In this document: in pieces, positions 1 to 64,000 of the stretch | Numbering within the stretch: the stretch's first letter is position 1 | Layout of the letters: every line of letters starts with the position of its first letter | From: Timonella senegalensis JC301 | GTDB taxonomy: Bacteria; Actinomycetota; Actinomycetes; Actinomycetales; Cellulomonadaceae | Direction: 5' to 3' | Assembly (NCBI RefSeq): GCF_000312125.1 | Contig: NZ_HE978644.1 | Location: 262,510-326,509, forward strand | DNA: 64,000 bases | Program-made: the position numbers and the translations under genes | Notes under the pieces: model-generated | Told to the model about the DNA's origin: nothing | What the model saw: only the letters and a program-made list of their open reading frames with translations | The model's database searches: none

Positions 1-1677
1 GAAACCCCGGATCAGTTGGCCACGATTGATGAGGTCAAGGCAGACATGGAGCGCGAGATGCCCATGGACCGCCTGGTGTGTGGAGACGTGGGCTACGGCA
101 AGACGGAGATCGCCGTTCGTGCGGCGTTCAAGGCAGTCCAGGATGGCAAGCAGGTTGCTGTCCTCGTGCCCACAACCCTGCTGGTTCAGCAGCACTATGA
201 CACGTTCTCTGAGAGGTACGCGGGCTTCCCCGTAACGGTCAAGGCGCTGTCCCGATTCCAAACCGACAAGGAAGCCAAGGCAGTCTTGGACGATCTGTCC
301 AAGGGTAAGGTCGACGTCATTATTGGCACGCACCGTCTGCTCTCGGGCACCGTGCACTTCAAGGACCTTGGGCTCGTCATCATTGACGAGGAGCAGCGGT
401 TCGGCGTGGAGCACAAGGAGACGCTCAAGCAGTTGCGCACCAACGTGGACGTGCTCGCGATGAGCGCGACCCCGATCCCGCGCACGCTCGAGATGGCCGT
501 AACCGGCATCCGCGAGATGTCCACGTTGACCACCCCTCCGGAGGAGCGCCACCCCGTGCTCACATACGTGGGTGCGTATGAGGACAAGCAGATCATCGCC
601 GCGATCAGGCGCGAACTGTTGCGCGAGGGCCAGGTGTTCTACGTGCACAACAAGGTGGATTCGATCAACCGCACAGCTTCCAAGCTCATGGAGCTGGTGC
701 CCGAGGCGCGAGTCCGGGTTGCGCACGGAAAGATGAACGAGCACGAGCTTGAGCAGGTGATCATGGACTTCTGGGAGAAGAAGTTCGACGTGCTCGTGTC
801 CACCACGATCATCGAGACCGGCCTGGATATTTCCAACGCGAACACCCTGATTGTGGAGCGGTCCGACCGCCTCGGCCTGTCCCAGCTCCACCAGTTGCGC
901 GGCCGCGTCGGCCGCGGTCGCGACCGCGCCTACGCGTATTTCCTGTACCCGCCGGAGAAGCCGCTGACTGAGACTGCGCATGACAGATTAGCGACGATTG
1001 CCGCCAATACCGATCTCGGGTCCGGTATGGCTGTGGCTCTGAAGGACCTGGAAATTCGCGGTGCCGGTAACCTCTTGGGCGGTGAGCAGTCGGGCCAAAT
1101 TGCTGGGGTCGGCTTTGACCTCTACGTGCGCATGGTTGGCGAGGCCGTGTCGGCGTTTAAGGGTGAGTACAAGCAGGAGGTCCCGGAGGTCTCGATCGAG
1201 CTTCCCATTGACGCGCACATTCCGCACGAGTACATCGCGCACGAGCGTCTGCGTTTGGAGGCGTACCGCAAGATCGCGGAGGCCACGGACGAGGTTCAGT
1301 TGGAGCATATCCGCGAGGAGCTGCTCGACAGGTATGGCTTGCTGCCGGAGGCGGTGGGCAACCTGTTCATTGTTGCCTCGTTCCGTAACTTTGTGCGTGA
1401 ATCGGGGGTCCATGACGTCACTGTTCAGGGTAAGTACGTGCGCTTTGCTCCGGTGGAACTGGCGGAGTCCGCGACGATGCGCCTGAAGAGGATCTATCCG
1501 GGCTCGATGATTAAACCTGCGGTTCGCACGATTTTGGTGCCGTACCCAACCACCTCGCGCATTGGCGGTAAGCCGCTGCGTGGCGAGGAGATTGTGGAGT
1601 GGGCGCGCCAGTTGATTCGGATTATCGTCCAAGGGGATGTCTCCGCTGCGGCAGCAGTGGCGACCAACCGTAGGTAA
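1..1677 (+). CDS. mfd: Transcription-repair coupling factor Mfd, 3' part (5' end outside window)
   Basis: This is the C-terminal portion of the SF2 translocase that strips stalled RNA polymerase from lesions and recruits UvrA. The reading frame is open from base 1, so the gene starts upstream of the window. Visible parts are Walker [10 protein letters not shown] (window residues about 28-36), the DEEQRFG box (about 129-135), [11 protein letters not shown], and the second helicase lobe with [13 protein letters not shown] and the [14 protein letters not shown] motif. These are followed by the TRCF C-terminal domain that binds UvrA or autoinhibits. The last codons lie inside a perfect tandem duplication, so the final residues ([11 protein letters not shown]) may be a recent replacement of the ancestral C-terminus. 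Family assignment is very secure. Confidence 0.97.
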
Positions 1678-1833
1678 TAACGATCGAAGTGAGTTGTTGC
1701 CGCAGGGTGGTCAGAACTGCTGACGGAGCAGTCGGTACGGCTGCGGCAGCAGTGGCGACCAACCGTAGGTAATAACGATCGAAGTGAGTTGTTGCCGCAG
1801 GGTGGTCAGAACTGCTGACGGAGCAGTCGGTAC
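1645..1833. repeat. Perfect tandem duplication, 94-bp unit, 95-bp period
   Basis: Copy 1 is 1645-1738 and copy 2 is 1740-1833, and the two are identical by eye. Copy 1 begins inside mfd and carries its last 33 bases, including the stop codon, so copy 2 holds a displaced duplicate of the mfd tail. Each unit contains inverted arms CTGCGGCA/TGCCGCAG (1646-1653 and 1698-1705) and the small hairpin ACTGCT-GACGG-AGCAGT (1716-1732), so each copy could fold as a terminator-like structure. Confidence 0.93.
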
Positions 1834-1901
1834 CGCAGCGGTAGCTGGCACGAGGTAAGGGTGCGGCGGAGCCCGCCCCATTACCCAACCCTCACCTGCC
1901 G

Positions 1902-1961
1902 AACGAGAGTATTCTCTAGCCCACTCTCGACGTCGAGAGTGGGCTAGAGAATACTCTCGTT
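1902..1961. repeat. 60-bp perfect palindrome, family A copy 1
   Basis: Every base pairs with its mirror about the centre ACGT (1930-1933). Reading inward, CGAGAGTATTC is followed by CCCACTCTCGACGTCGAGAGTGGG and then the mirror image. Each half is itself an inverted repeat (CGAGAGT...ACTCTCG). It lies about 225 bp downstream of mfd, between genes. Related copies occur at 9246, 12823 and 49419. Confidence 0.95.
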
Positions 1962-2110
1962 GAAAGCGAGGGCGGAACTCCCTCACAGGCCCGCCCGCGC
2001 CCATCTCGGTGTGCCTTCACCTTCTTCTCCCTGCGAGATAGCGGTTGGGGGAGCGAGATGTTCCGGCGGACCTACAATCTCGGACCCCCAGGTGCAATCT
2101 CGGCGGAGGG

Positions 2111-2138
2111 AAGGTGGGGCTCGGCGGAGCCCGACCTT
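2111..2138 (-). terminator. Hairpin downstream of the DUF1349 gene
   Basis: Arms AAGGTGGGGCTC and GAGCCCGACCTT pair with one mismatch around GGCG. The hairpin sits 10 bases beyond the stop of the minus-strand gene. No clear U-run follows on that strand, so the terminator call is moderate. The rest of the gap from 1834 holds palindrome copy 1 and no convincing gene. Confidence 0.45.
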
Positions 2139-2147
2139 ACCTGTATG

Positions 2148-2765
2148 TCAGGAGCCGTCGCGCTGGTCTGCCAACCTGGTGCGACTGAACTTGATCTCCT
2201 CGAACTCGATGTCGCATCCCTGTCCGGTGGGAGATTGGGCTTCGAAGCCGATCTGTGGGAGTTCACCTTCATAGTTCAGGTCAAAGACTCGTACGAGGTC
2301 CCACTTTTGTCCGTCGAGGGAAGAGTGCATACAGGTCACGTTGTCTACGCGGGAGATGCGCATCCATACGGTATTGCCGTCTACGACTACGCCGTTTGAG
2401 TCGTCTGATACCTCGCGGTTCACTACTGAGACCACGGTGGCTTGACCCGCAGGGTTGTACTCAAAGCAGAACTTGGCCCAATAGCGTTCGTTGAACCACA
2501 CGAGCAGGACCCCGGCGTCGAACTTGGACTTGAACCCCACGGTGATCTTGGCGCTGAGTTGGTAGTCGCCTTCCGGCGCGCTCATGAGCAGGGTGTCGGC
2601 GTTGAGGACGGCCGGGTTCGGGTTGGAGGCGTTCGGGTCCACGAATATGTCGGTCATTGGGGCTGCGGTTACTGCAATGTGCGGACGGTCGGCGCTGATC
2701 GCCCAGTCGACGGCTCCGGTGGCGGTGAACTCGGCGTCGATGCCAGGGATGTGGTGAGTGCTCAT
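2148..2765 (-). CDS. DUF1349 (concanavalin-A-like) domain protein
   Basis: A 205-residue cytosolic protein without signal peptide or membrane segment. The pattern of a beta-sandwich DUF1349/YesU-like protein is visible: SAKITVGFKSKFDAGVLLVW near the middle, FNERYWAKFCFEYNP, then VVVDGNTVWMRISRV and the C-terminal IGFEAQSPTGQGCDIEFEEI. Members of this family are small carbohydrate-binding-like or uncharacterised proteins, and the substrate is unknown. It is transcribed divergently from the gene at 2897 across about 130 bases. The ATG at 2765 is preceded on the minus strand by purine-rich GAAGGAAGCG. No function beyond the fold is claimed. Confidence 0.8.
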   Translation of the reverse strand: MSTHHIPGIDAEFTATGAVDWAISADRPHIAVTAAPMTDIFVDPNASNPNPAVLNADTLLMSAPEGDYQLSAKITVGFKSKFDAGVLLVWFNERYWAKFCFEYNPAGQATVVSVVNREVSDDSNGVVVDGNTVWMRISRVDNVTCMHSSLDGQKWDLVRVFDLNYEGELPQIGFEAQSPTGQGCDIEFEEIKFSRTRLADQRDGS

Positions 2766-2896
2766 GAAGTGTCGCTTCCTTCGTCGGAACGGATTGCCTC
2801 CATAGTGGACTGGTGCTCTGCGGTTTGAAACCGGGCGCGCTGAACTTCATACGAAAGTACGTCGTTTGGGTCGCGGAAAGGTGGTTTTATGGTGGG

Positions 2897-3457
2897 GTGA
2901 CCTCAAACCTTGACCTTGCCAGTGCCCGTGAGTTCGTTCTGCGCCAGAAAGTCCGCATGGTTGCGAACGAGTACACGATTGAGAGTGCGAACGGCACTCT
3001 GCTCGCGTATGCGAAGCAGAAGGTCATGGCGCTCAAGGAGCGGGTCAGGTTCTTCTCTGACTCCACCAAGTCGATTGAGGTTTTTTCTTTCCAGGCCCGC
3101 AACGTCATGGACATGACATCCAAGTGCGATGTATTTGACGGGCACGGTACCCAGATCGGGTTCTTCTCCAAGGACTTTGGCAAGTCAATGCTGCGGTCCA
3201 CGTGGCACCTCGAATGCGCTAGCGGACACTATCAGGGCCAAGAATCTAGCCAAGCCATCGCCCTTATCCGCCGCTTTGCCGACGTGGCGCTTCCGTACGA
3301 CTTTGCATTCAAAGACGCTCAAGGGAACCCTGCCTTCCACATTGAGCGCAAGATGACGCTGAGGGATTCCTACAAGGTCACGATCATGGACCCGAGCATT
3401 GATGGACGTGTAGTTGCCGCATTGGCAGTGGCACTCGACACTCTGCAACAGCGCTGA
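2897..3457 (+). CDS. LURP-one-related / Tubby-C2-like protein
   Basis: This 186-residue protein starts at GTG 2897, preceded by AAAGG; the open frame extends further upstream to 2813 but that segment looks non-coding. It matches the LOR (DUF567, Tubby C-terminal-like) fold: an N-terminal FVLRQKVRMVANEYTIES strand pair, repeated short strands such as YAKQKVMALKERVRFF and VFDGHGTQIGFFSKDFGKS, and a C-terminal hydrophobic helix (VVAALAVALDTLQQ) as in scramblase-like members. Bacterial LOR proteins have no firmly established role. It diverges from the DUF1349 gene. The fold is an inference from sequence pattern. Confidence 0.7.
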   Translation: MTSNLDLASAREFVLRQKVRMVANEYTIESANGTLLAYAKQKVMALKERVRFFSDSTKSIEVFSFQARNVMDMTSKCDVFDGHGTQIGFFSKDFGKSMLRSTWHLECASGHYQGQESSQAIALIRRFADVALPYDFAFKDAQGNPAFHIERKMTLRDSYKVTIMDPSIDGRVVAALAVALDTLQQR

Positions 3458-3961
3458 TCAGCTCAAGCTTTTGGTAGTAGGGCAAGCTTCGCAGGAGCGG
3501 GAGTGCTCGCGAAGCCGAGGAGTCCCGCTCCTCACTGAGTGTGACGTGTCAGATATGAGACGGCTCTGCTCAATAGCGCTTTGCGTATGCAATACTTGAA
3601 CCATCATGCACAACAACACTTTTCCCGTAATCAACACCGTGCCCCGCGTCGCCGGCACCGTGTGTTGTCGTTGTTGTTGATTCCAGCCTTCGCGTAAGGG
3701 TGGACAGACTGCTGCACCCAGGGTGCCTCGCACCCAGTGAAGACCAGCCGCTCTGCGGCCGCTTCTTGAGTGAGCAGAACGCTCCGTAACCCGCGCAGGT
3801 ACGCCACCACAATCGTCGTGAATAAATTCCGGCGATGTGGCGGCAGGATCAGACTTTTCTCCCCAGTTGTGCGGCGCATTCCACTTATTAGCAGGTGTAG
3901 GCAATGCCGCCGATCCGCTATTCCGCATCCACGTAAGCACCTGCAGAACAGGAACACCGCA
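3458..3961. other. 504-bp intergenic leader before the peptide-transport operon
   Basis: No convincing gene lies here. Inverted arms AGGAGCGGGA and TCCCGCTCCT (about 3492-3531), together with GCTTCGC/GCGAAGC, form a plausible terminator for the preceding gene. Further on there is a short GGGTGCCTCGCACCC hairpin and one copy of the dispersed CGACGATTGT motif in reverse orientation (about 3809-3818). No riboswitch consensus was recognised. Confidence 0.5.
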
Positions 3962-5491
3962 ATGAAAACCAGGCTTTCCCTGGCCACGCTGGCACTCGTC
4001 TCGTCGCTGGTGCTCGCAGCGTGCGGAACCGGTGGCGGCACCGGCGCCAACCCAGAAGCTACCTCGACGGGTGGCGGCTCGAACGCCGCAACCACTGAGG
4101 AAATCGTCATCGGTTCGACCAACGAGCCCACCTCGTTTGAGCGCAACATCGGCGGCTCGTCCGGCATCTCGGAGACCACCACCCGCAACGTCTACGAGGG
4201 TCTGACCTCGATTGACGAGTCCGGTCAGGTCATCAACACGCTGGCCAAGGACATCGCGATCTCGGACGACGGGCTCACCTACACGTTCACCCTCCAGGAC
4301 GGCGTGAAGTTCCACGACGGAACCGCTCTGACCTCCAAGGACGTCAAGTGGGCGATCTCACAGGCGATTGCGCCGGAGTCCAAGTCGGCGCGCAAGTCGG
4401 ACCTCGCGGTCATCCAGAAGATCGATACCCCAGACGACGCAACCGTGGTGCTGACCCTCGGACACAAGGCCGCCTCGCTGCCATTCTTCTTGGCCTCGGT
4501 CACCGTGGTGAAGGACGGCGATAAGACCAACACCGCAGAGAATGGCACCGGGCCCTACAAGCTCGCTGAATACAAGCAGGGCGACCACCTCACCCTGGTC
4601 AAGAACGACGACTACTGGGGCGAACCAGCCAAGAACCCAGGCGTAACCTTCCAGTTTTACAACGACGAAACCGCAATGAACAACGCAATGCGTACGGGCG
4701 CGCTCGACATCGTGCTGCAGGAGGAAACCCCTGACCAGCTGATGCAGTTCCAGGACGACCCACAGTTCAAGGTGACCGAGGGCAACTCGATCAAGAAATG
4801 GCTGTGGACGTTCAACAACAAGGTTGCACCGTTCGATGACGTTAAGGTCCGCCAAGGCCTGTACACGGCGATCAACCGCGACGCGATCCTCAATGCAGTA
4901 TGGGGCGACTACGGCACGGTTATCGGCTCGATGCCACCAGTTTCTGAGCCGTGGTACGACGCAAGTTACGCCGAGATCCACGCGTACAACCCAACAAAGG
5001 CCAAGGAACTCCTCGATGAGGCCGGCGTCAAGGACCTATCGTTCGGTATCAAGTACGTAGCCGAACCTACCCAGGAAATCATTGTCCAGCAGCTCAAGTC
5101 CGACCTCGCGGCCGTGGGAGTTACCCTCAACCTGACTCCGATCGACGACTCGGCCTGGTACGAGGGCGTCTACACCAACAAGGACTACGAGACCACGTTG
5201 ATGGACCACAACAACCCACGCGATGTTCTCTGGTACGCCAACCCTGACTTCTACTGGCAGTACGACAACAAGAAGGTCCAGGAACTCAAGGTCAAGTCCG
5301 ACGAGGCAAACTCCACCGAGGAGCAGACCAAGTACATCCACGAGCTCTCCGGCATCATCGCCGAGGAAGCACCATCCGCATGGCTGTTCCAGGCCCCACA
5401 GATCCGGGTCTCGCGCGCGGAAATCAGCGGATTCTCTGCGGACAAGAACGCAGAGCCGTTCTACGTGGCGAACATCGTTCGCTCGAACTGA
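3962..5491 (+). CDS. ABC transporter substrate-binding lipoprotein (SBP_bac_5, peptide/nickel type)
   Basis: A 509-residue extracytoplasmic binding protein. It starts at ATG 3962 after AGGAAC. A lipoprotein signal peptide ends in VLAAC with the lipidated Cys at residue 21, followed by a Gly/Thr-rich linker. The body has family-5 hallmarks: VYEGLTSID, LTYTFTLQDGVKFHDGTALTSKDVKWA, NGTGPYKL and DDYWG. It is the first gene of a five-gene importer. A structured 237-bp spacer separates it from the permease, as is common where the binding protein is made in excess. The substrate (oligopeptide, dipeptide or metal chelate) cannot be read from sequence. Confidence 0.92.
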   Translation: MKTRLSLATLALVSSLVLAACGTGGGTGANPEATSTGGGSNAATTEEIVIGSTNEPTSFERNIGGSSGISETTTRNVYEGLTSIDESGQVINTLAKDIAISDDGLTYTFTLQDGVKFHDGTALTSKDVKWAISQAIAPESKSARKSDLAVIQKIDTPDDATVVLTLGHKAASLPFFLASVTVVKDGDKTNTAENGTGPYKLAEYKQGDHLTLVKNDDYWGEPAKNPGVTFQFYNDETAMNNAMRTGALDIVLQEETPDQLMQFQDDPQFKVTEGNSIKKWLWTFNNKVAPFDDVKVRQGLYTAINRDAILNAVWGDYGTVIGSMPPVSEPWYDASYAEIHAYNPTKAKELLDEAGVKDLSFGIKYVAEPTQEIIVQQLKSDLAAVGVTLNLTPIDDSAWYEGVYTNKDYETTLMDHNNPRDVLWYANPDFYWQYDNKKVQELKVKSDEANSTEEQTKYIHELSGIIAEEAPSAWLFQAPQIRVSRAEISGFSADKNAEPFYVANIVRSN

Positions 5492-5501
5492 TTGGGTAGC
5501 G

Positions 5502-5617
5502 CCTAGCGCTCGCTAGGCCTGTGGCCCGCGCTGTAGTTCAGCCCCTTGCGGGGCCGGACCAGTCCGTGTGGGGGTGGGCCGGTCTCCGTAGGTGGCCGGT
5601 AGTGAACAGCGCGGGCC
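5502..5617 (+). other. Nested stem-loops between binding-protein and permease genes
   Basis: A tight hairpin GCCTAGCG-CT-CGCTAGGC (5502-5519) follows the lipoprotein stop. Then 12-bp arms GGCCCGCGCTGT (5523-5534) and ACAGCGCGGGCC (5606-5617) enclose a loop containing GCCCC-TTGC-GGGGC (5541-5554). No U-run follows. This is best read as an mRNA-processing or 3'-stabilising structure, or a partial terminator, allowing more SBP than permease. That role is an inference. Confidence 0.6.
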
Positions 5618-5728
5618 AAATACTGCCCGCAGTGGAATAGTTTCAGTCACACTGCGTTACAGAACGTGGACGAGCGTCCTGATCACTACGGCGCTCACGT
5701 AACTCAACAAAGGAAAGTACCAAAGCCG

Positions 5729-6700
5729 ATGGGCAGATTCATCGCGGTGCGTGTAGCCTCGCTGATTGTTTCGCTGTTCGTGGCGAGCGTCTTGATCTTC
5801 GCGGTCTTGCGCCTGCTTCCGGGAGGTCCCGCGGGCTCGCTGCTCGGGGTGGGCACGACCGCCGAACAACTCGAGCAACTTCGCGAGGAACTGGGGATGA
5901 ATCAGTCCTTGGTGGCGCAGTATGGGGACTGGATTGGTGGCTTGTTCTCGGGCTCGACCACATCCTTTGTCTCGGGAATGCCGGTGAACGAGTTAATCGC
6001 GTCAAAGCTCCCTGTGACGATTCCGCTGTCGCTCGCTGCGTTTGTGGTGTCTGTGCTGGTCTCGGTTCCGCTCGGTGTCATCGCGGGGGTCTACCGCAAC
6101 TCGGCCATCGGCGTTGGGGTATCGGCACTGTCCCAGCTTGGGCTTGCTGTCCCCGTGTTCTGGGTGGGCGTTGTGCTGGTGTGGGTGTTCTCGTTGCAGG
6201 CAGGAATCTTGCCGTCGGGCGGGTTCCCACGGCAGGGCTGGAACGACTTTGGCGGCGCCGTGTCCGCTCTGGTCCTTCCCGTCATCACGATCGCTATCGC
6301 GATGTCCTCGATCATGGTCAGGTACGTCCGTTCGGCCACGCTCGACGTCCTGGACGCGGATTACATCCGCACGGCCCGCTCGATCGGGTTCTCACGCGGC
6401 GGCGCTCTGGCACGCCATGGGCTGCGCAACGGCGCCGTCCCGGTAGTTGCAATTCTCGGTATCGAACTCGCGACTTCCCTGCTCGGTGCAGTCGTGGTTG
6501 AGAACGTGTTCGCGCTGCCCGGCCTTGGCTCGGAACTGCTCTCTGCCGTCACGTCCCGCGACTTCCCGGTCATCCAGAACCTCGTTCTGTTCCTGACCGC
6601 AGTGGTCCTTGTTATGAACTTCGCAGTGGACCTGATCCAGCGCGCGATTGACCCGCGCCTGCGGCTCGTGTCTGCTTCAGCCGGGGGAGGTGCCCTGTGA
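5729..6700 (+). CDS. ABC transporter permease, DppB/OppB type
   Basis: This 323-residue inner-membrane permease starts at ATG 5729, which has a good AAAGGAAAG ribosome-binding site; an upstream in-frame start at 5666 lacks one. It begins with the typical N-terminal helix (VASLIVSLFVASVLIFAVLRLLPGGPA). Further hydrophobic segments surround the inner-membrane component signature (EAA-like loop YIRTARSIGFSRGGALARHGLRNG), which docks on the ATPase. It is the first of two permeases and overlaps the next gene by four bases. Confidence 0.93.
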   Translation: MGRFIAVRVASLIVSLFVASVLIFAVLRLLPGGPAGSLLGVGTTAEQLEQLREELGMNQSLVAQYGDWIGGLFSGSTTSFVSGMPVNELIASKLPVTIPLSLAAFVVSVLVSVPLGVIAGVYRNSAIGVGVSALSQLGLAVPVFWVGVVLVWVFSLQAGILPSGGFPRQGWNDFGGAVSALVLPVITIAIAMSSIMVRYVRSATLDVLDADYIRTARSIGFSRGGALARHGLRNGAVPVVAILGIELATSLLGAVVVENVFALPGLGSELLSAVTSRDFPVIQNLVLFLTAVVLVMNFAVDLIQRAIDPRLRLVSASAGGGAL

Positions 6701-7635
6701 CCGGCACAAATATGTCAGATATTCCCGCCGCAGGCGGTCAGATTCACGACGATACTGGCAGCTTGGCAGGAGAACTCCAGCCTGTTTCTAGTCCCGTTGG
6801 GAGGAAGGGGTTGTCGGCACGCAGGTGGCCGCCCTCCCTGGTTGCCGGGGTCATCATGGTTGGGGTTACTGTGCTTGTGGGCCTGGTGTCGTTTGTGTGG
6901 ACGCCGTACTCGATCGACTCCACGGGTGATGGTGGGCGTCTCGCAGGGCCGTCGGCCGACTTCTGGATTGGCACCGACAGGCTTGGCCGCGACCTGTTTT
7001 CGCAGCTCATGACGGGTGCGCAGTCCGCAATCATCGTCGCTGTTGCGGCGGTTCTCATCGCCGGTGCGCTCGGCGTAGTGATCGGGATTCTTGCGGCTGG
7101 GACTACCAAGACGGTGGACGTTGCACTGCTTAACCTGATCGACCTGATGATCGCCTTCCCCACGCTTTTGCTTGCCATGCTCGTGGTCACGGTTCGCGGG
7201 GCCTCCCTGAGTTCCGCAGTGCTGGCTATTGGCATCTCCGGCTCTGCGGTGATTGCCCGCGTGACTCGCGTGAACGCATCACGCGTCCTGCGCGAGGACT
7301 ATGTGACAGCGTCGATCGCATCCGGAACGGGCTGGTTCGGAGTGGTGGCTCGTCACGTGCTTCCCAACATCCTGCCGATGCTGTTGGTCCAGCTCATGAT
7401 ACTTGCGGGTTCTGCAATCCTCGCCGAGGCTTCCCTGTCCTACCTGGGGCTGGGTGCTCCACCGCCTGCGCCCTCGTGGGGTCGCATGCTCAAGGAGGCT
7501 CAATCGACGCTGTCGGTTCAGCCGTGGGGTGCCATAGTTCCTGGTATTGCCATTGCGTGGACCGTGCTTGGGCTGAACCTCCTGGGCGATGGCCTGCGCG
7601 AACGCCTTGATCCATCTTTGAGGGGTGACCGATGA
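6697..7635 (+). CDS. ABC transporter permease, DppC/OppC type
   Basis: A 312-residue partner permease. GTG 6697 overlaps the preceding stop, consistent with translational coupling; an ATG 15 bases later is an alternative. It has an N-terminal cytoplasmic extension, a first membrane helix (SLVAGVIMVGVTVLVGLVSFV), the DppC-type FWIGTDRLGRDLFSQLMTGAQ segment, and a coupling loop (YVTASIASGTGWFGVVARHVLPN). It presumably forms the heterodimeric channel with the upstream permease. It overlaps the next gene by four bases. Confidence 0.93.
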   Translation: MTGTNMSDIPAAGGQIHDDTGSLAGELQPVSSPVGRKGLSARRWPPSLVAGVIMVGVTVLVGLVSFVWTPYSIDSTGDGGRLAGPSADFWIGTDRLGRDLFSQLMTGAQSAIIVAVAAVLIAGALGVVIGILAAGTTKTVDVALLNLIDLMIAFPTLLLAMLVVTVRGASLSSAVLAIGISGSAVIARVTRVNASRVLREDYVTASIASGTGWFGVVARHVLPNILPMLLVQLMILAGSAILAEASLSYLGLGAPPPAPSWGRMLKEAQSTLSVQPWGAIVPGIAIAWTVLGLNLLGDGLRERLDPSLRGDR

Positions 7636-8429
7636 GCCTGACAGTTAAGGACCTCACCGTTAAGACGTCCGGCGGCGTGAGGCTTCTGGACTCCGTGTCC
7701 TGGAGCGTGGAGAGCGGCGGACGGCTTGGAATCATCGGCGAGTCTGGCTCCGGAAAGTCCCTCACCGCCCAGGCGATACTCGGGCTGCTCCCGCAGGGTA
7801 TGACCGCAACGGGATCGATCACCCTTGACGGCCAGGAACTCCTCGGTGCCCCCGAGTCAGCACTGCGCAGCGTTCGAGGCAACCGCATCGCGATGATCTT
7901 CCAGGAACCACTCACTGCCCTGGACCCGCTCATGCGCGTGGGTAGGCAGATTGCGGGGCCGCTGAAGCTGCACACCACATTGAACAAGGCGGGGATCGCT
8001 GTGCGCTCGCGAGAGCTCCTGGAGCTCGTCGCACTGCATGACGTGGACAGGGTGCTGCAGTCGTACCCGTGGCAGCTGTCCGGCGGGCAACGCCAGCGCG
8101 TTTCCATCGCGATGGCGCTGGCCTGTGAGCCGGAGGTGCTCATCGCGGACGAACCAACCACCGCGCTCGACGTGACGGTCCAGGCAGAGATCCTTGACCT
8201 ACTCGCTCGTATCATCAAGCAGACGGGCACAACTCTGGTATTTGTGTCCCACGACCTGCCCGTCATCTCCAAGGTGGCGCAATCACTCGTGGTCATGAAG
8301 AAGGGAAAGGTTGTGGAGGAAACGAGTGTGTCCGGCGCACTGTCCGGAGCGCAGCACCCCTACACGCGCCAGCTCCTCGAGGCAGCCCGCAAGGTCACGC
8401 GTCTCCCCGAGGCAGAGGTGGAAAACTGA
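7632..8429 (+). CDS. ABC transporter ATPase, DppD/NikD type
   Basis: A 265-residue nucleotide-binding subunit. Walker A GESGSGKS, Q-loop IFQEPLTALDP, signature LSGGQRQRVSIAMAL, Walker B VLIADEPTTALD and the switch His in VFVSHDLPVI are all present. It is shorter than classic DppD/OppD (about 330 residues) and lacks most of their C-terminal oligopeptide-transporter extension, closer to NikD length. Four-base overlap with the permease and one-base overlap with the next ATPase indicate a tightly coupled operon. Confidence 0.93.
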   Translation: MSLTVKDLTVKTSGGVRLLDSVSWSVESGGRLGIIGESGSGKSLTAQAILGLLPQGMTATGSITLDGQELLGAPESALRSVRGNRIAMIFQEPLTALDPLMRVGRQIAGPLKLHTTLNKAGIAVRSRELLELVALHDVDRVLQSYPWQLSGGQRQRVSIAMALACEPEVLIADEPTTALDVTVQAEILDLLARIIKQTGTTLVFVSHDLPVISKVAQSLVVMKKGKVVEETSVSGALSGAQHPYTRQLLEAARKVTRLPEAEVEN

Positions 8430-9232
8430 TGAACGCTGAGCCAATGATTGACGTCGCGCCGTTGGAGGTTGCCGTGCCGTTGATTGAACTCGACAACGTG
8501 ACACGCACGTTCGGTCGCGGAGCCAAGAAGACTCACGCCCTGCGGGGAGTTTCGCTCAACGTCGAGGCGGGCCGTTCCCTCGGAATCGTGGGGGAGTCCG
8601 GCGCCGGAAAGTCCACCATCCTGAAGCTTCTCATGGGACTCGACCAGCCCACGAGCGGCGAGGTCAGGTTCACGGGCCAGCCGCTGACCGTGCGCAACCG
8701 CAAGCTCATGCGTCAGTTCCGCAGCCAGGTCCAGATCGTGTTCCAGGATCCGCGCTCATCGTTGGACCCGCGCATGTCCGTGGGATCCATCATCGCTGAG
8801 CCACTGCGCTCACTCGGGACTCCGGGGGACCGGAAGGCCCGCGTGGATGAGGTCTTGGGATGGGTGGGACTCGACTCAAGCGCCGCAAGTAAGTACCCCG
8901 CGCAGTTCTCCGGTGGACAACGCCGACGCATCGCAATAGCGCGAGCACTCGCCCCAGCACCCGCAGTTCTGGTTGCTGACGAACCCGTTAGCGCACTCGA
9001 CGTCTCAGTGCGCTCGCAGATCATCGACCTCTTGGACTCCCTCAAGAAGGATCTCGGGCTGACTCTCGTGATGGTTTCCCACGACATGGCGATTGTGGGG
9101 CAACTCTGCGAGGAAACAATCGTGCTCAGGGACGGGCAGATCGAGGAGTCGGGGAACACCCGCCAGGTACTCACTGCGCCCAGGGCCGAGTACACCAAGA
9201 AGCTCCTTGAGGCCGTCCCGACCCTCTCCTGA
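8429..9232 (+). CDS. ABC transporter ATPase, DppF/NikE type
   Basis: The second ATPase, 267 residues. It has Walker A GESGAGKS, Q-loop VFQDPRSSLDPRMSV, signature FSGGQRRRIAIARAL, Walker B VLVADEPVSALDVS and switch VMVSHDMAIV. FSGGQ replaces LSGGQ, which is acceptable in this family. It is the last gene of the importer and stops 13 bases before a long perfect palindrome. It presumably pairs with the preceding ATPase as a heterodimer. Confidence 0.93.
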   Translation: MNAEPMIDVAPLEVAVPLIELDNVTRTFGRGAKKTHALRGVSLNVEAGRSLGIVGESGAGKSTILKLLMGLDQPTSGEVRFTGQPLTVRNRKLMRQFRSQVQIVFQDPRSSLDPRMSVGSIIAEPLRSLGTPGDRKARVDEVLGWVGLDSSAASKYPAQFSGGQRRRIAIARALAPAPAVLVADEPVSALDVSVRSQIIDLLDSLKKDLGLTLVMVSHDMAIVGQLCEETIVLRDGQIEESGNTRQVLTAPRAEYTKKLLEAVPTLS

Positions 9233-9245
9233 ACCCCACCCCTCT

Positions 9246-9307
9246 CATCGAGAGTATTCCTGCGCCCACTCTCGACGTCGAGAGTGGGCGCAGGAATACT
9301 CTCGATG
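9246..9307. repeat. 62-bp perfect palindrome, family A copy 2
   Basis: Perfect mirror symmetry about ACGT at 9275-9278. It has the same outer arm (ATCGAGAGTATTC) and core (CCCACTCTCGACGTCGAGAGTGGG) as the other copies and differs in the middle of the arm (CTGCG in place of TCTAG or CTGAG). It starts 13 bases after the ABC operon stop and could serve as its terminator, although no U-run follows. GGGCGAGGTTC follows it, as it also does after copy 3. Confidence 0.95.
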
Positions 9308-9763
9308 GGGGAAGGGCGAGGTTCTGCTAGTAGGGCAAGGTGAGATCTCGCGAGCTCTGGTCGGCCTCTGGCTGGAGGGCTGAGCGTTCTCGAGTCACTC
9401 CGCACCTACGCGCCAATCTCAACAGTCGAGACGAAGGTGGATAGGGTAGTTCCGCCCTGGGTTTAGTTGAACGTGAGTTCTTGCATTGCAAGGCAGCGTT
9501 GTAACGGTCAGCATCGTCATGAGCGGGATTCATGCGGCTCCTGACAACTGGGCGAGTCGCAAACTGGGGGGTGTGCAAGAATTTCAGCCTCACTGTTACA
9601 ACATGGGATGAATGGTATTGGTGACCGTATTTTGTGGTCTTGTGCCCAATGCCTTCGCGATTTAAATTCATGGATTGAACGCTGCCAAGGGCTCTCAATC
9701 CTGTAATTGTGCGGGAACGTCGAGTGTGTGCAGCGGCCCTTTCGGGACTCAATGAGGAGAAGA
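9308..9763. other. Intergenic region upstream of the amylase
   Basis: No gene is supported in this stretch. It contains a 13-bp perfect palindrome (9480-9492), listed separately as a possible operator, and a locally A+T-rich segment GATTTAAATTCATGGATTGA near 9658-9677 that may hold promoter elements. The translation signal GAGGAGAAG lies directly before the amylase ATG. Confidence 0.4.
9480..9492. promoter_or_regulatory. Candidate LacI/MalR-type operator CTTGCATTGCAAG
   Basis: A perfect 13-bp palindrome (CTTGCA-T-TGCAAG) lies about 270 bp before the amylase. Actinobacterial maltose regulators of the LacI family are known to bind TTGCA/TGCAA-type inverted repeats, so maltose/starch control is a reasonable inference. 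No maltose regulator is present in this window. Confidence 0.4.
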
Positions 9764-12592
9764 ATGCACACCCAAGAACTCCAAAAGCGACGGACCATCA
9801 GTGCCGGAGCTGAGCGCCTCATCGGCGTCAAAGCAGCGAGGCGAGCGGTAGGGGCGGTCTCCGCTCTCACGCTCGCGATTCTCGCGATCTACCCGGGTGC
9901 GCCCGGTTCGGCCTATGCAGCCACTTTGACTACTGCTGCGAAGCCTCCTGTGGCAGCGCAAGCCAGTGTGACTGTCTCGGCCCCTTCAACTGGCGTACTC
10001 CCCAACAGCCAGATCGCGAAATCGGCACCCGCAGGTGTCAATGGTTCAGATGTCATTCTGAACCTCTTCCAATGGAACTGGGTCTCAGTGGCTAAGGAAT
10101 GTCCAAGTCTCGGTGCTTCAGGGTACGGGTATGTCCAGGTCTCACCTCCTCAAGAACACATCATTGGCTCCCAATGGTGGACGAGCTATCAGCCGGTGAG
10201 TTACCGCATCGAATCCAAGTTGGGTACACAAGAACAGTTCTCGGCGATGGTCTCCGCATGTGCGGATGCCGGCGTAGGAATTATTGCGGATGCTGTCATT
10301 AACCACATGACAGGCCAAGTGACCTCGGGTGTTGGTTGGGCGGGAACCGACTACGACCTTGAGAGTTATCCCGGTCCCGACGGTCGGTACAGTGCCGAGA
10401 ATTTTCACGAGTGCAAGTCAGACATCGGCAACTACAACGACCGCGATGAAGTGCAGAACTGCAGACTTGTGGGCCTGCAGGATCTGGACACCAGCTCGGA
10501 GTACGTGCGGTCTGAGATCGCAGCGTACCTAGACCACCTAGCAGGTCTTGGGGTTAAGGGTTTCAGGATCGACGCGGCCAAGCACATGGCGGCTGCGGAT
10601 ATCGCCGCAATCAAGGCTGCGACGACTTCCGCCAAGGACCTGTACTGGGTCCACGAGGTCATCGGCTCTGCGTCTGAGCCCATCAAGACCTCCGAGTACA
10701 CCGGCATTGGGGATGTGCACGAGTTCAACTACGCCCGCGGCCTGAAGTCCGCCTTCGATGGATCGATTTCACGGCTCCAATACGTTGGTACCGGCTGGAG
10801 CCTGCTGGCATCCTCACATGCGGGCGTGTTCGTGGATAATCATGACACTGAGCGCAACGGCGAGACCATGAACTACAAGTGGGGCGCCAAGTACAAGCTT
10901 GGCAACATGTTCATGCTGTCATATCCGTACGGTTCGCCGTCTATTTACAGCGGCTACGAGTTTGAAGAGCGCGACGCTGGCGCGCCGCAAGACGCCAACG
11001 GGCTTATCGACGATGTTGCTTGCTCGAGTGGTGCCTTTACCTGCCAGCATCGCAGCCCTGAAATTAAGAACATGGTTGGCTTCCACAATCTTGTTGCTGG
11101 AACCACAATTAACAACTGGCAGAACGTCTCCAACAACTTTGTGGGTTATGGAAGAGGCAATAAGGGATTTGTTGCACTCAACAACACCGCACACACCGAG
11201 AACTACACCTTTGCAACTCGTCTTCCAGCGGGCACCTACTGCAATATTGTTTCTAACTCGGAGTTGAGTGGATGCGTTCAAGACATTGAGGTCACAGCGG
11301 ATGGTCGAGCCAGTGTCACGGTTGAGCCGTACTCGGGCATCGCGATCGACATCGACCATGCGACTCTTACCGGGGAAAACCCACAGGAGAACGCGGGCAC
11401 CACAACAGTCTTCTATCCCGCGGAGGTATTCGGTGAGGACTCGACTTACATCCACCACGGGGCAATACCGGGTTGGACCGCAGTTCCCGGAGTCAAAATG
11501 CAGCCGTCAGTATGTGAGGGCTGGGTCAGTGCTGAGATTCAGAATGAGGGTCCTTTTGAGGCCGTGTTCAATGACGGCGGAAGTCGCTGGGATAACCCAT
11601 CATCCGGAGGCAACTATGTCCTAGACGGCAACATTGCGACAGTTAAGGACAAGACAGTGTTTGGGACCTTGCCGTGTGACCCTGATTCGTTCCGGAACAC
11701 GGTGGTGTACTACGCCACCAATGGAGAGTGGGAGAACTACAACGTCCATTTCGAGGCTGGAATGGCCGGCTGGACCACTCCTCCGGGCAAACCCATGTCT
11801 CCCGCCTGCACGGGTTGGGTAAAGCGCACCATTCAGGTTGATGGCGAAGGCTTAACGCTCACGTTCAATGACGGCACGAGTTGGGACAACAATGGCGGCG
11901 CCAACTACTCAGCCTTTGGTCCAATCGTGTCCGTCTCGGACGGAGTTATTGGGGACACAAACCCGTGCGCTGGTCAGGAGGAAAGCGAAGAACTCCCAGA
12001 CACGGATATCGAAACTCCGACATTCGAGTTTGACGTGCTTGAGATCTACTACGCTGCCGACAAGGGGTGGCCAAAATACATGATCCACTACGGGTCCGGT
12101 AGCGAGTGGACTGCTGTGCCTGGTGTAGAGATGGACACCGTGACCTGTGAAGGTTGGGCTACCTTCTCGATTGCGAACGCTAAGAACGTGATGCTCACGT
12201 TTAACGATGGAGCTGAGGTCTGGGACTCGAATAACGGCGCAAACTACGCTGCTACGCACCAGACCATGACATTCTCAGGCGGCTCTGTAACGCACGAAAA
12301 CCCCTGCCTAGGCGGATCGGATGGTGGCACTGGTACTGATGGTGGTACTGGTACTGGTACTGATGGTGGCACTGGTACTGACGGCAACTCCGACTCAAAC
12401 GGTCCAGGTGGGGAAGGGGCTGATGGTAGCGCTGGCCCTGGCGGATCTGATGCAGAGCAGGGCGACGAGGTCCTCGCTGAAACGGGTGTCAGCATTGCCG
12501 GCGCCCTGGAGATGGCATTTGGAGCACTTGTCGCGTGCGGACTCATTGCGGTGGGGGCAGTAGCGGTACGGCGCGCCTCCCAACGGGTGTAG
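9764..12592 (+). CDS. Secreted, wall-anchored GH13 alpha-amylase with three starch-binding-like modules
   Basis: A 942-residue extracellular enzyme that hydrolyses alpha-1,4-glucan. It starts at ATG 9764 with GAGGAG spacing; an ATG at 9752 is possible. The N-terminal signal region (ALTLAILAIYP...AYAA) is followed by a GH13 catalytic domain (about residues 80-450). The nucleophile is Asp270 in GFRIDAAKH, the acid/base Glu298 in HEVIG, and the transition-state Asp361 in VDNHDTERN. After a beta domain come three repeats of a CBM25/26-like module, each with a TVFYPA/VVYYAT/EIYYAA strand, a GWTAVPG or GWTTPPG motif and FNDG...WDNN. A Gly/Thr/Asp linker then leads to LAETG (904-908), a membrane helix and an RRASQR tail. 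LAETG is the class-E sortase pentapeptide. This implies surface starch use. Confidence 0.93.
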   Translation: MHTQELQKRRTISAGAERLIGVKAARRAVGAVSALTLAILAIYPGAPGSAYAATLTTAAKPPVAAQASVTVSAPSTGVLPNSQIAKSAPAGVNGSDVILNLFQWNWVSVAKECPSLGASGYGYVQVSPPQEHIIGSQWWTSYQPVSYRIESKLGTQEQFSAMVSACADAGVGIIADAVINHMTGQVTSGVGWAGTDYDLESYPGPDGRYSAENFHECKSDIGNYNDRDEVQNCRLVGLQDLDTSSEYVRSEIAAYLDHLAGLGVKGFRIDAAKHMAAADIAAIKAATTSAKDLYWVHEVIGSASEPIKTSEYTGIGDVHEFNYARGLKSAFDGSISRLQYVGTGWSLLASSHAGVFVDNHDTERNGETMNYKWGAKYKLGNMFMLSYPYGSPSIYSGYEFEERDAGAPQDANGLIDDVACSSGAFTCQHRSPEIKNMVGFHNLVAGTTINNWQNVSNNFVGYGRGNKGFVALNNTAHTENYTFATRLPAGTYCNIVSNSELSGCVQDIEVTADGRASVTVEPYSGIAIDIDHATLTGENPQENAGTTTVFYPAEVFGEDSTYIHHGAIPGWTAVPGVKMQPSVCEGWVSAEIQNEGPFEAVFNDGGSRWDNPSSGGNYVLDGNIATVKDKTVFGTLPCDPDSFRNTVVYYATNGEWENYNVHFEAGMAGWTTPPGKPMSPACTGWVKRTIQVDGEGLTLTFNDGTSWDNNGGANYSAFGPIVSVSDGVIGDTNPCAGQEESEELPDTDIETPTFEFDVLEIYYAADKGWPKYMIHYGSGSEWTAVPGVEMDTVTCEGWATFSIANAKNVMLTFNDGAEVWDSNNGANYAATHQTMTFSGGSVTHENPCLGGSDGGTGTDGGTGTGTDGGTGTDGNSDSNGPGGEGADGSAGPGGSDAEQGDEVLAETGVSIAGALEMAFGALVACGLIAVGAVAVRRASQRV

Positions 12593-12624
12593 CAAGCCAG
12601 CTAGTCCCTTTGTGTGGAACTTGT

Positions 12625-12660
12625 CCTGGGCCCCCTCTTCATTTCGAGAGGGGGCCCAGG
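12625..12660 (+). terminator. Hairpin after the amylase gene
   Basis: Fourteen-base arms CCTGGGCCCCCTCT and AGAGGGGGCCCAGG are perfectly paired around TCATTTCG, 32 bases beyond the stop. The only T-rich tract after it is short (CATTTCTG). The strong GC stem suggests termination or 3'-end protection. Confidence 0.7.
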
Positions 12661-12822
12661 CATTTCTGCGTGTGGACTGCGAGATAAGGGCACTGCAGCC
12701 GGTGCGGGGAGAATGTTGCTTTTGTGCAGGGATGTCATGGCGGACTCGGGCTGTGCCGCTTCGCTTGTCGCACAAGCCCCGCCTTGATTCCTTCGGTTTC
12801 CCCGCTACCTCCCCACCTACTC

Positions 12823-12881
12823 ATCGAGAGTATTCCTGAGCCCACTCTCGACGTCGAGAGAGGGCCAGGAATACTCTCGAT
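12823..12881. repeat. Family A palindrome copy 3 (imperfect)
   Basis: The same outer arms (ATCGAGAGTATTC and its mirror) and centre (CTCTCGACGTCGAGAG) are kept, but the right inner arm reads AGGGCC where symmetry needs GTGGGCTC. This copy has therefore decayed by a base deletion and substitutions. It is followed by GGGAACGGGCGAGGTTC, resembling the flank of copy 2. Confidence 0.9.
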
Positions 12882-13066
12882 TGGGAACGGGCGAGGTTCC
12901 ACTACCTTCCCGTTTCCGCGAATGCCGTCGCCCGGTGTTGAATGCCATCCCCGCGCGACGGCCCTCGTTGCCTTTGCGCGGCCCTCGTTGCTTTTCCGAG
13001 GCCCTCACCAAGTAGGGTCGGGTCGGCGCTTGCTCGGTCGTCACTGACCCGGTCGTCACATACTTG

Positions 13067-13126
13067 ATCGAACGGATGATTATCGATCCGTTCGACACCG
13101 AACGGATCGATAATCATCCGTTCGAT
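13067..13126. repeat. 60-bp nested inverted repeat, family B, just upstream of mazG
   Basis: Two perfect 28-base arms are separated by ACAC (13095-13098). Each arm is itself an inverted repeat, CGAACGGAT-GATTATCG-ATCCGTTCG, so the nine-mer occurs four times in alternating orientation. This is the same four-part architecture as family A with a different sequence. It ends 15 bases before the mazG ATG and abuts its ribosome-binding site (GAAGGGAG), so it lies in the 5' leader or promoter of mazG. Confidence 0.93.
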
Positions 13127-13141
13127 GGAAGGGAGTGGGTC

Positions 13142-13972
13142 ATGCGGGGCAGGAGCCGAGGGCCAGCGGGCGTGAGGGACAATGAGAGGGTGACCAAGAT
13201 CGTCGAGAATCAGGGCCAGGACCAGCCGCAGGGTGGCGCCGCAGATCAGGGGCAGGAGTGTGCCGCAGGGCAGGGCCAGGACCAGCCGCAAGGTGGTGCC
13301 GCAGAACAGCGCAGGCTAGCGGGCATTGCCCGCGCAATCACGGTGATGGACCGCTTGCGGTCCCCGGGAGGATGTCCTTGGGACATCGAACAGACCCACG
13401 AATCGCTGGTGAAGTACCTGCTTGAGGAGTCGTACGAACTCGCTGATGCGGTGGACAACAACGACCGCGAGAACCTGCGCGAGGAGCTGGGAGACGTGCT
13501 GCTCCAGGTCCTATTCCACGCGAGGATCGCGCAGGAACACCCCACCGACCCCTTCACCTTTGACGATGTTGCGGGTGATTTAGCGGCCAAGCTCGAGTTC
13601 CGTCACCCGCACGTGTTTTCTGACGTCACGGTCTCAGGACCCGAGGAAGTCACAAAAAACTGGGCTGAACTCAAGAAACAGGAGAAGGGCCGGGAATCGG
13701 TTTTTGACGGGATTCCACTGGCACAAGGCGCACTATCACGCGCCCAGAAGGTGCTTGGCCGGGCCGCGCGGGATGAACGGATCGTGAACGCACTGGAAGT
13801 TGCGTCAGAAAACGTAGACAATAGAACCGACGCGGAAAAAATCGGATTTGAACTGCTCGAAATCGTGCGGCGCGCCGCACGTCTGGGCATCGACGCCGAA
13901 GGCGCGCTTCGCCAGACACTGACCAGTGTGGAAGGAAGTGCCCGCCGCGCCGAGGCGGAACTGACCGACTAA
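13142..13972 (+). CDS. mazG: Nucleoside triphosphate pyrophosphohydrolase MazG
   Basis: A 276-residue NTP pyrophosphohydrolase that hydrolyses (d)NTPs, including non-canonical ones, to NMP and PPi. The MazG core is clear: VMDRLRSPGGCPWDIEQTHESL, then the metal-binding EESYELADA, REELGDVLLQVLFHA and a second all-alpha segment near the C-terminus. The first 50 or so residues are an actinobacterial low-complexity extension with two copies of QGQDQPQGGAA encoded by near-identical DNA repeats (13210-13306). The start is ATG 13142 with GAAGGGAG. It precedes eno, a common actinobacterial order. Confidence 0.93.
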   Translation: MRGRSRGPAGVRDNERVTKIVENQGQDQPQGGAADQGQECAAGQGQDQPQGGAAEQRRLAGIARAITVMDRLRSPGGCPWDIEQTHESLVKYLLEESYELADAVDNNDRENLREELGDVLLQVLFHARIAQEHPTDPFTFDDVAGDLAAKLEFRHPHVFSDVTVSGPEEVTKNWAELKKQEKGRESVFDGIPLAQGALSRAQKVLGRAARDERIVNALEVASENVDNRTDAEKIGFELLEIVRRAARLGIDAEGALRQTLTSVEGSARRAEAELTD

Positions 13973-14178
13973 ACCTTGGTCAAGGCCGTGACGACACCGC
14001 CGTATTTCGACCAAACCCACACTGGGGGTGGAGCGAAGTACCACGGTTTCCAACAGACCTCGCAGGTCAGACCTGCACGGACAAGATGCCGGGCTGGCGC
14101 ACACAACAATAGGACGAATAGCCCCTCGCGGAGTGTGACCGGGCCAGTACGCTTGGTATGTAAACTCAAGTCTCTTGA

Positions 14179-15483
<1,305 letters not shown>

Positions 15484-15506
15484 TTATTAGCTGCTAAGCA
15501 CTAAAG

Positions 15507-15545
15507 CTGCGGTCCTGCCCCACAAGGGTAGGGCCGCAGTTTTTG
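15507..15545 (+). terminator. Rho-independent terminator of eno
   Basis: Arms CTGCGGTCCTGCCC and GGGTAGGGCCGCAG pair with two G-U positions around CACAA, followed directly by TTTTTGTT. It lies 24 bases after the eno stop and separates eno from the next gene. Confidence 0.88.
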
Positions 15546-15633
15546 TTACCCGGAATGTGGTGAAATCGTGAGGCGAACCTGTGCTGCGGCGTGGCGGGTA
15601 CCGGCCACACCTGTCTCTTGAGAAACTGGCGAT

Positions 15634-16620
15634 ATGCCTAGTTCGCGCCCACCGTCACCACGCTCCTCGAGCGGCGGTCCGGCGCGCCCGTCTCGTCCCG
15701 CGGGGAGGACCTCGCGGCCATCGAGTGGGCGGGTGCCTGCAGCAGGAGAATCGCACGGTAAGTCCGTACCTAAGCAGGCTCGGCCCACTGCTCCTCGTGC
15801 TGGTGCGAGGTCTTCCGGTGCAAAACCTGCTGGTGCGAAGCCAGCGGGAGCCCGGTCGAGCGGTGCTCAAAAGCCTGCGAACGCGGCTCGGGCAAGCAAC
15901 AGCAAATCTGCATCGAGCACACGACCCGCACAGAATCGTTCCGGATCGGCCTCCCAGCGCAAGGCTTCTCCATCGACCGGACGCAAGCCTTCACCAAAGG
16001 CAAGCGATGCAGCAAAGAAGGGCGCGACGGCCGGCGGGAACGTTTCCGCATACGCGGTCTCGTCCCCAATGGACCGGGGCACGGGAATCCTCAACTCGCG
16101 AGCAGCCAGGCGAATCCTCGTCGCAGCAGTCCTAGCAGTGTGTCTTCTTGTTGTACTTCCCGTGATGCGAAATTACATCAAGCAGTACAACGAGCTATCG
16201 GACCTTCGCGCGCAGATCGCTCAAGCGCAGGCAAAGAACAAAGCGTTGAGTAATGAGCTTGCGCGCTGGGATGATGAATCCTACGTGATTGCTCAGGCTC
16301 GAGAACGGCTGACCTTTGTGTTCCCAGGCGAGACCCCCTACAAGGTCATGGGCTGGGAGGACGAGGACGTTGTTGTCCCGCAGGACGAGAAGGACCCCGA
16401 CCTCTTCCCGGAGCAGAAGGTTCCTTGGTATCAGTCGATGTGGATGTCAATTGAGAAGGCGGGAACGCTAGGGGAAGAGGCCGACGGTTCCAAGCCGGGC
16501 TCTAAGTCCAGCTCTAAGGAAAAGTCCAAGGACTCATCCAAGAACGAGGACGAGGATTCTACGTCGGGGACTTCTGGTAAGGATTCAGGCGAGGAATCGA
16601 CAGGCGGCACCACAGACTGA
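15634..16620 (+). CDS. FtsB/DivIC-family septum formation protein
   Basis: A 328-residue single-pass membrane protein of the divisome. About 160 N-terminal residues are a disordered, basic Ser/Pro/Ala/Lys region with repeats such as AKPAGAKPAGARSSGA. Then comes one membrane helix (RRILVAAVLAVCLLVVLPV), followed by the FtsB/DivIC coiled coil (LRAQIAQAQAKNKALSNELARWDDESYVIAQARERLTFV). The C-terminus is an acidic Ser/Asp/Lys-rich tail. FtsB bridges FtsL and FtsQ to activate septal peptidoglycan synthesis. The location after eno and before DUF501 and ppx is conserved in actinobacteria. The start site has a weak ribosome-binding site and is less certain. Confidence 0.87.
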   Translation: MPSSRPPSPRSSSGGPARPSRPAGRTSRPSSGRVPAAGESHGKSVPKQARPTAPRAGARSSGAKPAGAKPAGARSSGAQKPANAARASNSKSASSTRPAQNRSGSASQRKASPSTGRKPSPKASDAAKKGATAGGNVSAYAVSSPMDRGTGILNSRAARRILVAAVLAVCLLVVLPVMRNYIKQYNELSDLRAQIAQAQAKNKALSNELARWDDESYVIAQARERLTFVFPGETPYKVMGWEDEDVVVPQDEKDPDLFPEQKVPWYQSMWMSIEKAGTLGEEADGSKPGSKSSSKEKSKDSSKNEDEDSTSGTSGKDSGEESTGGTTD

Positions 16621-16795
16621 CGGCGACGCCGCACGTGTGGACGCGAGCCCAACAGCGGAGAACTAGCGCGCCGAGAAGGGGCTCTTGTGCCTCCTGCTGT
16701 CGACCGCGCGCGGTGTGACCAAGCGCAGGTTCCTGCGGTCCGAATCTCTGGAACAATGGGACAGGAAAAAGTACGTTTCAATCCAAGGATCTTTT

Positions 16796-17308
16796 GTGAC
16801 TAAGACTGTGGGAACCAGCGAGTTCGCGGTAACCGAAGCCGACCTGGTAGCACTCGAAGAACAGCTCGGGCGTGTGCCCCGCGGAGTCGTCGGCATTGCT
16901 GCGCGCTGCGTTTGCGGTCGTCCGCTCGTGGTTCAGACCGCTCCTCGCCTCGAGGACGGCACTCCGTTCCCCACCACGTTCTACCTCACGCACCCCGCCG
17001 CGGTTTCGAACGCGAGCACGCTTGAGGCTAACGGCGTTATGAAGGAAATGTCCGAGCGCCTGCTGGTAGACGAGGAACTGGCAGCCAAGTATCGCCTCGC
17101 GCACGAGCACTACCTCGCATCGCGTGAAGCACTCGGGCATGTCGAAGAAATCGCAGGGATCAGCGCAGGTGGAATGCCCACCCGTGTGAAGTGCCTCCAC
17201 GTACTTATCGGACACGCACTCGCCGCAGGACCTGGTGTCCAGCCGCTCGGTGACGAGGCACTCGAGATGATCAAGGACCTGTGGAGCCCTGACATCTGCG
17301 CCTGCTGA
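16796..17308 (+). CDS. DUF501 family protein
   Basis: A 170-residue cytosolic protein of unknown function conserved next to ftsB and ppx in actinobacteria. GTG 16796 with AAGGA is chosen, although the frame is open from 16685. The DUF501 pattern is VARCVCGRP-like (IAARCVCGRPLVVQTAPRLEDGTPFPT), FYLTHP and the C-terminal GMPTRVKCLHVLIGHALAAGPGVNP-type block ending in CAC. The conserved Cys/His residues suggest metal binding, but that is an inference. Likely co-transcribed with the ppx gene 54 bases downstream. Confidence 0.88.
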   Translation: MTKTVGTSEFAVTEADLVALEEQLGRVPRGVVGIAARCVCGRPLVVQTAPRLEDGTPFPTTFYLTHPAAVSNASTLEANGVMKEMSERLLVDEELAAKYRLAHEHYLASREALGHVEEIAGISAGGMPTRVKCLHVLIGHALAAGPGVQPLGDEALEMIKDLWSPDICAC

Positions 17309-17362
17309 CGCAACTCACTGAACCAAGGCGGGGTTCGCTGCCCTGCCATCCCCTGCCCCGCG

Positions 17363-18394
17363 ATGTCAGATGCGAATGGAATGCTTGTAAACATGAGTGT
17401 TGATGTGGTCCTCCCCGAAACCCAGCCTGAGCTTGCCGCTGGTAGCGTGCGCGTAGCCGCAATTGACTGCGGAACGAACTCCATCCGCTTGCTTGTGGCT
17501 GATATTGATCGTGCCACTGGGGCGATGAAGGATCACGTGCGGCTTATGGAGGTCGTGCGCCTCGGGCAGGGAGTAGACCAGACTGGGCGTCTTGCTGAAG
17601 ACGCTCTCGAACGGACGTTTGCTGCGACGCGCAGGTACGCCGAGATCTGCGCCGCCTACGGTGTTGAACGGATTCGCTTTGTTGCCACGTCTGCCACGAG
17701 GGACGCGGAGAACCGCGACGTATTCGTGTCTGGCGTCAAGGCAGCGATCGGTGTCGAACCCGAGGTCGTATCCGGGGAAGAAGAAGCCGAGCTGAGCTTC
17801 GCTGGCGCGGTGAGCGTGCTCGGCACGGAGCACACCGGCCCCTACCTCGTGGTTGATCTTGGTGGTGGTTCGACAGAACTCGTGTTGGGCACAAAATCGC
17901 CCGTTGCCGCTTACTCCATGAATGTGGGTTGCGTGCGCATGACTGAACGCCACCTCAATTCCGACCCTCCCACTGCGGAGGAGATCGAGGCTGCGGCACG
18001 CGACATCAACGCGGCAATCGACGAGGCGAGCAAGCACGTTCCTATTGGCCGGACCGCCACGTTGGTCGGACTCGCTGGCACCATCACCACCGTGACCGCG
18101 CACGCACTCAAACTGCGTTCGTACGATCGCGAACAGATCAATGGGGCTGTCCTTCCGCTCAAGGCAGCCCAGGAATCGACCAAGAACCTCATGGAGCGCA
18201 ACCGCGCTGAGCGTGCAGCCCTGCCATTTATGCACCCGGGCCGCGTGGACGTCATCGGCGCCGGCGCACTCGTATGGTCGACCGTGATGGCGCGCGTCCA
18301 GGCCGCGGTAGCGCAGGCCGGGGGAGCGCTACGCACCACGGTGACCTCGGAGCATGACATTCTCGATGGGATTGCGCTCTCACTCGCGCGCTGA
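17363..18394 (+). CDS. ppx: Ppx/GppA family exopolyphosphatase
   Basis: A 343-residue ASKHA-fold enzyme predicted to remove phosphate from polyphosphate and/or pppGpp. The phosphate-1 motif is AAIDCGTNSIRLLVADI. ATSATRDAENR, then GEEEAELSFAGA and the phosphate-2 motif LVVDLGGGSTELVLG follow, and GLAGTITTVTA is the adenosine-motif equivalent. Its length matches the short actinobacterial Ppx1/Ppx2 class without the C-terminal HD domain. ATG 17393 is an alternative start. The stop codon lies within a triplicated 10-bp sequence (GCTGACGAGC, 18389-18418), and a U-tailed hairpin ends the transcript. Confidence 0.92.
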   Translation: MSDANGMLVNMSVDVVLPETQPELAAGSVRVAAIDCGTNSIRLLVADIDRATGAMKDHVRLMEVVRLGQGVDQTGRLAEDALERTFAATRRYAEICAAYGVERIRFVATSATRDAENRDVFVSGVKAAIGVEPEVVSGEEEAELSFAGAVSVLGTEHTGPYLVVDLGGGSTELVLGTKSPVAAYSMNVGCVRMTERHLNSDPPTAEEIEAAARDINAAIDEASKHVPIGRTATLVGLAGTITTVTAHALKLRSYDREQINGAVLPLKAAQESTKNLMERNRAERAALPFMHPGRVDVIGAGALVWSTVMARVQAAVAQAGGALRTTVTSEHDILDGIALSLAR

Positions 18395-18418
18395 CGAGCG
18401 CTGACGAGCGCTGACGAG
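18389..18418 (+). repeat. Three tandem 10-bp units GCTGACGAGC at the ppx stop
   Basis: The decamer is repeated three times and the first unit contains the ppx stop codon TGA. This is a small replication-slippage array with no evident function. Confidence 0.75.
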
Positions 18419-18430
18419 CACCTGGCCTCT

Positions 18431-18466
18431 CTGGGCCCAGCCATACACGGCTGGGCCCAGTTTTTT
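18431..18466 (+). terminator. Rho-independent terminator of ppx
   Basis: Arms CTGGGCCCAGCC and GGCTGGGCCCAG are perfect around ATACAC and are followed by TTTTTTG. A textbook intrinsic terminator. Confidence 0.92.
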
Positions 18467-18546
18467 GCCATTTTTCTGCGCATGATCGGCGCTTCCTGTG
18501 CACCATCTATGAGCGGTTACCTAACTATTGTGTAAAGAGACGTACT

Positions 18547-18601
18547 ATTTTGTAGCAGGTACTACGCGTTACGTAGTAGTGTTTCTTGCAAGGTACAAAA
18601 T
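18547..18601. promoter_or_regulatory. Inverted-repeat operator region upstream of padR
   Basis: ATTTTGTA (18547-18554) and TACAAAAT (18594-18601) form a widely spaced inverted repeat. Between them lies ACTACG-CGTTA-CGTAGT (about 18561-18577). It sits 60-115 bp before the PadR gene in an unusually A+T-rich stretch. Autoregulation by the PadR protein is the natural inference. Confidence 0.5.
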
Positions 18602-18661
18602 CTTGCGGGGTAGAGCAGTCCAGGGCGCTACCCCGCACACAGCAATTGAAAGGAGCCGGTC

Positions 18662-19033
18662 ATGGATAGCAGTCAGCTGCTCAAGGGCGTGCTCGACGCT
18701 GCAGTCCTCGCGGTGGTCCGGCAATCAGACGGGTATGGCTACGACGTGGTGCGAAGGTTGCGCGCGGCTGGATTCGAGGACGTCGGTGAGGCCTCCGTGT
18801 ACGGAACCCTGCGCAGGCTCTACGCCGCAGGAAACCTTTCAACCTACGTTGTGCCCTCCGACGAGGGGCCTCACCGCAAGTACTACAGCATCAACGGCCA
18901 GGGCATTGAGGTCTTGGAACAGCAACGCTCAGAATGGGGAGCCTTCACCCGCTCAATGACTGCGCTTCTTGAACAGGGCGCGAGCGCAGAGGACGCCACC
19001 ACACGCTTCACCGAACAGGGAATCCGAAAATGA
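18662..19033 (+). CDS. PadR family transcriptional regulator
   Basis: A 123-residue winged-helix regulator with an excellent AAAGGAG start signal. It matches the PadR pattern: LLKGVLDAAVLAVVRQSDGYGYDVVRRL, then SVYGTLRRLYAAGNLSTYVV and the wing GPHRKYYSINGQG. The C-terminal helix for dimerisation is short, as in PadR subfamily 2. Its stop overlaps the next start (ATGA), coupling it to a HAAS-domain membrane protein. PadR/HAAS gene pairs are a recurring regulator-plus-membrane-target arrangement. A candidate operator lies upstream. Confidence 0.93.
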   Translation: MDSSQLLKGVLDAAVLAVVRQSDGYGYDVVRRLRAAGFEDVGEASVYGTLRRLYAAGNLSTYVVPSDEGPHRKYYSINGQGIEVLEQQRSEWGAFTRSMTALLEQGASAEDATTRFTEQGIRK

Positions 19034-20589
19034 ACACAGTCTTGGTCAACTACGTTTCGTACTATGCCGCCCAAGTCCGTGGGGCACTCTCGGACCTATC
19101 TCAGGAGTCGATTGACGACCTCACCGAGGGCCTCGAGGCGGATCTCATCGACGCAATGTCGGAGAACCCGAAAGCTGAAAACGCAGAGGAACTCACCCTC
19201 AACGATCTCATCGAGCGTTTTGGTAAACCCCGCGACTACGCGGACGAACTGCGCACCGCAGCTGGACTCGGGGGCGTAAGCCAGATCGTCGAAAATAAGA
19301 AGGAGCGCATAGCGCTTAAAACCAAGGTGCTCGCTCGCTGGGACACGTTCACGGAAAAGATGGCGGAACAGGCATGGTGGCCGCAAGTCCGCGAGTTTCT
19401 GGTGACGCTACGCCCGGTTTGGTGGGTTGCTCGTGCGTGGCTGGTGTACTGGGGGATCAGCATCATCGGCACGCACGGCAACCTGAGGCAGGTTCCTCAT
19501 GGGCTTGGTGACCTCGTCCTGCTCGTTGGTCTGTGCATCGCGTCCGTGCTCCTGGGGATGTGGACGGCCAAGAACACGCCAAAGCGCGGGTTGAGCTGGT
19601 TCATCGCGGCAACCAATACCCTTGCTGTGCTGTTTGTTCCAGGTTTCGTCGCGGACATGATGTTTGTGGGAGGGGGGAGTGGGTCTGAGCGGAGTTATGT
19701 GGAGGGGCATGCTGATGGCTGGAACGCGGCCATGAACCAGGGAACCCCCACGTCCGGACTGCGGCCCGCTAACGAGACCCAGATCAGCCTCGGCTCCGCA
19801 ACCAACCTGTTCGTGTATGACAGTGAAGGCAACCTGATCAAGGACGCCCGCATCACTTCCCAAGACGGCCAGCCAATCAACGCGTCTTCCTACCCGATCC
19901 GCATGGACAAGGAAACCAAGAAGATTTCCATGATGGTTCCTCGGGTCGACGAGTTCGGACGAGTCGTGGCCAACGTGTACCCCACTACGTATGCAGCAGT
20001 GGACGTGGAGACCGCGTCCTGCAACGCGAACGACAAAGAGTTCTGGGATGCCATGCTTTCGGGGGAGTTCAGCGAAGACTGGTCAGATGATAAGTCGGGA
20101 ACGCTCTATTCGTACGGTGAGGGCGAAGGGACTGCGCACTTTGTGTACGGTCCAAATGAGCAGGTCCTCTACATCGGCGGCAACAATAACCTGACTAACT
20201 CGACTGAATGTCTGCTCGGGCTCCGCATCCCAGCGGGAGCAACCCCGGAGGCCCCGTCATTCACTCGACTCCCGGTTCTGGCGCCGCTGACATCAGAGGT
20301 TGAGTCGGGCGCTGAAGGTACTGAGTCGGACGAAAGCGCCGCAGCGGCAAAGGACCTGAAGCAGAAGACCAGCGAGCTTGAGAAGCTTCAGGGGCAGCTC
20401 GAGACTGCAGAAGCGTCCAAAGACAGCGGTCCGGTGAAGGAGCTGAAGGGTCAGATCGAGGCACTTGAGAAGGAGATCGCACAGCTGAAGGCTGCGGAGC
20501 AAGCCGCCAAGGCGAAAACAAGTGACTCCACCGCGGATCCCACCGAAACAGCCACCGACAACCCAACCGAAAAAGCCACCGACAACTGA
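19030..20589 (+). CDS. HAAS-domain (DUF1700-like) multi-pass membrane protein
   Basis: A 519-residue protein. The N-terminal 85 residues are a HAAS/DUF1700-type helical domain (YAAQVRGALSDLSQESIDDL, LNDLIERFGKPRDYADELR). About four hydrophobic segments follow between residues 110 and 215 (WWVARAWLVYWGISII, LVLLVGLCIASVLLGMW, FIAATNTLAVLFVPGFVADMM). Then comes an extracytoplasmic or soluble beta-rich region, then a Lys/Glu coiled coil (LKQKTSELEKLQGQLETAEA) ending in TDNPTEKATDN. HAAS proteins typically interface with PadR-regulated membrane-stress systems. The exact role is unknown. It overlaps padR by four bases and is followed by a strong hairpin. Confidence 0.8.
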   Translation: MNTVLVNYVSYYAAQVRGALSDLSQESIDDLTEGLEADLIDAMSENPKAENAEELTLNDLIERFGKPRDYADELRTAAGLGGVSQIVENKKERIALKTKVLARWDTFTEKMAEQAWWPQVREFLVTLRPVWWVARAWLVYWGISIIGTHGNLRQVPHGLGDLVLLVGLCIASVLLGMWTAKNTPKRGLSWFIAATNTLAVLFVPGFVADMMFVGGGSGSERSYVEGHADGWNAAMNQGTPTSGLRPANETQISLGSATNLFVYDSEGNLIKDARITSQDGQPINASSYPIRMDKETKKISMMVPRVDEFGRVVANVYPTTYAAVDVETASCNANDKEFWDAMLSGEFSEDWSDDKSGTLYSYGEGEGTAHFVYGPNEQVLYIGGNNNLTNSTECLLGLRIPAGATPEAPSFTRLPVLAPLTSEVESGAEGTESDESAAAAKDLKQKTSELEKLQGQLETAEASKDSGPVKELKGQIEALEKEIAQLKAAEQAAKAKTSDSTADPTETATDNPTEKATDN

Positions 20590-20612
20590 GCCGGGCGAGT
20601 GCCCGGAACGAG

Positions 20613-20644
20613 CTGGTCGTCCACCCCTCGGGATGGACGACCAG
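20613..20644 (+). terminator. Hairpin after the PadR/HAAS operon
   Basis: Arms CTGGTCGTCCA and TGGACGACCAG are perfectly paired around CCCCTCGGGA, 24 bases after the stop. A smaller CCGGGC/GCCCGG hairpin precedes it. No strong U-run is present. Confidence 0.72.
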
Positions 20645-20783
20645 CCCAAACCACCTAACACTCATGGCACCCGTCACCCAACTCCGTAAAACCGCTGTGA
20701 TTCCGGGAAAAATTCATGGGATGTGCTAGGTATCACGCGACTTTTTTTAGGCCGGACTTAAGTCCCGGTCGTAAAATTGAAGC

Positions 20784-22238
20784 ATGCCTCAGACAACTCA
20801 AACCCTCGAATCTCAAGACTCGCAGGAGCAGAAGGCCACTGCTCCACGCCCACGCAAGGTACCGCGAATTGTTGTTCTCGGTGGTGGGTCCGTTGGCCTG
20901 TACTCGGCCCGTCGTCTTCGTAAGCGTCTTGGTCGCCGCGAAGCCGCAATTGTCGTAGTAGACCCTCGCCCGTACATGACGTACGCGCCATTCTTGCCTG
21001 AGGTTTCCGCAGGTTCCATTTCTGACCGTGACGTCGTAGCTCCGCACAACCGTGCGTTGAAGCACATCGACACTCTCCAGGGCCGCGTGACGGACATCCG
21101 CCACGGAGAGCGCACCATCGAGATCACCCCTGAGATCGGTGAGGCCTACGAGATCTCGTACGACCACCTCATCGTTGGCCTGGGATCCGTTTCCCGCCTT
21201 CTGCCTATTCCTGGTCTTGCGGAGAACGCCATCGGCTTCAAGAACGTTGAAGAGGCCATCGCGGTTCGCAACCACGTGCTTGACCGCATCATCGTTGCGT
21301 CCTCCACCTGGGACAAAACCCTGCGTGAGCGCCTGCTGACCTTCACCTTTGTTGGTGGTGGGTTCGCTGGCTGTGAGGCAATTGCTGAGATCGAGGACAT
21401 GGCTCGTTCTGCTGTGAAGCAGTTCAACACCCTGAGCGCTGAAGACCTCCGCTTCGTCATGATCGAGGGTTCGGACCGCATCCTCCCAGAGCTCACCCTC
21501 GAGATGGCCACTTATGCTCTTGAGGAAATGAAGAAGCGTGGCATCGAGTTCCACCTTTCCACCTTCCTGTCCTCCTGCGTTGACGGCCACGTTGTGACCT
21601 CCACGGGCGTTGAGTTCGACACGGACACCATCGTGTGGACGGCCGGCGTGAAGGCAAACCCTGTCATCAGCGAGTCGGACCTTCCCACCGATCGCATGGG
21701 CCGCGTTACCACCAACACCAAGCTCCAGGTCATCGACGCCGACGGCAACGTTGTTCCTGATGCTTACGCCGCTGGTGACTGCGCTGCAGTCCCAGACGTG
21801 CACGGTGGCGTGAACGGCTTCTGCGTTCCTAACGCTCAGCACGCCGTGCGACAGGCCAAGCTGCTCGGTGACAACCTGGCGTCTGCGCTGCAGAGCGGTG
21901 ACCTCAAGGACTACGAGCACAAGAACCTTGGAACCGTTGCGTCCCTCGGCCTGCACAAGGGTGTCGCGATCCTCTTTGGCAAGATCAAGCTTCGCGGCTT
22001 CTTTGCCTGGGCTGCGCACCGCGGCTACCACCTCATGGCCATGCCGACGCTCTCGCGCAAGATCCGCATCGCGTCCGGTTGGACTGGTGCGTACCTGATG
22101 CGTCGCGAGCTCGTTCCTCTCGGCCCTCTGCACGACCCTCGTGCGGAGTTCCGTCGCGCTGCTGTGGCACCTAAGCCAAAGCCAGCTCCTGTGGAGCCCG
22201 CTGCGGAGCCCGCCGCCGAGGACAAGAAGTCCGCTTGA
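20784..22238 (+). CDS. ndh: Type II NADH dehydrogenase (NDH-2)
   Basis: A 484-residue peripheral-membrane flavoprotein passing electrons from NADH to quinone without proton pumping. The FAD dinucleotide motif is IVVLGGGSVGLYSARRL (from about residue 29), and the NADH-binding Rossmann motif is TFVGGGFAGCEAIAEIEDM. The quinone/FAD segments are TIVWTAGVKANPV and AAGDCAAVPDV...PNAQHAVRQ. It has an Ala/Pro/Lys/Glu tail. The start at ATG 20784 lies 18 bases after a 12-bp palindrome GGACTTAAGTCC (20754-20765), a possible operator. Confidence 0.95.
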   Translation: MPQTTQTLESQDSQEQKATAPRPRKVPRIVVLGGGSVGLYSARRLRKRLGRREAAIVVVDPRPYMTYAPFLPEVSAGSISDRDVVAPHNRALKHIDTLQGRVTDIRHGERTIEITPEIGEAYEISYDHLIVGLGSVSRLLPIPGLAENAIGFKNVEEAIAVRNHVLDRIIVASSTWDKTLRERLLTFTFVGGGFAGCEAIAEIEDMARSAVKQFNTLSAEDLRFVMIEGSDRILPELTLEMATYALEEMKKRGIEFHLSTFLSSCVDGHVVTSTGVEFDTDTIVWTAGVKANPVISESDLPTDRMGRVTTNTKLQVIDADGNVVPDAYAAGDCAAVPDVHGGVNGFCVPNAQHAVRQAKLLGDNLASALQSGDLKDYEHKNLGTVASLGLHKGVAILFGKIKLRGFFAWAAHRGYHLMAMPTLSRKIRIASGWTGAYLMRRELVPLGPLHDPRAEFRRAAVAPKPKPAPVEPAAEPAAEDKKSA

Positions 22239-22257
22239 TTCTCGCTTGAAAACAGCG

Positions 22258-22301
22258 ATAACCCGATGGGGCGTTCGATTCCGAACACCCCATCGGGTTA
22301 T
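22258..22301 (+). terminator. Terminator of ndh
   Basis: Fourteen-base arms ATAACCCGATGGGG and CCCCATCGGGTTAT are perfect, with a 16-base loop, followed by TCTTT. It lies 19 bases after the ndh stop. Confidence 0.88.
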
Positions 22302-22363
22302 TCTTTACAGGTCCCCTTTGCGGGATGGTAGCCACTGATTATCGACGATCGTGGTTACGTTTG

Positions 22364-22436
22364 GCCCCCATAGCCCAATGGCAGAGGCAACCGACTTAAA
22401 ATCGGTCCAGTGTCGGTTCGAGTCCGACTGGGGGTA
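22364..22436 (+). tRNA. tRNA with UAA anticodon (Leu by code), class-I fold
   Basis: A 73-base cloverleaf. Acceptor arms GCCCCCA and TGGGGGT pair, with G1-U72. D-arm GCC/GGC has GG in the loop. The anticodon stem ACCGA/TCGGT encloses loop CTTAAAA, giving anticodon TAA. The variable loop has five bases (CCAGT), and the T-arm is GTCGG-TTCGAGT-CCGAC. The discriminator is A and CCA is not encoded. By anticodon it reads UUA (Leu), but leucine tRNAs normally have a long variable arm and this one does not, so the amino acid is uncertain. Confidence 0.88.
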
Positions 22437-22478
22437 CAGTTACGCCTGGTTTGCGTGCGCGATTGCTAGGGTGTGGTC

Positions 22479-23576
22479 ATGGACCACACGGATGTGCCTC
22501 ACGACCACCATGAACTGGGCATGCGCCCACTCCGCGGCGTCTTTCTGAACATCACGCTTACGTGCCTTGTGACGCTGGCACTCGTCATAATGTCGATTGC
22601 GCTCGTGCAGAGCGTGTCGTACTCCCCGCCGCGCATCGTTATTTCCCACGCGTTTGATCGCCTGATCTCGTTTGGTCCTGAGATAGCGGACCATTTGGGG
22701 TGGGCTCTCGGCGTTTTCATCCCCATGCAGCTGGGGTTCTACGCGCTCATCATCGGGAAACAGATTGCCGGGGATGCGGAGTCGACCGCGGCAACGCGGA
22801 AGAGCCTCGGGAGCCTCGCAGTCCTCATGACTGCGCTGCTGTTCCCAAGCATCGTCTCTATGGTCGGAGCGGCCATGCAGGGAACGGTGAGCCCGGGACT
22901 TCTAATGGTTTATCTGCCGCCGGCGGTCCTCATGTTTGTATTAGCGAGCCAGGTTGAGCGGTTCTCCACCACGCACGGTGAAGCCCAGTTGCGGGCGAGC
23001 GTGACGCACCGAAACGCGCTCCTTGCGCAGCGGGCAATCGTCCATAGGCCCGCCCGGTGGGTTCTGCCTGCGGTCCTAGCCAACTTGGGTGTGGTGACTG
23101 TCCTGGGAGTCGGCGTGGTCCGGGTGGTGGGTGATAACTCGAAGGAAGCCGTGGGTAATGCGTTGCCGATGCTCGTCACGGCGTTCCTGATCAGTGCGGT
23201 GCTCCTCATCGCGGTGACGGTTCTTGGCCTGTGGCTGTATCAAGCCAAGACGGATCGTTTTAGCAAGGTGGGAGCGGCGACTCTTGTTGCGCTCGTGTTT
23301 GCGATGTATTTCGGCGTGGCACTTACCTATGAGTCCGAGGGTGCCAATGGTTTGGGCGCTGGGCTGATTCTGTTGCTCGTGTGGACTGGGGTTTCTGCTT
23401 TCACACCCACCAGGAAGTTGCCGCAGGGTGTCCGAAACTTCACGCTGGGCGGTGCGTCTGCGCGGCTCGCGCTGTTTCGCCTTGATCGATCGATTAAGTT
23501 TGAGGAACAGAAGATCCGCGAGTTGGAGGCGCTGAATTCGGGTCCGCACAACAACGAATCCGATCCTAAAGTATGA
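22479..23576 (+). CDS. Multi-pass membrane protein of unknown function
   Basis: A 365-residue protein starting at ATG 22479 (GTG at 22473 also possible); ribosome-binding site weak. After a His/Asp-rich N-terminus (MDHTDVPHDHHELGM) there are about eight hydrophobic segments, for example ITLTCLVTLALVIMSIALV, LGVFIPMQLGFYALIIG and WVLPAVLANLGVVTVLGVGVV. It ends in a charged cytosolic tail (FRLDRSIKFEEQKIRELEAL). I do not recognise the family. It follows the tRNA by 42 bases and precedes a Bax-inhibitor-like gene in the same direction. The N-terminal His cluster could bind metal, but this is speculative. Confidence 0.75.
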   Translation: MDHTDVPHDHHELGMRPLRGVFLNITLTCLVTLALVIMSIALVQSVSYSPPRIVISHAFDRLISFGPEIADHLGWALGVFIPMQLGFYALIIGKQIAGDAESTAATRKSLGSLAVLMTALLFPSIVSMVGAAMQGTVSPGLLMVYLPPAVLMFVLASQVERFSTTHGEAQLRASVTHRNALLAQRAIVHRPARWVLPAVLANLGVVTVLGVGVVRVVGDNSKEAVGNALPMLVTAFLISAVLLIAVTVLGLWLYQAKTDRFSKVGAATLVALVFAMYFGVALTYESEGANGLGAGLILLLVWTGVSAFTPTRKLPQGVRNFTLGGASARLALFRLDRSIKFEEQKIRELEALNSGPHNNESDPKV

Positions 23577-23677
23577 GCAACCAACTGGAACAACAACATA
23601 TCTTTGTACGTTGAGTAGTGTAGTGGCGCATGTCCGGGTAGATATTCTGGGTGTGTAGTCCCCCTATTGGAGGAAGA

Positions 23678-24520
23678 ATGACAAACCCAGTCTTTAGCAA
23701 CAGCGCGGTATTCGGCGAAAAGCAGAACCGCGATGTTCAGCGTACTCAGAGCCAAATGGACCCTAACTTTGGCCGCGCACAGGACATGAGCACGGGTGCT
23801 GCCGCCGGCATGGACGCTCACCAGCTCGAAAGCATGTACAACGCACCGGCTGCGACCACCGCAGACACGGGCCGCATGACCTATGACGACGTCATCATGA
23901 AGACGGGCCTGCTGCTCGTTCTCCTGGTGGCTGCGGGTGCGGCTACGTGGGCGCTCGCGCCTCAGCTCTACTTTGTTGGCGCCATTGTTGGTCTGATCTT
24001 TGGTCTGATCAACTCGTTCAAGCGTGAGCCGAGCCCACTGCTCATCGTGATCTACACGCTCGCACAGGGTGTGTTCCTCGGTGGCCTTTCCAAGATGTAC
24101 GAGTCCTTCTACGACGGCATCGTGCTGCAGGCAGTCCTCGCAACCATTTCGGTGTTCGCGGTCTCCTTGTTCCTGTTCAAGTCCGGCAAGGTCCGCGTTA
24201 CCCCTAAGTTCACTCGGATGCTGCTCATCGGAATGGGCGGTTACCTGCTCTTCTCCATCGTGAACCTGGTCCTCACATGGACCGGAGTCTTGGAGGGTTG
24301 GGGCATGCGCGGCGGTGCGATGGGCATCGGCATTGGCCTTATCGCCGTTGGCCTCGCGGCTATGTCGCTGGTCATGGACTTTGACGCCGCATCCGTAGGC
24401 GTCAAGAATGGCATCCCTAAGAAGTACGCTTGGTCGGCTGCGTTTGGCCTCATGGTCACCCTCATCTGGCTGTACGTCGAGCTCCTTCGCCTCATCGCTA
24501 TCCTGCGCGGAGACGACTAG
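23678..24520 (+). CDS. Bax inhibitor-1 / YccA family membrane protein
   Basis: This 280-residue protein starts at ATG 23678 with GGAGGAAG. About 85 N-terminal residues are polar and cytosolic. Seven hydrophobic segments follow (TGLLLVLLVAAGAATWALAP, IVGLIFGLINSF, LIVIYTLAQGVFLGGLSKMYES, AVLATISVFAVSLFLF, and others), with the BI-1-type acidic residues near the last helices (VMDFDAASVGVKNG). BI-1/YccA members are TMBIM-like proteins linked to Ca2+ leak and protease control; the bacterial role is not settled. A hairpin terminator follows. Confidence 0.9.
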   Translation: MTNPVFSNSAVFGEKQNRDVQRTQSQMDPNFGRAQDMSTGAAAGMDAHQLESMYNAPAATTADTGRMTYDDVIMKTGLLLVLLVAAGAATWALAPQLYFVGAIVGLIFGLINSFKREPSPLLIVIYTLAQGVFLGGLSKMYESFYDGIVLQAVLATISVFAVSLFLFKSGKVRVTPKFTRMLLIGMGGYLLFSIVNLVLTWTGVLEGWGMRGGAMGIGIGLIAVGLAAMSLVMDFDAASVGVKNGIPKKYAWSAAFGLMVTLIWLYVELLRLIAILRGDD

Positions 24521-24532
24521 TCCTCACAGGTG

Positions 24533-24560
24533 GTGGCCCGGACTGCTCGGTCCGGGCCAC
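24533..24560 (+). terminator. Terminator of the YccA-family gene
   Basis: Arms GTGGCCCGGA and TCCGGGCCAC are perfect around CTGCTCGG, followed by TTCT. It lies 12 bases after the stop. Confidence 0.82.
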
Positions 24561-24680
24561 TTCTATGTCCGGGACCGCGCAGGACGGGCTTTTACGCCTC
24601 GTGGCACGTAACCTTCGTGTCGTACACTGTTGGTCGCGGTAATCCCGTGTTCACTTTCCTTAAACGAAAGGCTTCGACGC

Positions 24681-25085
24681 ATGTCGACCCAACTCCCATC
24701 CGCTTCCGGCGGATTCGGCGACAAGCCCGTCATCACCTTCCCAGAGACCCCAGCGCCCGAGGGCCTGCAGGTCGAGGTTCTGGTCCAGGGTGACGGTCCT
24801 GAGATCGCAGCAGGCGACAACATCGTTGTGCACTACCTCGGACAGTCCTGGGGTGGCGGCGTTTTCGATAACTCGTACGACCGCGGCGCAACCATCGACT
24901 TCCCGATCGGCCTTGGTGCCGTCATCGGTGGCTGGGACCAGGGCCTCGTAGGCCAGCAGCTCGGCTCCCGTGTTCTGCTCTCGATCCCACCAGAGCTCGG
25001 CTACGGCATGCGCGGAGTGCCACAGGCTGGCATCGCCGGCGGCGCAACCCTCGTCTTCGTGGTTGACCTCGTAGACATCGCCTGA
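24681..25085 (+). CDS. FKBP-type peptidyl-prolyl cis-trans isomerase
   Basis: A 134-residue cytosolic foldase. ATG 24681 follows GAAAGG; the frame is open further upstream without signals. The FKBP fold is clear: VEVLVQGDGPEIAAGDNIVVHYLG, FDNSYDRGATIDFPIG, VIGGWDQGLVGQQLGSRVLLSIPPELGYG and the C-terminal GATLVFVVDLVDI. Active-site aromatic and Asp residues (Y, FDNSYDRG, W of GGWDQGL, Y of LGYG) are retained, so isomerase activity is likely. A very stable terminator follows. Confidence 0.95.
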   Translation: MSTQLPSASGGFGDKPVITFPETPAPEGLQVEVLVQGDGPEIAAGDNIVVHYLGQSWGGGVFDNSYDRGATIDFPIGLGAVIGGWDQGLVGQQLGSRVLLSIPPELGYGMRGVPQAGIAGGATLVFVVDLVDIA

Positions 25086-25126
25086 GCCTAGTCTCGACTG
25101 AAGCGATCACACTGATCTGCTCATAG

Positions 25127-25173
25127 ACGCCGGGGGCCTCGTTCCAGCATCGCTGGAACGAGGACCCCGGCGT
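25127..25173 (+). terminator. Terminator of the FKBP gene
   Basis: Arms of about 22 bases (ACGCCGGGGGCCTCGTTCCA..., mirrored by ...AACGAGGACCCCGGCGT) pair with one mismatch and are followed by TTTGTTT. A strong intrinsic terminator. Confidence 0.92.
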
Positions 25174-25196
25174 TTTGTTTATGCATGTGGTGAGGC

Positions 25197-25246
25197 AAAA
25201 ATTAACGACGATTGTGCTGGGTTCCAGCACAATCGTCGTTAGTTTT
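25197..25246. terminator. Symmetric hairpin between convergent genes, carrying the CGACGATTG motif
   Basis: Arms AACGACGATTGTGCTGG (25204-25220) and CCAGCACAATCGTCGTT (25224-25240) are perfect around GTT and flanked by AAAA and TTTT on both sides. It can terminate both the FKBP transcript and the minus-strand DUF5997 transcript. Both arms contain the dispersed motif CGACGATTGTG described in the findings. Confidence 0.85.
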
Positions 25247-25267
25247 GTTCTTAGTCTGAGTTAATGC

Positions 25268-25684
25268 TCAGCGTTCCTCGCGCTTGGCGCGACGGGCAGC
25301 CTTTTCCGCCTTGAGGCGAGCTTCCTTGGCGATGCGCTCGTCCTCGGCCTTCACTTCCTGGGCGACCTGGCGCTCAATGACGAGCCACTTGGGCTCTTCG
25401 CGGCGGATGTCGTTGATTTCCTCGGTGGTCAGAGGGTCCGCGTATCCGTTGCGGTTCAGACCCGAAATGGAGATACCGAGTCGGGCGGCCACGATCGAGC
25501 GTGGGTGTGGTCCGTTGCGGCGCAGGTCTGCGAGCCACTCGGGAGGATTGGCCTGCATCTCCATCAGCTCGGTACGAGTGATGGTCGCCTCCTGAAACTC
25601 CTGGGGCGCTGCTGGCAAGTAAATACCAAGCTTCTTTGCAGCGGTAGCCGCCTTCATGCTCTGAGAGGTCTTACGTGATGTCAT
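25268..25684 (-). CDS. DUF5997 family protein
   Basis: A 138-residue basic cytosolic protein of the actinobacterial DUF5997 family. It begins MKAATAAKKLGIYLPAAPQEFQ, has TRTELMEMQANPPEWLADLRRNGPHPRSIVAARLGISISGL in the middle, and ends in a Lys/Arg/Ala helix (ARLKAEKAARRAKREER). The central RSIVAARLGISISGLNRNG segment looks like a helix-turn-helix. That is my reading, not an established function. It diverges from a LysR-effector-like gene across 35 bases, so the two promoters must overlap. Confidence 0.85.
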   Translation of the reverse strand: MTSRKTSQSMKAATAAKKLGIYLPAAPQEFQEATITRTELMEMQANPPEWLADLRRNGPHPRSIVAARLGISISGLNRNGYADPLTTEEINDIRREEPKWLVIERQVAQEVKAEDERIAKEARLKAEKAARRAKREER

Positions 25685-25719
25685 ACGTCAAGACTACCGA
25701 ATGCGGGTAGCCTTGAGAC

Positions 25720-26547
25720 GTGGAAACCGTCACTGATACCCCCAAAGACAGCGAGACTCCTACCACTTTCCGCCTTGGATACGTCCCAGGTGTGACCCCA
25801 TCCAAGTGGGTGGGCATGTGGAAAGAGCGTCATCGCGACATTCCACTCGAATTGGTGCCTCTCGAATCAACCGACGCCGGCGCGTCCGTGCGTGAAGGTT
25901 TCACCCACGCAAGCCTCGTCCGGCTCCCCATTGACCGCACGGATGTGCACGCAATTGAGCTCTACCGGGAAGTCCCCGTGGTGGTGTTCCCCAAGGACCA
26001 CCACTTTGCGGCTGCGGACGAGCTCCAAGTCACCGATCTTGGGGATGAGGTCCTGCAGCACCCGCTTGATGACACTCTGCAGTGGGAGCACAGGCCAGGA
26101 ACCGCGCCAGTTGAACGCCTAGAGAACACCAAGGTAGCTCTCGAGGTTGTGGCGGCAGGAGTGGGAGTGGTTGTGGTTCCGCAGTCCGTAGCACGCCTGT
26201 ACCACCGCAAGGACCTAACCTACACGCCACTTGATGGTGCACCGGACTCGCCGATTGCGCTGGTGTGGCGGGAGGGCGACGAGGACCCAAGCATCCAGGA
26301 ATTCATTGGTATTGTGCGCGGTCGCACGGCGAACTCCTCACGCGGTGCGGGTACCGGCAACGCAGACTCGGGGGAGAGTAAGGCAGCCAAGAAGAAGGCA
26401 GCCGCAGGTGCCAAAGCGGGCGGCACAACACCGGCACGCGGGGCGAAGTCCGCAGCCAGCCGCTCGTCCAAGAACGCATCGGCCAAGTACGCGCGCATCA
26501 ACAAGTCCCGCCAAGCAGCCAAGAGCAAGAAGCGCGGCGGCAAGTGA
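25720..26547 (+). CDS. LysR substrate-binding-domain protein lacking a DNA-binding domain
   Basis: A 275-residue protein (GTG start) resembling the effector-binding half of LysR regulators without the N-terminal HTH: FRLGYVPGVTPSKWVGMWKERHRDIPLELVPLES, VVVFPKDHHFAAADEL, VALEVVAAGVGVVVVPQSVARL. The last 80 residues are a Lys/Ala/Arg/Ser tail (SKAAKKKAAAGAKAGGTTPA and so on) that could bind nucleic acid non-specifically. It is divergent from the DUF5997 gene, whose product may carry the HTH. A split-regulator arrangement is an attractive but untested inference. Confidence 0.82.
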   Translation: METVTDTPKDSETPTTFRLGYVPGVTPSKWVGMWKERHRDIPLELVPLESTDAGASVREGFTHASLVRLPIDRTDVHAIELYREVPVVVFPKDHHFAAADELQVTDLGDEVLQHPLDDTLQWEHRPGTAPVERLENTKVALEVVAAGVGVVVVPQSVARLYHRKDLTYTPLDGAPDSPIALVWREGDEDPSIQEFIGIVRGRTANSSRGAGTGNADSGESKAAKKKAAAGAKAGGTTPARGAKSAASRSSKNASAKYARINKSRQAAKSKKRGGK

Positions 26548-26571
26548 TCAACGCTAGATCCTAAGCCAGAC

Positions 26572-26620
26572 ATGGGTGTGCCCTCGTCCTCGCGCGCAGC
26601 AAGGACAAGGGCACACCCAT
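26572..26620. terminator. Bidirectional hairpin between convergent genes
   Basis: Arms ATGGGTGTGCCCTCGTCCT and AGGACAAGGGCACACCCAT pair almost perfectly around CGCGCGCAGCA. It sits between the LysR-like gene (+) and msrA (-). Confidence 0.8.
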
Positions 26621-26630
26621 ATCTACCGGT

Positions 26631-27287
26631 CTAGTTGCAGGCAACGCCCGTGGAGTGAACCGGGCAGTACCCGTTCGGGTTCTTGAACAAGTACTGCTGG
26701 TGGTACGGCTCTGCGTAGTAGAACTCGCCGGCGTCCGAGGCTGACTTGATCTCCGTGGTGATCCGGCCGTAGCCGCTGGCTTCGAGCGCGCTCTGGAAGC
26801 TCTCCAGGGTGGACTTGGCCGCGGACTCTTGCTCAGGTGACGTGTAGTACACGGCGGAGCGGTACTGGGTGCCCACGTCGTTGCCCTGCCTGAAACCCTG
26901 GGTGGGGTCGTGAGACTCCCAGAACGCACGCAGGATGTCGGTGTCGGACACCTGAGCGGGGTCGTAAGTGACCTTCACAATCTCGGTGTGGCCTGTCAGG
27001 CCCGTGCAGACCTCCTCATAGGAGGGGTTCGGGGTGTATCCGCCCTGGTAGCCAACAGCGGTGGTCACCACGCCGTCCATGCGCCAGAACTCCTTCTCAG
27101 CGCCCCAGAAGCAACCGAGACCCAGATACAGCGTGTGCATGCCGTCGTTCTCATCCCACTGCAGTGGGGCATCGAGCACGGCGTGGCGCTCGGGTATCGC
27201 GTATTCGCGTTCGGAACGGCCAGGAAGTGCCCTCTGGGGTGTGACCATAGTTGTTTTGAGGGATGAACCAAACAGTCCGTCGAACAT
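26631..27287 (-). CDS. msrA: Peptide-methionine (S)-S-oxide reductase MsrA
   Basis: A 218-residue repair enzyme reducing the S-epimer of methionine sulfoxide. ATG 27287 follows GGAGGAAAA on the minus strand; the frame extends upstream without signals. The catalytic Cys59 lies in LGLGCFWGAEKEFW, followed by GVVTTAVGYQGGYTPNPSYEEVCTGLTGHTEIVKV, FWESHDPTQGFRQGNDVGTQYRS and the C-terminal AEPYHQQYLFKNPNGYC, whose Cys can act as resolving residue. It contains an N-terminal extension of about 50 residues, as in longer actinobacterial MsrA. There is no adjacent msrB. Confidence 0.96.
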   Translation of the reverse strand: MFDGLFGSSLKTTMVTPQRALPGRSEREYAIPERHAVLDAPLQWDENDGMHTLYLGLGCFWGAEKEFWRMDGVVTTAVGYQGGYTPNPSYEEVCTGLTGHTEIVKVTYDPAQVSDTDILRAFWESHDPTQGFRQGNDVGTQYRSAVYYTSPEQESAAKSTLESFQSALEASGYGRITTEIKSASDAGEFYYAEPYHQQYLFKNPNGYCPVHSTGVACN

Positions 27288-27446
27288 TTTTCCTCCTTTG
27301 GGCTGACGTGCCAAAGCCGCCAGAAGTGCAAGGATTGACGTTAGTGTCAACCAAAGTTCCGTTCCAGATGTTCCCATGCTCGGCACTCTCTTTGGGCCGG
27401 CGTTAACCTCAGAGTCAGGAACTGCCGGAGACAGAAGGACGTTTGG

Positions 27447-28937
27447 ATGGACGGAAAGGGAACCATGTCACAGAACTCTTCGCACCCGAGCGAATCGTCC
27501 AGCCCACGTTCTTCCAGCGCCGCTCAGGGGAAGGCTGCAGCTTCACAGGCCTCACCGGACGACTCGAGCACGGTTCGTGTCACCTCGAGCACACTGAAGG
27601 CCGCGGTGAGCGCGCACGCCCGGGAAAAGAAGGAACCCTACATCCCTCCCGTCCTCGTCGCCTCTGCCGCGTGGGGTTGGCGCATCATCGTAGTGCTGCT
27701 CCTGGCGGGCTTGCTCCTGTGGGGCTTGGGATACATCAAGACTGTGACCATCCCTGTGGCGATCGCGCTCCTGTTCACGGTGCTCCTGCAGCCCGTAGAC
27801 AGGTTCCTGCGTACCAAACTCCGCTTCCCACGAGCCCTCTCCGCAGTGACGTCAGTTATCTTCCTCATCGCGTTTCTTGCCGGCTTGATGACCGCGGCCG
27901 GAACCCAAGTTTCTAGCGGTATTGGTCAACTCTCACAGCAAGCCATCAAGGGCTTCAACGAGCTCCTGACGTGGGCTCAGGGCGCTCCACTCAACCTCGA
28001 CCTACACAACATCGACTCCGTGTGGAACGAGTTCCTCCAGAACGTCCAGCAGTACATGTCCACCATCCTGGATGGTGCGCTGACGGTCACCACCACGGTT
28101 GGTCACGTCGTCGCTGGTCTGCTGATCACGGTGTTCTGCACGATCTTCTTCCTCAAGGACGGGCGTCAGATCTGGACGTGGATCATTGGTCTGCTTCCGC
28201 GCCACCTACGCGAGCGCTCACACCAAGCTGGACGGCGTGGACTCGTGACGCTCTCCTCGTACGTTCGCACCCAGATTCTCGTAGCGTTCATCGATGCTGT
28301 GGGTATCGGTCTCGGTGCGGCGGCGATTGGACTGCCGTTGGTCATCCCGCTGGCCGCTCTGGTGTTCCTCGGCTCGTTCATCCCGTTCGTGGGTGCGATT
28401 GTCACCGGAGCCATCGCGGTTCTGGTTGCCCTCGTGGTGAAGGGCTGGATCTTGGCGCTTGTGATGCTCGGCATTGTGCTTCTGGTGCAGCAGATCGAAG
28501 GCCACATTCTCCAGCCGTTCCTCATGGGCCGGGCCGTGTCCCTGCACCCCGTAGCGGTACTTCTTGCGGTAACGGGAGGAACGGTTCTCGCTGGAATCGT
28601 GGGGGCGCTGTTTGCCGTCCCACTTGTCGCAGTTCTCAACACCGTCATCCTCTACCTCAACGGCCACGATAAGTTCCCCGAACTCGGGTTTGACGATCAC
28701 ATCGATATCCGCCCGCAGGGCCGCCGTGCCGTCATGGTCACATCCGCCACCCGATATGTCTCGGAGGGCGCGTGGGATGAGGTAGTCCCTGCAGAAAAGG
28801 GCGCGGCGCCGTTGGAAAAGTTCCTCTCGAGGTTCCAAAATAGGGGAGAGGGTTCGGAAGCCGAACCAACCACCCCAGACACATCGTCGGAAGTCAGTGA
28901 CGATCACGCGCCCAAACCGCCCGCTGACGGCTCCTAA
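27447..28937 (+). CDS. AI-2E family transporter
   Basis: A 496-residue inner-membrane protein of the AI-2E/PerM superfamily. The N-terminal 65 residues are Ser/Ala-rich and cytosolic. A helix pair (WRIIVVLLLAGLLLWGLGYIKTVTIPVAIALLFTVLLQPV) follows, then VTSVIFLIAFLAGLMTAAGTQVSSGI and the soluble segment. The family block VGIGLGAAAIGLPLVIPLAALVFLGSFIPFVGAIVTGAIAVLVALV and IEGHILQPFLMGRAVSLHPVAVLLAV come next, and a Pro/Glu-rich tail ends the protein. Members export signalling molecules or act as Na+/H+ antiporters; substrate unknown. ATG 27465 is an alternative start. Confidence 0.9.
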   Translation: MDGKGTMSQNSSHPSESSSPRSSSAAQGKAAASQASPDDSSTVRVTSSTLKAAVSAHAREKKEPYIPPVLVASAAWGWRIIVVLLLAGLLLWGLGYIKTVTIPVAIALLFTVLLQPVDRFLRTKLRFPRALSAVTSVIFLIAFLAGLMTAAGTQVSSGIGQLSQQAIKGFNELLTWAQGAPLNLDLHNIDSVWNEFLQNVQQYMSTILDGALTVTTTVGHVVAGLLITVFCTIFFLKDGRQIWTWIIGLLPRHLRERSHQAGRRGLVTLSSYVRTQILVAFIDAVGIGLGAAAIGLPLVIPLAALVFLGSFIPFVGAIVTGAIAVLVALVVKGWILALVMLGIVLLVQQIEGHILQPFLMGRAVSLHPVAVLLAVTGGTVLAGIVGALFAVPLVAVLNTVILYLNGHDKFPELGFDDHIDIRPQGRRAVMVTSATRYVSEGAWDEVVPAEKGAAPLEKFLSRFQNRGEGSEAEPTTPDTSSEVSDDHAPKPPADGS

Positions 28938-28980
28938 CCAGCCCAAGAATGGGCGAAACCGAACAGGATGACGCCCACCC

Positions 28981-30204
28981 ATGAGCACCGCACCACAGGC
29001 CGAATGGCCTGTTTCTCTGGACTCGATCCGGCAGGCTGCACAGGAATTATCGACGATTGCCCGAGTAACCCCGATCGAATCGTCCCATGCCCTCGAGAAA
29101 TACACGGGGGTTCCCACATTCTTGAAGTGTGAGAACCTGCAGCGTTCGGGCTCGTTCAAGGTCCGTGGCGCGTACGTCCGAATGAACCGGTTGTCGGCCG
29201 AGGAGAAGGCTCGCGGAGTCATCGCGGCGTCCGCAGGCAACCATGCTCAGGGAGTGGCAGTTGCGGCGGCGGCGCTCGGAATCAGCGCAGTGGTGTATAT
29301 GCCGGTCAGCGCGGCTCTACCCAAGGTCGCGGCTACCCGAGACTACGGCGCCGAGGTCCGGCTCGTGGGCGCCAATGTGGAGGAGGCACTTGCTGCGGCC
29401 AAGGCTGAGGCAGAGCGAACTGGGGCCATCTTCATCCACCCGTTTGACCACGCGGACGTCATCGCCGGTCAGGGCACACTTGCATTGGAGATCCTGGAGC
29501 AGGTGCCGCTCGTCAAGACCGTAATGGCACCCGTAGGCGGCGGAGGACTCGTGGCAGGGCTCGTGGCTGCCTTTGCGCAGCTGGCGCCCGAGGTCAAGGT
29601 TGTGGGCGTCCAAGCGAGCAGAGCGGCAGCCTACACGGAGTCGCTCATTGCGGGACATCCAGTCACACACCCCGCACAGTCCACAATGGCGGACGGGATC
29701 GCGGTCAGCACACCCGGCGACCTGCCATTTGAGATCATCGACCGCGGCAACACCCGGATTGTGAACGTCAGCGAGGAAGACATCTCCAAGGCGCTGCTGT
29801 ACATGGCCGAGCGCGCAAAGCTTGTGGTCGAGCCCGCGGGGGTCACTGGAATCGCAGCGCTTATGGCGTACCCGGGGGAGTTCGAAGGCCCTGTGGTCGC
29901 GCTGCTATCGGGCGGGAACATCGACCCGAACGTCCTGCTGCGGGTTGTGCGACACGGTCTGGTCTCCGCGGGTCGATTCCTCGTGGTGAAGGTGCGCTTA
30001 GACGATCACCCGGGCGCGCTCGCCCAGATGCTCTTCGACCTAGCGTCACAGAACGCGAACATCATGCACGTGGGCCACGTACGCACGGGAGTGGACCTCG
30101 CCATCGACGAGGTCGAGGTGACAATGCAGGTCGAGACCAAGGGGCCAGACCACTGCACCGAGGTGCTCGAGTTCATGAGGTCCAAGGGCTACAAACTCTC
30201 CTGA
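28981..30204 (+). CDS. ilvA: Threonine ammonia-lyase (threonine deaminase) with one ACT domain
   Basis: A 407-residue PLP enzyme converting threonine to 2-oxobutyrate and ammonia. The PLP lysine is Lys60 in RSGSFKVRGAY. The family block SAGNHAQGVAVAAAALGISAVVYMP and the Gly-rich phosphate cradle APVGGGGLVAGL follow, then EPAGVTGIAAL and SGGNIDPNVLLRVVRHGL. The C-terminal 75 residues form a single ACT domain (FLVVKVRLDDHPGALAQMLFDL...). Its length fits the short biosynthetic or catabolic (TdcB/IlvA-type) form. It follows the transporter by 43 bases and ends at a strong hairpin. Confidence 0.93.
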   Translation: MSTAPQAEWPVSLDSIRQAAQELSTIARVTPIESSHALEKYTGVPTFLKCENLQRSGSFKVRGAYVRMNRLSAEEKARGVIAASAGNHAQGVAVAAAALGISAVVYMPVSAALPKVAATRDYGAEVRLVGANVEEALAAAKAEAERTGAIFIHPFDHADVIAGQGTLALEILEQVPLVKTVMAPVGGGGLVAGLVAAFAQLAPEVKVVGVQASRAAAYTESLIAGHPVTHPAQSTMADGIAVSTPGDLPFEIIDRGNTRIVNVSEEDISKALLYMAERAKLVVEPAGVTGIAALMAYPGEFEGPVVALLSGGNIDPNVLLRVVRHGLVSAGRFLVVKVRLDDHPGALAQMLFDLASQNANIMHVGHVRTGVDLAIDEVEVTMQVETKGPDHCTEVLEFMRSKGYKLS

Positions 30205-30240
30205 GCTCCTCGCGGAACAGACTGCGTGCACATACAGAAA

Positions 30241-30280
30241 GAGCGTGGCGGCTCCAACTAGTGTTGGGGCCGCCACGCTC
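30241..30280. terminator. Bidirectional hairpin between ilvA and greA
   Basis: Arms GAGCGTGGCGGC and GCCGCCACGCTC (30241-30252 and 30269-30280) enclose an inner CCAAC/GTTGG pair. It lies between the convergent ilvA (+) and greA (-). Confidence 0.85.
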
Positions 30281-30296
30281 GATGCTGTGGGGTATG

Positions 30297-30779
30297 TCAG
30301 CCGGCGTAAGGCTTGGCATCCTTAATGGTTACCTCGATGACCTTGCCTGTTGGCGCGGTGTAGCTGGAGGTTTCGCCCACGCGCTTGCCATAGATGGCAG
30401 CACCGAGTGGCGAGTGCTCCGAGTATACGTCGAGGTCAGTGGTCTCCGCGATCTCACGTGAGCCGAGCAGGAAGACCATGTCATCCCCGAACAGCTCAAC
30501 GGTTACGATCATTCCGGCCTCGACAACGCCGTCGTCGGCGGGAGTTCCGATGCGGACGTTACGAAGCTTCTCCGTGAGCTCACGGATACGGGCCTCGTTC
30601 TTAGCCTGCTCTTCACGTGCGGCGTGGTAGCCGCCGTTTTCCTTGAGGTCGCCCTCATCGCGAGCGGCGGCGATGCGCTCGGTGATTTCCTGGCGAGCGG
30701 GCCCGCTCAGGTTTTCGAGTTCGGCCTGGAGACGGTCGTAGGCCTCCTGGGTGAGCCAGGTGACGTTAGTCTGAGTCAC
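30297..30779 (-). CDS. greA: Transcription elongation factor GreA
   Basis: A 160-residue factor that stimulates RNA polymerase to cleave backtracked transcripts. The start is GTG 30779 with AAGGAG on the minus strand; the open frame continues to 30845 but lacks signals. The N-terminal coiled coil (WLTQEAYDRLQAELENLSG...ITERIAAARDEGDLKENGGYHAAREEQAKNEARI) carries the acidic tip residues in DEGDLKENGGYHAA. The C-terminal globular domain ends with GETSSYTAPTGKVIEVTI. The length is standard. Confidence 0.96.
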   Translation of the reverse strand: MTQTNVTWLTQEAYDRLQAELENLSGPARQEITERIAAARDEGDLKENGGYHAAREEQAKNEARIRELTEKLRNVRIGTPADDGVVEAGMIVTVELFGDDMVFLLGSREIAETTDLDVYSEHSPLGAAIYGKRVGETSSYTAPTGKVIEVTIKDAKPYAG

Positions 30780-31069
30780 AGGTCGCTCCTTCCTTTGTTT
30801 GGATAAGTAACCGCGATACCCCGTGTTAGGGCATCGTGGGCGCAATTAAGCGCGGCCAACAACCGCCATAAAAGAAGGTGCCCCCGTACGTGACTTCCGG
30901 GCTTCGGTGGAATGTCCACGAGTGGCGGACCGAACCTACCGGGGCCAATATGGCGTTCCGGATCGATTCCGAAGCGGGCGGAGAAGTCGACGCGCGTGGA
31001 CACTACTTGGCTTTTGGCCGCGCTCTTTTCCGTGCTGAAACAACCAGTATAACAATCAACAGTAAAAAA
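30780..31069. other. Leader region between greA and the DUF4307 gene
   Basis: No gene is supported. An A+T-rich patch around 31040-31068 contains, on the minus strand, TATACT (31046-31051), a candidate -10 element for greA with a leader of roughly 260 bases. A + strand frame at 30878-31084 lacks start signals and family resemblance. Confidence 0.4.
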
Positions 31070-31102
31070 CGCCCGGACCCCTAGTAAAAAGGGGACCGGG
31101 CG
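31070..31102 (-). terminator. Terminator of the DUF4307 gene
   Basis: Arms CGCCCGGACCCC and GGGGACCGGGCG pair with one mismatch around TAGTAAAAA. On the minus strand the hairpin is followed by GTTTTTTACTG, a good U-run. It lies about 20 bases past the gene's stop. Confidence 0.88.
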
Positions 31103-31121
31103 CTGCGAGGCTCTCGGTGGC

Positions 31122-31565
31122 CTATGGCATGTTGATTGGAACGCACGAATCGATGATCGCGGTGACCGCAAGTTCAGTCGTGCGGATGTCCGTGCTGAAC
31201 CTCTGCTCGTAGGTGTCGGCAGGGCCAATGACCACGTCCTTGGTGCCAACCTGCGCGTAGTTTTCGTTGAGGGCATTCACCGTGCACTTCACAGTCCAGT
31301 CCTCCGGCTTTGCCACGTCAAAGGTGATCTCGATGACCTCGGAACTCTTGATGTTGAACCCCACATCCTTGCCGCGGATCGTAGGGATAGCGAAGGCGAT
31401 GTACGCCATGACCCCAACTGCAATCAGGATGACTGCCACACCAAGGGCGATCGCGAACTTGCGGCCACGCGGCGTGAGCGAACCTGAAGGCCCAGATGGG
31501 GTGGACGAAGCCAGAACAGGCGCGTCTTCATCCAGCTCGTACTCGTCGTAGTACTCGTTGTTCAC
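31122..31565 (-). CDS. DUF4307 single-pass membrane protein
   Basis: A 147-residue actinobacterial protein. GTG 31565 with AGAAAGG is preferred over an upstream in-frame start. It has an acidic N-terminus (YYDEYELDEDAPVLAS), one membrane helix (FAIALGVAVILIAVGVMAYIAFAIPTI), and an extracytoplasmic immunoglobulin-like domain (VIEITFDVAKPEDWTVKCTVNALNENYAQVGTKDVVIG...) ending in IIDSCVPINMP. DUF4307 genes commonly sit divergent from mca, as here. The function is unknown, and a mycothiol link is only suggested by neighbourhood. Confidence 0.88.
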   Translation of the reverse strand: MNNEYYDEYELDEDAPVLASSTPSGPSGSLTPRGRKFAIALGVAVILIAVGVMAYIAFAIPTIRGKDVGFNIKSSEVIEITFDVAKPEDWTVKCTVNALNENYAQVGTKDVVIGPADTYEQRFSTDIRTTELAVTAIIDSCVPINMP

Positions 31566-31691
31566 GAGAGCCTTTCTGAAGGTGACCAATCTGTAAGCCC
31601 GAACGGGGCTCGCAGAACTGTGAATTCGATTATTGTGTCAATCAGTTGCACTTTCAACGAGCACAGTAACCAGCGAGTTCCCGGAGGCCTC

Positions 31692-32579
31692 ATGACTACT
31701 ACGCCGATGCGGCTCATGGCCGTTCATGCGCATCCCGATGACGAATCGAGTAAGGGTGCGGCCACGACCGCGCGCTACGCGGCGCAAGGTTACGAGGTTC
31801 TCGTTGTAAGTTGCACGGGCGGCGAACGAGGTAGCGTCCTTAACCCCAATTATGGTCGTGAAATCCCAGAACTTGAACCCATGAGGGCTGTTCGTGAGGT
31901 AGAGATGCGTCACGCTGCCGAGGCCTTGGGCGTAAAACACCACTGGCTTGGCTTCGTGGACTCGGGTCTCCCTGAGGGCGATCCGCTACCACCCCTGCCG
32001 GAAGGATCCTTCGCGCTTGTTCCCTTGGAGGTCTCCGCGCGCGAACTGGTCAAGCTCGTCCGTGAGTTCCGTCCACACGTCATGACCACCTACGATCCAT
32101 CGGGCGGGTACCCGCACCCCGACCACATTCGCTGCCACGTGGTGGCCAAGGAAGCCTTCGATCAAGCCGGCGACCCGGACGCGTACGAGGGAACAGGGCA
32201 GCCATGGGAAGTCTCCAAGCTGTACTACAACCACGACTTCTCTACGGCACGCATCACTGCGCTGCACGAATCCATGTTGGAGGCAGGGTACGAGTCGCCG
32301 TATGGTGAGTGGGTTACCGCGCGGGCGGAACGCGGCGTTGTTGACCGAGAAGTGACTACTCGGATTGAATGCTCCGAGTACTTTCCCGCCCGTGACGGGG
32401 CGCTACGCGCCCACGCCACTCAGATCGACCCGGATGGTTTCTTCTTTGCTGTTCCACGGGAACTTGAAGCAAGGGTGTGGCCGTTTGAAGAGTATGAACT
32501 TGCTGTCTCGCGGGTTTCGACCGCGCTCCCCGAGACGGACCTATTTGCAGGTATCCCTGCGGAAACTGAAGGACACTGA
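31692..32579 (+). CDS. mca: Mycothiol S-conjugate amidase
   Basis: A 295-residue zinc amidase that cleaves mycothiol S-conjugates to GlcN-Ins and a mercapturic acid for export, the actinobacterial thiol-based detoxification route. ATG 31692 follows GGAGG. The LmbE/PIG-L fold has zinc ligands in VHAHPDDES near the N-terminus and in HPDH of YPHPDHIRC. VSCTGGERGSV and the Mca-specific C-terminal WPFEEYELAVSRV distinguish it from MshB (the separate deacetylase). It is translationally coupled (one-base overlap) to a small membrane protein. Confidence 0.95.
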   Translation: MTTTPMRLMAVHAHPDDESSKGAATTARYAAQGYEVLVVSCTGGERGSVLNPNYGREIPELEPMRAVREVEMRHAAEALGVKHHWLGFVDSGLPEGDPLPPLPEGSFALVPLEVSARELVKLVREFRPHVMTTYDPSGGYPHPDHIRCHVVAKEAFDQAGDPDAYEGTGQPWEVSKLYYNHDFSTARITALHESMLEAGYESPYGEWVTARAERGVVDREVTTRIECSEYFPARDGALRAHATQIDPDGFFFAVPRELEARVWPFEEYELAVSRVSTALPETDLFAGIPAETEGH

Positions 32580-32974
32580 TGAGCTTCAACGCCGCCATCG
32601 TTAACTCGGTCCTGGTTGTAGAGACCACCGAGCCCGTGAGCACCGAGACGACCTCGACCACCACGCCGTCCCCCGACGAGCTGCGTCCAGGCCTTGACCC
32701 TACCGACATCTCTCCGGGCCTCATCGGCTTTGTGGTGACCTTCCTCGTTGCAGCGGCAGCGGTGTTGCTGTTCCTGTCCATGTCGGGCAAGCTCCGCAAG
32801 GTCTCGCACAAGGGGCACGCAACCAACCGCGTGACCGGCACGTTCGACGGCCCCGGCCCTAAGCGCAACGTTGAGCCAGGTCTCACCCCGATTGTGGACA
32901 CCCCGTCCTCGAGCGACGAGGCGCCCTCGGCAGGCAGCGGCGCCGACACCTCGGACTCCGGTAGCAACGACTAA
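32579..32974 (+). CDS. Small single-pass membrane protein coupled to mca
   Basis: A 131-residue protein with an extracytoplasmic Thr/Ser/Glu-rich N-terminus, one membrane helix (LIGFVVTFLVAAAAVLLFLSM), a short basic stretch (SGKLRKVSHKGHATNRV) and an acidic Ser/Pro tail. The ATG overlaps the mca stop by one base. The same small gene follows mca in many actinobacteria (established neighbourhood; no assigned function). A perfect U-tailed terminator follows. Confidence 0.85.
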   Translation: MSFNAAIVNSVLVVETTEPVSTETTSTTTPSPDELRPGLDPTDISPGLIGFVVTFLVAAAAVLLFLSMSGKLRKVSHKGHATNRVTGTFDGPGPKRNVEPGLTPIVDTPSSSDEAPSAGSGADTSDSGSND

Positions 32975-32998
32975 TATCGGCGCCCACGTTCCACCTCA

Positions 32999-33043
32999 CG
33001 CGGATCCCGCGGCGACAGTGTTCGCCGCGGGATCCGCGTTTTT
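32999..33043 (+). terminator. Terminator of the mca operon
   Basis: Seventeen-base perfect arms CGCGGATCCCGCGGCGA and TCGCCGCGGGATCCGCG surround CAGTGT, followed by TTTTTG. A very strong intrinsic terminator. It marks the boundary to the accessory pocket. Confidence 0.93.
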
Positions 33044-33084
33044 GTTGGACGGTGCCCACTCAATAAGCACGCTTTTTCGCCAGT

Positions 33085-33462
33085 GTGACCCGTGCAATTG
33101 TCTCCGCTGTGACGGCTGCTCTTGCTGGGACTTTGTTCGTGACGATGCCTGCGCAAGCGGCACCCCGATACAGCAGAACTCGACACGAGCGAGCCAGACT
33201 CCACAGCAACAGCACCCGATCAAGCAAGTAACCCTAGCGAGTCAAGTGCTGAGGAGCTAACGGCTGAGGATGGGCTTTCGGCGCGGTTGTCAGCGATCTC
33301 GAGTGACAGGCGGGTTGAAGACCTTTCACTGCGTACCGAGTACGAGCAGGTGTTCGCAAACCCGGACGGGACCTGGACCCCGGAAGTATTCACGATGGCA
33401 AGGACGAGGCGACGGGTGAGCTGCGCGTCGTCAAGGGCAAGGCTGGAGTGTGTGCATCGTAG
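33085..33462 (+). pseudogene. Frameshifted N-terminal relic of a large secreted (Rhs/wall-associated-like) protein
   Basis: From GTG 33085 a signal peptide can be read (VTRAIVSAVTAALAGTLFVT, then MPAQAAP). Shortly after, the frame must shift by +1 near 33165 to continue DTAELDTSEPDSTATAPDQA through EELTAEDG, then SLRTEYEQVFANPDGTWTPEV. A second shift near 33390 continues DGKDEATGELRVVKGK to a stop at 33462. RTEYEQVFANPDGTWT resembles the opening of actinobacterial wall-associated/Rhs-type proteins (resemblance by memory, not searched). The thousands of residues expected downstream are absent. I read it as a decayed 5' fragment. Confidence 0.6.
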
Positions 33463-33632
33463 TCTTTCTGCTTTGGTCGGAGTCGTTGTCAATAGACTGT
33501 GCTGGAAATGACGAGAAATACTTTAAGAAGGTAAATGCTTCACCTCATCTCGTTCTATACAAAATGGCGCACAGTCGGATAGGATGTACAAACCAGTCTT
33601 CTTACATCGAGCGTTCTCAACGAGGAGGAACA

Positions 33633-33998
33633 ATGAAGAGGAAGATCCGAGCGGGTGTGGCCTTATTCTGCATGCTTCCACTCCTCCTCATGGCGGGTGC
33701 TTGTTCGAAGACTGATTCGGACGGACGAGAGCACGGACCACGACTAGAAATTGTGTCGATAGTTACTGCCGAAGTCGCGGCTGATGGTCTTACCCTCATT
33801 GTCGATTCGTGCGATGGTGAACCTGTTGCAAAAGTTTCTGAATCGGAACTTGAAGTCAAAATCACAGTCACAGCAACAGTACAAAATCCAGGGCCTACTT
33901 GTCAGGATTCTCTCGATATCACACTGGACAAAGCATTGGGTGACCGCACCATTATTGATTTGTCCAGTAACTCAACGATACCGGCTCTAAATTTTTGA
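33633..33998 (+). CDS. Small lipoprotein upstream of a secreted protease
   Basis: A 121-residue lipoprotein starting at ATG 33633 with GAGGAGGAA. The signal peptide MKRKIRAGVALFCMLPLLLM ends in AGAC with the lipidated Cys at 24. The mature part is short, acidic and beta-rich (LEIVSIVTAEVAADGLTLIV, then SESELEVKITVTATVQNPGP), with Cys pairs DSCDGE and TCQDS. No family is recognised. It lies 17 bases before the protease gene and is almost certainly co-transcribed, so a role in tethering, inhibiting or folding that protease is a reasonable inference. Confidence 0.8.
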   Translation: MKRKIRAGVALFCMLPLLLMAGACSKTDSDGREHGPRLEIVSIVTAEVAADGLTLIVDSCDGEPVAKVSESELEVKITVTATVQNPGPTCQDSLDITLDKALGDRTIIDLSSNSTIPALNF

Positions 33999-34015
33999 AA
34001 GGAAGTAGTCGAAAG

Positions 34016-35275
34016 ATGGCTAGAAGCATACACGTACTACGGAGTGGTGCGCTCGGAACTGCACTAACGGCGCTGCTATTATCAATTACTCTGCCCTCCT
34101 CCGCACAAGAACTCGCCGATACGACAGACACGACCCCGGTGATGTCACATCAAGAAGCACTGTCTCTTGACGCTGAAGAGTTCACGAAGACTAGTAGCCT
34201 CAGCGAAGAGGATATGGAATCACGTCTTGAGCTAGAAAATGAAATCGCTGGATCGATCGAAGAAATCCGTACCATTTCTGGTTCAAGGCTTTCAGCTGTT
34301 TATGTCCTCCCTGAGGAGGCCCTAGCAATTCATGTGCGGCTCACCGGTGATAATGAGATAGAAAGGCTCTCAGAACTCAGTTCTTCGCTTCCAGTGCCGC
34401 TCCATGTGGAATATGGCGCAACCTATTCCCAGGAGGAACTTGTGGAGGCCACCAACGAGATATCCGAACGAATCGTACTTGAAAACATCAAAGGTGTAGA
34501 CGGTGTCGAAGTCTCTGGGACAACCGAGAGTTTAGTGTTTGTCACGAACTCCGAAGCGGATAACTCAACTAGAAGTTCACTTGTAGGTATTGCCAGTGAA
34601 GTCTTGGGCCCAAAACCAGACGTAGCAAGCAGAGGTGTAATCCACAGCCCGATCGGAGTAGTTTTTGAGGAACATGAAGGGTCAGCGGAGAACGCCAGCC
34701 GTGGTGGGGTAGCTCTAAGCAGTTGCACAAGTGGGTTCACGGTGGTTTCTGGCAGTGTACGTGGTTTCCTGACGGCGGGGCACTGTGGAAACACGCAAAA
34801 GTTCTCCACGACCCCTACCGGCTCGCTAACGCAGAGTTCCACATTCAAGAGTCAGAACTACGGTAAAGCTGCTGACATTCAGTGGCATACCCCAACCGTT
34901 GCTGCTTCCTTCAAGCAATTCTTTGGATCGAGCGCAACATCGGCCACTACTCAACTCGGGACGCAAACTACGTACGTTGGGCAAGGGCTGTGTCACCGTG
35001 GAAAGGTGTCGGGTTATTCCTGTGGATACGTGACGAGCGTGAGTTTTGCGCCTACTTGGTCGGAAGCCTGCAACGGCTTGGGATGTAGTGCTGTCTTTGT
35101 CCGTGCATCCGGTACAAACCTTGCTAACAGACGTGGGGATAGTGGGGGACCTTGGTTCGGCGGCGCTTATGCCTATGGCATTCACAGCGGCGGCCTAATC
35201 GCCGATGTGGGCGCCTGGGCTGCTTTCACGCCGATAGCCAAGATTAGTACACTCGGAGTCACGCTCTACAAGTAG
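34016..35275 (+). CDS. Secreted chymotrypsin-fold serine protease (streptogrisin / alpha-lytic-like, S1)
   Basis: A 419-residue pre-pro-protease. ATG 34016 follows AAAGGAAG; a TTG at 33995 is also in frame. The signal peptide (LGTALTALLLSITLPSSAQ) is followed by a pro-region of about 200 residues with two alpha/beta repeats, as in alpha-lytic-type foldase pro-domains. The mature domain begins near GGVALSSCTSGFTV. The catalytic triad is His256 (LTAGHCG), Asp287 (AADIQW) and Ser376 (RRGDSGGPW). The short His-Asp spacing and paired Cys residues fit the streptogrisin group. It sits in the A+T-richer pocket after a lipoprotein gene. Substrate unknown; extracellular protein degradation is likely. 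Confidence 0.9.
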   Translation: MARSIHVLRSGALGTALTALLLSITLPSSAQELADTTDTTPVMSHQEALSLDAEEFTKTSSLSEEDMESRLELENEIAGSIEEIRTISGSRLSAVYVLPEEALAIHVRLTGDNEIERLSELSSSLPVPLHVEYGATYSQEELVEATNEISERIVLENIKGVDGVEVSGTTESLVFVTNSEADNSTRSSLVGIASEVLGPKPDVASRGVIHSPIGVVFEEHEGSAENASRGGVALSSCTSGFTVVSGSVRGFLTAGHCGNTQKFSTTPTGSLTQSSTFKSQNYGKAADIQWHTPTVAASFKQFFGSSATSATTQLGTQTTYVGQGLCHRGKVSGYSCGYVTSVSFAPTWSEACNGLGCSAVFVRASGTNLANRRGDSGGPWFGGAYAYGIHSGGLIADVGAWAAFTPIAKISTLGVTLYK

Positions 35276-35363
35276 ATGTCGACTAGGGGCACCTTTCTTG
35301 CCTCCACACTTCAGGACTGTGTAAACGCCGAATAGCGTGGTGTATTCTTGTCAGCCACAACAA

Positions 35364-35403
35364 TGAAACAACCCCTGTTTCAGCAGATGCAGGGGTTGTT
35401 TCA
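35364..35403. terminator. Strong hairpin at the edge of the transposase fragment
   Basis: Fourteen-base perfect arms TGAAACAACCCCTG and CAGGGGTTGTTTCA surround TTTCAGCAGATG, about 90 bases after the protease stop. It may terminate the protease transcript. Its right arm adjoins the first readable codons of the IS3-type remnant. Confidence 0.75.
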
Positions 35404-35692
35404 TGCTCTACACCAGCAGGGTCATGGAACTCGGCGCGATCCCCTCGACCAGGACCGTTGGAAACAGTTACGGCAACGCTTTGGCAGAAGCCGTGAATGC
35501 GCTCTACAAAGCGGAACTTATCCGCCAGCAAGGGCCCGGGAAACAGTCGAACAGGTTGAGCTCGCCACGCTCAAGTACGTGTGGTGGTGGAACAACGAAC
35601 GCTTGCACGCTGAACTCGATATGCGTACCCGGGCAGAAGTCGAAGCAGCGTACTACGCTAACGCGGGACCCGTGCCAGGACTTACTCAGTAA
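35403..35692 (+). pseudogene. Truncated, frameshifted IS3-family transposase (OrfB C-terminus)
   Basis: Only the last 95 or so codons of an integrase-core transposase remain. One frame gives YTSRVMELGAIPSTRTVGNS, YGNALAEAVNALYKAELIRQ. After a frameshift near 35540 a second frame gives ETVEQVELATLKYVWWWNNE, RLHAELDMRTRAEVEAAYYA to the stop at 35692. The DDE glutamate region (NALAEAVN) is present, but the rest of the catalytic domain, OrfA and a left terminal inverted repeat are missing. It is an inactive scar and evidence of past insertion in this pocket. Confidence 0.85.
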
Positions 35693-35886
35693 CGGACAAC
35701 GATGTCAGAACTAAACCCAGGTCAAATCAGCTCAGTCCCGGCCGCCCAACTCTTCTAGTGCGTAGATGGCTAGCGCCGTGATAAGCGCCGACACGTGTGT
35801 TGATGGGCATTCGTTTAGCTCGAGTTTCGAGGTGGCGGAGTGTGTTCTCACCGCCGTTTCTCTTCAGGGCGTGACACCATGTGAGC

Positions 35887-36672
35887 ATGCGCATTGCAGT
35901 AGCCCAGCTCGAGGTCACCCGGGACCTTGCCCGTGCCCGCGCGCTTGCCTCGGCCGCCGCTGCAAGCGCAGCGACCTCCGGCGCTCGGCTACTTGTTCTG
36001 CCCGAGTATTCCTCGGGATTCGATCCGCGCGGCGTGGACCGCGACCTGGCTCAGCCAGCAGGCGGCTCGTTTGAGCAACGTCTCGCAGAACTCAGCGAAC
36101 AACACAGCCTGTGCATCGTGGCCGGGGTGGTCCGCGAACACGGCGAAAAGCTCACGAACACTCTCGTGGCGCTGGACCGGGGCGAGCTCGTGGCCCAGTA
36201 TGACAAGATCCACCTGTTCGACGCATTCGGCACTAGGGAATCCGACACCTTTGACGCGGGTGCAATCGAACAGCGCGGCACGTTTGAGTGCGACCAGTTC
36301 ACGATAGGCCTCCAGACCTGCTACGATCTGAGGTTCCCAGAGATCACACGTAAGAGGGTGCTGGAAGGCGCGTCGATCGTCGTGAATCCGGCAGCGTGGG
36401 TGGCCGGGCCCAACAAACTTGCCCATTGGCGGACCTTGATTGCCGCCAGGGCAATCGAGAACACGTGCGTGATGGTCGGTGCGTCGATGGCAGGACGGGG
36501 GGTCATCGGCCATTCACTGGTGGTGGGCGCAGACGGAACCATTCGAGCGGAACTGGGCGCCGAACCCGGGCTGGCTGTGGTGGACATCGAGCAGGTGGAC
36601 ATAGAACTGACCCGGAACCGCAACCCCTCACTGCGTAACCGCAGGATGGGGATCGAGGCGCCGGGCCAGTAA
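35887..36672 (+). CDS. Carbon-nitrogen hydrolase (nitrilase superfamily amidase)
   Basis: A 261-residue amidase. ATG 35887 is used; GTG 35881 is two codons upstream. The Glu-Lys-Cys triad is Glu40 (LLVLPEYSSG), Lys107 (AQYDKIHLFD) and Cys145 (IGLQTCYDLRFPE). VVNPAAWVAGPNKLAHWRTLIAARAIEN and the C-terminal GHSLVVGADGTIRAELG complete the fold. It resembles NIT1/NIT2-like omega-amidases that hydrolyse deaminated glutathione or 2-oxosuccinamate; the exact substrate is undetermined. It stands alone after the IS3 scar. Confidence 0.92.
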   Translation: MRIAVAQLEVTRDLARARALASAAAASAATSGARLLVLPEYSSGFDPRGVDRDLAQPAGGSFEQRLAELSEQHSLCIVAGVVREHGEKLTNTLVALDRGELVAQYDKIHLFDAFGTRESDTFDAGAIEQRGTFECDQFTIGLQTCYDLRFPEITRKRVLEGASIVVNPAAWVAGPNKLAHWRTLIAARAIENTCVMVGASMAGRGVIGHSLVVGADGTIRAELGAEPGLAVVDIEQVDIELTRNRNPSLRNRRMGIEAPGQ

Positions 36673-36697
36673 CTACACGACTACGCGGGGCGGCTGG

Positions 36698-37507
36698 TCA
36701 GCCCAAGACCGCCATCATGACTGCCACGAAGTGGCAGGTAAAGCCGATGACCGTGAACGTGTGGAAGATTTCGTGGAAGCCAAAGTACTTGGGGCTCGGG
36801 TTGGGGCGCTTGAGTGCGTAAACCACGGCGCCGAGCGTGTACGCGAGGCCGCCAGCTGCCACGAGCCAGACGATTGCCGGGCTGCCGTTACGCCAGAACT
36901 CCGGCAGGAACCACACTGCAACCCAACCGAGCGCGATGTACACGGGCACGTAAAGCCAGCGTGGGGCGGTGAGCCAAATCATACGAGCAGCAAGGCCCAG
37001 AAGGGCGCCGGACCACACGATCACGAGCAGCAGGGTCGCCGTGGACTTGGTCAGCAGCATGACCGCGAGCGGGGTGTAGGTGCCCGCGATGATCAGGAAG
37101 ATGTTCGAGTGATCCCAGCGGCGCAGGCCAGCCTTGACCCCGGGGCGCCAGTTTCCCAGGTGGTACACGGCGGAGGTGCCGAACAGGAGCCAGGACGAGA
37201 TCGCAAATACGATGGATGCGACCTTGGGTGCGATCGGCGGCGCGAGCACGATGAGCACGATGCCTGCGGCCAGGGCCAGCGGGAACGTGCCCGCGTGGAT
37301 CCATCCGCGCAGCTTGGGCTTGATGGCATCGAGCGCACCAGAGACGCCCTCGGCTGCCTTGGCGGCGGCCTTGGAAGCTGCCTTCGACGCAGCCGCACCG
37401 GCTTTTTCAGCCGCAGAAGTTGCTCGGTCTACGAGGGATGATTCGGCGTCGCCCGAGTCCTCCATGTCATGGGGGTCTTTGGGTGAGGTGGTCTCGATTT
37501 TAGCCAC
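36698..37507 (-). CDS. Hemolysin III / PAQR-like membrane protein
   Basis: A 269-residue protein of the HlyIII/YqfA (PAQR) family. GTG 37507 with GGAG on the minus strand is preferred; the frame continues upstream to 37600. An N-terminal Ala/Lys amphipathic helix repeat (AAASKAASKAAAKAAEGVSG) precedes seven membrane helices. PAQR-type residues are visible in SAVYHLGNWRPG, RRWDHSNIFLIIAGTYTPLA and FGFHEIFHTFTVIGFTCHFVAV, whose His and Asp residues would hold a zinc ion. PAQR proteins are linked to membrane fluidity or ceramidase-like activity. Its promoter faces uppS across a 33-bp palindrome. Confidence 0.92.
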   Translation of the reverse strand: MAKIETTSPKDPHDMEDSGDAESSLVDRATSAAEKAGAAASKAASKAAAKAAEGVSGALDAIKPKLRGWIHAGTFPLALAAGIVLIVLAPPIAPKVASIVFAISSWLLFGTSAVYHLGNWRPGVKAGLRRWDHSNIFLIIAGTYTPLAVMLLTKSTATLLLVIVWSGALLGLAARMIWLTAPRWLYVPVYIALGWVAVWFLPEFWRNGSPAIVWLVAAGGLAYTLGAVVYALKRPNPSPKYFGFHEIFHTFTVIGFTCHFVAVMMAVLG

Positions 37508-37601
37508 GTTATCTCCACATAGGTTTGGCGTAGTCGCCTTTGCATCTCTAAGTATGTCAGGGCTCTGAAGGGCGGTGGGCGTGCCGGCCTGAGCCAGCAT
37601 A

Positions 37602-37634
37602 ACCTACGCTACCGTAACTTACGGTAGCGTAGGT
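37602..37634. promoter_or_regulatory. 33-bp perfect palindrome between hemolysin-III gene and uppS
   Basis: Sixteen-base arms ACCTACGCTACCGTAA and TTACGGTAGCGTAGGT surround a single C (37618). It lies 95 bases upstream of the HlyIII start and 118 upstream of uppS. It has no U-run and sits between divergent genes, so it reads as an operator rather than a terminator. The TACCGTAA/TTACGGTA core looks like a TetR-family operator; the regulator is not in this window. Confidence 0.75.
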
Positions 37635-37751
37635 ACGGGAATCTGTGAAGATTTACGTCACCTCGCCGATCAATCGCGCGGAGATCACCTTTCTCGGGTG
37701 GTTCGTCAAGTAACGTGAACTTGTTCCCCCAACGCCTGAAAGGCACCGCTC

Positions 37752-38513
37752 GTGTTCACACCCCCCTTCCTGTATGGCATCTACGAGGATCGAATCGCTC
37801 GTCGCCTACCGCGTCAGTCGATGCCGCGTCACGTGGGTGTGATCCTTGACGGCAACCGGCGGTGGGCAAAGTCCTTTGGCGAAACCGCTGCAACAGGTCA
37901 CCAGCGCGGCGCAGACAAGATCTCGGACTTCCTCGGCTGGAGTGAGGAACTCGGAGTTGAGGTTGTCACCCTGTGGATGTTGTCTACGGATAACCTGCGC
38001 CGGGAATCCGCCGAACTGGATGCCCTCTTCGGGATCATCGAAAACGCGGTGCGGCAGCTCGCGGAGACCCAGCGATGGCGCCTGAGGGTCGTGGGCAAGC
38101 TTGACCTTCTACCTGAGGCGCTCGCACAGAGCCTCGTGGCCTACCAGAACTCCACTGCCAACGTGGAAGGGCTCGAGGTCAACGTCGCGATTGGCTATGG
38201 TGGCCGCCACGAGATCGCTGATGCCGTGCGTTCGATGCTCAACGAGTACAAGGGCCAAGGGCTTGAACTAGAGCAGATCATCGAGAAGATCTCAGTCGAA
38301 GGGATCAACGACCACCTCTACACCAAGGGCCAGCCCGACCCCGAGCTTGTCATCCGTACCTCCGGCGAGCAGCGACTCGGCGGGTTCCTGCTCTGGCAGT
38401 CCGCCAAGTCCGAGTTCTACTTCTGCGAGGCCTACTGGCCCGACTTCCGCCGTGTGGACTACCTGCGTGCTATGCGCGCCTTCGCCTCGCGCGAACGCCG
38501 GGAGGGCAAATAG
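37752..38513 (+). CDS. uppS: Isoprenyl transferase (cis-prenyl diphosphate synthase)
   Basis: A 253-residue cis-prenyltransferase producing the undecaprenyl/decaprenyl or shorter Z-prenyl diphosphate lipid carrier for cell-wall synthesis. It starts at GTG 37752 after GAAAGG. The Mg/diphosphate loop is HVGVILDGNRRWAKSFG (Asp33), followed by GHQRGADKI, VTLWMLSTDNLRR, the VNVAIGYGGRHEIADA helix and the C-terminal ELVIRTSGEQRLGGFLLWQSAKSEFYFCEAYWPDF signature. Actinobacteria often carry two paralogues; chain length cannot be told by eye. Confidence 0.94.
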   Translation: MFTPPFLYGIYEDRIARRLPRQSMPRHVGVILDGNRRWAKSFGETAATGHQRGADKISDFLGWSEELGVEVVTLWMLSTDNLRRESAELDALFGIIENAVRQLAETQRWRLRVVGKLDLLPEALAQSLVAYQNSTANVEGLEVNVAIGYGGRHEIADAVRSMLNEYKGQGLELEQIIEKISVEGINDHLYTKGQPDPELVIRTSGEQRLGGFLLWQSAKSEFYFCEAYWPDFRRVDYLRAMRAFASRERREGK

Positions 38514-38597
38514 GCTGGATGGTGCGCGCCGCGCATCCCAGCAAACCACTCCGGTTCACCCGCCCGTTCGTCAGCACACCATCCGCGCAGGAGCCCC

Positions 38598-39344
38598 ATG
38601 TCTTCCAAAGAGTCAGCCACGACCCACTACGCCATGTGGTCCGTGTTCCAAACGGCCAACACGCTGCCCGAGGACGCCCTTGAGCGCAAGGACATGGTCC
38701 GTGAGGCGCTGCGCGCAGTGAACGGGGCCGCTGGAGGCTCGCCGGCAGGGCTGACTGTGCGCGGCTGGTACGACCTGTCGGGCATGCGTTCGGACGCTGA
38801 CCTTATGGTGTGGTGGCACGCCACCACCGTAGAGGCTGTCCAGGGCGCCTACCAGCGTCTACGCCAGTCCGAACTGGGCCGGTGTCTCGACCCGATCTGG
38901 TCAAACGTGGGTGTGTACCGCGCAGACACGGGCGCAGACACCGACTCAGACACCGACGCAGAAGCAGGCGGCACTACCCAACCGGCATTCCTCGAGTCGG
39001 GCGAGCCCGGCGCCTACCTGAGCGTCAGCCCACTCGGATATTCACAGGACTGGTATCAACTGCAAGCCGAGGAGCGCTCGCGCTTACTGGCTGAGCAGGC
39101 CCAGTCCCTGGCCCAGCACGCGGGCGTGCGCACCAGCACCGTGGCGGCCTTCGCGTTGGGTGACTTTGAATGGCTGCGCGCCGTTGAGGCCCCAGAACTA
39201 CACCAGCTCGTGGACGCCTCGCGTGCTCTGCGCTCAACCGCCGCCGGACACCACGTCCGCGAGGACACTCCGGTGTTTGCCGGCCCGCGCACGGACCTCA
39301 ACTCGTGGGCAGCACGACAGCCACTGTCCGACTACGACGCCTAG
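38598..39344 (+). CDS. hemQ: HemQ (coproheme decarboxylase, chlorite-dismutase fold)
   Basis: A 248-residue enzyme converting iron-coproporphyrin III to haem b in the actinobacterial/firmicute route. The typical first half TVRGWYDLSGMRSDADLMVWWHATTVEAVQGAYQRLRQSELG and the second half LSVSPLGYSQDWYQLQAEERSRLLAEQ..., AAFALGDFEWLRAVEAPELHQLVDASRALR are clear. An Asp/Thr-rich insertion (TGADTDSDTDAEAGGTT) separates the halves. No other haem genes are nearby. Terminated by a U-tailed hairpin. Confidence 0.93.
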   Translation: MSSKESATTHYAMWSVFQTANTLPEDALERKDMVREALRAVNGAAGGSPAGLTVRGWYDLSGMRSDADLMVWWHATTVEAVQGAYQRLRQSELGRCLDPIWSNVGVYRADTGADTDSDTDAEAGGTTQPAFLESGEPGAYLSVSPLGYSQDWYQLQAEERSRLLAEQAQSLAQHAGVRTSTVAAFALGDFEWLRAVEAPELHQLVDASRALRSTAAGHHVREDTPVFAGPRTDLNSWAARQPLSDYDA

Positions 39345-39372
39345 AACCCTGGGTTACGTCCGATAGACCACA

Positions 39373-39420
39373 AACGCCCTGCTGGCGGCCCCGTTAGGGG
39401 CCGCCACCAGGGCGTTTTTT
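39373..39420 (+). terminator. Terminator of hemQ
   Basis: Arms AACGCCCTGCTGGCGGCCCC and GGGGCCGCCACCAGGGCGTT pair almost perfectly around GTTA, followed by TTTT. It is 28 bases after the hemQ stop. Confidence 0.92.
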
Positions 39421-39423
39421 GAT

Positions 39424-39483
39424 TCTCGACGATTGTGGCTGGGCACCAGCGCGTGCCGGATGCCAGCCGCAATCGTCGAAAAT
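39424..39483. terminator. Inverted repeat of the CGACGATTG motif between convergent genes
   Basis: TCTCGACGATTGTGGCTGG (39424-39442) pairs with CCAGCCGCAATCGTCGA (39462-39478), with one G-U position. The right flank completes an exact copy of ATCGTCGAAAAT (39472-39483). It lies between hemQ (+) and the sensor kinase (-) and resembles the hairpin at 25197-25246. Confidence 0.75.
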
Positions 39484-39488
39484 AACAA

Positions 39489-40946
39489 CTATCCGTGCAT
39501 GTCCAGTTCGATCACGACCTGCGTGCCGCCGGTCTCATTGTTGGACCAGTCGATCGTGCCCTGGAGTTCGTTCGTGATGAGCGTGCGGACGATCGTGGAG
39601 CCGAGGCCCGAGCCAGGGCCGCGGCCCTCGTCGAAGCCAGCACCGTTGTCCGAGACGGTCGCTTTGAGGTGCTTGCCCGTGCGTTCCGCACGGATCTCCA
39701 CGGTGCCACCGCCCGTGGCGGACAGGCCGTGCTCCACGGCGTTCGTGACCAGCTCGGTCAGAACGAGAGCGAGGGGAGTGGCCTCCTTGGCCGGGATGAG
39801 GCCAAACGAACCGCGCTGGATCGTGCGCACTGAGATTCCGGCCGCGGCCACATCCGCGGCGAGGCGCAGTGCGCGCCCGACCATCTCGTCGAACTCGACC
39901 TCCTCATCCAGGTTCTGGGAGAGGGAATCGTGGACGAGGGCGATCGTGGACACGCGACGCATGGCCTCCTCGAGGGCCTCGCGAGCCTCGGGAACCGTCA
40001 TGCGGCGGGCCTGGAGGCGCAGGAGCGCGGCCACCGTTTGCAGGTTGTTCTTGACGCGGTGGTGGATCTCGCGGATCGTCGCATCCTTGGTGATGAGCTC
40101 GCGCTCGCGGCGGCGCAGTTCGGACGCGTCGCGGCACATCAGCACGGCGCCGATGCGCTCGTGGTTTTCAAGGAGGGGAACCGCGCGCACGGACAGGCAC
40201 ACGCCCTTGGACTCGATGTCGGTGCGCCACGGGGCGCGGCCCATCATGACCAGAGGCATCGACTCATCCACGGGGACCTTGTGCTCGATGAGTTCGGCCG
40301 TGACCTCCACAAGGGACTGGCCGATGAGCGGGCCGAGGACGCCGAGTCGGTGGAAGCAAGATAGGGCGTTGGGGGAGGCGTAGAGGACCTCGCCCTCTGC
40401 GTTGAGGCGAAGCAGGCCGTCTCCTACACGCGGAGCGCCCCGGCGCGAGCCGGTGGCGGCGTTGGGGGAGGGGAACTCGCCCGTGGCGATCATGTTCATC
40501 AGGTCGTCGGCTGCCTCGACGTAGTTGATTTCGAGGCGAGACGGGGTGCGGCCTGAGCCGAGGTTGGTTTGGCGTGCGACCACCGCGATGGTGTGGCCGT
40601 TGCAGCGAACTGGGACGGCCTCCTCGCGCACGGCGTATGTGCCGAACCAACGTGGCTCACGGGCGCGCTGAACTTCCTCGTCCACAAGAGCCTTTTCCAG
40701 CTGTGGACGCACGGAGTCGGGAGCGAAGGTGCCCACGATGTCCTCGTAGTGCACCGTGGCGCCGGTTGAAGGGCGGCAGTGCGCTAGGGAGACAAAGTTG
40801 CCGTCCTCCGTGGGAAGCCACAGGACGAGGTCCGCAAACGCAAGGTCGGAGATGAACTGCCAGTCACCAACAAGCAGGTGCAGCCACTCCACTTGGGCTG
40901 GCTCAAGGTAGGCATACCGTTCTACAAGATCACTGAGGGTCGACAC
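39489..40946 (-). CDS. PdtaS-like sensor histidine kinase (HisKA_2)
   Basis: A 485-residue soluble kinase. The N-terminal GAF-like domain (about 1-150) and PAS domain (about 170-290) precede the HisKA_2 box TIREIHHRVKNNLQTVAALLRLQARR, with the phospho-acceptor at His295/His296. The HATPase part has VLTELVTNAVEHGLS, VSDNGAGFDEGRGPGSGLG and TGGTQVVIEL. This is the actinobacterial PdtaS architecture, whose partner PdtaR is an ANTAR RNA-binding antiterminator. No PdtaR gene is in the window, so the kinase is orphaned here. Confidence 0.93.
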   Translation of the reverse strand: MSTLSDLVERYAYLEPAQVEWLHLLVGDWQFISDLAFADLVLWLPTEDGNFVSLAHCRPSTGATVHYEDIVGTFAPDSVRPQLEKALVDEEVQRAREPRWFGTYAVREEAVPVRCNGHTIAVVARQTNLGSGRTPSRLEINYVEAADDLMNMIATGEFPSPNAATGSRRGAPRVGDGLLRLNAEGEVLYASPNALSCFHRLGVLGPLIGQSLVEVTAELIEHKVPVDESMPLVMMGRAPWRTDIESKGVCLSVRAVPLLENHERIGAVLMCRDASELRRRERELITKDATIREIHHRVKNNLQTVAALLRLQARRMTVPEAREALEEAMRRVSTIALVHDSLSQNLDEEVEFDEMVGRALRLAADVAAAGISVRTIQRGSFGLIPAKEATPLALVLTELVTNAVEHGLSATGGGTVEIRAERTGKHLKATVSDNGAGFDEGRGPGSGLGSTIVRTLITNELQGTIDWSNNETGGTQVVIELDMHG

Positions 40947-41271
40947 ACGTTAAGACTACGCGAACCCTCCAGTTGGGCGGAGGTCCTACAGCGGCCCGGC
41001 GATGTGGCGTTCGACCGGGGTGAAAGTGTGTGAATCGGAGACGAGCCCCGGCATTCGAGTGCGAGCGCGCTGCTCAAAGGTGCCCGGCCCGAGTAGTCTT
41101 GGAGGTAGACAAGTTCGCAGGTGCGGGGTGTGGGAATCTGAGTTCTGTGCCGATTGGCGCTTCGGCTTTGACCACGATGTGCTCCGCAGTTCAATCCGCT
41201 TTCCGCGCCGCTTTGCTTCCACTTTCCGCCCCGCTTTCCATTCCTCCTTCCACGCAGCCGAAAGGGTACTG
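40947..41271. other. Divergent promoter region, no gene seen
   Basis: This 325-bp gap separates the divergent kinase and DUF2505 gene. The frame upstream of the DUF2505 start is open but Arg/Pro/Ser-rich, lacks a ribosome-binding site and shows no family pattern. No hairpin or strong promoter was recognised. Confidence 0.4.
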
Positions 41272-41787
41272 ATGAAGATCACCGAGACGATGCTCGTCAG
41301 CCACGATGCCAAGACAGTCTTTGACACGATGTGCGACCCCGCCTACGTGGAGTACAAGAGCGAACGTGCCGGCATCACCCTGCTCTCCAACGACGTGGTC
41401 ACCACGGACGAGGGCGCAGTCACGGTGGTTACCCGCGGGTCCATGAAGTCCGATGTTGTCCCCGCTAACTTCCGCACCTTCGTGGGTTCAGAGATCGAGA
41501 TCCGCCAGACCGTGGCGTGGGCCGAGGCAGAACTGTCCGAGCGCGATGGAGACGGCAAGCGCGTGGGCACCTTCGCCCTCGACATCTCGGGAGCGCCCGT
41601 GCGGATCTCCGGAACGGTCATCCTGGAGACTGCGCCAGCCGGTTCGCAGCTTGCCTACTCAGGCGAGGTCAACGCGTCGATCCCGCTGTTCGGTAACATG
41701 ATCGAAAAGGCCATCGCCGGCGTCATCACGGACGTCCTGGCCAAAGAGGCGAGCTTCGCCGATGAATGGATCGCCAGCCGCGGATAA
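41272..41787 (+). CDS. DUF2505 family protein
   Basis: A 171-residue protein starting at ATG 41272 (upstream GAAAGGG). It matches DUF2505, an actinobacterial START/SRPBCC-like fold: MKITETMLVSHDAKTVFDTMCDPAYVEYKSERAG, then VVTRGSMKSDVVPANFRTFVGSEIEIRQTVAWAEAE, VRISGTVILETAPAGSQLAYSGEVNASIPLFGNMIEKAIAGVI and a C-terminal amphipathic helix. SRPBCC proteins bind hydrophobic ligands; the ligand here is unknown. Followed by a strong hairpin. Confidence 0.9.
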   Translation: MKITETMLVSHDAKTVFDTMCDPAYVEYKSERAGITLLSNDVVTTDEGAVTVVTRGSMKSDVVPANFRTFVGSEIEIRQTVAWAEAELSERDGDGKRVGTFALDISGAPVRISGTVILETAPAGSQLAYSGEVNASIPLFGNMIEKAIAGVITDVLAKEASFADEWIASRG

Positions 41788-41804
41788 TCGTCTTAGTCTT
41801 GGTT

Positions 41805-41845
41805 GCGAAGCGGCCGTCCCACCTCTGGTGGGGCGGCCGCTTCGC
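41805..41845 (+). terminator. Terminator of the DUF2505 gene
   Basis: Arms GCGAAGCGGCCGTCCCACC and GGTGGGGCGGCCGCTTCGC pair with one mismatch around TCT, followed by TGTTTGT. It is 17 bases after the stop. Confidence 0.87.
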
Positions 41846-42187
41846 TGTTTGTGGCTGCGGGTATGTGGCGAGTGCCGTTGGAAGTGAGCGTGGTTTCCAC
41901 AGATTCTCGACGATTGTGGTTGCGCCGGGCTCGAAAGCCACTGCTGGTGGGTGTGGGGCCGCGTTCGGGGCTTTCTTTGCGCGGGGTGTGCGGCGAGTGC
42001 CGTGTCCAGGGGTCGAGTGCCGGCTCCGCGCGACGGCACTCGACCCCTAAAAGCAGCACTTGCATGGTGGGGCGCGGGCGGGTATGCCCGCCGGAGTCTT
42101 GGTCCTCGGTGTGGGACATGCGCTGGTGGGTGCGCATGATCGTCGTGAATCATGAAAGGTCACGAGGGCGTAACGATTGGGTATACG
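41846..42187. other. Intergenic stretch before the ceb operon
   Basis: No gene is supported. It contains a GATTCTCGACGATTGTGG copy of the dispersed motif (about 41903-41920). It also has a 15-bp hairpin AGGGGTCGAGTGCCG / CGGCACTCGACCCCT (42008-42048) followed by TAAAAG, and a further motif-like ATGATCGTCGTGAATCAT (about 42134-42151). Confidence 0.5.
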
Positions 42188-42201
42188 TGAGAACGCTCCC
42201 A
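42188..42201. promoter_or_regulatory. CebR/CelR-type operator, upstream copy
   Basis: TGAGAACGCTCCCA matches the cellobiose-regulator consensus TGGGAGCGCTCCCA at 12 of 14 positions. It lies about 87 bp upstream of the next copy and may support looping. Confidence 0.6.
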
Positions 42202-42265
42202 ATGCTGTGAACAGCAGTTATAGCCGTTTAGGTCGTTACATTCACCGAGTTGCGGAAATGAGCAC

Positions 42266-42321
42266 TTGACTTTGTGGAAGCGCTCCCAGCATGATGCTTA
42301 TAACACATGGGAGCGCTTCCA
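42266..42321 (+). promoter_or_regulatory. ceb operon promoter with two CebR/CelR-type operators
   Basis: TTGACT (42266-42271) and CATGAT (42290-42295) make a plausible sigma-A promoter with 18-bp spacing. Operator TGGAAGCGCTCCCA (42275-42288) fills the spacer, and operator TGGGAGCGCTTCCA (42308-42321) lies just downstream over the expected start point. Both match TGGGAGCGCTCCCA at 13 of 14 positions, the known site of Streptomyces CebR / Thermobifida CelR, LacI-family repressors released by cellobiose. The LacI gene at 47336 is the obvious binder. Confidence 0.87.
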
Positions 42322-42431
42322 TCGAGGTTGCATGGGCGCCCTCATGAATGCCAAAAGCCATCCCCCCGAATGGCTTGCGGTTCCATCACACAGCGGCACA
42401 AGCCGTACTCGTTGACAAAGGAGTCCCCGTA

Positions 42432-43763
42432 ATGATTCGTTCCACTCGCACGCGGAGAGGGGCGGCAGCGCTCGCAGGCGCATCCGTCATCGCACTCGCA
42501 CTCGGTGCCTGCTCCAGCTCAGGTGACACCCCAAATGAGGGCAGCGGAACCACCAACCCAGACGAGAAGATCACCCTCACGGTCGCCACGTTCAACAACT
42601 TTGGCTACACCGACGAACTGCTCGCTGAGTACACCGCACTGCACCCAAACATCACGGTCAAGCAGAATGTGGCAGCACTCTCCGATGACGCCCGCCTCAA
42701 CCTGACCACCAAGATGGCGGCAGGCGGCGAAGGCCTCGCGGACATCGAGGCAATCGAGATCGACTGGATGCCAGAACTTGAGATCGTCAAGGACAAGTTC
42801 GCGGACCTTGCCTCGGACAAGGTTGCGGGCCGCTGGCTCGACTGGAAGGAAGCCCAGGGCAAGACCTCAGACGGCAAGCTCATCGGTTACGGAACCGACA
42901 TCGGCCCAGAAGCCATCTGCTACCGCGCCGACCTCTTCAAGGAAGCCGGCCTGCCAAGCGACCGCAAGGAAGTTGCCGAGCTCCTCGGCGGCGCGGACGC
43001 AACGTGGGACAAGTACTACGAAGTGGGCAAGCAGTTCGTTGCCAACTCGGACTCCGCATGGTTTGACTCCGCGGGAGCTATCTGGCAGGGCGTTGTAGGT
43101 CAGATCGCAGAGCCTTACGAGAACCGCGCTGACGGCTCCGCCAAGGACCTCGCCACGAACACTGAGATCAAGGCTGCATACGACAAGATCGTGGAAGTAT
43201 CCGCGGAACTCTCCGGAAACTTCGACCAGTGGTCTGACGACTGGGCCGCAGCATTCCAGAACAACGGCTTCGCCACCATGCTCTGCCCAGCGTGGATGAC
43301 CGGACCAATCGAATCCAACTCCGGTGGAGTCACTGGCTGGGATGTAGCTGACGTCTTCCCAGGCGGCGGTGGAAACTGGGGCGGATCGTTCCTGACCGTG
43401 CCAAACACCGGCAAGAACGTGGAAGCAGCCAAGGAACTCGCAGCGTGGCTGACCGCACCTGAGCAGCAGGTCAAGGCGTTCAACAACGCGGGAACCTTCC
43501 CAAGCCAGATCGAAGCACTCGCCTCCGAAGACCTCAAGGCCTCCACCAACGAGTTCTTCAGCAACGCTCCAGTAGGCGAGATCTTTGCAAACCGAGCAGC
43601 AGCAGTTGACGCTGCGAACCTTCCATTCAAGGGTCCTAACTACTTCAAGATCAACAACGCGATCACCAACGCTCTTAAGCGCGTGGACGTAGAGAAGACC
43701 GACGACGCGAAGACCTCATGGGACAAGGCAATCTCTGAGTTCAACGACTTGGGCCTCATGTGA
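42432..43763 (+). CDS. cebE: Cellobiose/beta-glucoside ABC transporter substrate-binding lipoprotein
   Basis: A 443-residue family-1 sugar-binding lipoprotein. ATG 42432 has AAGGAG upstream. The signal peptide has LALGAC with Cys27, followed by a Ser/Gly/Thr linker. The mature domain begins KITLTVATFNNFGYTDELLAEYTALHPNITVKQNVAA. GGNWGGSFLTVPNTGKNVEAAKELAAWLTAPEQQVKAF and the C-terminal RVDVEKTDDAKTSWDKAISE are typical of SBP_bac_1 oligosaccharide binders. Operator sites, adjacent permeases and beta-glucosidase point to cellobiose or related oligosaccharides, which is an inference from context. Confidence 0.9.
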   Translation: MIRSTRTRRGAAALAGASVIALALGACSSSGDTPNEGSGTTNPDEKITLTVATFNNFGYTDELLAEYTALHPNITVKQNVAALSDDARLNLTTKMAAGGEGLADIEAIEIDWMPELEIVKDKFADLASDKVAGRWLDWKEAQGKTSDGKLIGYGTDIGPEAICYRADLFKEAGLPSDRKEVAELLGGADATWDKYYEVGKQFVANSDSAWFDSAGAIWQGVVGQIAEPYENRADGSAKDLATNTEIKAAYDKIVEVSAELSGNFDQWSDDWAAAFQNNGFATMLCPAWMTGPIESNSGGVTGWDVADVFPGGGGNWGGSFLTVPNTGKNVEAAKELAAWLTAPEQQVKAFNNAGTFPSQIEALASEDLKASTNEFFSNAPVGEIFANRAAAVDAANLPFKGPNYFKINNAITNALKRVDVEKTDDAKTSWDKAISEFNDLGLM

Positions 43764-43820
43764 TCTAGGGCAACCCAACGTGCAGTGAGAGCCGCGCCTG
43801 CGGGCTCACCGCACTCACCG

Positions 43821-43855
43821 GCGCCGGGTAGCTCAGCACAACTGCTACCCGGCGC
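43821..43855 (+). other. Stem-loop between binding-protein and permease genes of the ceb operon
   Basis: Twelve-base perfect arms GCGCCGGGTAGC and GCTACCCGGCGC enclose TCAGCACAACT, in the 148-bp gap after the SBP gene. No U-run follows. As with 5502-5617, it probably lets the SBP message outlast or outnumber the permease message. Confidence 0.72.
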
Positions 43856-43911
43856 TGCCGTGAACGCCTAAGCCCACACCACCTCGCAGCCAGAAACCCA
43901 GAGGGATTCTC

Positions 43912-44925
43912 ATGACAGTGCAGTCGCCCCCAAACCAGGCACTCCAGCCGGAGCTAGATCGCCGCCCCACACGCATCGCGTTTAGCCAGAAACTTGGCAA
44001 GTGGGACGTGAAGCTCTCGCCCTACCTCTACATCTCCCCGTTCTTCATCCTGTTCGCAATCACGGGGCTCTTCCCGCTCCTATACACGGGATACATCTCC
44101 GTGCACGAGTGGCACACCCTCGGCGGCAAGGGCGCATTCGTCGGCCTAGACAACTTCACCGCGGTCCTTGACCAGGCCACCTTCTGGAAGGCCCTGCGTA
44201 ACACCTTCTCGATCTTCCTGCTGTCCTCTGTACCGCAGGTGATCGCAGCGATCATCATTGCCGCTATCCTCAACGCGAACATACGCGCCAAGACGTTTTG
44301 GCGCATGGGCGTGCTGCTTCCGTACGTCGTAGCGCCAATCGCTGTTGGCCTGATCTTCTCGCGCATCTTTGGTGACCAGTTCGGGCTCGTGAACGCGCTG
44401 CTGGACGGGATCGGGCTAGACCCGGTGCGCTGGCACTCGGACGCCTTTGCGTCCCACTTTGCTATCGCCACAATGGTGAACTTCCGCTGGACTGGCTACA
44501 ACACGCTGATCTTCCTTGCGGCAATGCAGGCGATTCCTGGCGAGCTGTATGAGGCGGCAATCATCGATGGAGCGGGACGCATCAGGCAGTTCTTCTCCAT
44601 CACGATCCCTCAACTGCGCGCAACCATCATGTTCGTGGTCATCACCTCGACCATCGGTGGCCTGCAGATCTTTGACGAGGCACGAGCTTTCGACGCACAG
44701 GGCCGCGGTGGTGGCGACAAGCAGTGGATGACGTTGACCATGTACATCCAGGACCTCGGTTGGGGTAACCAGCTCAACTTTGGACGTGCTGCTGCAGTGG
44801 CCTGGTTGCTGTTCCTCGTGATCATCGCGATCGGAATCGTGAACTTCTTGATTACATCCCGGATCTCGACCGCCGGAACAAAGACGCCCAAGACCTCGAA
44901 GAAGGCAAAGAAGGTGAAGCTCTGA
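43912..44925 (+). CDS. cebF: Sugar ABC transporter permease (MalF/CebF type)
   Basis: A 337-residue permease. The start ATG 43912 follows GAGGGA. After a cytosolic N-terminus, six helices include YLYISPFFILFAITGLFPLLYTGYISVHEW, FSIFLLSSVPQVIAAIIIAAIL and LLPYVVAPIAVGLIFSRIFG. The EAA loop YEAAIIDGAGRIRQFFSITIPQLRATI contacts the ATPase. A Lys-rich C-terminus (TKTPKTSKKAKKVKL) is present. It overlaps cebG by one base. No ATPase gene is in the operon, matching actinobacterial systems that share the multitask ATPase MsiK. Confidence 0.92.
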   Translation: MTVQSPPNQALQPELDRRPTRIAFSQKLGKWDVKLSPYLYISPFFILFAITGLFPLLYTGYISVHEWHTLGGKGAFVGLDNFTAVLDQATFWKALRNTFSIFLLSSVPQVIAAIIIAAILNANIRAKTFWRMGVLLPYVVAPIAVGLIFSRIFGDQFGLVNALLDGIGLDPVRWHSDAFASHFAIATMVNFRWTGYNTLIFLAAMQAIPGELYEAAIIDGAGRIRQFFSITIPQLRATIMFVVITSTIGGLQIFDEARAFDAQGRGGGDKQWMTLTMYIQDLGWGNQLNFGRAAAVAWLLFLVIIAIGIVNFLITSRISTAGTKTPKTSKKAKKVKL

Positions 44926-45845
44926 TGGCGACTCCAATCTCGTCCCTCCCTGTTATCGCGCAGACTTCCGGCAAGGGCGCGGCCAAGTGGGCGGCGCGGC
45001 GCGCCGAGAAGGCAGCCGGGGCAAACCGCCGGCCGGGCTGGGTAACCTACCTGCTGCTCGGGATCGTCATCGCGATCTCCGCATTCCCCCTGTACTACGT
45101 CATCCTGCTGGCATCCTCCGACCAGGTGACAATCTCCCAGACCGTCATCCCAGGCCTCCTGCCCCAGGGAAACTTCTGGAACAATGTCCAGACCGTCCTG
45201 AACGGCCCGTACCCCATTGGTAAGGCCTTCATGAACTCGCTGATCATCGCGGTTCTCCAGTCAGTCTCTGTGGTCGTGTTCTCCACGCTTGCCGGCTACT
45301 CGTTTGCCAAACTCCGCTTTAGGGGTCGTGGACCGCTTCTTGTGTTTGTCATCGCCACGATGGCCGTGCCAACGCAGCTCGCGGTGGTTCCACTGTTCAT
45401 CGTGATGACCAAGCTAAACCTGAACAACACGATTGCTGCAGTCATCATCCCGGGCATGGTTACCGCCTTTGGTGTCTTCTGGATGACCCAATACCTCGAG
45501 AATGCGCTGCCGTATGAACTGATTGAGGCGGCCCGCGTCGATGGCGCCTCGATGATCCGCACGTTCTGGAACGTGGCTATTCCTGCAGCGCGTCCGGCGG
45601 CTGCGATGCTCGCACTGTTTACCTTCATCGGATCGTGGGTCAACTACTTCTGGCCTTTCATCATTCTGAGCGCCCAGAACCCCACCCTTCCGATGGTTAC
45701 CAAACTCCTCCAGTCCGGATACCACACGGACTACTCTTTGATCATGGCTGGTGTCGCAATCTCTACCGCGCCACTGCTCGTATTGTTCTTCCTCGCCGGA
45801 CGCCAACTCGTGGCCGGCATCATGCAAGGAGCTGTTAAGGGATGA
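44925..45845 (+). CDS. cebG: Sugar ABC transporter permease (MalG/CebG type)
   Basis: A 306-residue partner permease. Helices include WVTYLLLGIVIAISAFPLYYVILLAS, LLVFVIATMAVPTQLAVVPLFIVMTKL and TAPLLVLFFLAGRQLVAGIMQGAVKG. The coupling loop is YELIEAARVDGASMIRTFWNVAIPAARPAA. The conserved C-terminal QGAVKG is intact. It overlaps both neighbours (one base upstream, four bases downstream), showing tight operon packing. Confidence 0.92.
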   Translation: MATPISSLPVIAQTSGKGAAKWAARRAEKAAGANRRPGWVTYLLLGIVIAISAFPLYYVILLASSDQVTISQTVIPGLLPQGNFWNNVQTVLNGPYPIGKAFMNSLIIAVLQSVSVVVFSTLAGYSFAKLRFRGRGPLLVFVIATMAVPTQLAVVPLFIVMTKLNLNNTIAAVIIPGMVTAFGVFWMTQYLENALPYELIEAARVDGASMIRTFWNVAIPAARPAAAMLALFTFIGSWVNYFWPFIILSAQNPTLPMVTKLLQSGYHTDYSLIMAGVAISTAPLLVLFFLAGRQLVAGIMQGAVKG

Positions 45846-47293
45846 CGACCCCACTAAACCAGAATGTTGCATTCCCAGAAGGATTCCTCTGGGGTGCTGC
45901 CACTGCCGCTTACCAGGTGGAGGGCGCCGCACACGAGGATGGACGTAAGGACTCTATCTGGGACACGTTCTCGCGGATCCCGGGAGCCGTCCTTGACGGG
46001 CACAACGGTGATGTCGCCTGCGACCAGTACCACCTCTACAACTCCGACGCCGCGCTCATGCAGGACCTCGGCATTCAGGCCTACAGGTTCTCCACCTCTT
46101 GGGCTCGAGTGCGTCCGGACGGAGTGAGCGGCAAGGCCGGAATCAACCAGAAGGGGTTGGACTACTACTCCCGCCTAGTTGACTCCCTCCTGGAGAAGAA
46201 CATTCTGCCGTGGCTGACGCTCTACCACTGGGACCTGCCGCAGGCACTCGAGGAAAAGGGCGGCTGGGCCAACCGCGACACCGCGTACCTGTTCTCTGAG
46301 TTCGCTACCACCATGCATGAGGCGCTGGGTGACCGCGTGAACGTGTGGACCACCCTGAACGAGCCATGGTGCTCCTCGTTCCTCAGCTACACCGCCGGCG
46401 TGCACGCCCCCGGACGCACCTCCGTTCCAGACGGCCTAGCCGCTGCTCACCACCTGCTCCTCGGACACGGCCTCGCCATCCAGGAACTGCGTTCGGCAGC
46501 ACCTGACGCAGAACTGGGGATTACCCTCAACTTCACCGTGGCGGACCCAGTAGACCCAAGCAACCCAGACGACGTGGACGCGGCACGCCGCATTGACGCG
46601 CAGTTCAACCGGGTGTTCGCAGACCCGATCTTCAAGGGAGCCTACCCAGTAGACCTGCTCGAGGACTTGGGTGAGGTAGGGGAGCGTGAGGCGTTCGAGG
46701 CCCTGATCCACGACGGTGACATGGCCACCATCTCGACCCCGATCGACACCCTAGGCGTCAACTACTACCACGGTGAGGCCAACTCGAAGACCCCACCAGC
46801 TGGCGAGTTCGTTGGAGATGCCCCGGTAGACCGCGTCACTCGGTCGCCATACCCGGCCGCCGATGGCGTGTACTCGCACCCACGTGGTTTGCCCGTCACT
46901 GACCAGAACTGGGAGATCCAGCCGGAGGGCTTGACTAGGCTCCTCACCCGCCTACACGCCGACTACACCGGTCAGAAGGGCGTCAAGCTCTACATCACCG
47001 AGAACGGATGCGCGTTCGACGACGTCCCGGACGAAAACGGCTACGTTGACGACCAGAACCGGCTCGACTTCTACGACTCGCACCTGCGCGCGATGAAGGA
47101 TGCCATCGATCAGGGTGTGCCACTGTACGGGTACTTCGCGTGGTCGCTGCTCGATAACTATGAGTGGGGTTGGGGTTACCACAAGCGATTCGGTATTGTC
47201 CGAGTTAACTATGAAACCCAGGAACGTATCGTTAAGGCGAGCGGCGAGTGGTACTCCCAGATCGCCAAGACGAACGTTGTCCCGGCACGCTAG
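45842..47293 (+). CDS. bglC: GH1 family beta-glucosidase
   Basis: A 483-residue cytosolic retaining glycosidase that splits imported cellobiose or other beta-glucosides. It begins FPEGFLWGAATAAYQVEGAAHEDGR, the GH1 N-terminal signature. The acid/base is Glu174 in WTTLNEPW and the nucleophile Glu387 in LYITENGCAF. The glucose-binding DNYEWGWGYHKRFGIVRVNY lies near the end. The length is normal. Position in the cebEFG operon and lack of a signal peptide fit intracellular use. Symbol given by analogy with cebEFG-bglC clusters. Confidence 0.93.
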   Translation: MTTPLNQNVAFPEGFLWGAATAAYQVEGAAHEDGRKDSIWDTFSRIPGAVLDGHNGDVACDQYHLYNSDAALMQDLGIQAYRFSTSWARVRPDGVSGKAGINQKGLDYYSRLVDSLLEKNILPWLTLYHWDLPQALEEKGGWANRDTAYLFSEFATTMHEALGDRVNVWTTLNEPWCSSFLSYTAGVHAPGRTSVPDGLAAAHHLLLGHGLAIQELRSAAPDAELGITLNFTVADPVDPSNPDDVDAARRIDAQFNRVFADPIFKGAYPVDLLEDLGEVGEREAFEALIHDGDMATISTPIDTLGVNYYHGEANSKTPPAGEFVGDAPVDRVTRSPYPAADGVYSHPRGLPVTDQNWEIQPEGLTRLLTRLHADYTGQKGVKLYITENGCAFDDVPDENGYVDDQNRLDFYDSHLRAMKDAIDQGVPLYGYFAWSLLDNYEWGWGYHKRFGIVRVNYETQERIVKASGEWYSQIAKTNVVPAR

Positions 47294-47335
47294 AGAAACT
47301 CTGCGTCCGGTCCTGCCCCCAAGGAAGTAGACGAG

Positions 47336-48388
47336 ATGAACAACCCGATGCCAACTTTGGAAGAGGTTGCCGCCGAGGCGGGCGTGTCACGCTCCACGGC
47401 ATCACGTGCAATCAACGGTGGTTCACGAGTCTCACCGCAAGCACAAGCGGCGGTTGAACAGGCTATCGCCCGGTTGGGATACACCCCCAACCGGGCAGCC
47501 CGTTCCCTGGTCACCCGTAGGACAGAGTCAATTGGACTCATCTTCCCGGAACCTGACGTCAGGGTGTTGTCCGACCCATTTTTCGGGTCCGTCATTCGTG
47601 GCCTTAACGCGGCGCTCAAGGACACTGACATCCAGCTTGTTTTGATAATTGCCCAGCCGGAGGACTCGCTCGGGCGCATCGAGCGGTACCTCACCAACGG
47701 GCACATTGACGGCGCGATTGTGGTGTCCCACCACTACAAAGACCAGCTTGAAGAGATCATCCTGAAGTCCCGGCTCCCTGCCGTGTTCGTTGGTAGGCCC
47801 TCCAGCACGGATGGTGCACTCCACATGGTTGACGTGGACAACGTTGCCGGCGGGCGTGTAGCAACGGAACATCTCATCGCGAGAGGGCGCACCAAGATTG
47901 CGCACATCTCCGGGCCGTCCGATATGGCCGCCGGCCAGGACCGCCGGGACGGCTGGCTCCAGGCTGTACAAGCCGCAGGCCTCACACCCGGCCCGTGTCA
48001 CGAAGCCGACTTCACCACCTCCATGGGTGCGCAAGCCATGGAACAGATCCTCTCCGAGGCCCCTGACATCGATGCAGTCTTTGCGGGATCCGACCTCATG
48101 GCCTTGGGCGCGCTGCGTGTGCTCGAACAAAACGGGAAGCGAGTTCCCGAGGACGTTTCAGTTGTCGGCTACGACGACCTCGGGGTGGCCGAAACAACTG
48201 TCCCTCCGCTAACCACGGTGATCAACCCGGTAGCTGAGATGACTCGATGGGCCACCGCGGAACTCCTGTTCAGGTTGGGATACCTTTCCGAAGCGGAGCG
48301 GTTCAGCGGGCTCGCTACTGAAGGCGTGGAAACTCGGCCCAACGCGATTATCTTGCCAACGGTGCTCGTCGAACGAGCCTCAAGTTGA
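47336..48388 (+). CDS. cebR: LacI family repressor, likely CebR/CelR
   Basis: A 350-residue repressor. N-terminal HTH and hinge: PTLEEVAAEAGVSRSTASRAINGGSRVSPQAQAAVEQAIARLGYTPNRAARSLV. The periplasmic-binding-like effector domain follows (IGLIFPEPDVRVLSDPFFGSVIRGL, DGAIVVSHHY, AEPDIDAVFAGSDLMALGALRVL-like block, VSVVGYDDLGVAETTVPPLTTV). It is co-transcribed with the operon it presumably represses, giving autoregulation through the operators at 42188-42321. Its stop overlaps the crcB start by four bases (TTGA). Confidence 0.9.
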   Translation: MNNPMPTLEEVAAEAGVSRSTASRAINGGSRVSPQAQAAVEQAIARLGYTPNRAARSLVTRRTESIGLIFPEPDVRVLSDPFFGSVIRGLNAALKDTDIQLVLIIAQPEDSLGRIERYLTNGHIDGAIVVSHHYKDQLEEIILKSRLPAVFVGRPSSTDGALHMVDVDNVAGGRVATEHLIARGRTKIAHISGPSDMAAGQDRRDGWLQAVQAAGLTPGPCHEADFTTSMGAQAMEQILSEAPDIDAVFAGSDLMALGALRVLEQNGKRVPEDVSVVGYDDLGVAETTVPPLTTVINPVAEMTRWATAELLFRLGYLSEAERFSGLATEGVETRPNAIILPTVLVERASS

Positions 48389-49002
48389 GTCCAACCGCGC
48401 ACGGCATCAAGGCACCCCTTGCGGGTCTGGGTGTACTCGTGTGGGTTGGTGGTGGCGCGGGAGCTGTCCTGCGGTACGCAGTGCAGAACGTGTTGTCGGG
48501 GTGGCGCGTTGGCACTGCGGGAAGCGGGGTGGCCGGGGCCGCGACCAGCACCGGCTCCGCTGCAGGCGCCGTAGCCGCCACTGGCGGATGTCCAGATCCT
48601 GCGCAAGCCTCTGACTGCGCCGAACTCGTTGCAGATCGGTCAACCCTGTCCTCGCTCGAGGCAATCATGGGTGCCTCCGCCGGCATGGACCTAGTCTCGC
48701 TGTTCCTCATTAACTTGGTTGGCTGCCTCGCGATTGGTTGGGTCACGGTCATCCTGCTCGCCCGACCCAACCGTGCAGCGTGGCATGCTGCGCTCGTCCC
48801 TGGATTCCTAGGTGGGTTTACGTCATTTTCCTCTTGCATGGCGCTCGTGTCCGGGCTCAGCAGGGCAGAGGCACCCGGTTGGGGCGTCCTCTATTTCCTC
48901 ACCACTACGGCGCTGTGCGTTGTAGCGGCCTGGGGCGGCGGCCAGCTGGCGCAGCGTCGGGTCACGCGGCGCGGAGCTCACGGGGACGGTGAGAACCGAT
49001 GA
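48385..49002 (+). CDS. crcB: Fluoride channel subunit CrcB (long form)
   Basis: A 205-residue Fluc/CrcB-like protein, about 70-80 residues longer than usual. Helix 1 is LAGLGVLVWVGGGAGAVLRYAVQNVL. A low-complexity Gly/Ala/Ser/Thr loop (GTAGSGVAGAATSTGSAAGA, continuing to TLSSLEAIMGA) is inserted before helix 2 (VSLFLINLVGCLAIGWVTVILL). Then comes the channel signature GFLGGFTSFSSCMALVSGL and a last helix. The pore Phe box (FTSFSS) and the polar track Asn are present. TTG start overlaps the repressor stop. It probably forms a heterodimeric F- exporter with the next gene. Confidence 0.88.
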   Translation: MSPTAHGIKAPLAGLGVLVWVGGGAGAVLRYAVQNVLSGWRVGTAGSGVAGAATSTGSAAGAVAATGGCPDPAQASDCAELVADRSTLSSLEAIMGASAGMDLVSLFLINLVGCLAIGWVTVILLARPNRAAWHAALVPGFLGGFTSFSSCMALVSGLSRAEAPGWGVLYFLTTTALCVVAAWGGGQLAQRRVTRRGAHGDGENR

Positions 49003-49364
49003 CGGTCACACTTCTCTTGACGGTGTTTGCTGGCGGCGGCTTTGGTGCTCTTGTGCGATGGCTGTTTGGCCAGGCCGAGCGCGCCGTGCGAGCCAACCAC
49101 GAACGTCCACAGGACGGCTGGGGCACCACCTGCGCAAACCTGCTGGCTTGCGTGGTTTTGGCGATCCTCCTGGATATTGGGATCGAACCTGGCTGGAGCT
49201 CAGCTGTTCTCGTCGCCGGGCTGTGCGGCGGCCTGTCCACCTTCTCCTCGTTCGCTCTGGAGATCAGTTCCATGATCCTTGACGGCAGGTATCGCCGGGC
49301 CTCCGCACACGTGGCGATTAACGGTCTGCTGGGACTGCTTCCGTTCCTGCTTCTGTTGACCTGA
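48999..49364 (+). CDS. crcB: Fluoride channel subunit CrcB (short form)
   Basis: A 121-residue standard-length Fluc subunit: FAGGGFGALVRWLFGQ in helix 1, TTCANLLACVVLAILLDIGI in helix 2, the signature VAGLCGGLSTFSSFALEISSM and a final hydrophobic helix. The four-base overlap (ATGA) with the first crcB indicates coupled expression. Paired crcB genes encode dual-subunit channels in many Gram-positives. No fluoride riboswitch is seen, because the pair runs directly out of the sugar operon. Confidence 0.93.
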   Translation: MTVTLLLTVFAGGGFGALVRWLFGQAERAVRANHERPQDGWGTTCANLLACVVLAILLDIGIEPGWSSAVLVAGLCGGLSTFSSFALEISSMILDGRYRRASAHVAINGLLGLLPFLLLLT

Positions 49365-49418
49365 CACGACACAACCCGAACTGACCGACCCCTACCTCCG
49401 CAATGACCCCCACCTTCT

Positions 49419-49482
49419 CCATCGAGAGTATTCCTGAGCCCACTCTCGACGTCGAGAGTGGGCTCAGGAATACTCTCGATGG
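49419..49482. repeat. 64-bp perfect palindrome, family A copy 4
   Basis: Perfect about ACGT at 49449-49452; arms begin CCATCGAGAGTATTCCTGAG. It lies 54 bases after the crcB stop. The sequence is nearly the undamaged version of copy 3, with CTGAG in the variable arm section. Confidence 0.95.
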
Positions 49483-49528
49483 GAGGGGTGATCGAAGCCC
49501 AGGTAACAAGAAGGCCGGTTGCCCAACC

Positions 49529-49612
49529 CACCATGCGAAGGGCCACCAGCCCAACTCACCATGCGAAGGGCCACCAGCCCAAACCACCATGCAAAAGGGC
49601 CGGCTGCCCAAC
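49529..49612. repeat. Three 28-bp direct repeats beside the whiB terminator
   Basis: Units start at 49529, 49557 and 49585, each beginning CACCATGCGAAGGGCC (third unit CACCATGCAAAAGGGCC), and the first two are almost identical over 28 bases. The last unit runs into the large hairpin. No coding frame with family resemblance covers them. Likely a slippage-expanded array. Confidence 0.85.
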
Positions 49613-49636
49613 CCTCAGGTTGGGCAGCCGGCCCTT
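49595..49636 (-). terminator. Strong hairpin downstream of whiB
   Basis: Nineteen-base perfect arms AAGGGCCGGCTGCCCAACC and GGTTGGGCAGCCGGCCCTT surround CTCA. It lies 20 bases beyond the whiB stop on the minus strand and is followed on that strand by TTGCATGG. It probably terminates whiB. Confidence 0.85.
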
Positions 49637-49655
49637 AGCCGTACTGTTAAAGCTT

Positions 49656-49904
49656 TCAGTGCGCGCGGCGAGCGCGTGCAGTGCGACGCTTAAGCGCGCG
49701 ACGCTCGTCCTCGGACAGTCCACCCCAGACGCCTGCATCCTGACCGGACTCGATGGCCCACTTCAGGCAGGTGTCTACTACGTCGCAGCGACGGCATACT
49801 GCCTTCGCTTCTTCGATTTGAAGGAGTGCTGGTCCGGTGTTGCCAATTGGGAAGAAAAGTTCTGGGTCTTCTTCAAGGCACTCGGCGCGGTGACGCCAAT
49901 CCAT
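49656..49904 (-). CDS. whiB: WhiB-family iron-sulfur transcription factor (WhiB1-like)
   Basis: An 82-residue Wbl protein. ATG 49904 follows TAGGAG on the minus strand. The four [4Fe-4S] cysteines are Cys9, Cys37, Cys40 and Cys46 (AECLEED, VCRRCDVVDTCLKWA), followed by the GVWGG turn (DAGVWGGLSEDERRALKRR) and a basic DNA-contact tail (RRTARARRAH). The compact size fits WhiB1, an essential NO-sensitive regulator that binds sigma-A region 4. It diverges from a small membrane protein gene. Confidence 0.95.
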   Translation of the reverse strand: MDWRHRAECLEEDPELFFPIGNTGPALLQIEEAKAVCRRCDVVDTCLKWAIESGQDAGVWGGLSEDERRALKRRTARARRAH

Positions 49905-50321
49905 TGCAACTCCTAGGCACAGTAAGGTCACTCAACCGTTGATGGGGAGGGAGTGACCTGAAATAAATACGGGAAACACGTAATCACTAGGTTCACACTC
50001 TTGGAGGGCTGGGCACAAGGGTTTGCGATGAATTACCCAGCCGTTTTCCGTGAGGTTTTTGTCACACGATCTATGAGTGGTATAAGTGCCCGTCATATGG
50101 CAGGGGAGCGGCGGAAACATGGGAAAATCACACTTGACCGGGCCGCTTTGTAGGTGCTATTGAGGGACCTCGTGTCCACGATGTGGTCGCCCTGTCTCAC
50201 CCTGCTTTTCGCGTCCAAACAGGAACTCGCAGCGAACTATTATTGCGGCCCAGACGTTAATCTAGTGACAACAGCAATTGGGTAAGAATCCCGATACTTC
50301 CTCCCCGCAGAAGAGTAGATC
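49905..50321. other. Divergent promoter region between whiB and a membrane-protein gene
   Basis: No gene is seen. On the + strand TTGTCA (50059-50064) and TATAAG (50081-50086) with 16-bp spacing form a plausible promoter, giving a leader of about 230 bases. A TGTGAC...CTCACG pair on the minus strand near 50049-50066 loosely resembles a Crp-type site but has the wrong spacing. The whiB promoter could not be fixed. Confidence 0.45.
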
Positions 50322-50774
50322 GTGACCGAGCAACCACATTCCGAAAGCCCGCAGAACCGCCAGTCACTGCTGTCGTGGTTGGCCGTCCCGCGACCCACCA
50401 TGGTCAAGGTTGCGTTGGGTCTCCTCACGATTGAAGCGCTCGCTGTCATCGCATACACGGTGTGGGGAATTGCGGACATCGTCATGGGCAAGGTGGAGTA
50501 CTGGGCTGTGTCGCTCGCTTTGGTGGCCTGCACGGCGCTCGCCGGCTGGCTGCTCGTGGCCATCACGCGGGGCATCGGTGACCGCAGCCCGTGGGTACGC
50601 GGCCCTGCGCTCACGATCCAGATCCTCATGGTCCTGGTTGGCGTGAGTATGCTGCAGGCCTCACTACCTGCGATCGGTATCCCGGTTCTCGCCTTTGGCG
50701 CGCTTACGTTTGTGGTTCTGTGTCTTCCCGCCGTCTCCAACTACATCGGTTTCCGCGAACTCAAGCAGGACTAG
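50322..50774 (+). CDS. Small four-helix membrane protein, unknown function
   Basis: A 150-residue protein from GTG 50322. A polar N-terminus (TEQPHSESPQNRQSL) precedes four hydrophobic segments: VALGLLTIEALAVIAYTVWGIADI, YWAVSLALVACTALAGWLLVAI, ALTIQILMVLVGVSMLQASL and GIPVLAFGALTFVVLCLPAVSNY. The pattern resembles small actinobacterial membrane proteins annotated only as hypothetical. It converges on the FtsK-like gene and overlaps its 3' end by four bases. Confidence 0.78.
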   Translation: MTEQPHSESPQNRQSLLSWLAVPRPTMVKVALGLLTIEALAVIAYTVWGIADIVMGKVEYWAVSLALVACTALAGWLLVAITRGIGDRSPWVRGPALTIQILMVLVGVSMLQASLPAIGIPVLAFGALTFVVLCLPAVSNYIGFRELKQD

Positions 50775-53700
50775 ACGCTGAGCCTCGCGGGATGCGCCCG
50801 TCCGCTTTCCACGTAGACGGCATAGCCTGCACCTCCCGCGGGGTCGATTGCCGCTCCGACGGGCACGCCCAGGAACTCGCGCTCGCGGTGTCCCGGTTCC
50901 AGCCACAGCCCCTGCGCGCACGACTGCAGAAACCGCCCCAGCGCGCCGCCATAGGCGTTCGCTAGCGCGGTGGGCGCCACCTGTGCCAGCACGGGCACGC
51001 GCGCCGCATAGGCGGCTGCGAGCAGCTCGCCCACCTCGTAGGGGTTGCGTTCCGTGGTCAGGTCTAGGTCCTCAATGGACACAATGATTTTCGACGATTG
51101 ACCTCCTTCCAGCGCACTGGTTGCGCTGTGTAGTTGTTCCGCGCCGTCCGTGGAGCTGACCCTCAGCACTGTTGCCTCGCCTGCGTGGGCACTCCGCCCG
51201 GCGATGAGGCGGGTGGCGGATGCAGTGCGTTTTGCTCCGCGCTTTCCCACGAGGACGAGGTTGTCGCCGTGCCATGCTAGGGGCTTGGGGCTGAAGCCGT
51301 AGGTTCCCGCGGCGCCGCCGGCGGGGGTGGGATGCGCGCGTGGTGGCAGGAAATCCTCCCTGTTCAACGCCTCCCAGTGTGGTACCTCCCCATTGAGTGA
51401 ATCTTTGCTGCGGACTTCACCGGGTGAAGTGTGTTCTGAAACGGCGAACTGGCACGCGAGGGACTGGTGCGACTCGATCCACACTCCGCGTCCTGGAGCG
51501 CTGGGTAGACCAGCGAGTTCCTTGGGAACGCCCCACATGACGTCGTCGTGGGAGTTTCCGGTGCCGAGCACTATTCGGGTGGAGATGTGCGGCTCGTGGG
51601 TACGGGAGATGTGTGTGCCGTGGGCCGTAAAAAGCGAGGCCCCTGCTCGCCTCCCTCTTGTGAAGAGGATGTCTATGAGTTCTAGTCCGGACCCGCGGTC
51701 GAACGCTTCCAACTCTCGGATAACTTCGTCCGCGGTGTCTAGGACAATGAGCCCCGGCCGTTCGAGAGCGGAGGTGAGAGCCCCGTGGATGAGGAAGGCA
51801 TCGGAGCTATCCACACAGATCAGCGAGGCCCCAACCAACCTGTCAAGCTCGGAGCGAACCATAGGGTGATCAACGTTGGGGCCGATCCATGTCACGGGGA
51901 TCGCTTCGAGCTGGGGAACTCCATGCGGCACAGGCTTGGCGCTCCGGTTAAGCAGGGTGGCGGTCTGCTCAAGATCGGCATGCTCGAGGGCCGCTCGCAC
52001 CAGGGAGAGCAGAGCCGTGGTCTTCCCGGATCGCGCGCGCCCGAGAACCGCACAGTGCGCGCCGAGGCTGTGGACGAGTGGCAGGTGGGTGAGTGAGTCC
52101 GGCGAGGCCCCGAGCACACCGGCATCCCCGGAGCGCGCGACCCACCGTTCCGGGAGGGGTGGTGCCCACAGTGCACGCGGACGTTCATAGATGGGGGCCC
52201 GCGACAACTCGGCCATGTACCAACCGAGGGGGTCGGGTGTGTCCGGTGAATCGTCGGTAATAACGGCTGGCGCAACCAGCGGGACGTGCCAGCGCGACAG
52301 CGCGCGGACCAGCGGGGCGGAGCCACGCGGAGGAGCGCCACACAGGAACGACTGCGCGCGGATCAGCGGCTCGGAGCCAACCCGCACGAGTACGCGGCCC
52401 GGCAGCGAGGCAGGGATCGCGGCGCCATCTGGCACCCCCAGCACGTCCAGCGAGTCCGCCTCGTCGGCAACCCTCAGGCAAGCGCGGAGAGTGATGTTGG
52501 CTCGCATATCCGGCGTGATCGCGCCGGAGGGTCGCTGGGTAGCAAGCACGAGATGAATCCCTAGCGAGCGGCCCTGTGCGGCCAGACGCACGAGCGAGGG
52601 AATGAAGTCGGGCTGGTCGTCTGCGAGTGCGCGAAACTCGTCGACCACGATGAGAAGTCGGGCAAGCGACCCGAGCCCGAGTCTCCGGTTGTAGTCCTCA
52701 ATGCGGGTAATGCTGTGCTCGGCAAAGAGGCGCTCGCGGCGCTGCAACTCTTTGCGCAGCCCGACCAACGCGCGGCCGGACTCGGAGGGATCAAGGTCCG
52801 TGACCAGTGAAATCGTGTGCGGAAGCCGGGCCGCGGCGCCCAAACCTGCGCCGCCCTTGTAGTCCACCAGCACGAGGTGGAGTTCCGCCGGCGAGTAGCG
52901 GGCCGCCGCGCCAAACACGAGGGACTGCAGGAACTCGGACTTGCCGGAACCGGTGGTGCCGGCCACGAGCATGTGCGGTCCCTGCGCCACGAGGTCGAGC
53001 CACAGCGCGCTGCCATCCTCGCCGATGCCCACGGGCACGGTGAGTGCCCCCGGCGAGTTGGTTCCCCACCGCGCGCCAATGCCTGTGTTCAGGCTCGCCC
53101 CCACACCCTTACCAGCGCCCAACCCCAGAGAACCGAGCGCGTCCACGAGTGGGGCACTGGAAGGCAACCGAGAGGCACCGGCGCCGGTGGATATGAGGTG
53201 CGCGCCGAGCCCAACCACGAGCTCTTCGGCCAACTCTGGCGACAGCGCGTCTAAGTTGGCGTTGTGCGCCCCTACGCCAACAGGAACAACCGCTGTGCGG
53301 AACTCCGGGTGCGCAGTCACGGACGCGGCGAGCTCCCGCGAACACAGTACGACCAGGTGCGCCCCTGCCCGCGCGCTCTCCCGCACCGCTTGCACAAGCC
53401 GCGCTGCGAGCGTGGCATGGGGTGCGGGCAGATCGAGCAGGTCCACAACCGTGAGTGCCGGCAGGTTGACGCTCTGCTCGCGCCCAGCCCATGAGGAGAC
53501 ATTCGTGAGTCGGGGCCGGCGCCAGCGCAGGAACTCCCAGTTCTGCATGGCCGCGGAAGAAGCCACGATCTCGACGTCCGCCTCCTTGTCCGCACAGGAG
53601 TCCGTGTCCAGGGGCGATCCCGCTTCAACATCCACCGATCCCGCCCCGGCGAGCGCCCGGATCACGTGCTCCCGCGCAACCGACCGGGCGGCGGAGTGCG

Positions 53701-54988
53701 CGGACGCACGGACATCGCGCTCATCGCGACTAACCCCCGCCTGCGCATCGGCGTACGGCACCACGACGGCCATAACCGCAGGAACTCCGGCCAGGGCGCC
53801 CGCGATGTGAGGGGATGATGGATCCCTGATTGCGAGCACTAGTTCCCACAGCCTAGGTCGGGATGTGCGCGGCGCGCTCTCGTGAGCGCTCGCGGCTTGC
53901 GCGGGCTGCGCAGACTTCCTGCGCGCGAGGTGCTGCGCCACGAACATGAGCGGCCCCGCCAGCCCGAACAGCAGGAACGTTGGCTGCTGCATGACCGCCG
54001 CCAGGAGTGCCGAGATCGCGAGCGGCACAACGACCGGGACCGCCATGACCGCCGCCGACTCCCGGTAAGTCGGCTGCTCGGGCGCCGGTTCGTGGCCGAA
54101 CCGGCCTGGGTTCCAGCGGACGGTCGGCTCGTACCTGACTACTTCTCCTATTTTCGACGATCCACTCGCTTTTCCCTGCACCTCCAGTTCCAGCACCACG
54201 CCGTGCGATAGGGTGAGCCCCCATAGCCATGCCCGCGGGTGCACGCGCAGCCGGCGGACGGAGGGTTTGAGGCCAAAGGGGCGCACGATGTGCGCGGTGC
54301 CCAGAACCAGGTGCGCGCGGAGTCCACCCTCGATCACCGCCGACCGAGGCTCCACATCGGTCGCGGGACTCACTACCGAACTAGCGGCTGTCCGAAACGT
54401 AGACCGGAGCGTAGACCGGAGCGCAGACCGGAGCGCAGACCACAGCGCATGAGCATGCCACCGCCACGACAACCGGACCCGCACGCTCGAAACCCCAGAG
54501 GCACCCGGCAACCCAGTGCGAACCCAAACTCCCTGTTCCACGCGTGCCCAACCTCGACCTCGCTCAGTGGAGGTGATCTCAGCGCCCACCGACGGCCCCG
54601 CGGTCTGGCGCATGACAGTCCCGGCATCGCCATGTGACCCCGCCGGCAGCTCGCCCAAGGCGCCAGTCCCACTCAAAGCGGACGCGCCGAGTAACGCACC
54701 GGCCCCACCCGCCACGGAAGCGGATCCCGCCATACCAACGGCCCGTTCGTTGGCTGGAACTGGGATGCGAGTGATGCGCGCTCCAAAGGTGAGTGGCGCG
54801 CTGCCCACCCGGTGCGCAGGGGTGAGCGCTTCCGTTCCCACGTACCAACGAGCCTCCGCACCCGCGATGCTCGCGGTCTGTGAGCTCAACTGGACCGCCA
54901 ACTCGGCAAACGACGTTCCCGAGCGGACATCGAGTTCGCCAATGCCGGCGATGGACAGAGGGAGATAAGAGTCTGAGGCGCGCACCAC
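50771..54988 (-). CDS. EccC/EssC-like FtsK/SpoIIIE multi-ATPase (orphan type VII-like motor)
   Basis: A protein of about 1405 residues. GTG 54988 with a GGGCAGGA signal is chosen; the frame is open to 55150, but that part is overlapped by a neighbour's terminator. The N-terminal beta-rich FHA-like region (LDVRSGTSFAELAVQL) is long and Ala/Gly-rich. Two membrane helices follow near residues 310-345 (AVMAVPVVVPLAISALLAAV, PTFLLFGLAGPLMFVAQHLA). ATPase domain 1 is intact: Walker A GTTGSGKSE (about 680), YKGGAGLG, Walker B LLIVVDEF (about 780) and LVLATQRPSGAITPDMRANI. Domain 2 keeps a P-loop-like GRARSGKTTAL (about 987) and LIVLDTAD. Domain 3 is degenerate (GKRGAKRTAS, about 1249; IIVSIEDLDL). 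The layout matches EccC/EssC, but no WXG100, EccB/D/E or mycosin gene is nearby. Confidence 0.88.
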   Translation of the reverse strand: MVRASDSYLPLSIAGIGELDVRSGTSFAELAVQLSSQTASIAGAEARWYVGTEALTPAHRVGSAPLTFGARITRIPVPANERAVGMAGSASVAGGAGALLGASALSGTGALGELPAGSHGDAGTVMRQTAGPSVGAEITSTERGRGWARVEQGVWVRTGLPGASGVSSVRVRLSWRWHAHALWSALRSALRSTLRSTFRTAASSVVSPATDVEPRSAVIEGGLRAHLVLGTAHIVRPFGLKPSVRRLRVHPRAWLWGLTLSHGVVLELEVQGKASGSSKIGEVVRYEPTVRWNPGRFGHEPAPEQPTYRESAAVMAVPVVVPLAISALLAAVMQQPTFLLFGLAGPLMFVAQHLARRKSAQPAQAASAHESAPRTSRPRLWELVLAIRDPSSPHIAGALAGVPAVMAVVVPYADAQAGVSRDERDVRASAHSAARSVAREHVIRALAGAGSVDVEAGSPLDTDSCADKEADVEIVASSAAMQNWEFLRWRRPRLTNVSSWAGREQSVNLPALTVVDLLDLPAPHATLAARLVQAVRESARAGAHLVVLCSRELAASVTAHPEFRTAVVPVGVGAHNANLDALSPELAEELVVGLGAHLISTGAGASRLPSSAPLVDALGSLGLGAGKGVGASLNTGIGARWGTNSPGALTVPVGIGEDGSALWLDLVAQGPHMLVAGTTGSGKSEFLQSLVFGAAARYSPAELHLVLVDYKGGAGLGAAARLPHTISLVTDLDPSESGRALVGLRKELQRRERLFAEHSITRIEDYNRRLGLGSLARLLIVVDEFRALADDQPDFIPSLVRLAAQGRSLGIHLVLATQRPSGAITPDMRANITLRACLRVADEADSLDVLGVPDGAAIPASLPGRVLVRVGSEPLIRAQSFLCGAPPRGSAPLVRALSRWHVPLVAPAVITDDSPDTPDPLGWYMAELSRAPIYERPRALWAPPLPERWVARSGDAGVLGASPDSLTHLPLVHSLGAHCAVLGRARSGKTTALLSLVRAALEHADLEQTATLLNRSAKPVPHGVPQLEAIPVTWIGPNVDHPMVRSELDRLVGASLICVDSSDAFLIHGALTSALERPGLIVLDTADEVIRELEAFDRGSGLELIDILFTRGRRAGASLFTAHGTHISRTHEPHISTRIVLGTGNSHDDVMWGVPKELAGLPSAPGRGVWIESHQSLACQFAVSEHTSPGEVRSKDSLNGEVPHWEALNREDFLPPRAHPTPAGGAAGTYGFSPKPLAWHGDNLVLVGKRGAKRTASATRLIAGRSAHAGEATVLRVSSTDGAEQLHSATSALEGGQSSKIIVSIEDLDLTTERNPYEVGELLAAAYAARVPVLAQVAPTALANAYGGALGRFLQSCAQGLWLEPGHREREFLGVPVGAAIDPAGGAGYAVYVESGRAHPARLSV

Positions 54989-55116
54989 GCAATCCTGCCC
55001 CGATCTCAGGCCGTACGCGGCAGGCAGCGAGAATCTGTGGATAACGGCAGGTGAGGGGCGCTGGGACGCAACTCGATCGTCGAAAATCAGTACTAGAAAT
55101 TGGGCCCTACACGCAC

Positions 55117-55152
55117 GAGTGCCCGGCACCCCTTTCGGGGTGCCGGGCACTC
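55117..55152 (-). terminator. Terminator of the envelope-stress ABC operon
   Basis: Sixteen-base perfect arms GAGTGCCCGGCACCCC and GGGGTGCCGGGCACTC surround TTTC. It lies 16 bases beyond the permease stop on the minus strand. It overlaps the 5' extension of the FtsK-like frame, which argues against that extension being translated. Confidence 0.88.
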
Positions 55153-55167
55153 GCGGTCATCTACCTG

Positions 55168-57810
55168 TCAGTCGACGGACAGTGCCTCCACAGGAGAGGT
55201 CTTGACCGCTCCGCGCGCCGGGATGACCGAGGCGAGGAGTCCCGCGCCCAACGCGACCGCGAAGATCATCGCGATGTCGGTCCAGCGGGCCGAGAATGCC
55301 ACATCAGTCATTCCACTGAGCAGGAGCTGAGTGCCAGCCCACGCGTACAGAGCACCCAGCGCCACACCAACGAGTGCGCCAATACCCGCGATGAGCATTC
55401 CCTCGAAAGCGAGGGACGTGCGCAGCTGGCGCTTGGACATGCCCACCGCTCGCAGTGTCGCGTTCTCGCGGCGGCGCTCGATGATCGAGAGCGACAGCGT
55501 GTTGGCCACACCGATCAGCGCGATGAGCACTGCTACGCCAAGCAACCCAACCAGGATCAGCAGCATGATATCGATTGCCTTCTGGAACTCAAGGCGCTGC
55601 ATGACTGAACCTTCGAGCGACACGTTCTCGCTGCCAAGAACGTCTCGGATCTCGTCCACAGTATCGCCGGCATTCTTCAGGTCGGAGACCTTAATGAACA
55701 GGGTTGACGAACGGACCTGTGAATCGTCAATGCCGAACGTGTTTACCAGTTCCTCAAAGACTTCAGAGGTGACGGCGATTCCATTGATTCCACCGTTACC
55801 AGCGCTCTTGAGCTCCACTCGGTCAGCCCAACCAGGCTGCTCCTCAGGCCCGCCATTACCGACAATCTCGTCTGAGTTCTTGAACATCCAAATAGGAGTG
55901 TCCTTCTTGAACGAGTTGTATGCGGGGTGGAGGAACTTGCCCTCCCCCAACTGGTCAAGGACTGATGCATCACGCATAGCGTTGCGTGCGTCTTCACTCA
56001 GTTCCACGAGGGTTTCGGTTTCCACATAGTTGTGGTCGATACCGTCTTGGGATGCAAAGTTCACATAGGTTTGACGCGCCGCGTACACGTACTCGACACC
56101 GTCGATCGCACGCACCTTCTGAGCTGTCTGGTTCGTGTCGACTGCCTTGCCATCAGCGCCCTGATAGAACTGGGCAACAAGATCGATGGGGAAGGTCTCG
56201 TCGAGTTCTCGATCCAGCGTGCTGCGGGCAGTTGACGCTCCGATCGATAGGAGAGACACGAGCGTTACGCCGATGAAGAGTGCGGTCGCGGTGGATGCAG
56301 TACGCCGAGGGTTACGTGCGATGTTCGCGGCAGCGAGCTGCGCGGGTGCACCCATCTTGCTGAACAACTTACCCACGCCGGAAACAACGGCTGGTACCCA
56401 CAGCACTGCTGAAATGATGAGGCCCACAAAGCTGGCAGCGCCACCGAGAATGCCGAGTCCAACTGCGATGTCGAGCGAGTCCTCACGAAGCGTGAATGAG
56501 AATGCGAGCAGCCCCGCGCCGCCGAGTACGAGGAGCGCCGCAATAACGGTGCGCACCTTGCCAGCGGTTCCACGAGTCTCCGCAACCCCCTCGATCGGAC
56601 GAAGTGCGGCAAGTGGAGCCACGCGGGTTGCCACACGGGCCGGAACGAACGAGGCGAGGAGCGTCACCAGGGTTCCCGCTACGAGAGGTACCCAAATGGC
56701 GGTTGCCGGGATCGAAACCACGGAAGGGATTGACGCCGAAAGACCAACTGCACTTACGACCCAGAGGATTGCCTGGACGAGCAGGATTCCGAGAATAACG
56801 CCGGCCACGGACGCGAGGAACCCGAGGATGAGCGCCTCAACAAGAACCGAACGCTTAATCTGCTTGGTGTTTGCACCCACACAGCGCAGAAGTGCGAGCG
56901 TGCGAGCGCGCTGGGCCACGAGAACTTGGAACGTGTTTGAGATGACCAGTGCAGCAACAAGGAGCGCGATTCCTGCAAAGGCGAGGACAGCGGACATGAT
57001 GATGTTCGCCTCGCCCGTGAGCGCTTCGAGTTGGTCCTGCGTGATCTGCTCAATGCTGGAGACCTTAAGCCCACCGGCTAACTGGGTAATTTCGTCCTGA
57101 AGTGCGCCCAGTCGGACAGCATCTCCTGCAACCGAAGGTTCCGCGGCAACCAGCACATGCTCTGCGAACATTTCACCTGAGTCAAGCGCGGAGTAGATGG
57201 ATTGGATACCTTCCAAGGTAGTAACCGCAGCACCGCCATAGCTTGTGTACGCACCCTTAGGGTCCTCCGTCAGGCCGGTGATCTTGAAAGAGACCTTGCC
57301 TTGCGTGGCGTCGCCGCCATTAGTGACCGCGATGTCGTCGCCAACTGCTACGCCGAAGCGTTCCGCAAACTTCACGGGAAGAGAGATCTCATCGGCGGCA
57401 GAAGGAGCCTTGCCCTCCGAGTACGTGAAGAAGTTGAGACCCGCTGATTCACCCTGAGTAATAAACGGTAGGTATTCTTGGGAACTTCCCTTGACCAGGG
57501 AGAACCAGCCTTGAGAACTAATGGACGTCTCAGCGACTTCTGGAAGCGCGTCGATTTTCTCGATCAGGTCAACAGGAACGCCGGAGTACTCCACGCTCTT
57601 GTAACCATCAACAGTGGTCTCCTTATACCCAAGGACAACCACGTCGGACTGCCCGTACTGCGCGGTCATTGCGCCTTCGGCCGACTTTACAAAGACCTGA
57701 CCGCCCATGAACGTGGCGGCAATGAACGCGGTGCCTATGACGATCGCAATCGCCGCGGCGATGAGGCGGCCAACGTTCTGCCTCATCTGGAAGAGAGTGA
57801 TTCTTAGCAT
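55168..57810 (-). CDS. FtsX-like (MacB/LolCE-type) ABC permease
   Basis: An 880-residue permease with two FtsX domains. An N-terminal helix (LIAAAIAIVIGTAFIAATFM) leads to a large extracytoplasmic domain (about 40-250). Three helices follow (VLAFAGIALLVAALVISNTF, EALILGFLASVAGVILGILL, WVPLVAGTLVTLLASFVPAR), then a second helix cluster and second external domain, and a final three-helix FtsX core (LILVGLLGVAVLIALIGVANTLSLSIIERRRENATLRAVG...). The duplicated architecture is that of peptide-antibiotic/lipoprotein-type export or detox ABC systems. It is five bases downstream of its ATPase gene. Confidence 0.92.
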   Translation of the reverse strand: MLRITLFQMRQNVGRLIAAAIAIVIGTAFIAATFMGGQVFVKSAEGAMTAQYGQSDVVVLGYKETTVDGYKSVEYSGVPVDLIEKIDALPEVAETSISSQGWFSLVKGSSQEYLPFITQGESAGLNFFTYSEGKAPSAADEISLPVKFAERFGVAVGDDIAVTNGGDATQGKVSFKITGLTEDPKGAYTSYGGAAVTTLEGIQSIYSALDSGEMFAEHVLVAAEPSVAGDAVRLGALQDEITQLAGGLKVSSIEQITQDQLEALTGEANIIMSAVLAFAGIALLVAALVISNTFQVLVAQRARTLALLRCVGANTKQIKRSVLVEALILGFLASVAGVILGILLVQAILWVVSAVGLSASIPSVVSIPATAIWVPLVAGTLVTLLASFVPARVATRVAPLAALRPIEGVAETRGTAGKVRTVIAALLVLGGAGLLAFSFTLREDSLDIAVGLGILGGAASFVGLIISAVLWVPAVVSGVGKLFSKMGAPAQLAAANIARNPRRTASTATALFIGVTLVSLLSIGASTARSTLDRELDETFPIDLVAQFYQGADGKAVDTNQTAQKVRAIDGVEYVYAARQTYVNFASQDGIDHNYVETETLVELSEDARNAMRDASVLDQLGEGKFLHPAYNSFKKDTPIWMFKNSDEIVGNGGPEEQPGWADRVELKSAGNGGINGIAVTSEVFEELVNTFGIDDSQVRSSTLFIKVSDLKNAGDTVDEIRDVLGSENVSLEGSVMQRLEFQKAIDIMLLILVGLLGVAVLIALIGVANTLSLSIIERRRENATLRAVGMSKRQLRTSLAFEGMLIAGIGALVGVALGALYAWAGTQLLLSGMTDVAFSARWTDIAMIFAVALGAGLLASVIPARGAVKTSPVEALSVD

Positions 57811-57815
57811 CTGGT

Positions 57816-58637
57816 TCAGACCTGCTTAGGGGCTAGAACGGAAGCGGTCGCGTCAAAGTTACGCAGCGCGTCGAGTCCGGCCAGAACCGATTCTGGCGTG
57901 GGGTCACCAATGTCGCCGGCGATCTTGCCGTCAGCGATGAGTACAACGCGGTCCGCGTAGGCTGCGGCGGCAGGGTCGTGGGTGACCATGATGATGGTGC
58001 GTCCGAGTTCACGCACGGACTGGCGCAGGAAGGACAGAACCTCGGCGCCCGAGCGCGAGTCGAGGTTACCGGTTGGCTCGTCTGCAAAGACGACCTCAGG
58101 GCGGGCGATGAGCGCGCGAGCAATCGCAACGCGCTGCTGCTGGCCACCGGAGAGTTCGGATGGGCGGTGGTTGAGGCGTTCGGTCAGGCCCAAGGTGCCA
58201 GCGAGGGTGTTCAGCCACTCCTTGTCGTCCTTGGTGACCTTCTTGTTCGCAAGCGTCAAGGGGAGCAGGATGTTCTGCTCAGCGTTGAACATCGGAAGCA
58301 GGTTAAAGGACTGGAACACAAACCCAACCCGGTCGCGGCGCAGTGACGTGAGTTGATCGTCGTTAAGGGTTGTGACATCGGTGGAACCAATGTAGGCGTG
58401 CCCGCTGGTAGCCGAGTCGAGGCCCGCCAGCAGGTGCATGAGCGTGGACTTACCCGAACCGGAAGGGCCCATGATCGCGGTGAACTGGCCCTGCGCGAAG
58501 TCCACGTCTACGCCGTCGAGCGCGCGGACGATCGAGGCGCCAGAACCGTAGTGCTTGGTCAGTCCGCGTGCGGATACTGCGACGGGGAGCTGTTGGACTG
58601 GCGCGTGGGCACCGTAGCCGCTGAGGGGCTGTGACAT
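57816..58637 (-). CDS. ABC transporter ATPase (MacB/LolD type)
   Basis: A 273-residue ATPase with Walker A IMGPSGSGKSTLMHLLAGLD, Q-loop VFQSFNLLPMF, signature LSGGQQQRVAIARAL, Walker B VVFADEPTGNLD and switch IMVTHDPAAAA. The SALVTL/N-terminal LolD-like pattern, the TKHYG start (GLTKHYGSGASIVRALDGVD) and the FtsX-type partner define the family. It follows a two-component pair on the same strand (response regulator 200 bp upstream), as in BceRS/LiaRS-style antibiotic-sensing modules. Confidence 0.95.
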   Translation of the reverse strand: MSQPLSGYGAHAPVQQLPVAVSARGLTKHYGSGASIVRALDGVDVDFAQGQFTAIMGPSGSGKSTLMHLLAGLDSATSGHAYIGSTDVTTLNDDQLTSLRRDRVGFVFQSFNLLPMFNAEQNILLPLTLANKKVTKDDKEWLNTLAGTLGLTERLNHRPSELSGGQQQRVAIARALIARPEVVFADEPTGNLDSRSGAEVLSFLRQSVRELGRTIIMVTHDPAAAAYADRVVLIADGKIAGDIGDPTPESVLAGLDALRNFDATASVLAPKQV

Positions 58638-58706
58638 GAAATCTCCTAGAGATGAACGGGTAAGAATGCGCGAGGCGCGAACCTATCTATCACCCTAGAA
58701 AACGAG

Positions 58707-58738
58707 GTCCCCTCGCGTCGTCAGGCGACGGAGGGGAC
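58707..58738 (-). terminator. Hairpin between response-regulator and ABC genes
   Basis: GTCCCCTC (58707-58714) pairs with GAGGGGAC (58731-58738), with an inner GTCG/CGAC pair. On the minus strand it is followed by CTCGTTTTCTAGGG, a moderate U-run. It lies about 100 bases past the regulator stop, so the ABC genes may have their own promoter. Confidence 0.75.
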
Positions 58739-58836
58739 TTGTTGCGCTCAGGTCAGACTCAGGTTGCACCCTCTGGTGCGACCATGGTCGTCATGTCGGC
58801 GGCGGTGGGCTAGCGCTCACACTGATTTTCGACGAT

Positions 58837-59541
58837 TTACTCGCCTGGTTTGACCAGCCCATTCTCGTAGGCGGTCACCACGATCTGCACGCGGTCGCGT
58901 GCACCGAGCTTGTGCAGGATGCGACCCACGTGTGTCTTGACTGTGGCTTCCGCCACGAACAGCTCGCGCGCGATCTCGGTGTTGCTCATCCCCTTGGCAA
59001 TGAGCATGAGGACGTCCATCTCTCGCTCCGTGAGCGACGCGAGCTTGTCGGCGTGGGGTGACGCCACGGCTTGCTCGGCGGGCAGGGGAGTGATGAGACG
59101 CCCAAGCAGGCGGCGGGTCGTGGAGGGGGCGATCACTGCGTCACCCTCGTGGACGGTGCGGATTGCGTTGAGCATTTCCTCGGGTGGGGCGTCCTTGAGG
59201 AGGAATCCGGAAGCTCCGGCCCTGATTGCCTCGAGGGCGTACTCATCCAGGTCAAAGGTCGTCAGAATGAGGATGCGGGGCGTGACCGAGGGGTCCTTGG
59301 CGGACCAGTACTCGGTGAGCTTGGCGGTGACGGCAAGCCCGTCCATCTCCGGCATACGGATGTCCATCAGGACCACGTCGACGTCGCTGTCCTTGAGGGT
59401 CGACAGGGCTGATGCGCCGTCGCCGGCTTCCGCGACCACGTGCAGGTCAGGCTGGGAATCGATCACCATCTTGAAGCCCGCACGTAGTAGCTGTTGGTCG
59501 TCCACGATTGCGACCTTAATGGGGGAGTCTGGGCTGATCAT
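58837..59541 (-). CDS. LuxR/NarL-type response regulator
   Basis: A 234-residue regulator. The receiver domain has the acidic pair IVDDQQLLRAG, phospho-acceptor Asp60 (VVLMDIRMPEMDG), Thr in LILTTFDLDEYAL and Lys in GFLLKDAPPEEML. The C-terminal LuxR HTH is LTEREMDVLMLIAKGMSNTEIARELFVAEATVKTHVGRILHKLGARDRVQ. It lies 75 bases downstream of its cognate kinase. An exact copy of ATTTTCGACGAT abuts its stop codon (58825-58836). Confidence 0.96.
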   Translation of the reverse strand: MISPDSPIKVAIVDDQQLLRAGFKMVIDSQPDLHVVAEAGDGASALSTLKDSDVDVVLMDIRMPEMDGLAVTAKLTEYWSAKDPSVTPRILILTTFDLDEYALEAIRAGASGFLLKDAPPEEMLNAIRTVHEGDAVIAPSTTRRLLGRLITPLPAEQAVASPHADKLASLTEREMDVLMLIAKGMSNTEIARELFVAEATVKTHVGRILHKLGARDRVQIVVTAYENGLVKPGE

Positions 59542-59616
59542 GTCCGTATTCCTAGGGGTGTGGGTCTGGCTGGCGCGGAGAGGACGCCGTGGTTCATCCT
59601 ACGCATCCTTGCGCAA

Positions 59617-60846
59617 CTACTCTCTAAGTTCCGGCAGCGGAAGGTCAAGCTCGACGCGGAATCCACCGCCCTGGCGTGGGCCCGACTTCACGGTCCCGCC
59701 AAAGAGTGCGGCGCGCTCCCGCATGCCCAGGAGGCCCATGCCGGCGCCGTCTGACGTGGAGGCTGCACCGCGGCCGTCGTCCTCAATCTCGAGGCGGACC
59801 GAGTCACGGCCCCACGATTGCACGACCGTGACCGTGGGGTCCGGGCCGGCGTGCTTGAGGATGTTGGTGAGAGACTCTTGGCAAATGCGGTACAGGGTGA
59901 GTCCCGCGCCGGGAGGAAGTTGGCGAGGAGTGCCCATGCGGACAAGCGAGACGCGGACTCCGGAAGTACGCATGGAGTCGACCAGCGACTGGATGTCACC
60001 CGCGGCAGGTTGTGGTGAGCGCAGTACGGAATCGTCATCGGGATCGCCGTTGGGATCTTCCCTCAGGACGCCGAGGAGGCGGCGCATGTCCGCCAGCGCC
60101 GCGCGCCCCGTCTCCGAAATTGTGGTCAGCGTCTTTTCTGCCATCTCAGGGTTCACTTTGGCCGCATACCTGCCGCCATCCGCCTGGGCGATGATGACGG
60201 ACAGGGAATGCGCCACGATGTCGTGCATTTCTCGCGCGATCCGGGAGCGTTCGGCAGCGGCACCGATCTGTGCCTGCTTTTCCTTGTCGAGTTCGAGGGC
60301 GATGTTGCGCTCGCGGAGCACTCGGACCGAGTCGAGGCGTGTTCGACGCATGAGACCGAGCGCCCACACCGTGAGAAAGAGTAAACCGAGGGTAAAGGTT
60401 GAGATAAGGATTGGTTTGAGGTTGAGCTCCGAGCCCCCATCCCCGACGTGCCCAAAGAAGGCCGCACCCGCAAAGGAACTGAAGAGCGCAAATCGGCCTG
60501 CCCACCTCGGCCCATAGACTGTGATCGAGTAGAGGGCCACAAGTACGGCAAGGTCCGCTGGGAAGATGAGCGAAGGGCCAATAATCATGTGTGTAAGGGC
60601 GACCGCGAACACAGCCGCCGCAGAGATCACGGGGGCCGACCGGCGGAACGCAAGCGGCACCAACAGGAACAATGCAAACACCGCCGACCACATGCCCGAG
60701 TCGTCCGGGCCAAAGAACCACTTGAAGCCAGAACCCACGCCTGCAGACCACGGAACCACAGCCAAGGCTGTGATCGTAACCAGCGTCGCATCAAGGCGCT
60801 GACCGTTCTCTTCAGCCCAACGACCGAATCTCTCGAACACATTCAT
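59617..60846 (-). CDS. NarX/DesK-class sensor histidine kinase (HisKA_3)
   Basis: A 409-residue kinase. About five or six N-terminal helices span residues 20-165 (TLVTITALAVVPWSAGVGSG, AVFALFLLVPLAF, VISAAAVFAVALTHMIIG, ILISTFTLGLLFLTVWALGL), then a coiled coil. HisKA_3 dimerisation box IAREMHDIVAHSLSVIIAQADG with phospho-His208 follows, and HATPase (LYRICQESLTNILKHAG, VRLEIEDDGRG, GMGLLGMRERAALFGG). It pairs with the downstream LuxR regulator and probably senses membrane or envelope damage for the ABC transporter. Confidence 0.95.
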   Translation of the reverse strand: MNVFERFGRWAEENGQRLDATLVTITALAVVPWSAGVGSGFKWFFGPDDSGMWSAVFALFLLVPLAFRRSAPVISAAAVFAVALTHMIIGPSLIFPADLAVLVALYSITVYGPRWAGRFALFSSFAGAAFFGHVGDGGSELNLKPILISTFTLGLLFLTVWALGLMRRTRLDSVRVLRERNIALELDKEKQAQIGAAAERSRIAREMHDIVAHSLSVIIAQADGGRYAAKVNPEMAEKTLTTISETGRAALADMRRLLGVLREDPNGDPDDDSVLRSPQPAAGDIQSLVDSMRTSGVRVSLVRMGTPRQLPPGAGLTLYRICQESLTNILKHAGPDPTVTVVQSWGRDSVRLEIEDDGRGAASTSDGAGMGLLGMRERAALFGGTVKSGPRQGGGFRVELDLPLPELRE

Positions 60847-60948
60847 GGTCCAAGCCTAGGTGGATGAACCGGGCCCGGTCGTCAACCTCACGTCTACTTT
60901 TGCGATTTGAGGGAGTACAAATGCCAATTCATGACCTAACATAGCCAC

Positions 60949-61632
60949 ATGACACAAGTACTGCTGGCTGAAGACGACCCGGCAATCGCCGAGCCACTCG
61001 CTCGCGCTCTCACCCGCGAGGGATACAACGTCAACGTTCAGGGAACTGGGCAGGGTGCGATCGATAGCGCTTCGAGCGCGGACCTCATCGTTCTCGACCT
61101 CGGACTCCCGGACATGGACGGGCTCGAAGTTGCTCGAGCCATCAGAGTCAAGGGCCTGAGCACCCCTGTTCTCGTGCTCACGGCTCGCGCAGACGAGGTT
61201 GACCTCGTTGTCGGACTCGACGCCGGAGCCGACGACTACGTCACCAAGCCTTTCCGACTGGCGGAACTCCTCGCACGCGTGCGCGCACTGCTGCGCCGCA
61301 CCCACGGGGACCCCACTGAAGCCGAAGAGATCAACGCTCAGGACGTCAGGGTTGATGTGGCAGCGCACCGCGCGTTCCAAGAGGGTCGCGAGTTGCACCT
61401 CACCACCAAGGAGTTCGAGTTGCTGCGTGTTCTCGTGGCTTCCGCAGGCTCAGTGGTGAACCGAGACACCCTCATGCGCGAGGTCTGGGGATCCGAGCCG
61501 ATCGGTTCCACCAAGACCCTCGACATGCACGTGTCGTGGCTGCGCCGCAAGCTCGACGACGACGCGAACAACCCCCGCTACATCACTACCGTACGCGGGC
61601 TGGGATTCCGGTTCGAGGCCGGCGACAACTGA
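60949..61632 (+). CDS. OmpR/PhoB-type response regulator
   Basis: A 227-residue regulator with receiver LLAEDDPAIAEPLARAL, Asp50 in LIVLDLGLPDMDG, VLVLTARADEVD and DDYVTKPF, and a winged-helix C-terminal domain (LHLTTKEFELLRVLVASAGSVVNRDTLMREVWG, TLDMHVSWLRRKLDDD...YITTVRGLGFRF). It is of the CutR/AfsQ1/CseB type. Divergent from the DesK-class kinase, with its own kinase downstream after a hairpin. Confidence 0.96.
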   Translation: MTQVLLAEDDPAIAEPLARALTREGYNVNVQGTGQGAIDSASSADLIVLDLGLPDMDGLEVARAIRVKGLSTPVLVLTARADEVDLVVGLDAGADDYVTKPFRLAELLARVRALLRRTHGDPTEAEEINAQDVRVDVAAHRAFQEGRELHLTTKEFELLRVLVASAGSVVNRDTLMREVWGSEPIGSTKTLDMHVSWLRRKLDDDANNPRYITTVRGLGFRFEAGDN

Positions 61633-61640
61633 TAGCAACC

Positions 61641-61674
61641 AACGCGGGCCGGTTCGTTTGAACCGGCCCTCGTT
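61641..61674 (+). terminator. Hairpin between response regulator and kinase genes
   Basis: AACG-C-GGGCCGGTT (61641-61654) pairs with AACCGGCCC-T-CGTT (61661-61674) around CGTTTG, followed by GTTTCC. It lies in the 65-bp gap and probably acts as a partial terminator, lowering kinase relative to regulator. Confidence 0.78.
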
Positions 61675-61697
61675 GTTTCCAAAACCAGGAGTAACTC

Positions 61698-63065
61698 GTG
61701 CGTCGCAGACTCATTCTGGCCACCATCTCGGCCGTTGCCGTTGCGGTCCTTTTGCTCGGATTCCCACTCGCCTTCTTTGGCGGCTTCTACGTGTTCAGCA
61801 ACGAGCGCCAAGAGTTAGCCAACCGCACCGACGCCCTCGCCCGCGCGGTGGAGTACCGCATCACGCGCAACGAGCCACTCGACCAGGACCAACTGGACCG
61901 GTACGCGTTTGGTGGGCAGCAACCGGATGCGCAGGTGCGAGTCATCCTCCCCACGGGCGAGAGCGGCACGGCGGGGGAGACGATCGACGGTAAGAAGTTG
62001 GAGTCCGCGGTCTTCACCAACTCCAAGGCCTTGGTGACGATCTCGATCTCCTACTGGGACGTATTTATGCGTTCCTTCCAAGTGGTTAGCTTGGTTATTT
62101 CCGCCGCGTTCGTTGCGTTTGGCGCAGGGATCTGGGTGGCAGTGTGGCAGGCCAACCGATTATCCGCGCCGCTCGTGTACCTTGCCGCGTCGGCCGAGCA
62201 GTTAGGGTCGGGACAGGTCCGCCCTCACGTGGAGAAGTCCGGCGTGGAAGAGATCGACCTCGTGGCCGATGAACTGACCCGCTCGGCGGACCGCCTCGCG
62301 GTCCGCATTGCTGCGGAGCGTCAGTTCGCCTCAGATGCTTCGCATCAGCTGCGCACCCCGCTCACGGCGCTTTCGATGCGCCTTGAAGAGATTTCAATGC
62401 TTGCCGACGATTCCCTCGAGATCCAGGAGGAGGCTCGGATCTCCTTGGAGCAGGTTGAGCGTCTGGTCGCCACAGTGGACGATCTCCTGTCGCGCTCGCG
62501 CAAAGCACAGGGAGGTACCACAGAGCCCGTGCACCTCGAGGAGGTCCTCCAACAGCAGGAGGAGGAATGGCGACCCATTTTCGCCAAAGCCGGTCGTGAG
62601 CTCAGCATGGTGCGCGAAGGCGACTTCATGGTTCTCGCAACCCCGGGTGCGCTCGCGCAGGTGCTTGCGACCCTCATTGAGAACTCCCTCAAGCACGGCG
62701 CCGGGACCACCACGGTGGTGGCCAAGCAAAAGGGACCTCGCGGTGGCATCGTCGTGCAGGTGAGCGATGAGGGCGAAGGCGTGCCGGATGAGTTGGTTCC
62801 CAAGATCTTTGAGCGCGGAGTTACCTCCGGGGCTGGGACGGGCCTCGGGCTCCCTCTGGCCAAGGACCTCGCCGCCACGGACGGCGCGCGGCTGGAACTT
62901 TCGGTTCCGCGGCCCGCACAATTTACGCTCCACCTTTCAGGCGTGCCGCGAAAGTTCGACGCCACGAACATCCTGCCGCACGGGAACATGGTGAGTAGTG
63001 ACAACCGTGGCACTCGAAAGCTCAAGAAGCTGTCGAGTAGGGGAAGCGGAAACTCGCCAACGTAG
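61698..63065 (+). CDS. Membrane sensor histidine kinase (HisKA, CutS-like)
   Basis: A 455-residue kinase from GTG 61698 with AGGAG. Two membrane helices (LILATISAVAVAVLLLGFPLAFFGGFYV near 5-32, and VVSLVISAAFVAFGAGIWVAVW near 129-150) bracket a sensor loop of about 95 residues. A HAMP-like segment, HisKA with FASDASHQLRTPLTALSMRLEE (His216) and HATPase (LATLIENSLKHGAG, VSDEGEGVPDELVPKIFERGVTSGAGTGLGLPLAKDL) follow. It has a C-terminal low-complexity tail. Forms a two-component system with the preceding regulator; signal unknown. Confidence 0.95.
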   Translation: MRRRLILATISAVAVAVLLLGFPLAFFGGFYVFSNERQELANRTDALARAVEYRITRNEPLDQDQLDRYAFGGQQPDAQVRVILPTGESGTAGETIDGKKLESAVFTNSKALVTISISYWDVFMRSFQVVSLVISAAFVAFGAGIWVAVWQANRLSAPLVYLAASAEQLGSGQVRPHVEKSGVEEIDLVADELTRSADRLAVRIAAERQFASDASHQLRTPLTALSMRLEEISMLADDSLEIQEEARISLEQVERLVATVDDLLSRSRKAQGGTTEPVHLEEVLQQQEEEWRPIFAKAGRELSMVREGDFMVLATPGALAQVLATLIENSLKHGAGTTTVVAKQKGPRGGIVVQVSDEGEGVPDELVPKIFERGVTSGAGTGLGLPLAKDLAATDGARLELSVPRPAQFTLHLSGVPRKFDATNILPHGNMVSSDNRGTRKLKKLSSRGSGNSPT

Positions 63066-63106
63066 CCTCGGGTGTAGTAGCTGGGTGTGGTGTCCCAGAG
63101 TGACTG

Positions 63107-63640
63107 TCAAGCAGACAGTTCCACGACCGGAGCCTCATCCTTGGGGGCTCTGCTACCGGTGAAGACGAGGTGCTTGTAGGCGAAGTACCTAAACGCTGTT
63201 CCGAGCACGAGGCCCACCACGTTCGCTGAGATGTTGTCCGCGAGCGGGCTGGTGTAGCCCAGCACGTAACGGGAAACCCACAGGCACAGGACTGCAATAG
63301 CCATGCCGCCGATATTCACCACAACGAAGCCAACGAACTCCCGGGCCTTCGTGGAGGTTCGCTGACGCGCAAATGTCCAGAGCCTGTTGCCCAGCCAGGT
63401 GACAATCATCGCGACCGAAACGGAAGCGATCTTGGCGGCGATGGGTTCGCCTGCAAGCAGCGCGACAGGTCCGTGCTGGAGCAGGTTGAACACCCCTATG
63501 TCCACGATGAAGCCGAGACCGCCCACAAATCCAAACTTCATCAACTCGAGGAGTCGGGCTCGTAACGAAGCAACAGTCCGGCGCGCTGGAGCGCCCGGAA
63601 CGGCCTGCGGATCGCCTAGGGAACGGGTAGGGGCAGTCAC
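63107..63640 (-). CDS. GtrA family membrane protein
   Basis: A 177-residue four-helix protein of the GtrA superfamily, proposed to flip or present polyprenyl-linked sugars during cell-surface glycan synthesis. Helices: LMKFGFVGGLGFIVDIGVFNLL, AKIASVSVAMIVTWLGNRLWTF, FVVVNIGGMAIAVLCLWVSRYVL and ADNISANVVGLVLGTAFRYFAYKHLVF. NRLWTF and FRYFAYKHLVF are the usual GtrA motifs. It is divergent from purK, an order seen in several actinobacteria. Confidence 0.93.
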   Translation of the reverse strand: MTAPTRSLGDPQAVPGAPARRTVASLRARLLELMKFGFVGGLGFIVDIGVFNLLQHGPVALLAGEPIAAKIASVSVAMIVTWLGNRLWTFARQRTSTKAREFVGFVVVNIGGMAIAVLCLWVSRYVLGYTSPLADNISANVVGLVLGTAFRYFAYKHLVFTGSRAPKDEAPVVELSA

Positions 63641-63705
63641 CGCACCAGACTACAGTGCTGGACATAATTCGGGCATCACGTCCCCGTGCATTAGGCTTTT
63701 GAGAC

Positions 63706-64000
63706 GTGGTAGTTCCTATAGTTTCCGTAATTGGTGGCGGCCAGCTCGCCCGCATGATGGCCCCCGGCGCAGCAGAGCTCGGCGTCCACCTAAGAGTGCT
63801 GGTGGAGAGTGAAACCTCATCCGCAGCGCAAGTAGTGGTGGATGCTCCGGTGGGCCAAGCCCACGATGCAGACGCGATTCGCGCACTGGTCCAGGGCTCC
63901 AACGTTCTGACATTTGAGCACGAACACGTCTCCAACGACCTGCTCCGTGAGCTCATCGCCCAGGGTGTTTCGGTTCAGCCAGGACCAGATGCGCTCTTGC
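63706..64000 (+). CDS. purK: N5-carboxyaminoimidazole ribonucleotide synthase PurK, 5' part (runs off window)
   Basis: The first 98 codons of PurK, the ATP-grasp enzyme that carboxylates AIR to N5-CAIR in purine synthesis. The start is GTG 63706. The N-terminal Rossmann-like motif is VSVIGGGQLARMMAPGAAELGV, followed by ADAIRALVQGSNVLTFEHEHV (the usual TFE.E segment) and a QPGPDALL end close to the ATP-grasp domain. Translation is still open at base 64000, so the gene continues beyond the window. No defect is visible. Confidence 0.93.
   Translation, partial: MVVPIVSVIGGGQLARMMAPGAAELGVHLRVLVESETSSAAQVVVDAPVGQAHDADAIRALVQGSNVLTFEHEHVSNDLLRELIAQGVSVQPGPDALL

Follow-up and report, generated by a model that had tools for sequence, protein, structure and literature searches.

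REPINs are doublets of REP sequences that form hairpins (PMC3116915). REPs tagged with GTAG or CGTC are palindromes of 20-40 bp that are often found as inverted dimers and sometimes as heterodimers; some families lie within C-rich/G-rich palindromes (e.g. T. roseum GTAG-23), and the CGTC REPs are without a dedicated transposase (PMC3733652). The name actinobacteria is absent from the main text of that paper. Rickettsia palindromic elements (RPEs) are approximately 150 bp long, and nearly half of them lie in genes (reviewed in PMC10969869). The 60-bp palindrome upstream of mazG in the window (the whole stretch of DNA analysed, 64,000 nt) is one copy of a dispersed repeat of about 60 bp and not a feature specific to mazG. 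It is probably a copy of a REPIN-like miniature hairpin element that was once, or still is, mobile. The palindrome (here assigned to family B) and its immediate surroundings are laid out as follows.

13067-13126, no strand assigned: family B doublet, two 26-bp palindromic units in inverted orientation, with an AT/AT extension
13069-13094, plus strand: B unit 1, CGAACGGAT GATTATCG ATCCGTTCG, with 9-bp arms and an asymmetric 8-nt centre
13095-13098, no strand assigned: spacer ACAC, 4 nt, constant in length in families A and B
13099-13124, minus strand: B unit 2, which is unit 1 inverted
13127-13141, no strand assigned: G/A-rich right flank GGAAGGGAGTGGGTC
13142-13972, plus strand: mazG open reading frame from ATG, with an alternative start at GTG 13190 (Pfam MazG, E-value: 1.1e-28)
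13190-13213, plus strand: copy of the family C motif, GTGACCAAGATCGTCGAGAATCAG, overlapping the alternative mazG start

The inverted arms are perfect, as the preliminary description claimed: positions 13067-13094 and 13099-13126, 28 nt each, are 100% complementary across a 4-nt gap. The 60-mer reads AT-CGAACGGAT-GATTATCG-ATCCGTTCG-ACAC-CGAACGGAT-CGATAATC-ATCCGTTCG-AT, and each 28-nt arm thus consists of AT plus a 26-bp unit that can itself form a hairpin. Folded as a single DNA strand, the 60-mer has an energy of -35.1 kcal/mol (shuffled: -11.6 +/- 2.2; z -10.7), and the palindrome is far beyond chance. This copy is the sole B doublet without any mismatch and is therefore atypical; a G.G mismatch adjacent to the 4-nt loop is usual, being present in 18 of 21 distinct B pairs.

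A genome search for CGAACGGAT...ATCCGTTCG pairs, proposed in the preliminary description, returned 27 strict matches, with none for the reversed control. When up to three mismatches were allowed, family B gave 71 strand-hits genome-wide, corresponding to approximately 30 loci. A search with the unit of the second family, family A (CGAGAGTATTCCTGAGCCCACTCTCG), gave 82 matches at 46 loci. The window contains four family A doublets, none with an assigned strand.

1902-1961: family A doublet of subfamily CGAGAGTATTCTCTAGCCCACTCTCG, with AA/TT ends
9246-9307: family A doublet
12823-12881: family A doublet in the gap that separates mazG from the amylase gene; the first unit is exact (12825-12850) and the second is degenerate, with a 1-nt deletion
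49419-49482: family A doublet

The nested architecture attributed to both families is exact: 26-bp units are set in a 30-bp register (26+4+26). Only the ends of the A and B units are similar (CAT-CGA...TCG-ATG), and the rest of the sequence looks unrelated. Units occur singly, in pairs or, in family A, as one triplet, always in the 30-bp register; the pairs are mostly inverted, with some direct (e.g. contig positions C2:35165 and C3:87147). When only the frame was searched for (CATCGA-N20-TCG-N4-CGA-N20-TCGATG), the matches in this genome were mainly A and B elements; the others were one further A-like variant (C1:386292) and a small number of chance sites. Of the 297 genomes searched in the order, only this one has the pattern as a repeat; elsewhere there are isolated single sites, one of which (in genome G324) is palindromic. 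Family B was not found in the 59 relatives searched, and no exact A or B unit was found in the GTDB genomes or IMG/VR, collections which may omit this genome or very near ones. A literature search found, with the terms tried, no papers on such repeats in actinobacteria.

Gene contexts were taken from codon-composition gene calls on the stretches around the copies. On this basis 75 of the 76 A and B loci lie outside called genes: 42 in gaps between same-strand genes, 18 in convergent gaps, 11 in divergent gaps and four at contig ends. The distance from element to gene ranges from approximately 0 to more than 1,000 bp, and nothing ties the copies in general to ribosome-binding sites. It is very improbable that the elements are terminators or hairpins of 3' mRNA ends that resemble one another by chance. 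Such hairpins would be stable, as these are, and in same-strand gene pairs about 26 of 41 elements stand closer to the stop codon of the upstream gene; however, 11 of about 71 separate divergent genes, a position that calls for no terminator, the gap before mazG has no terminator-like site with a T tract, and terminator function does not explain the identity among copies. Given the divergent copies and the missing T tract, termination was rejected as a general role.

The flanks of the elements have a shared composition. Read toward the element, both are C/T-rich and G-poor for approximately 16 nt. In most copies CAT follows, its three letters being conserved at 85, 93 and 98% in B. The right-side flank therefore reads as a G-rich purine tract. 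The flanks of different copies are otherwise unrelated, and the element boundaries are sharp at CAT/ATG. In a flank-to-flank BLAST comparison, flanks were shared only by the contig-end (rRNA-type) copies, one copy at an assembly gap, family C motifs, the composite discussed below and two neighbouring copies near a terminator-like repeat. Insertion into pre-existing hairpins, to which the C-rich left and G-rich right flanks had pointed, was considered and rejected, as pairing between left and right flanks (6.16) shows no excess over shuffled flanks (6.31).

Most elements of the genome have such a G-rich flank on their right, and the apparent mazG ribosome-binding site, GGAAGGGAGTGGG, may simply be that flank. 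The palindrome had been described as ending 15 nt before the mazG ATG; the distance to ATG 13142 is correct, but that start is itself unsettled, as the composition-based gene model places the start at GTG 13190. MazG homologues match the open reading frame only from about residue 26-50 after GTG 13190. A scan of the gap for sigma-70-type sites gave no promoter match, and an Rfam scan of the window found nothing beyond one tRNA. Upstream, positions 9764-12592 probably encode a secreted alpha-amylase. It has several modules for starch binding (CBM25 and CBM26/53 matches), a linker rich in Gly and Asp and, close to the C terminus, a hydrophobic stretch. The genome with the closest MazG (G014) has its own paired hairpin repeat, approximately GGGTCCGTTGATCGRCACCA, directly upstream of mazG (L084:1382-1434). 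That repeat is unrelated in sequence, gives 24 strand-hits with up to three mismatches and has several other copies close behind stop codons.

Which fold has been kept can be read from 54 doublets (32 A and 22 B). Two-sided compensatory changes occupy 15 cells in family A and 11 in family B, numbers reached by 0 of 200 shuffles. They cluster in the centre columns, which are the loops of the short hairpins and are paired only in the long hairpin; the short hairpins have one compensatory cell, in B, which is at chance level. The long fold (-50.1 kcal/mol) is favoured over two short hairpins (-27.8 kcal/mol) by approximately 22 kcal/mol. Because both the compensatory changes and the energies favour it, the long palindrome is what was maintained or repaired, and arm-to-arm template-switch repair would yield the same covariation signal without selection. 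The preliminary description had suggested a bistable RNA switch, in which mazG translation would depend on whether one long hairpin or two short ones form. The perfect arms 15 nt before ATG 13142 and an RNA z-score of -9.4 are in keeping with this, but we give the switch almost no credence given that energy gap, the confinement of covariation to the long hairpin, the presence of the element at about 75 further loci in all contexts, the uncertain mazG start and the lack of a sigma-70-type promoter match in the gap. The other role suggested, an operator for mazG, is unlikely, as copies stand in every gene context and from 0 to more than 1,000 bp from genes.

Besides the flanks that differ from copy to copy, two cases bear on movement. 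The first is a composite in which a B doublet, 17 nt and an A doublet follow one another; it is nearly identical at C2:98506 and, inverted, at C3:426415. The strong similarity ends at TCAT/ATGG, and the flanks of the two sites are unrelated. With a B end on one outer side and an A end on the other, the composite suggests that one machinery handled both families; an origin by recombination is possible but needs more steps. Together with the common frame and the similar ends, this two-site composite supports the earlier proposal that architecture shared without shared sequence reflects a common generating mechanism. The second case is a B doublet at C1:683366-683421, which lies in frame within a HelD-like gene, where it is read as SIERMIIDPSDAQRIDNHPFD (closest solved structure of the protein: 6yxu, RNA polymerase-associated HelD, E-value: 3e-79). 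The segment of the protein concerned has 83 residues here, whereas all 13 homologues compared, taken from other genomes of the family, have 60. The element lies within these 23 additional residues and encodes about 20 of them in frame, which leaves 2-3 residues unaccounted for. The protein alignment at this one site thus points to an insertion into the gene. No target-site duplication is visible at the elements. The flanking AT/AT is self-complementary, and the AA...TT variants favour an extension of the palindrome over a target-site duplication.

The A and B loci are concentrated near dnaA: the region within 250 kb of it (C1:560000-1059241) makes up 16.6% of the genome and holds 32 of the 76 loci (binomial p 1.3e-7). 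Family C is a third dispersed motif, with the core ATCGTCGNNAATC and an extended form of approximately GCTGGGAGGTGACCACGATCGTCGAAAATCAG. It has 100 matches with up to one mismatch in the 259 kb of loci read, about half of them within genes, and 154 exact matches to GATCGTCGNNAATC genome-wide (reversed control: 0). In its spread over coding and non-coding DNA it recalls, by analogy, uptake sequences, Chi-like sites or REP-type sequences. Near dnaA family C is also in excess, though less strongly (42 of 154; raw counts in both cases). Because this unrelated family is denser there too, the bias of A and B may reflect local intergenic space.

This distribution also bears on the possibility that the elements are bound by a protein that organises the chromosome or acts as a global regulator (as sites of matS, parS or Noc type, or double operators for a dimer), and that they spread and were retained through this binding. 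The excess near dnaA would fit such a role, as would the strong conservation of the unit, which includes the asymmetric B centre GATTAT, and the constant 30-bp register of about three helical turns. We nevertheless consider it unlikely: two proteins would be required for two unrelated sequences of the same geometry, a coding gene contains one of the copies, position relative to genes is inconsistent, recent copying could explain the conservation equally well, and family C shares the density near dnaA.

Four contig ends carry degenerate family A doublets: L076, L077 and L078 (the starts of C4, C2 and C3) and L079 (the end of C5). The doublets adjoin a common stretch, GTGTGGGTGCCCTCTTTTTTTATGCCCACACACG, in at least C2, C3 and C5, and the C2 copy has one recognisable unit. 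The assembly probably broke here at the ends of rRNA operons.

How a miniature mobile hairpin of this kind might multiply can be pictured as follows. The replicating form would be the long hairpin, either single-stranded or as a cruciform, and a putative trans-acting enzyme would read the ends CAT-CGA...TCG-ATG of both families in their C-rich/G-rich surroundings. Owing to the nested build, each arm (9 bp in B and 7 bp in A) is also a direct repeat at 30-bp spacing, which would permit slippage by 30-bp steps that adds or removes units. Such slippage would account for the occurrence of single, double and triple units in the same register. The two halves would be kept matched by arm-to-arm template correction or by selection on the hairpin. 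Adjacency to mazG would be incidental, and any effect on mazG, such as a stable hairpin in the leader might have if the element is transcribed, would be secondary.

The enzyme of the REP systems does not appear to be present. No match to Y1_Tnp/RAYT (PF01797, which covers IS200/RAYT transposases) was found in this 99.96% complete genome, a search that a very divergent HUH protein may escape; the same search found the domain in E. coli and four other genomes. REPs driven by a RAYT were rejected on this result. The genes read in the element-dense clusters look ordinary and include no obvious transposase. It is a tentative and somewhat doubtful suggestion that a putative RAYT-independent enzyme mobilises the doublets through their ends and geometry (CAT-CGA, 26+4+26) and not through internal sequence, with one machinery serving both families.

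Compared with the systems described above, the A and B elements resemble REPINs in that short palindromes are paired in inverted orientation across a short spacer and occur extragenically in many copies; they are likewise predicted to form a single hairpin in single-stranded DNA, and doublets are over-represented (PMC3116915). The inverted arrangement, short spacer and one hairpin are found in the 54 doublets. They differ in that no cognate RAYT/Y1 transposase was found, that single B units are conserved as well as doublets, and that one exact frame and similar ends are common to two families of unrelated sequence. The palindrome size (26-bp units), many extragenic copies (75 of 76 loci intergenic), inverted dimers, heterodimers, C-rich/G-rich setting and the lack of a transposase seen in CGTC REPs recall the tagged REPs. 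However, the flank consensus is CAT on both sides, with no columns corresponding to an unpaired GTAG or CGTC end, the loops are 8-12 nt and the host is actinobacterial. The dispersed palindrome and its in-frame insertion in a protein gene (here HelD-like) are shared with the RPEs, although only 1 of 76 loci here is in a gene. As in MITEs, the elements are short, non-coding and dispersed with terminal inverted repeats, but no target-site duplication is seen, the element is almost wholly inverted repeat and the clusters read hold no obvious transposase. Because two tested features, the GTAG/CGTC tag and the RAYT, are lacking, the A and B elements are a REPIN-like variant and not members of the REPINs or REPs.

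With these results the tempting reading of a mazG switch, being unsupported, is removed. The spread of REP-like palindromes without a RAYT is an open question, which PMC3733652 raised for the CGTC REPs. In this genome there are two families of unrelated sequence in one frame, a composite with one end of each and an in-frame insertion that can be set against 13 uninserted homologues. They allow a direct test, in a host free of RAYTs, of which ends and which geometry the mobiliser uses.
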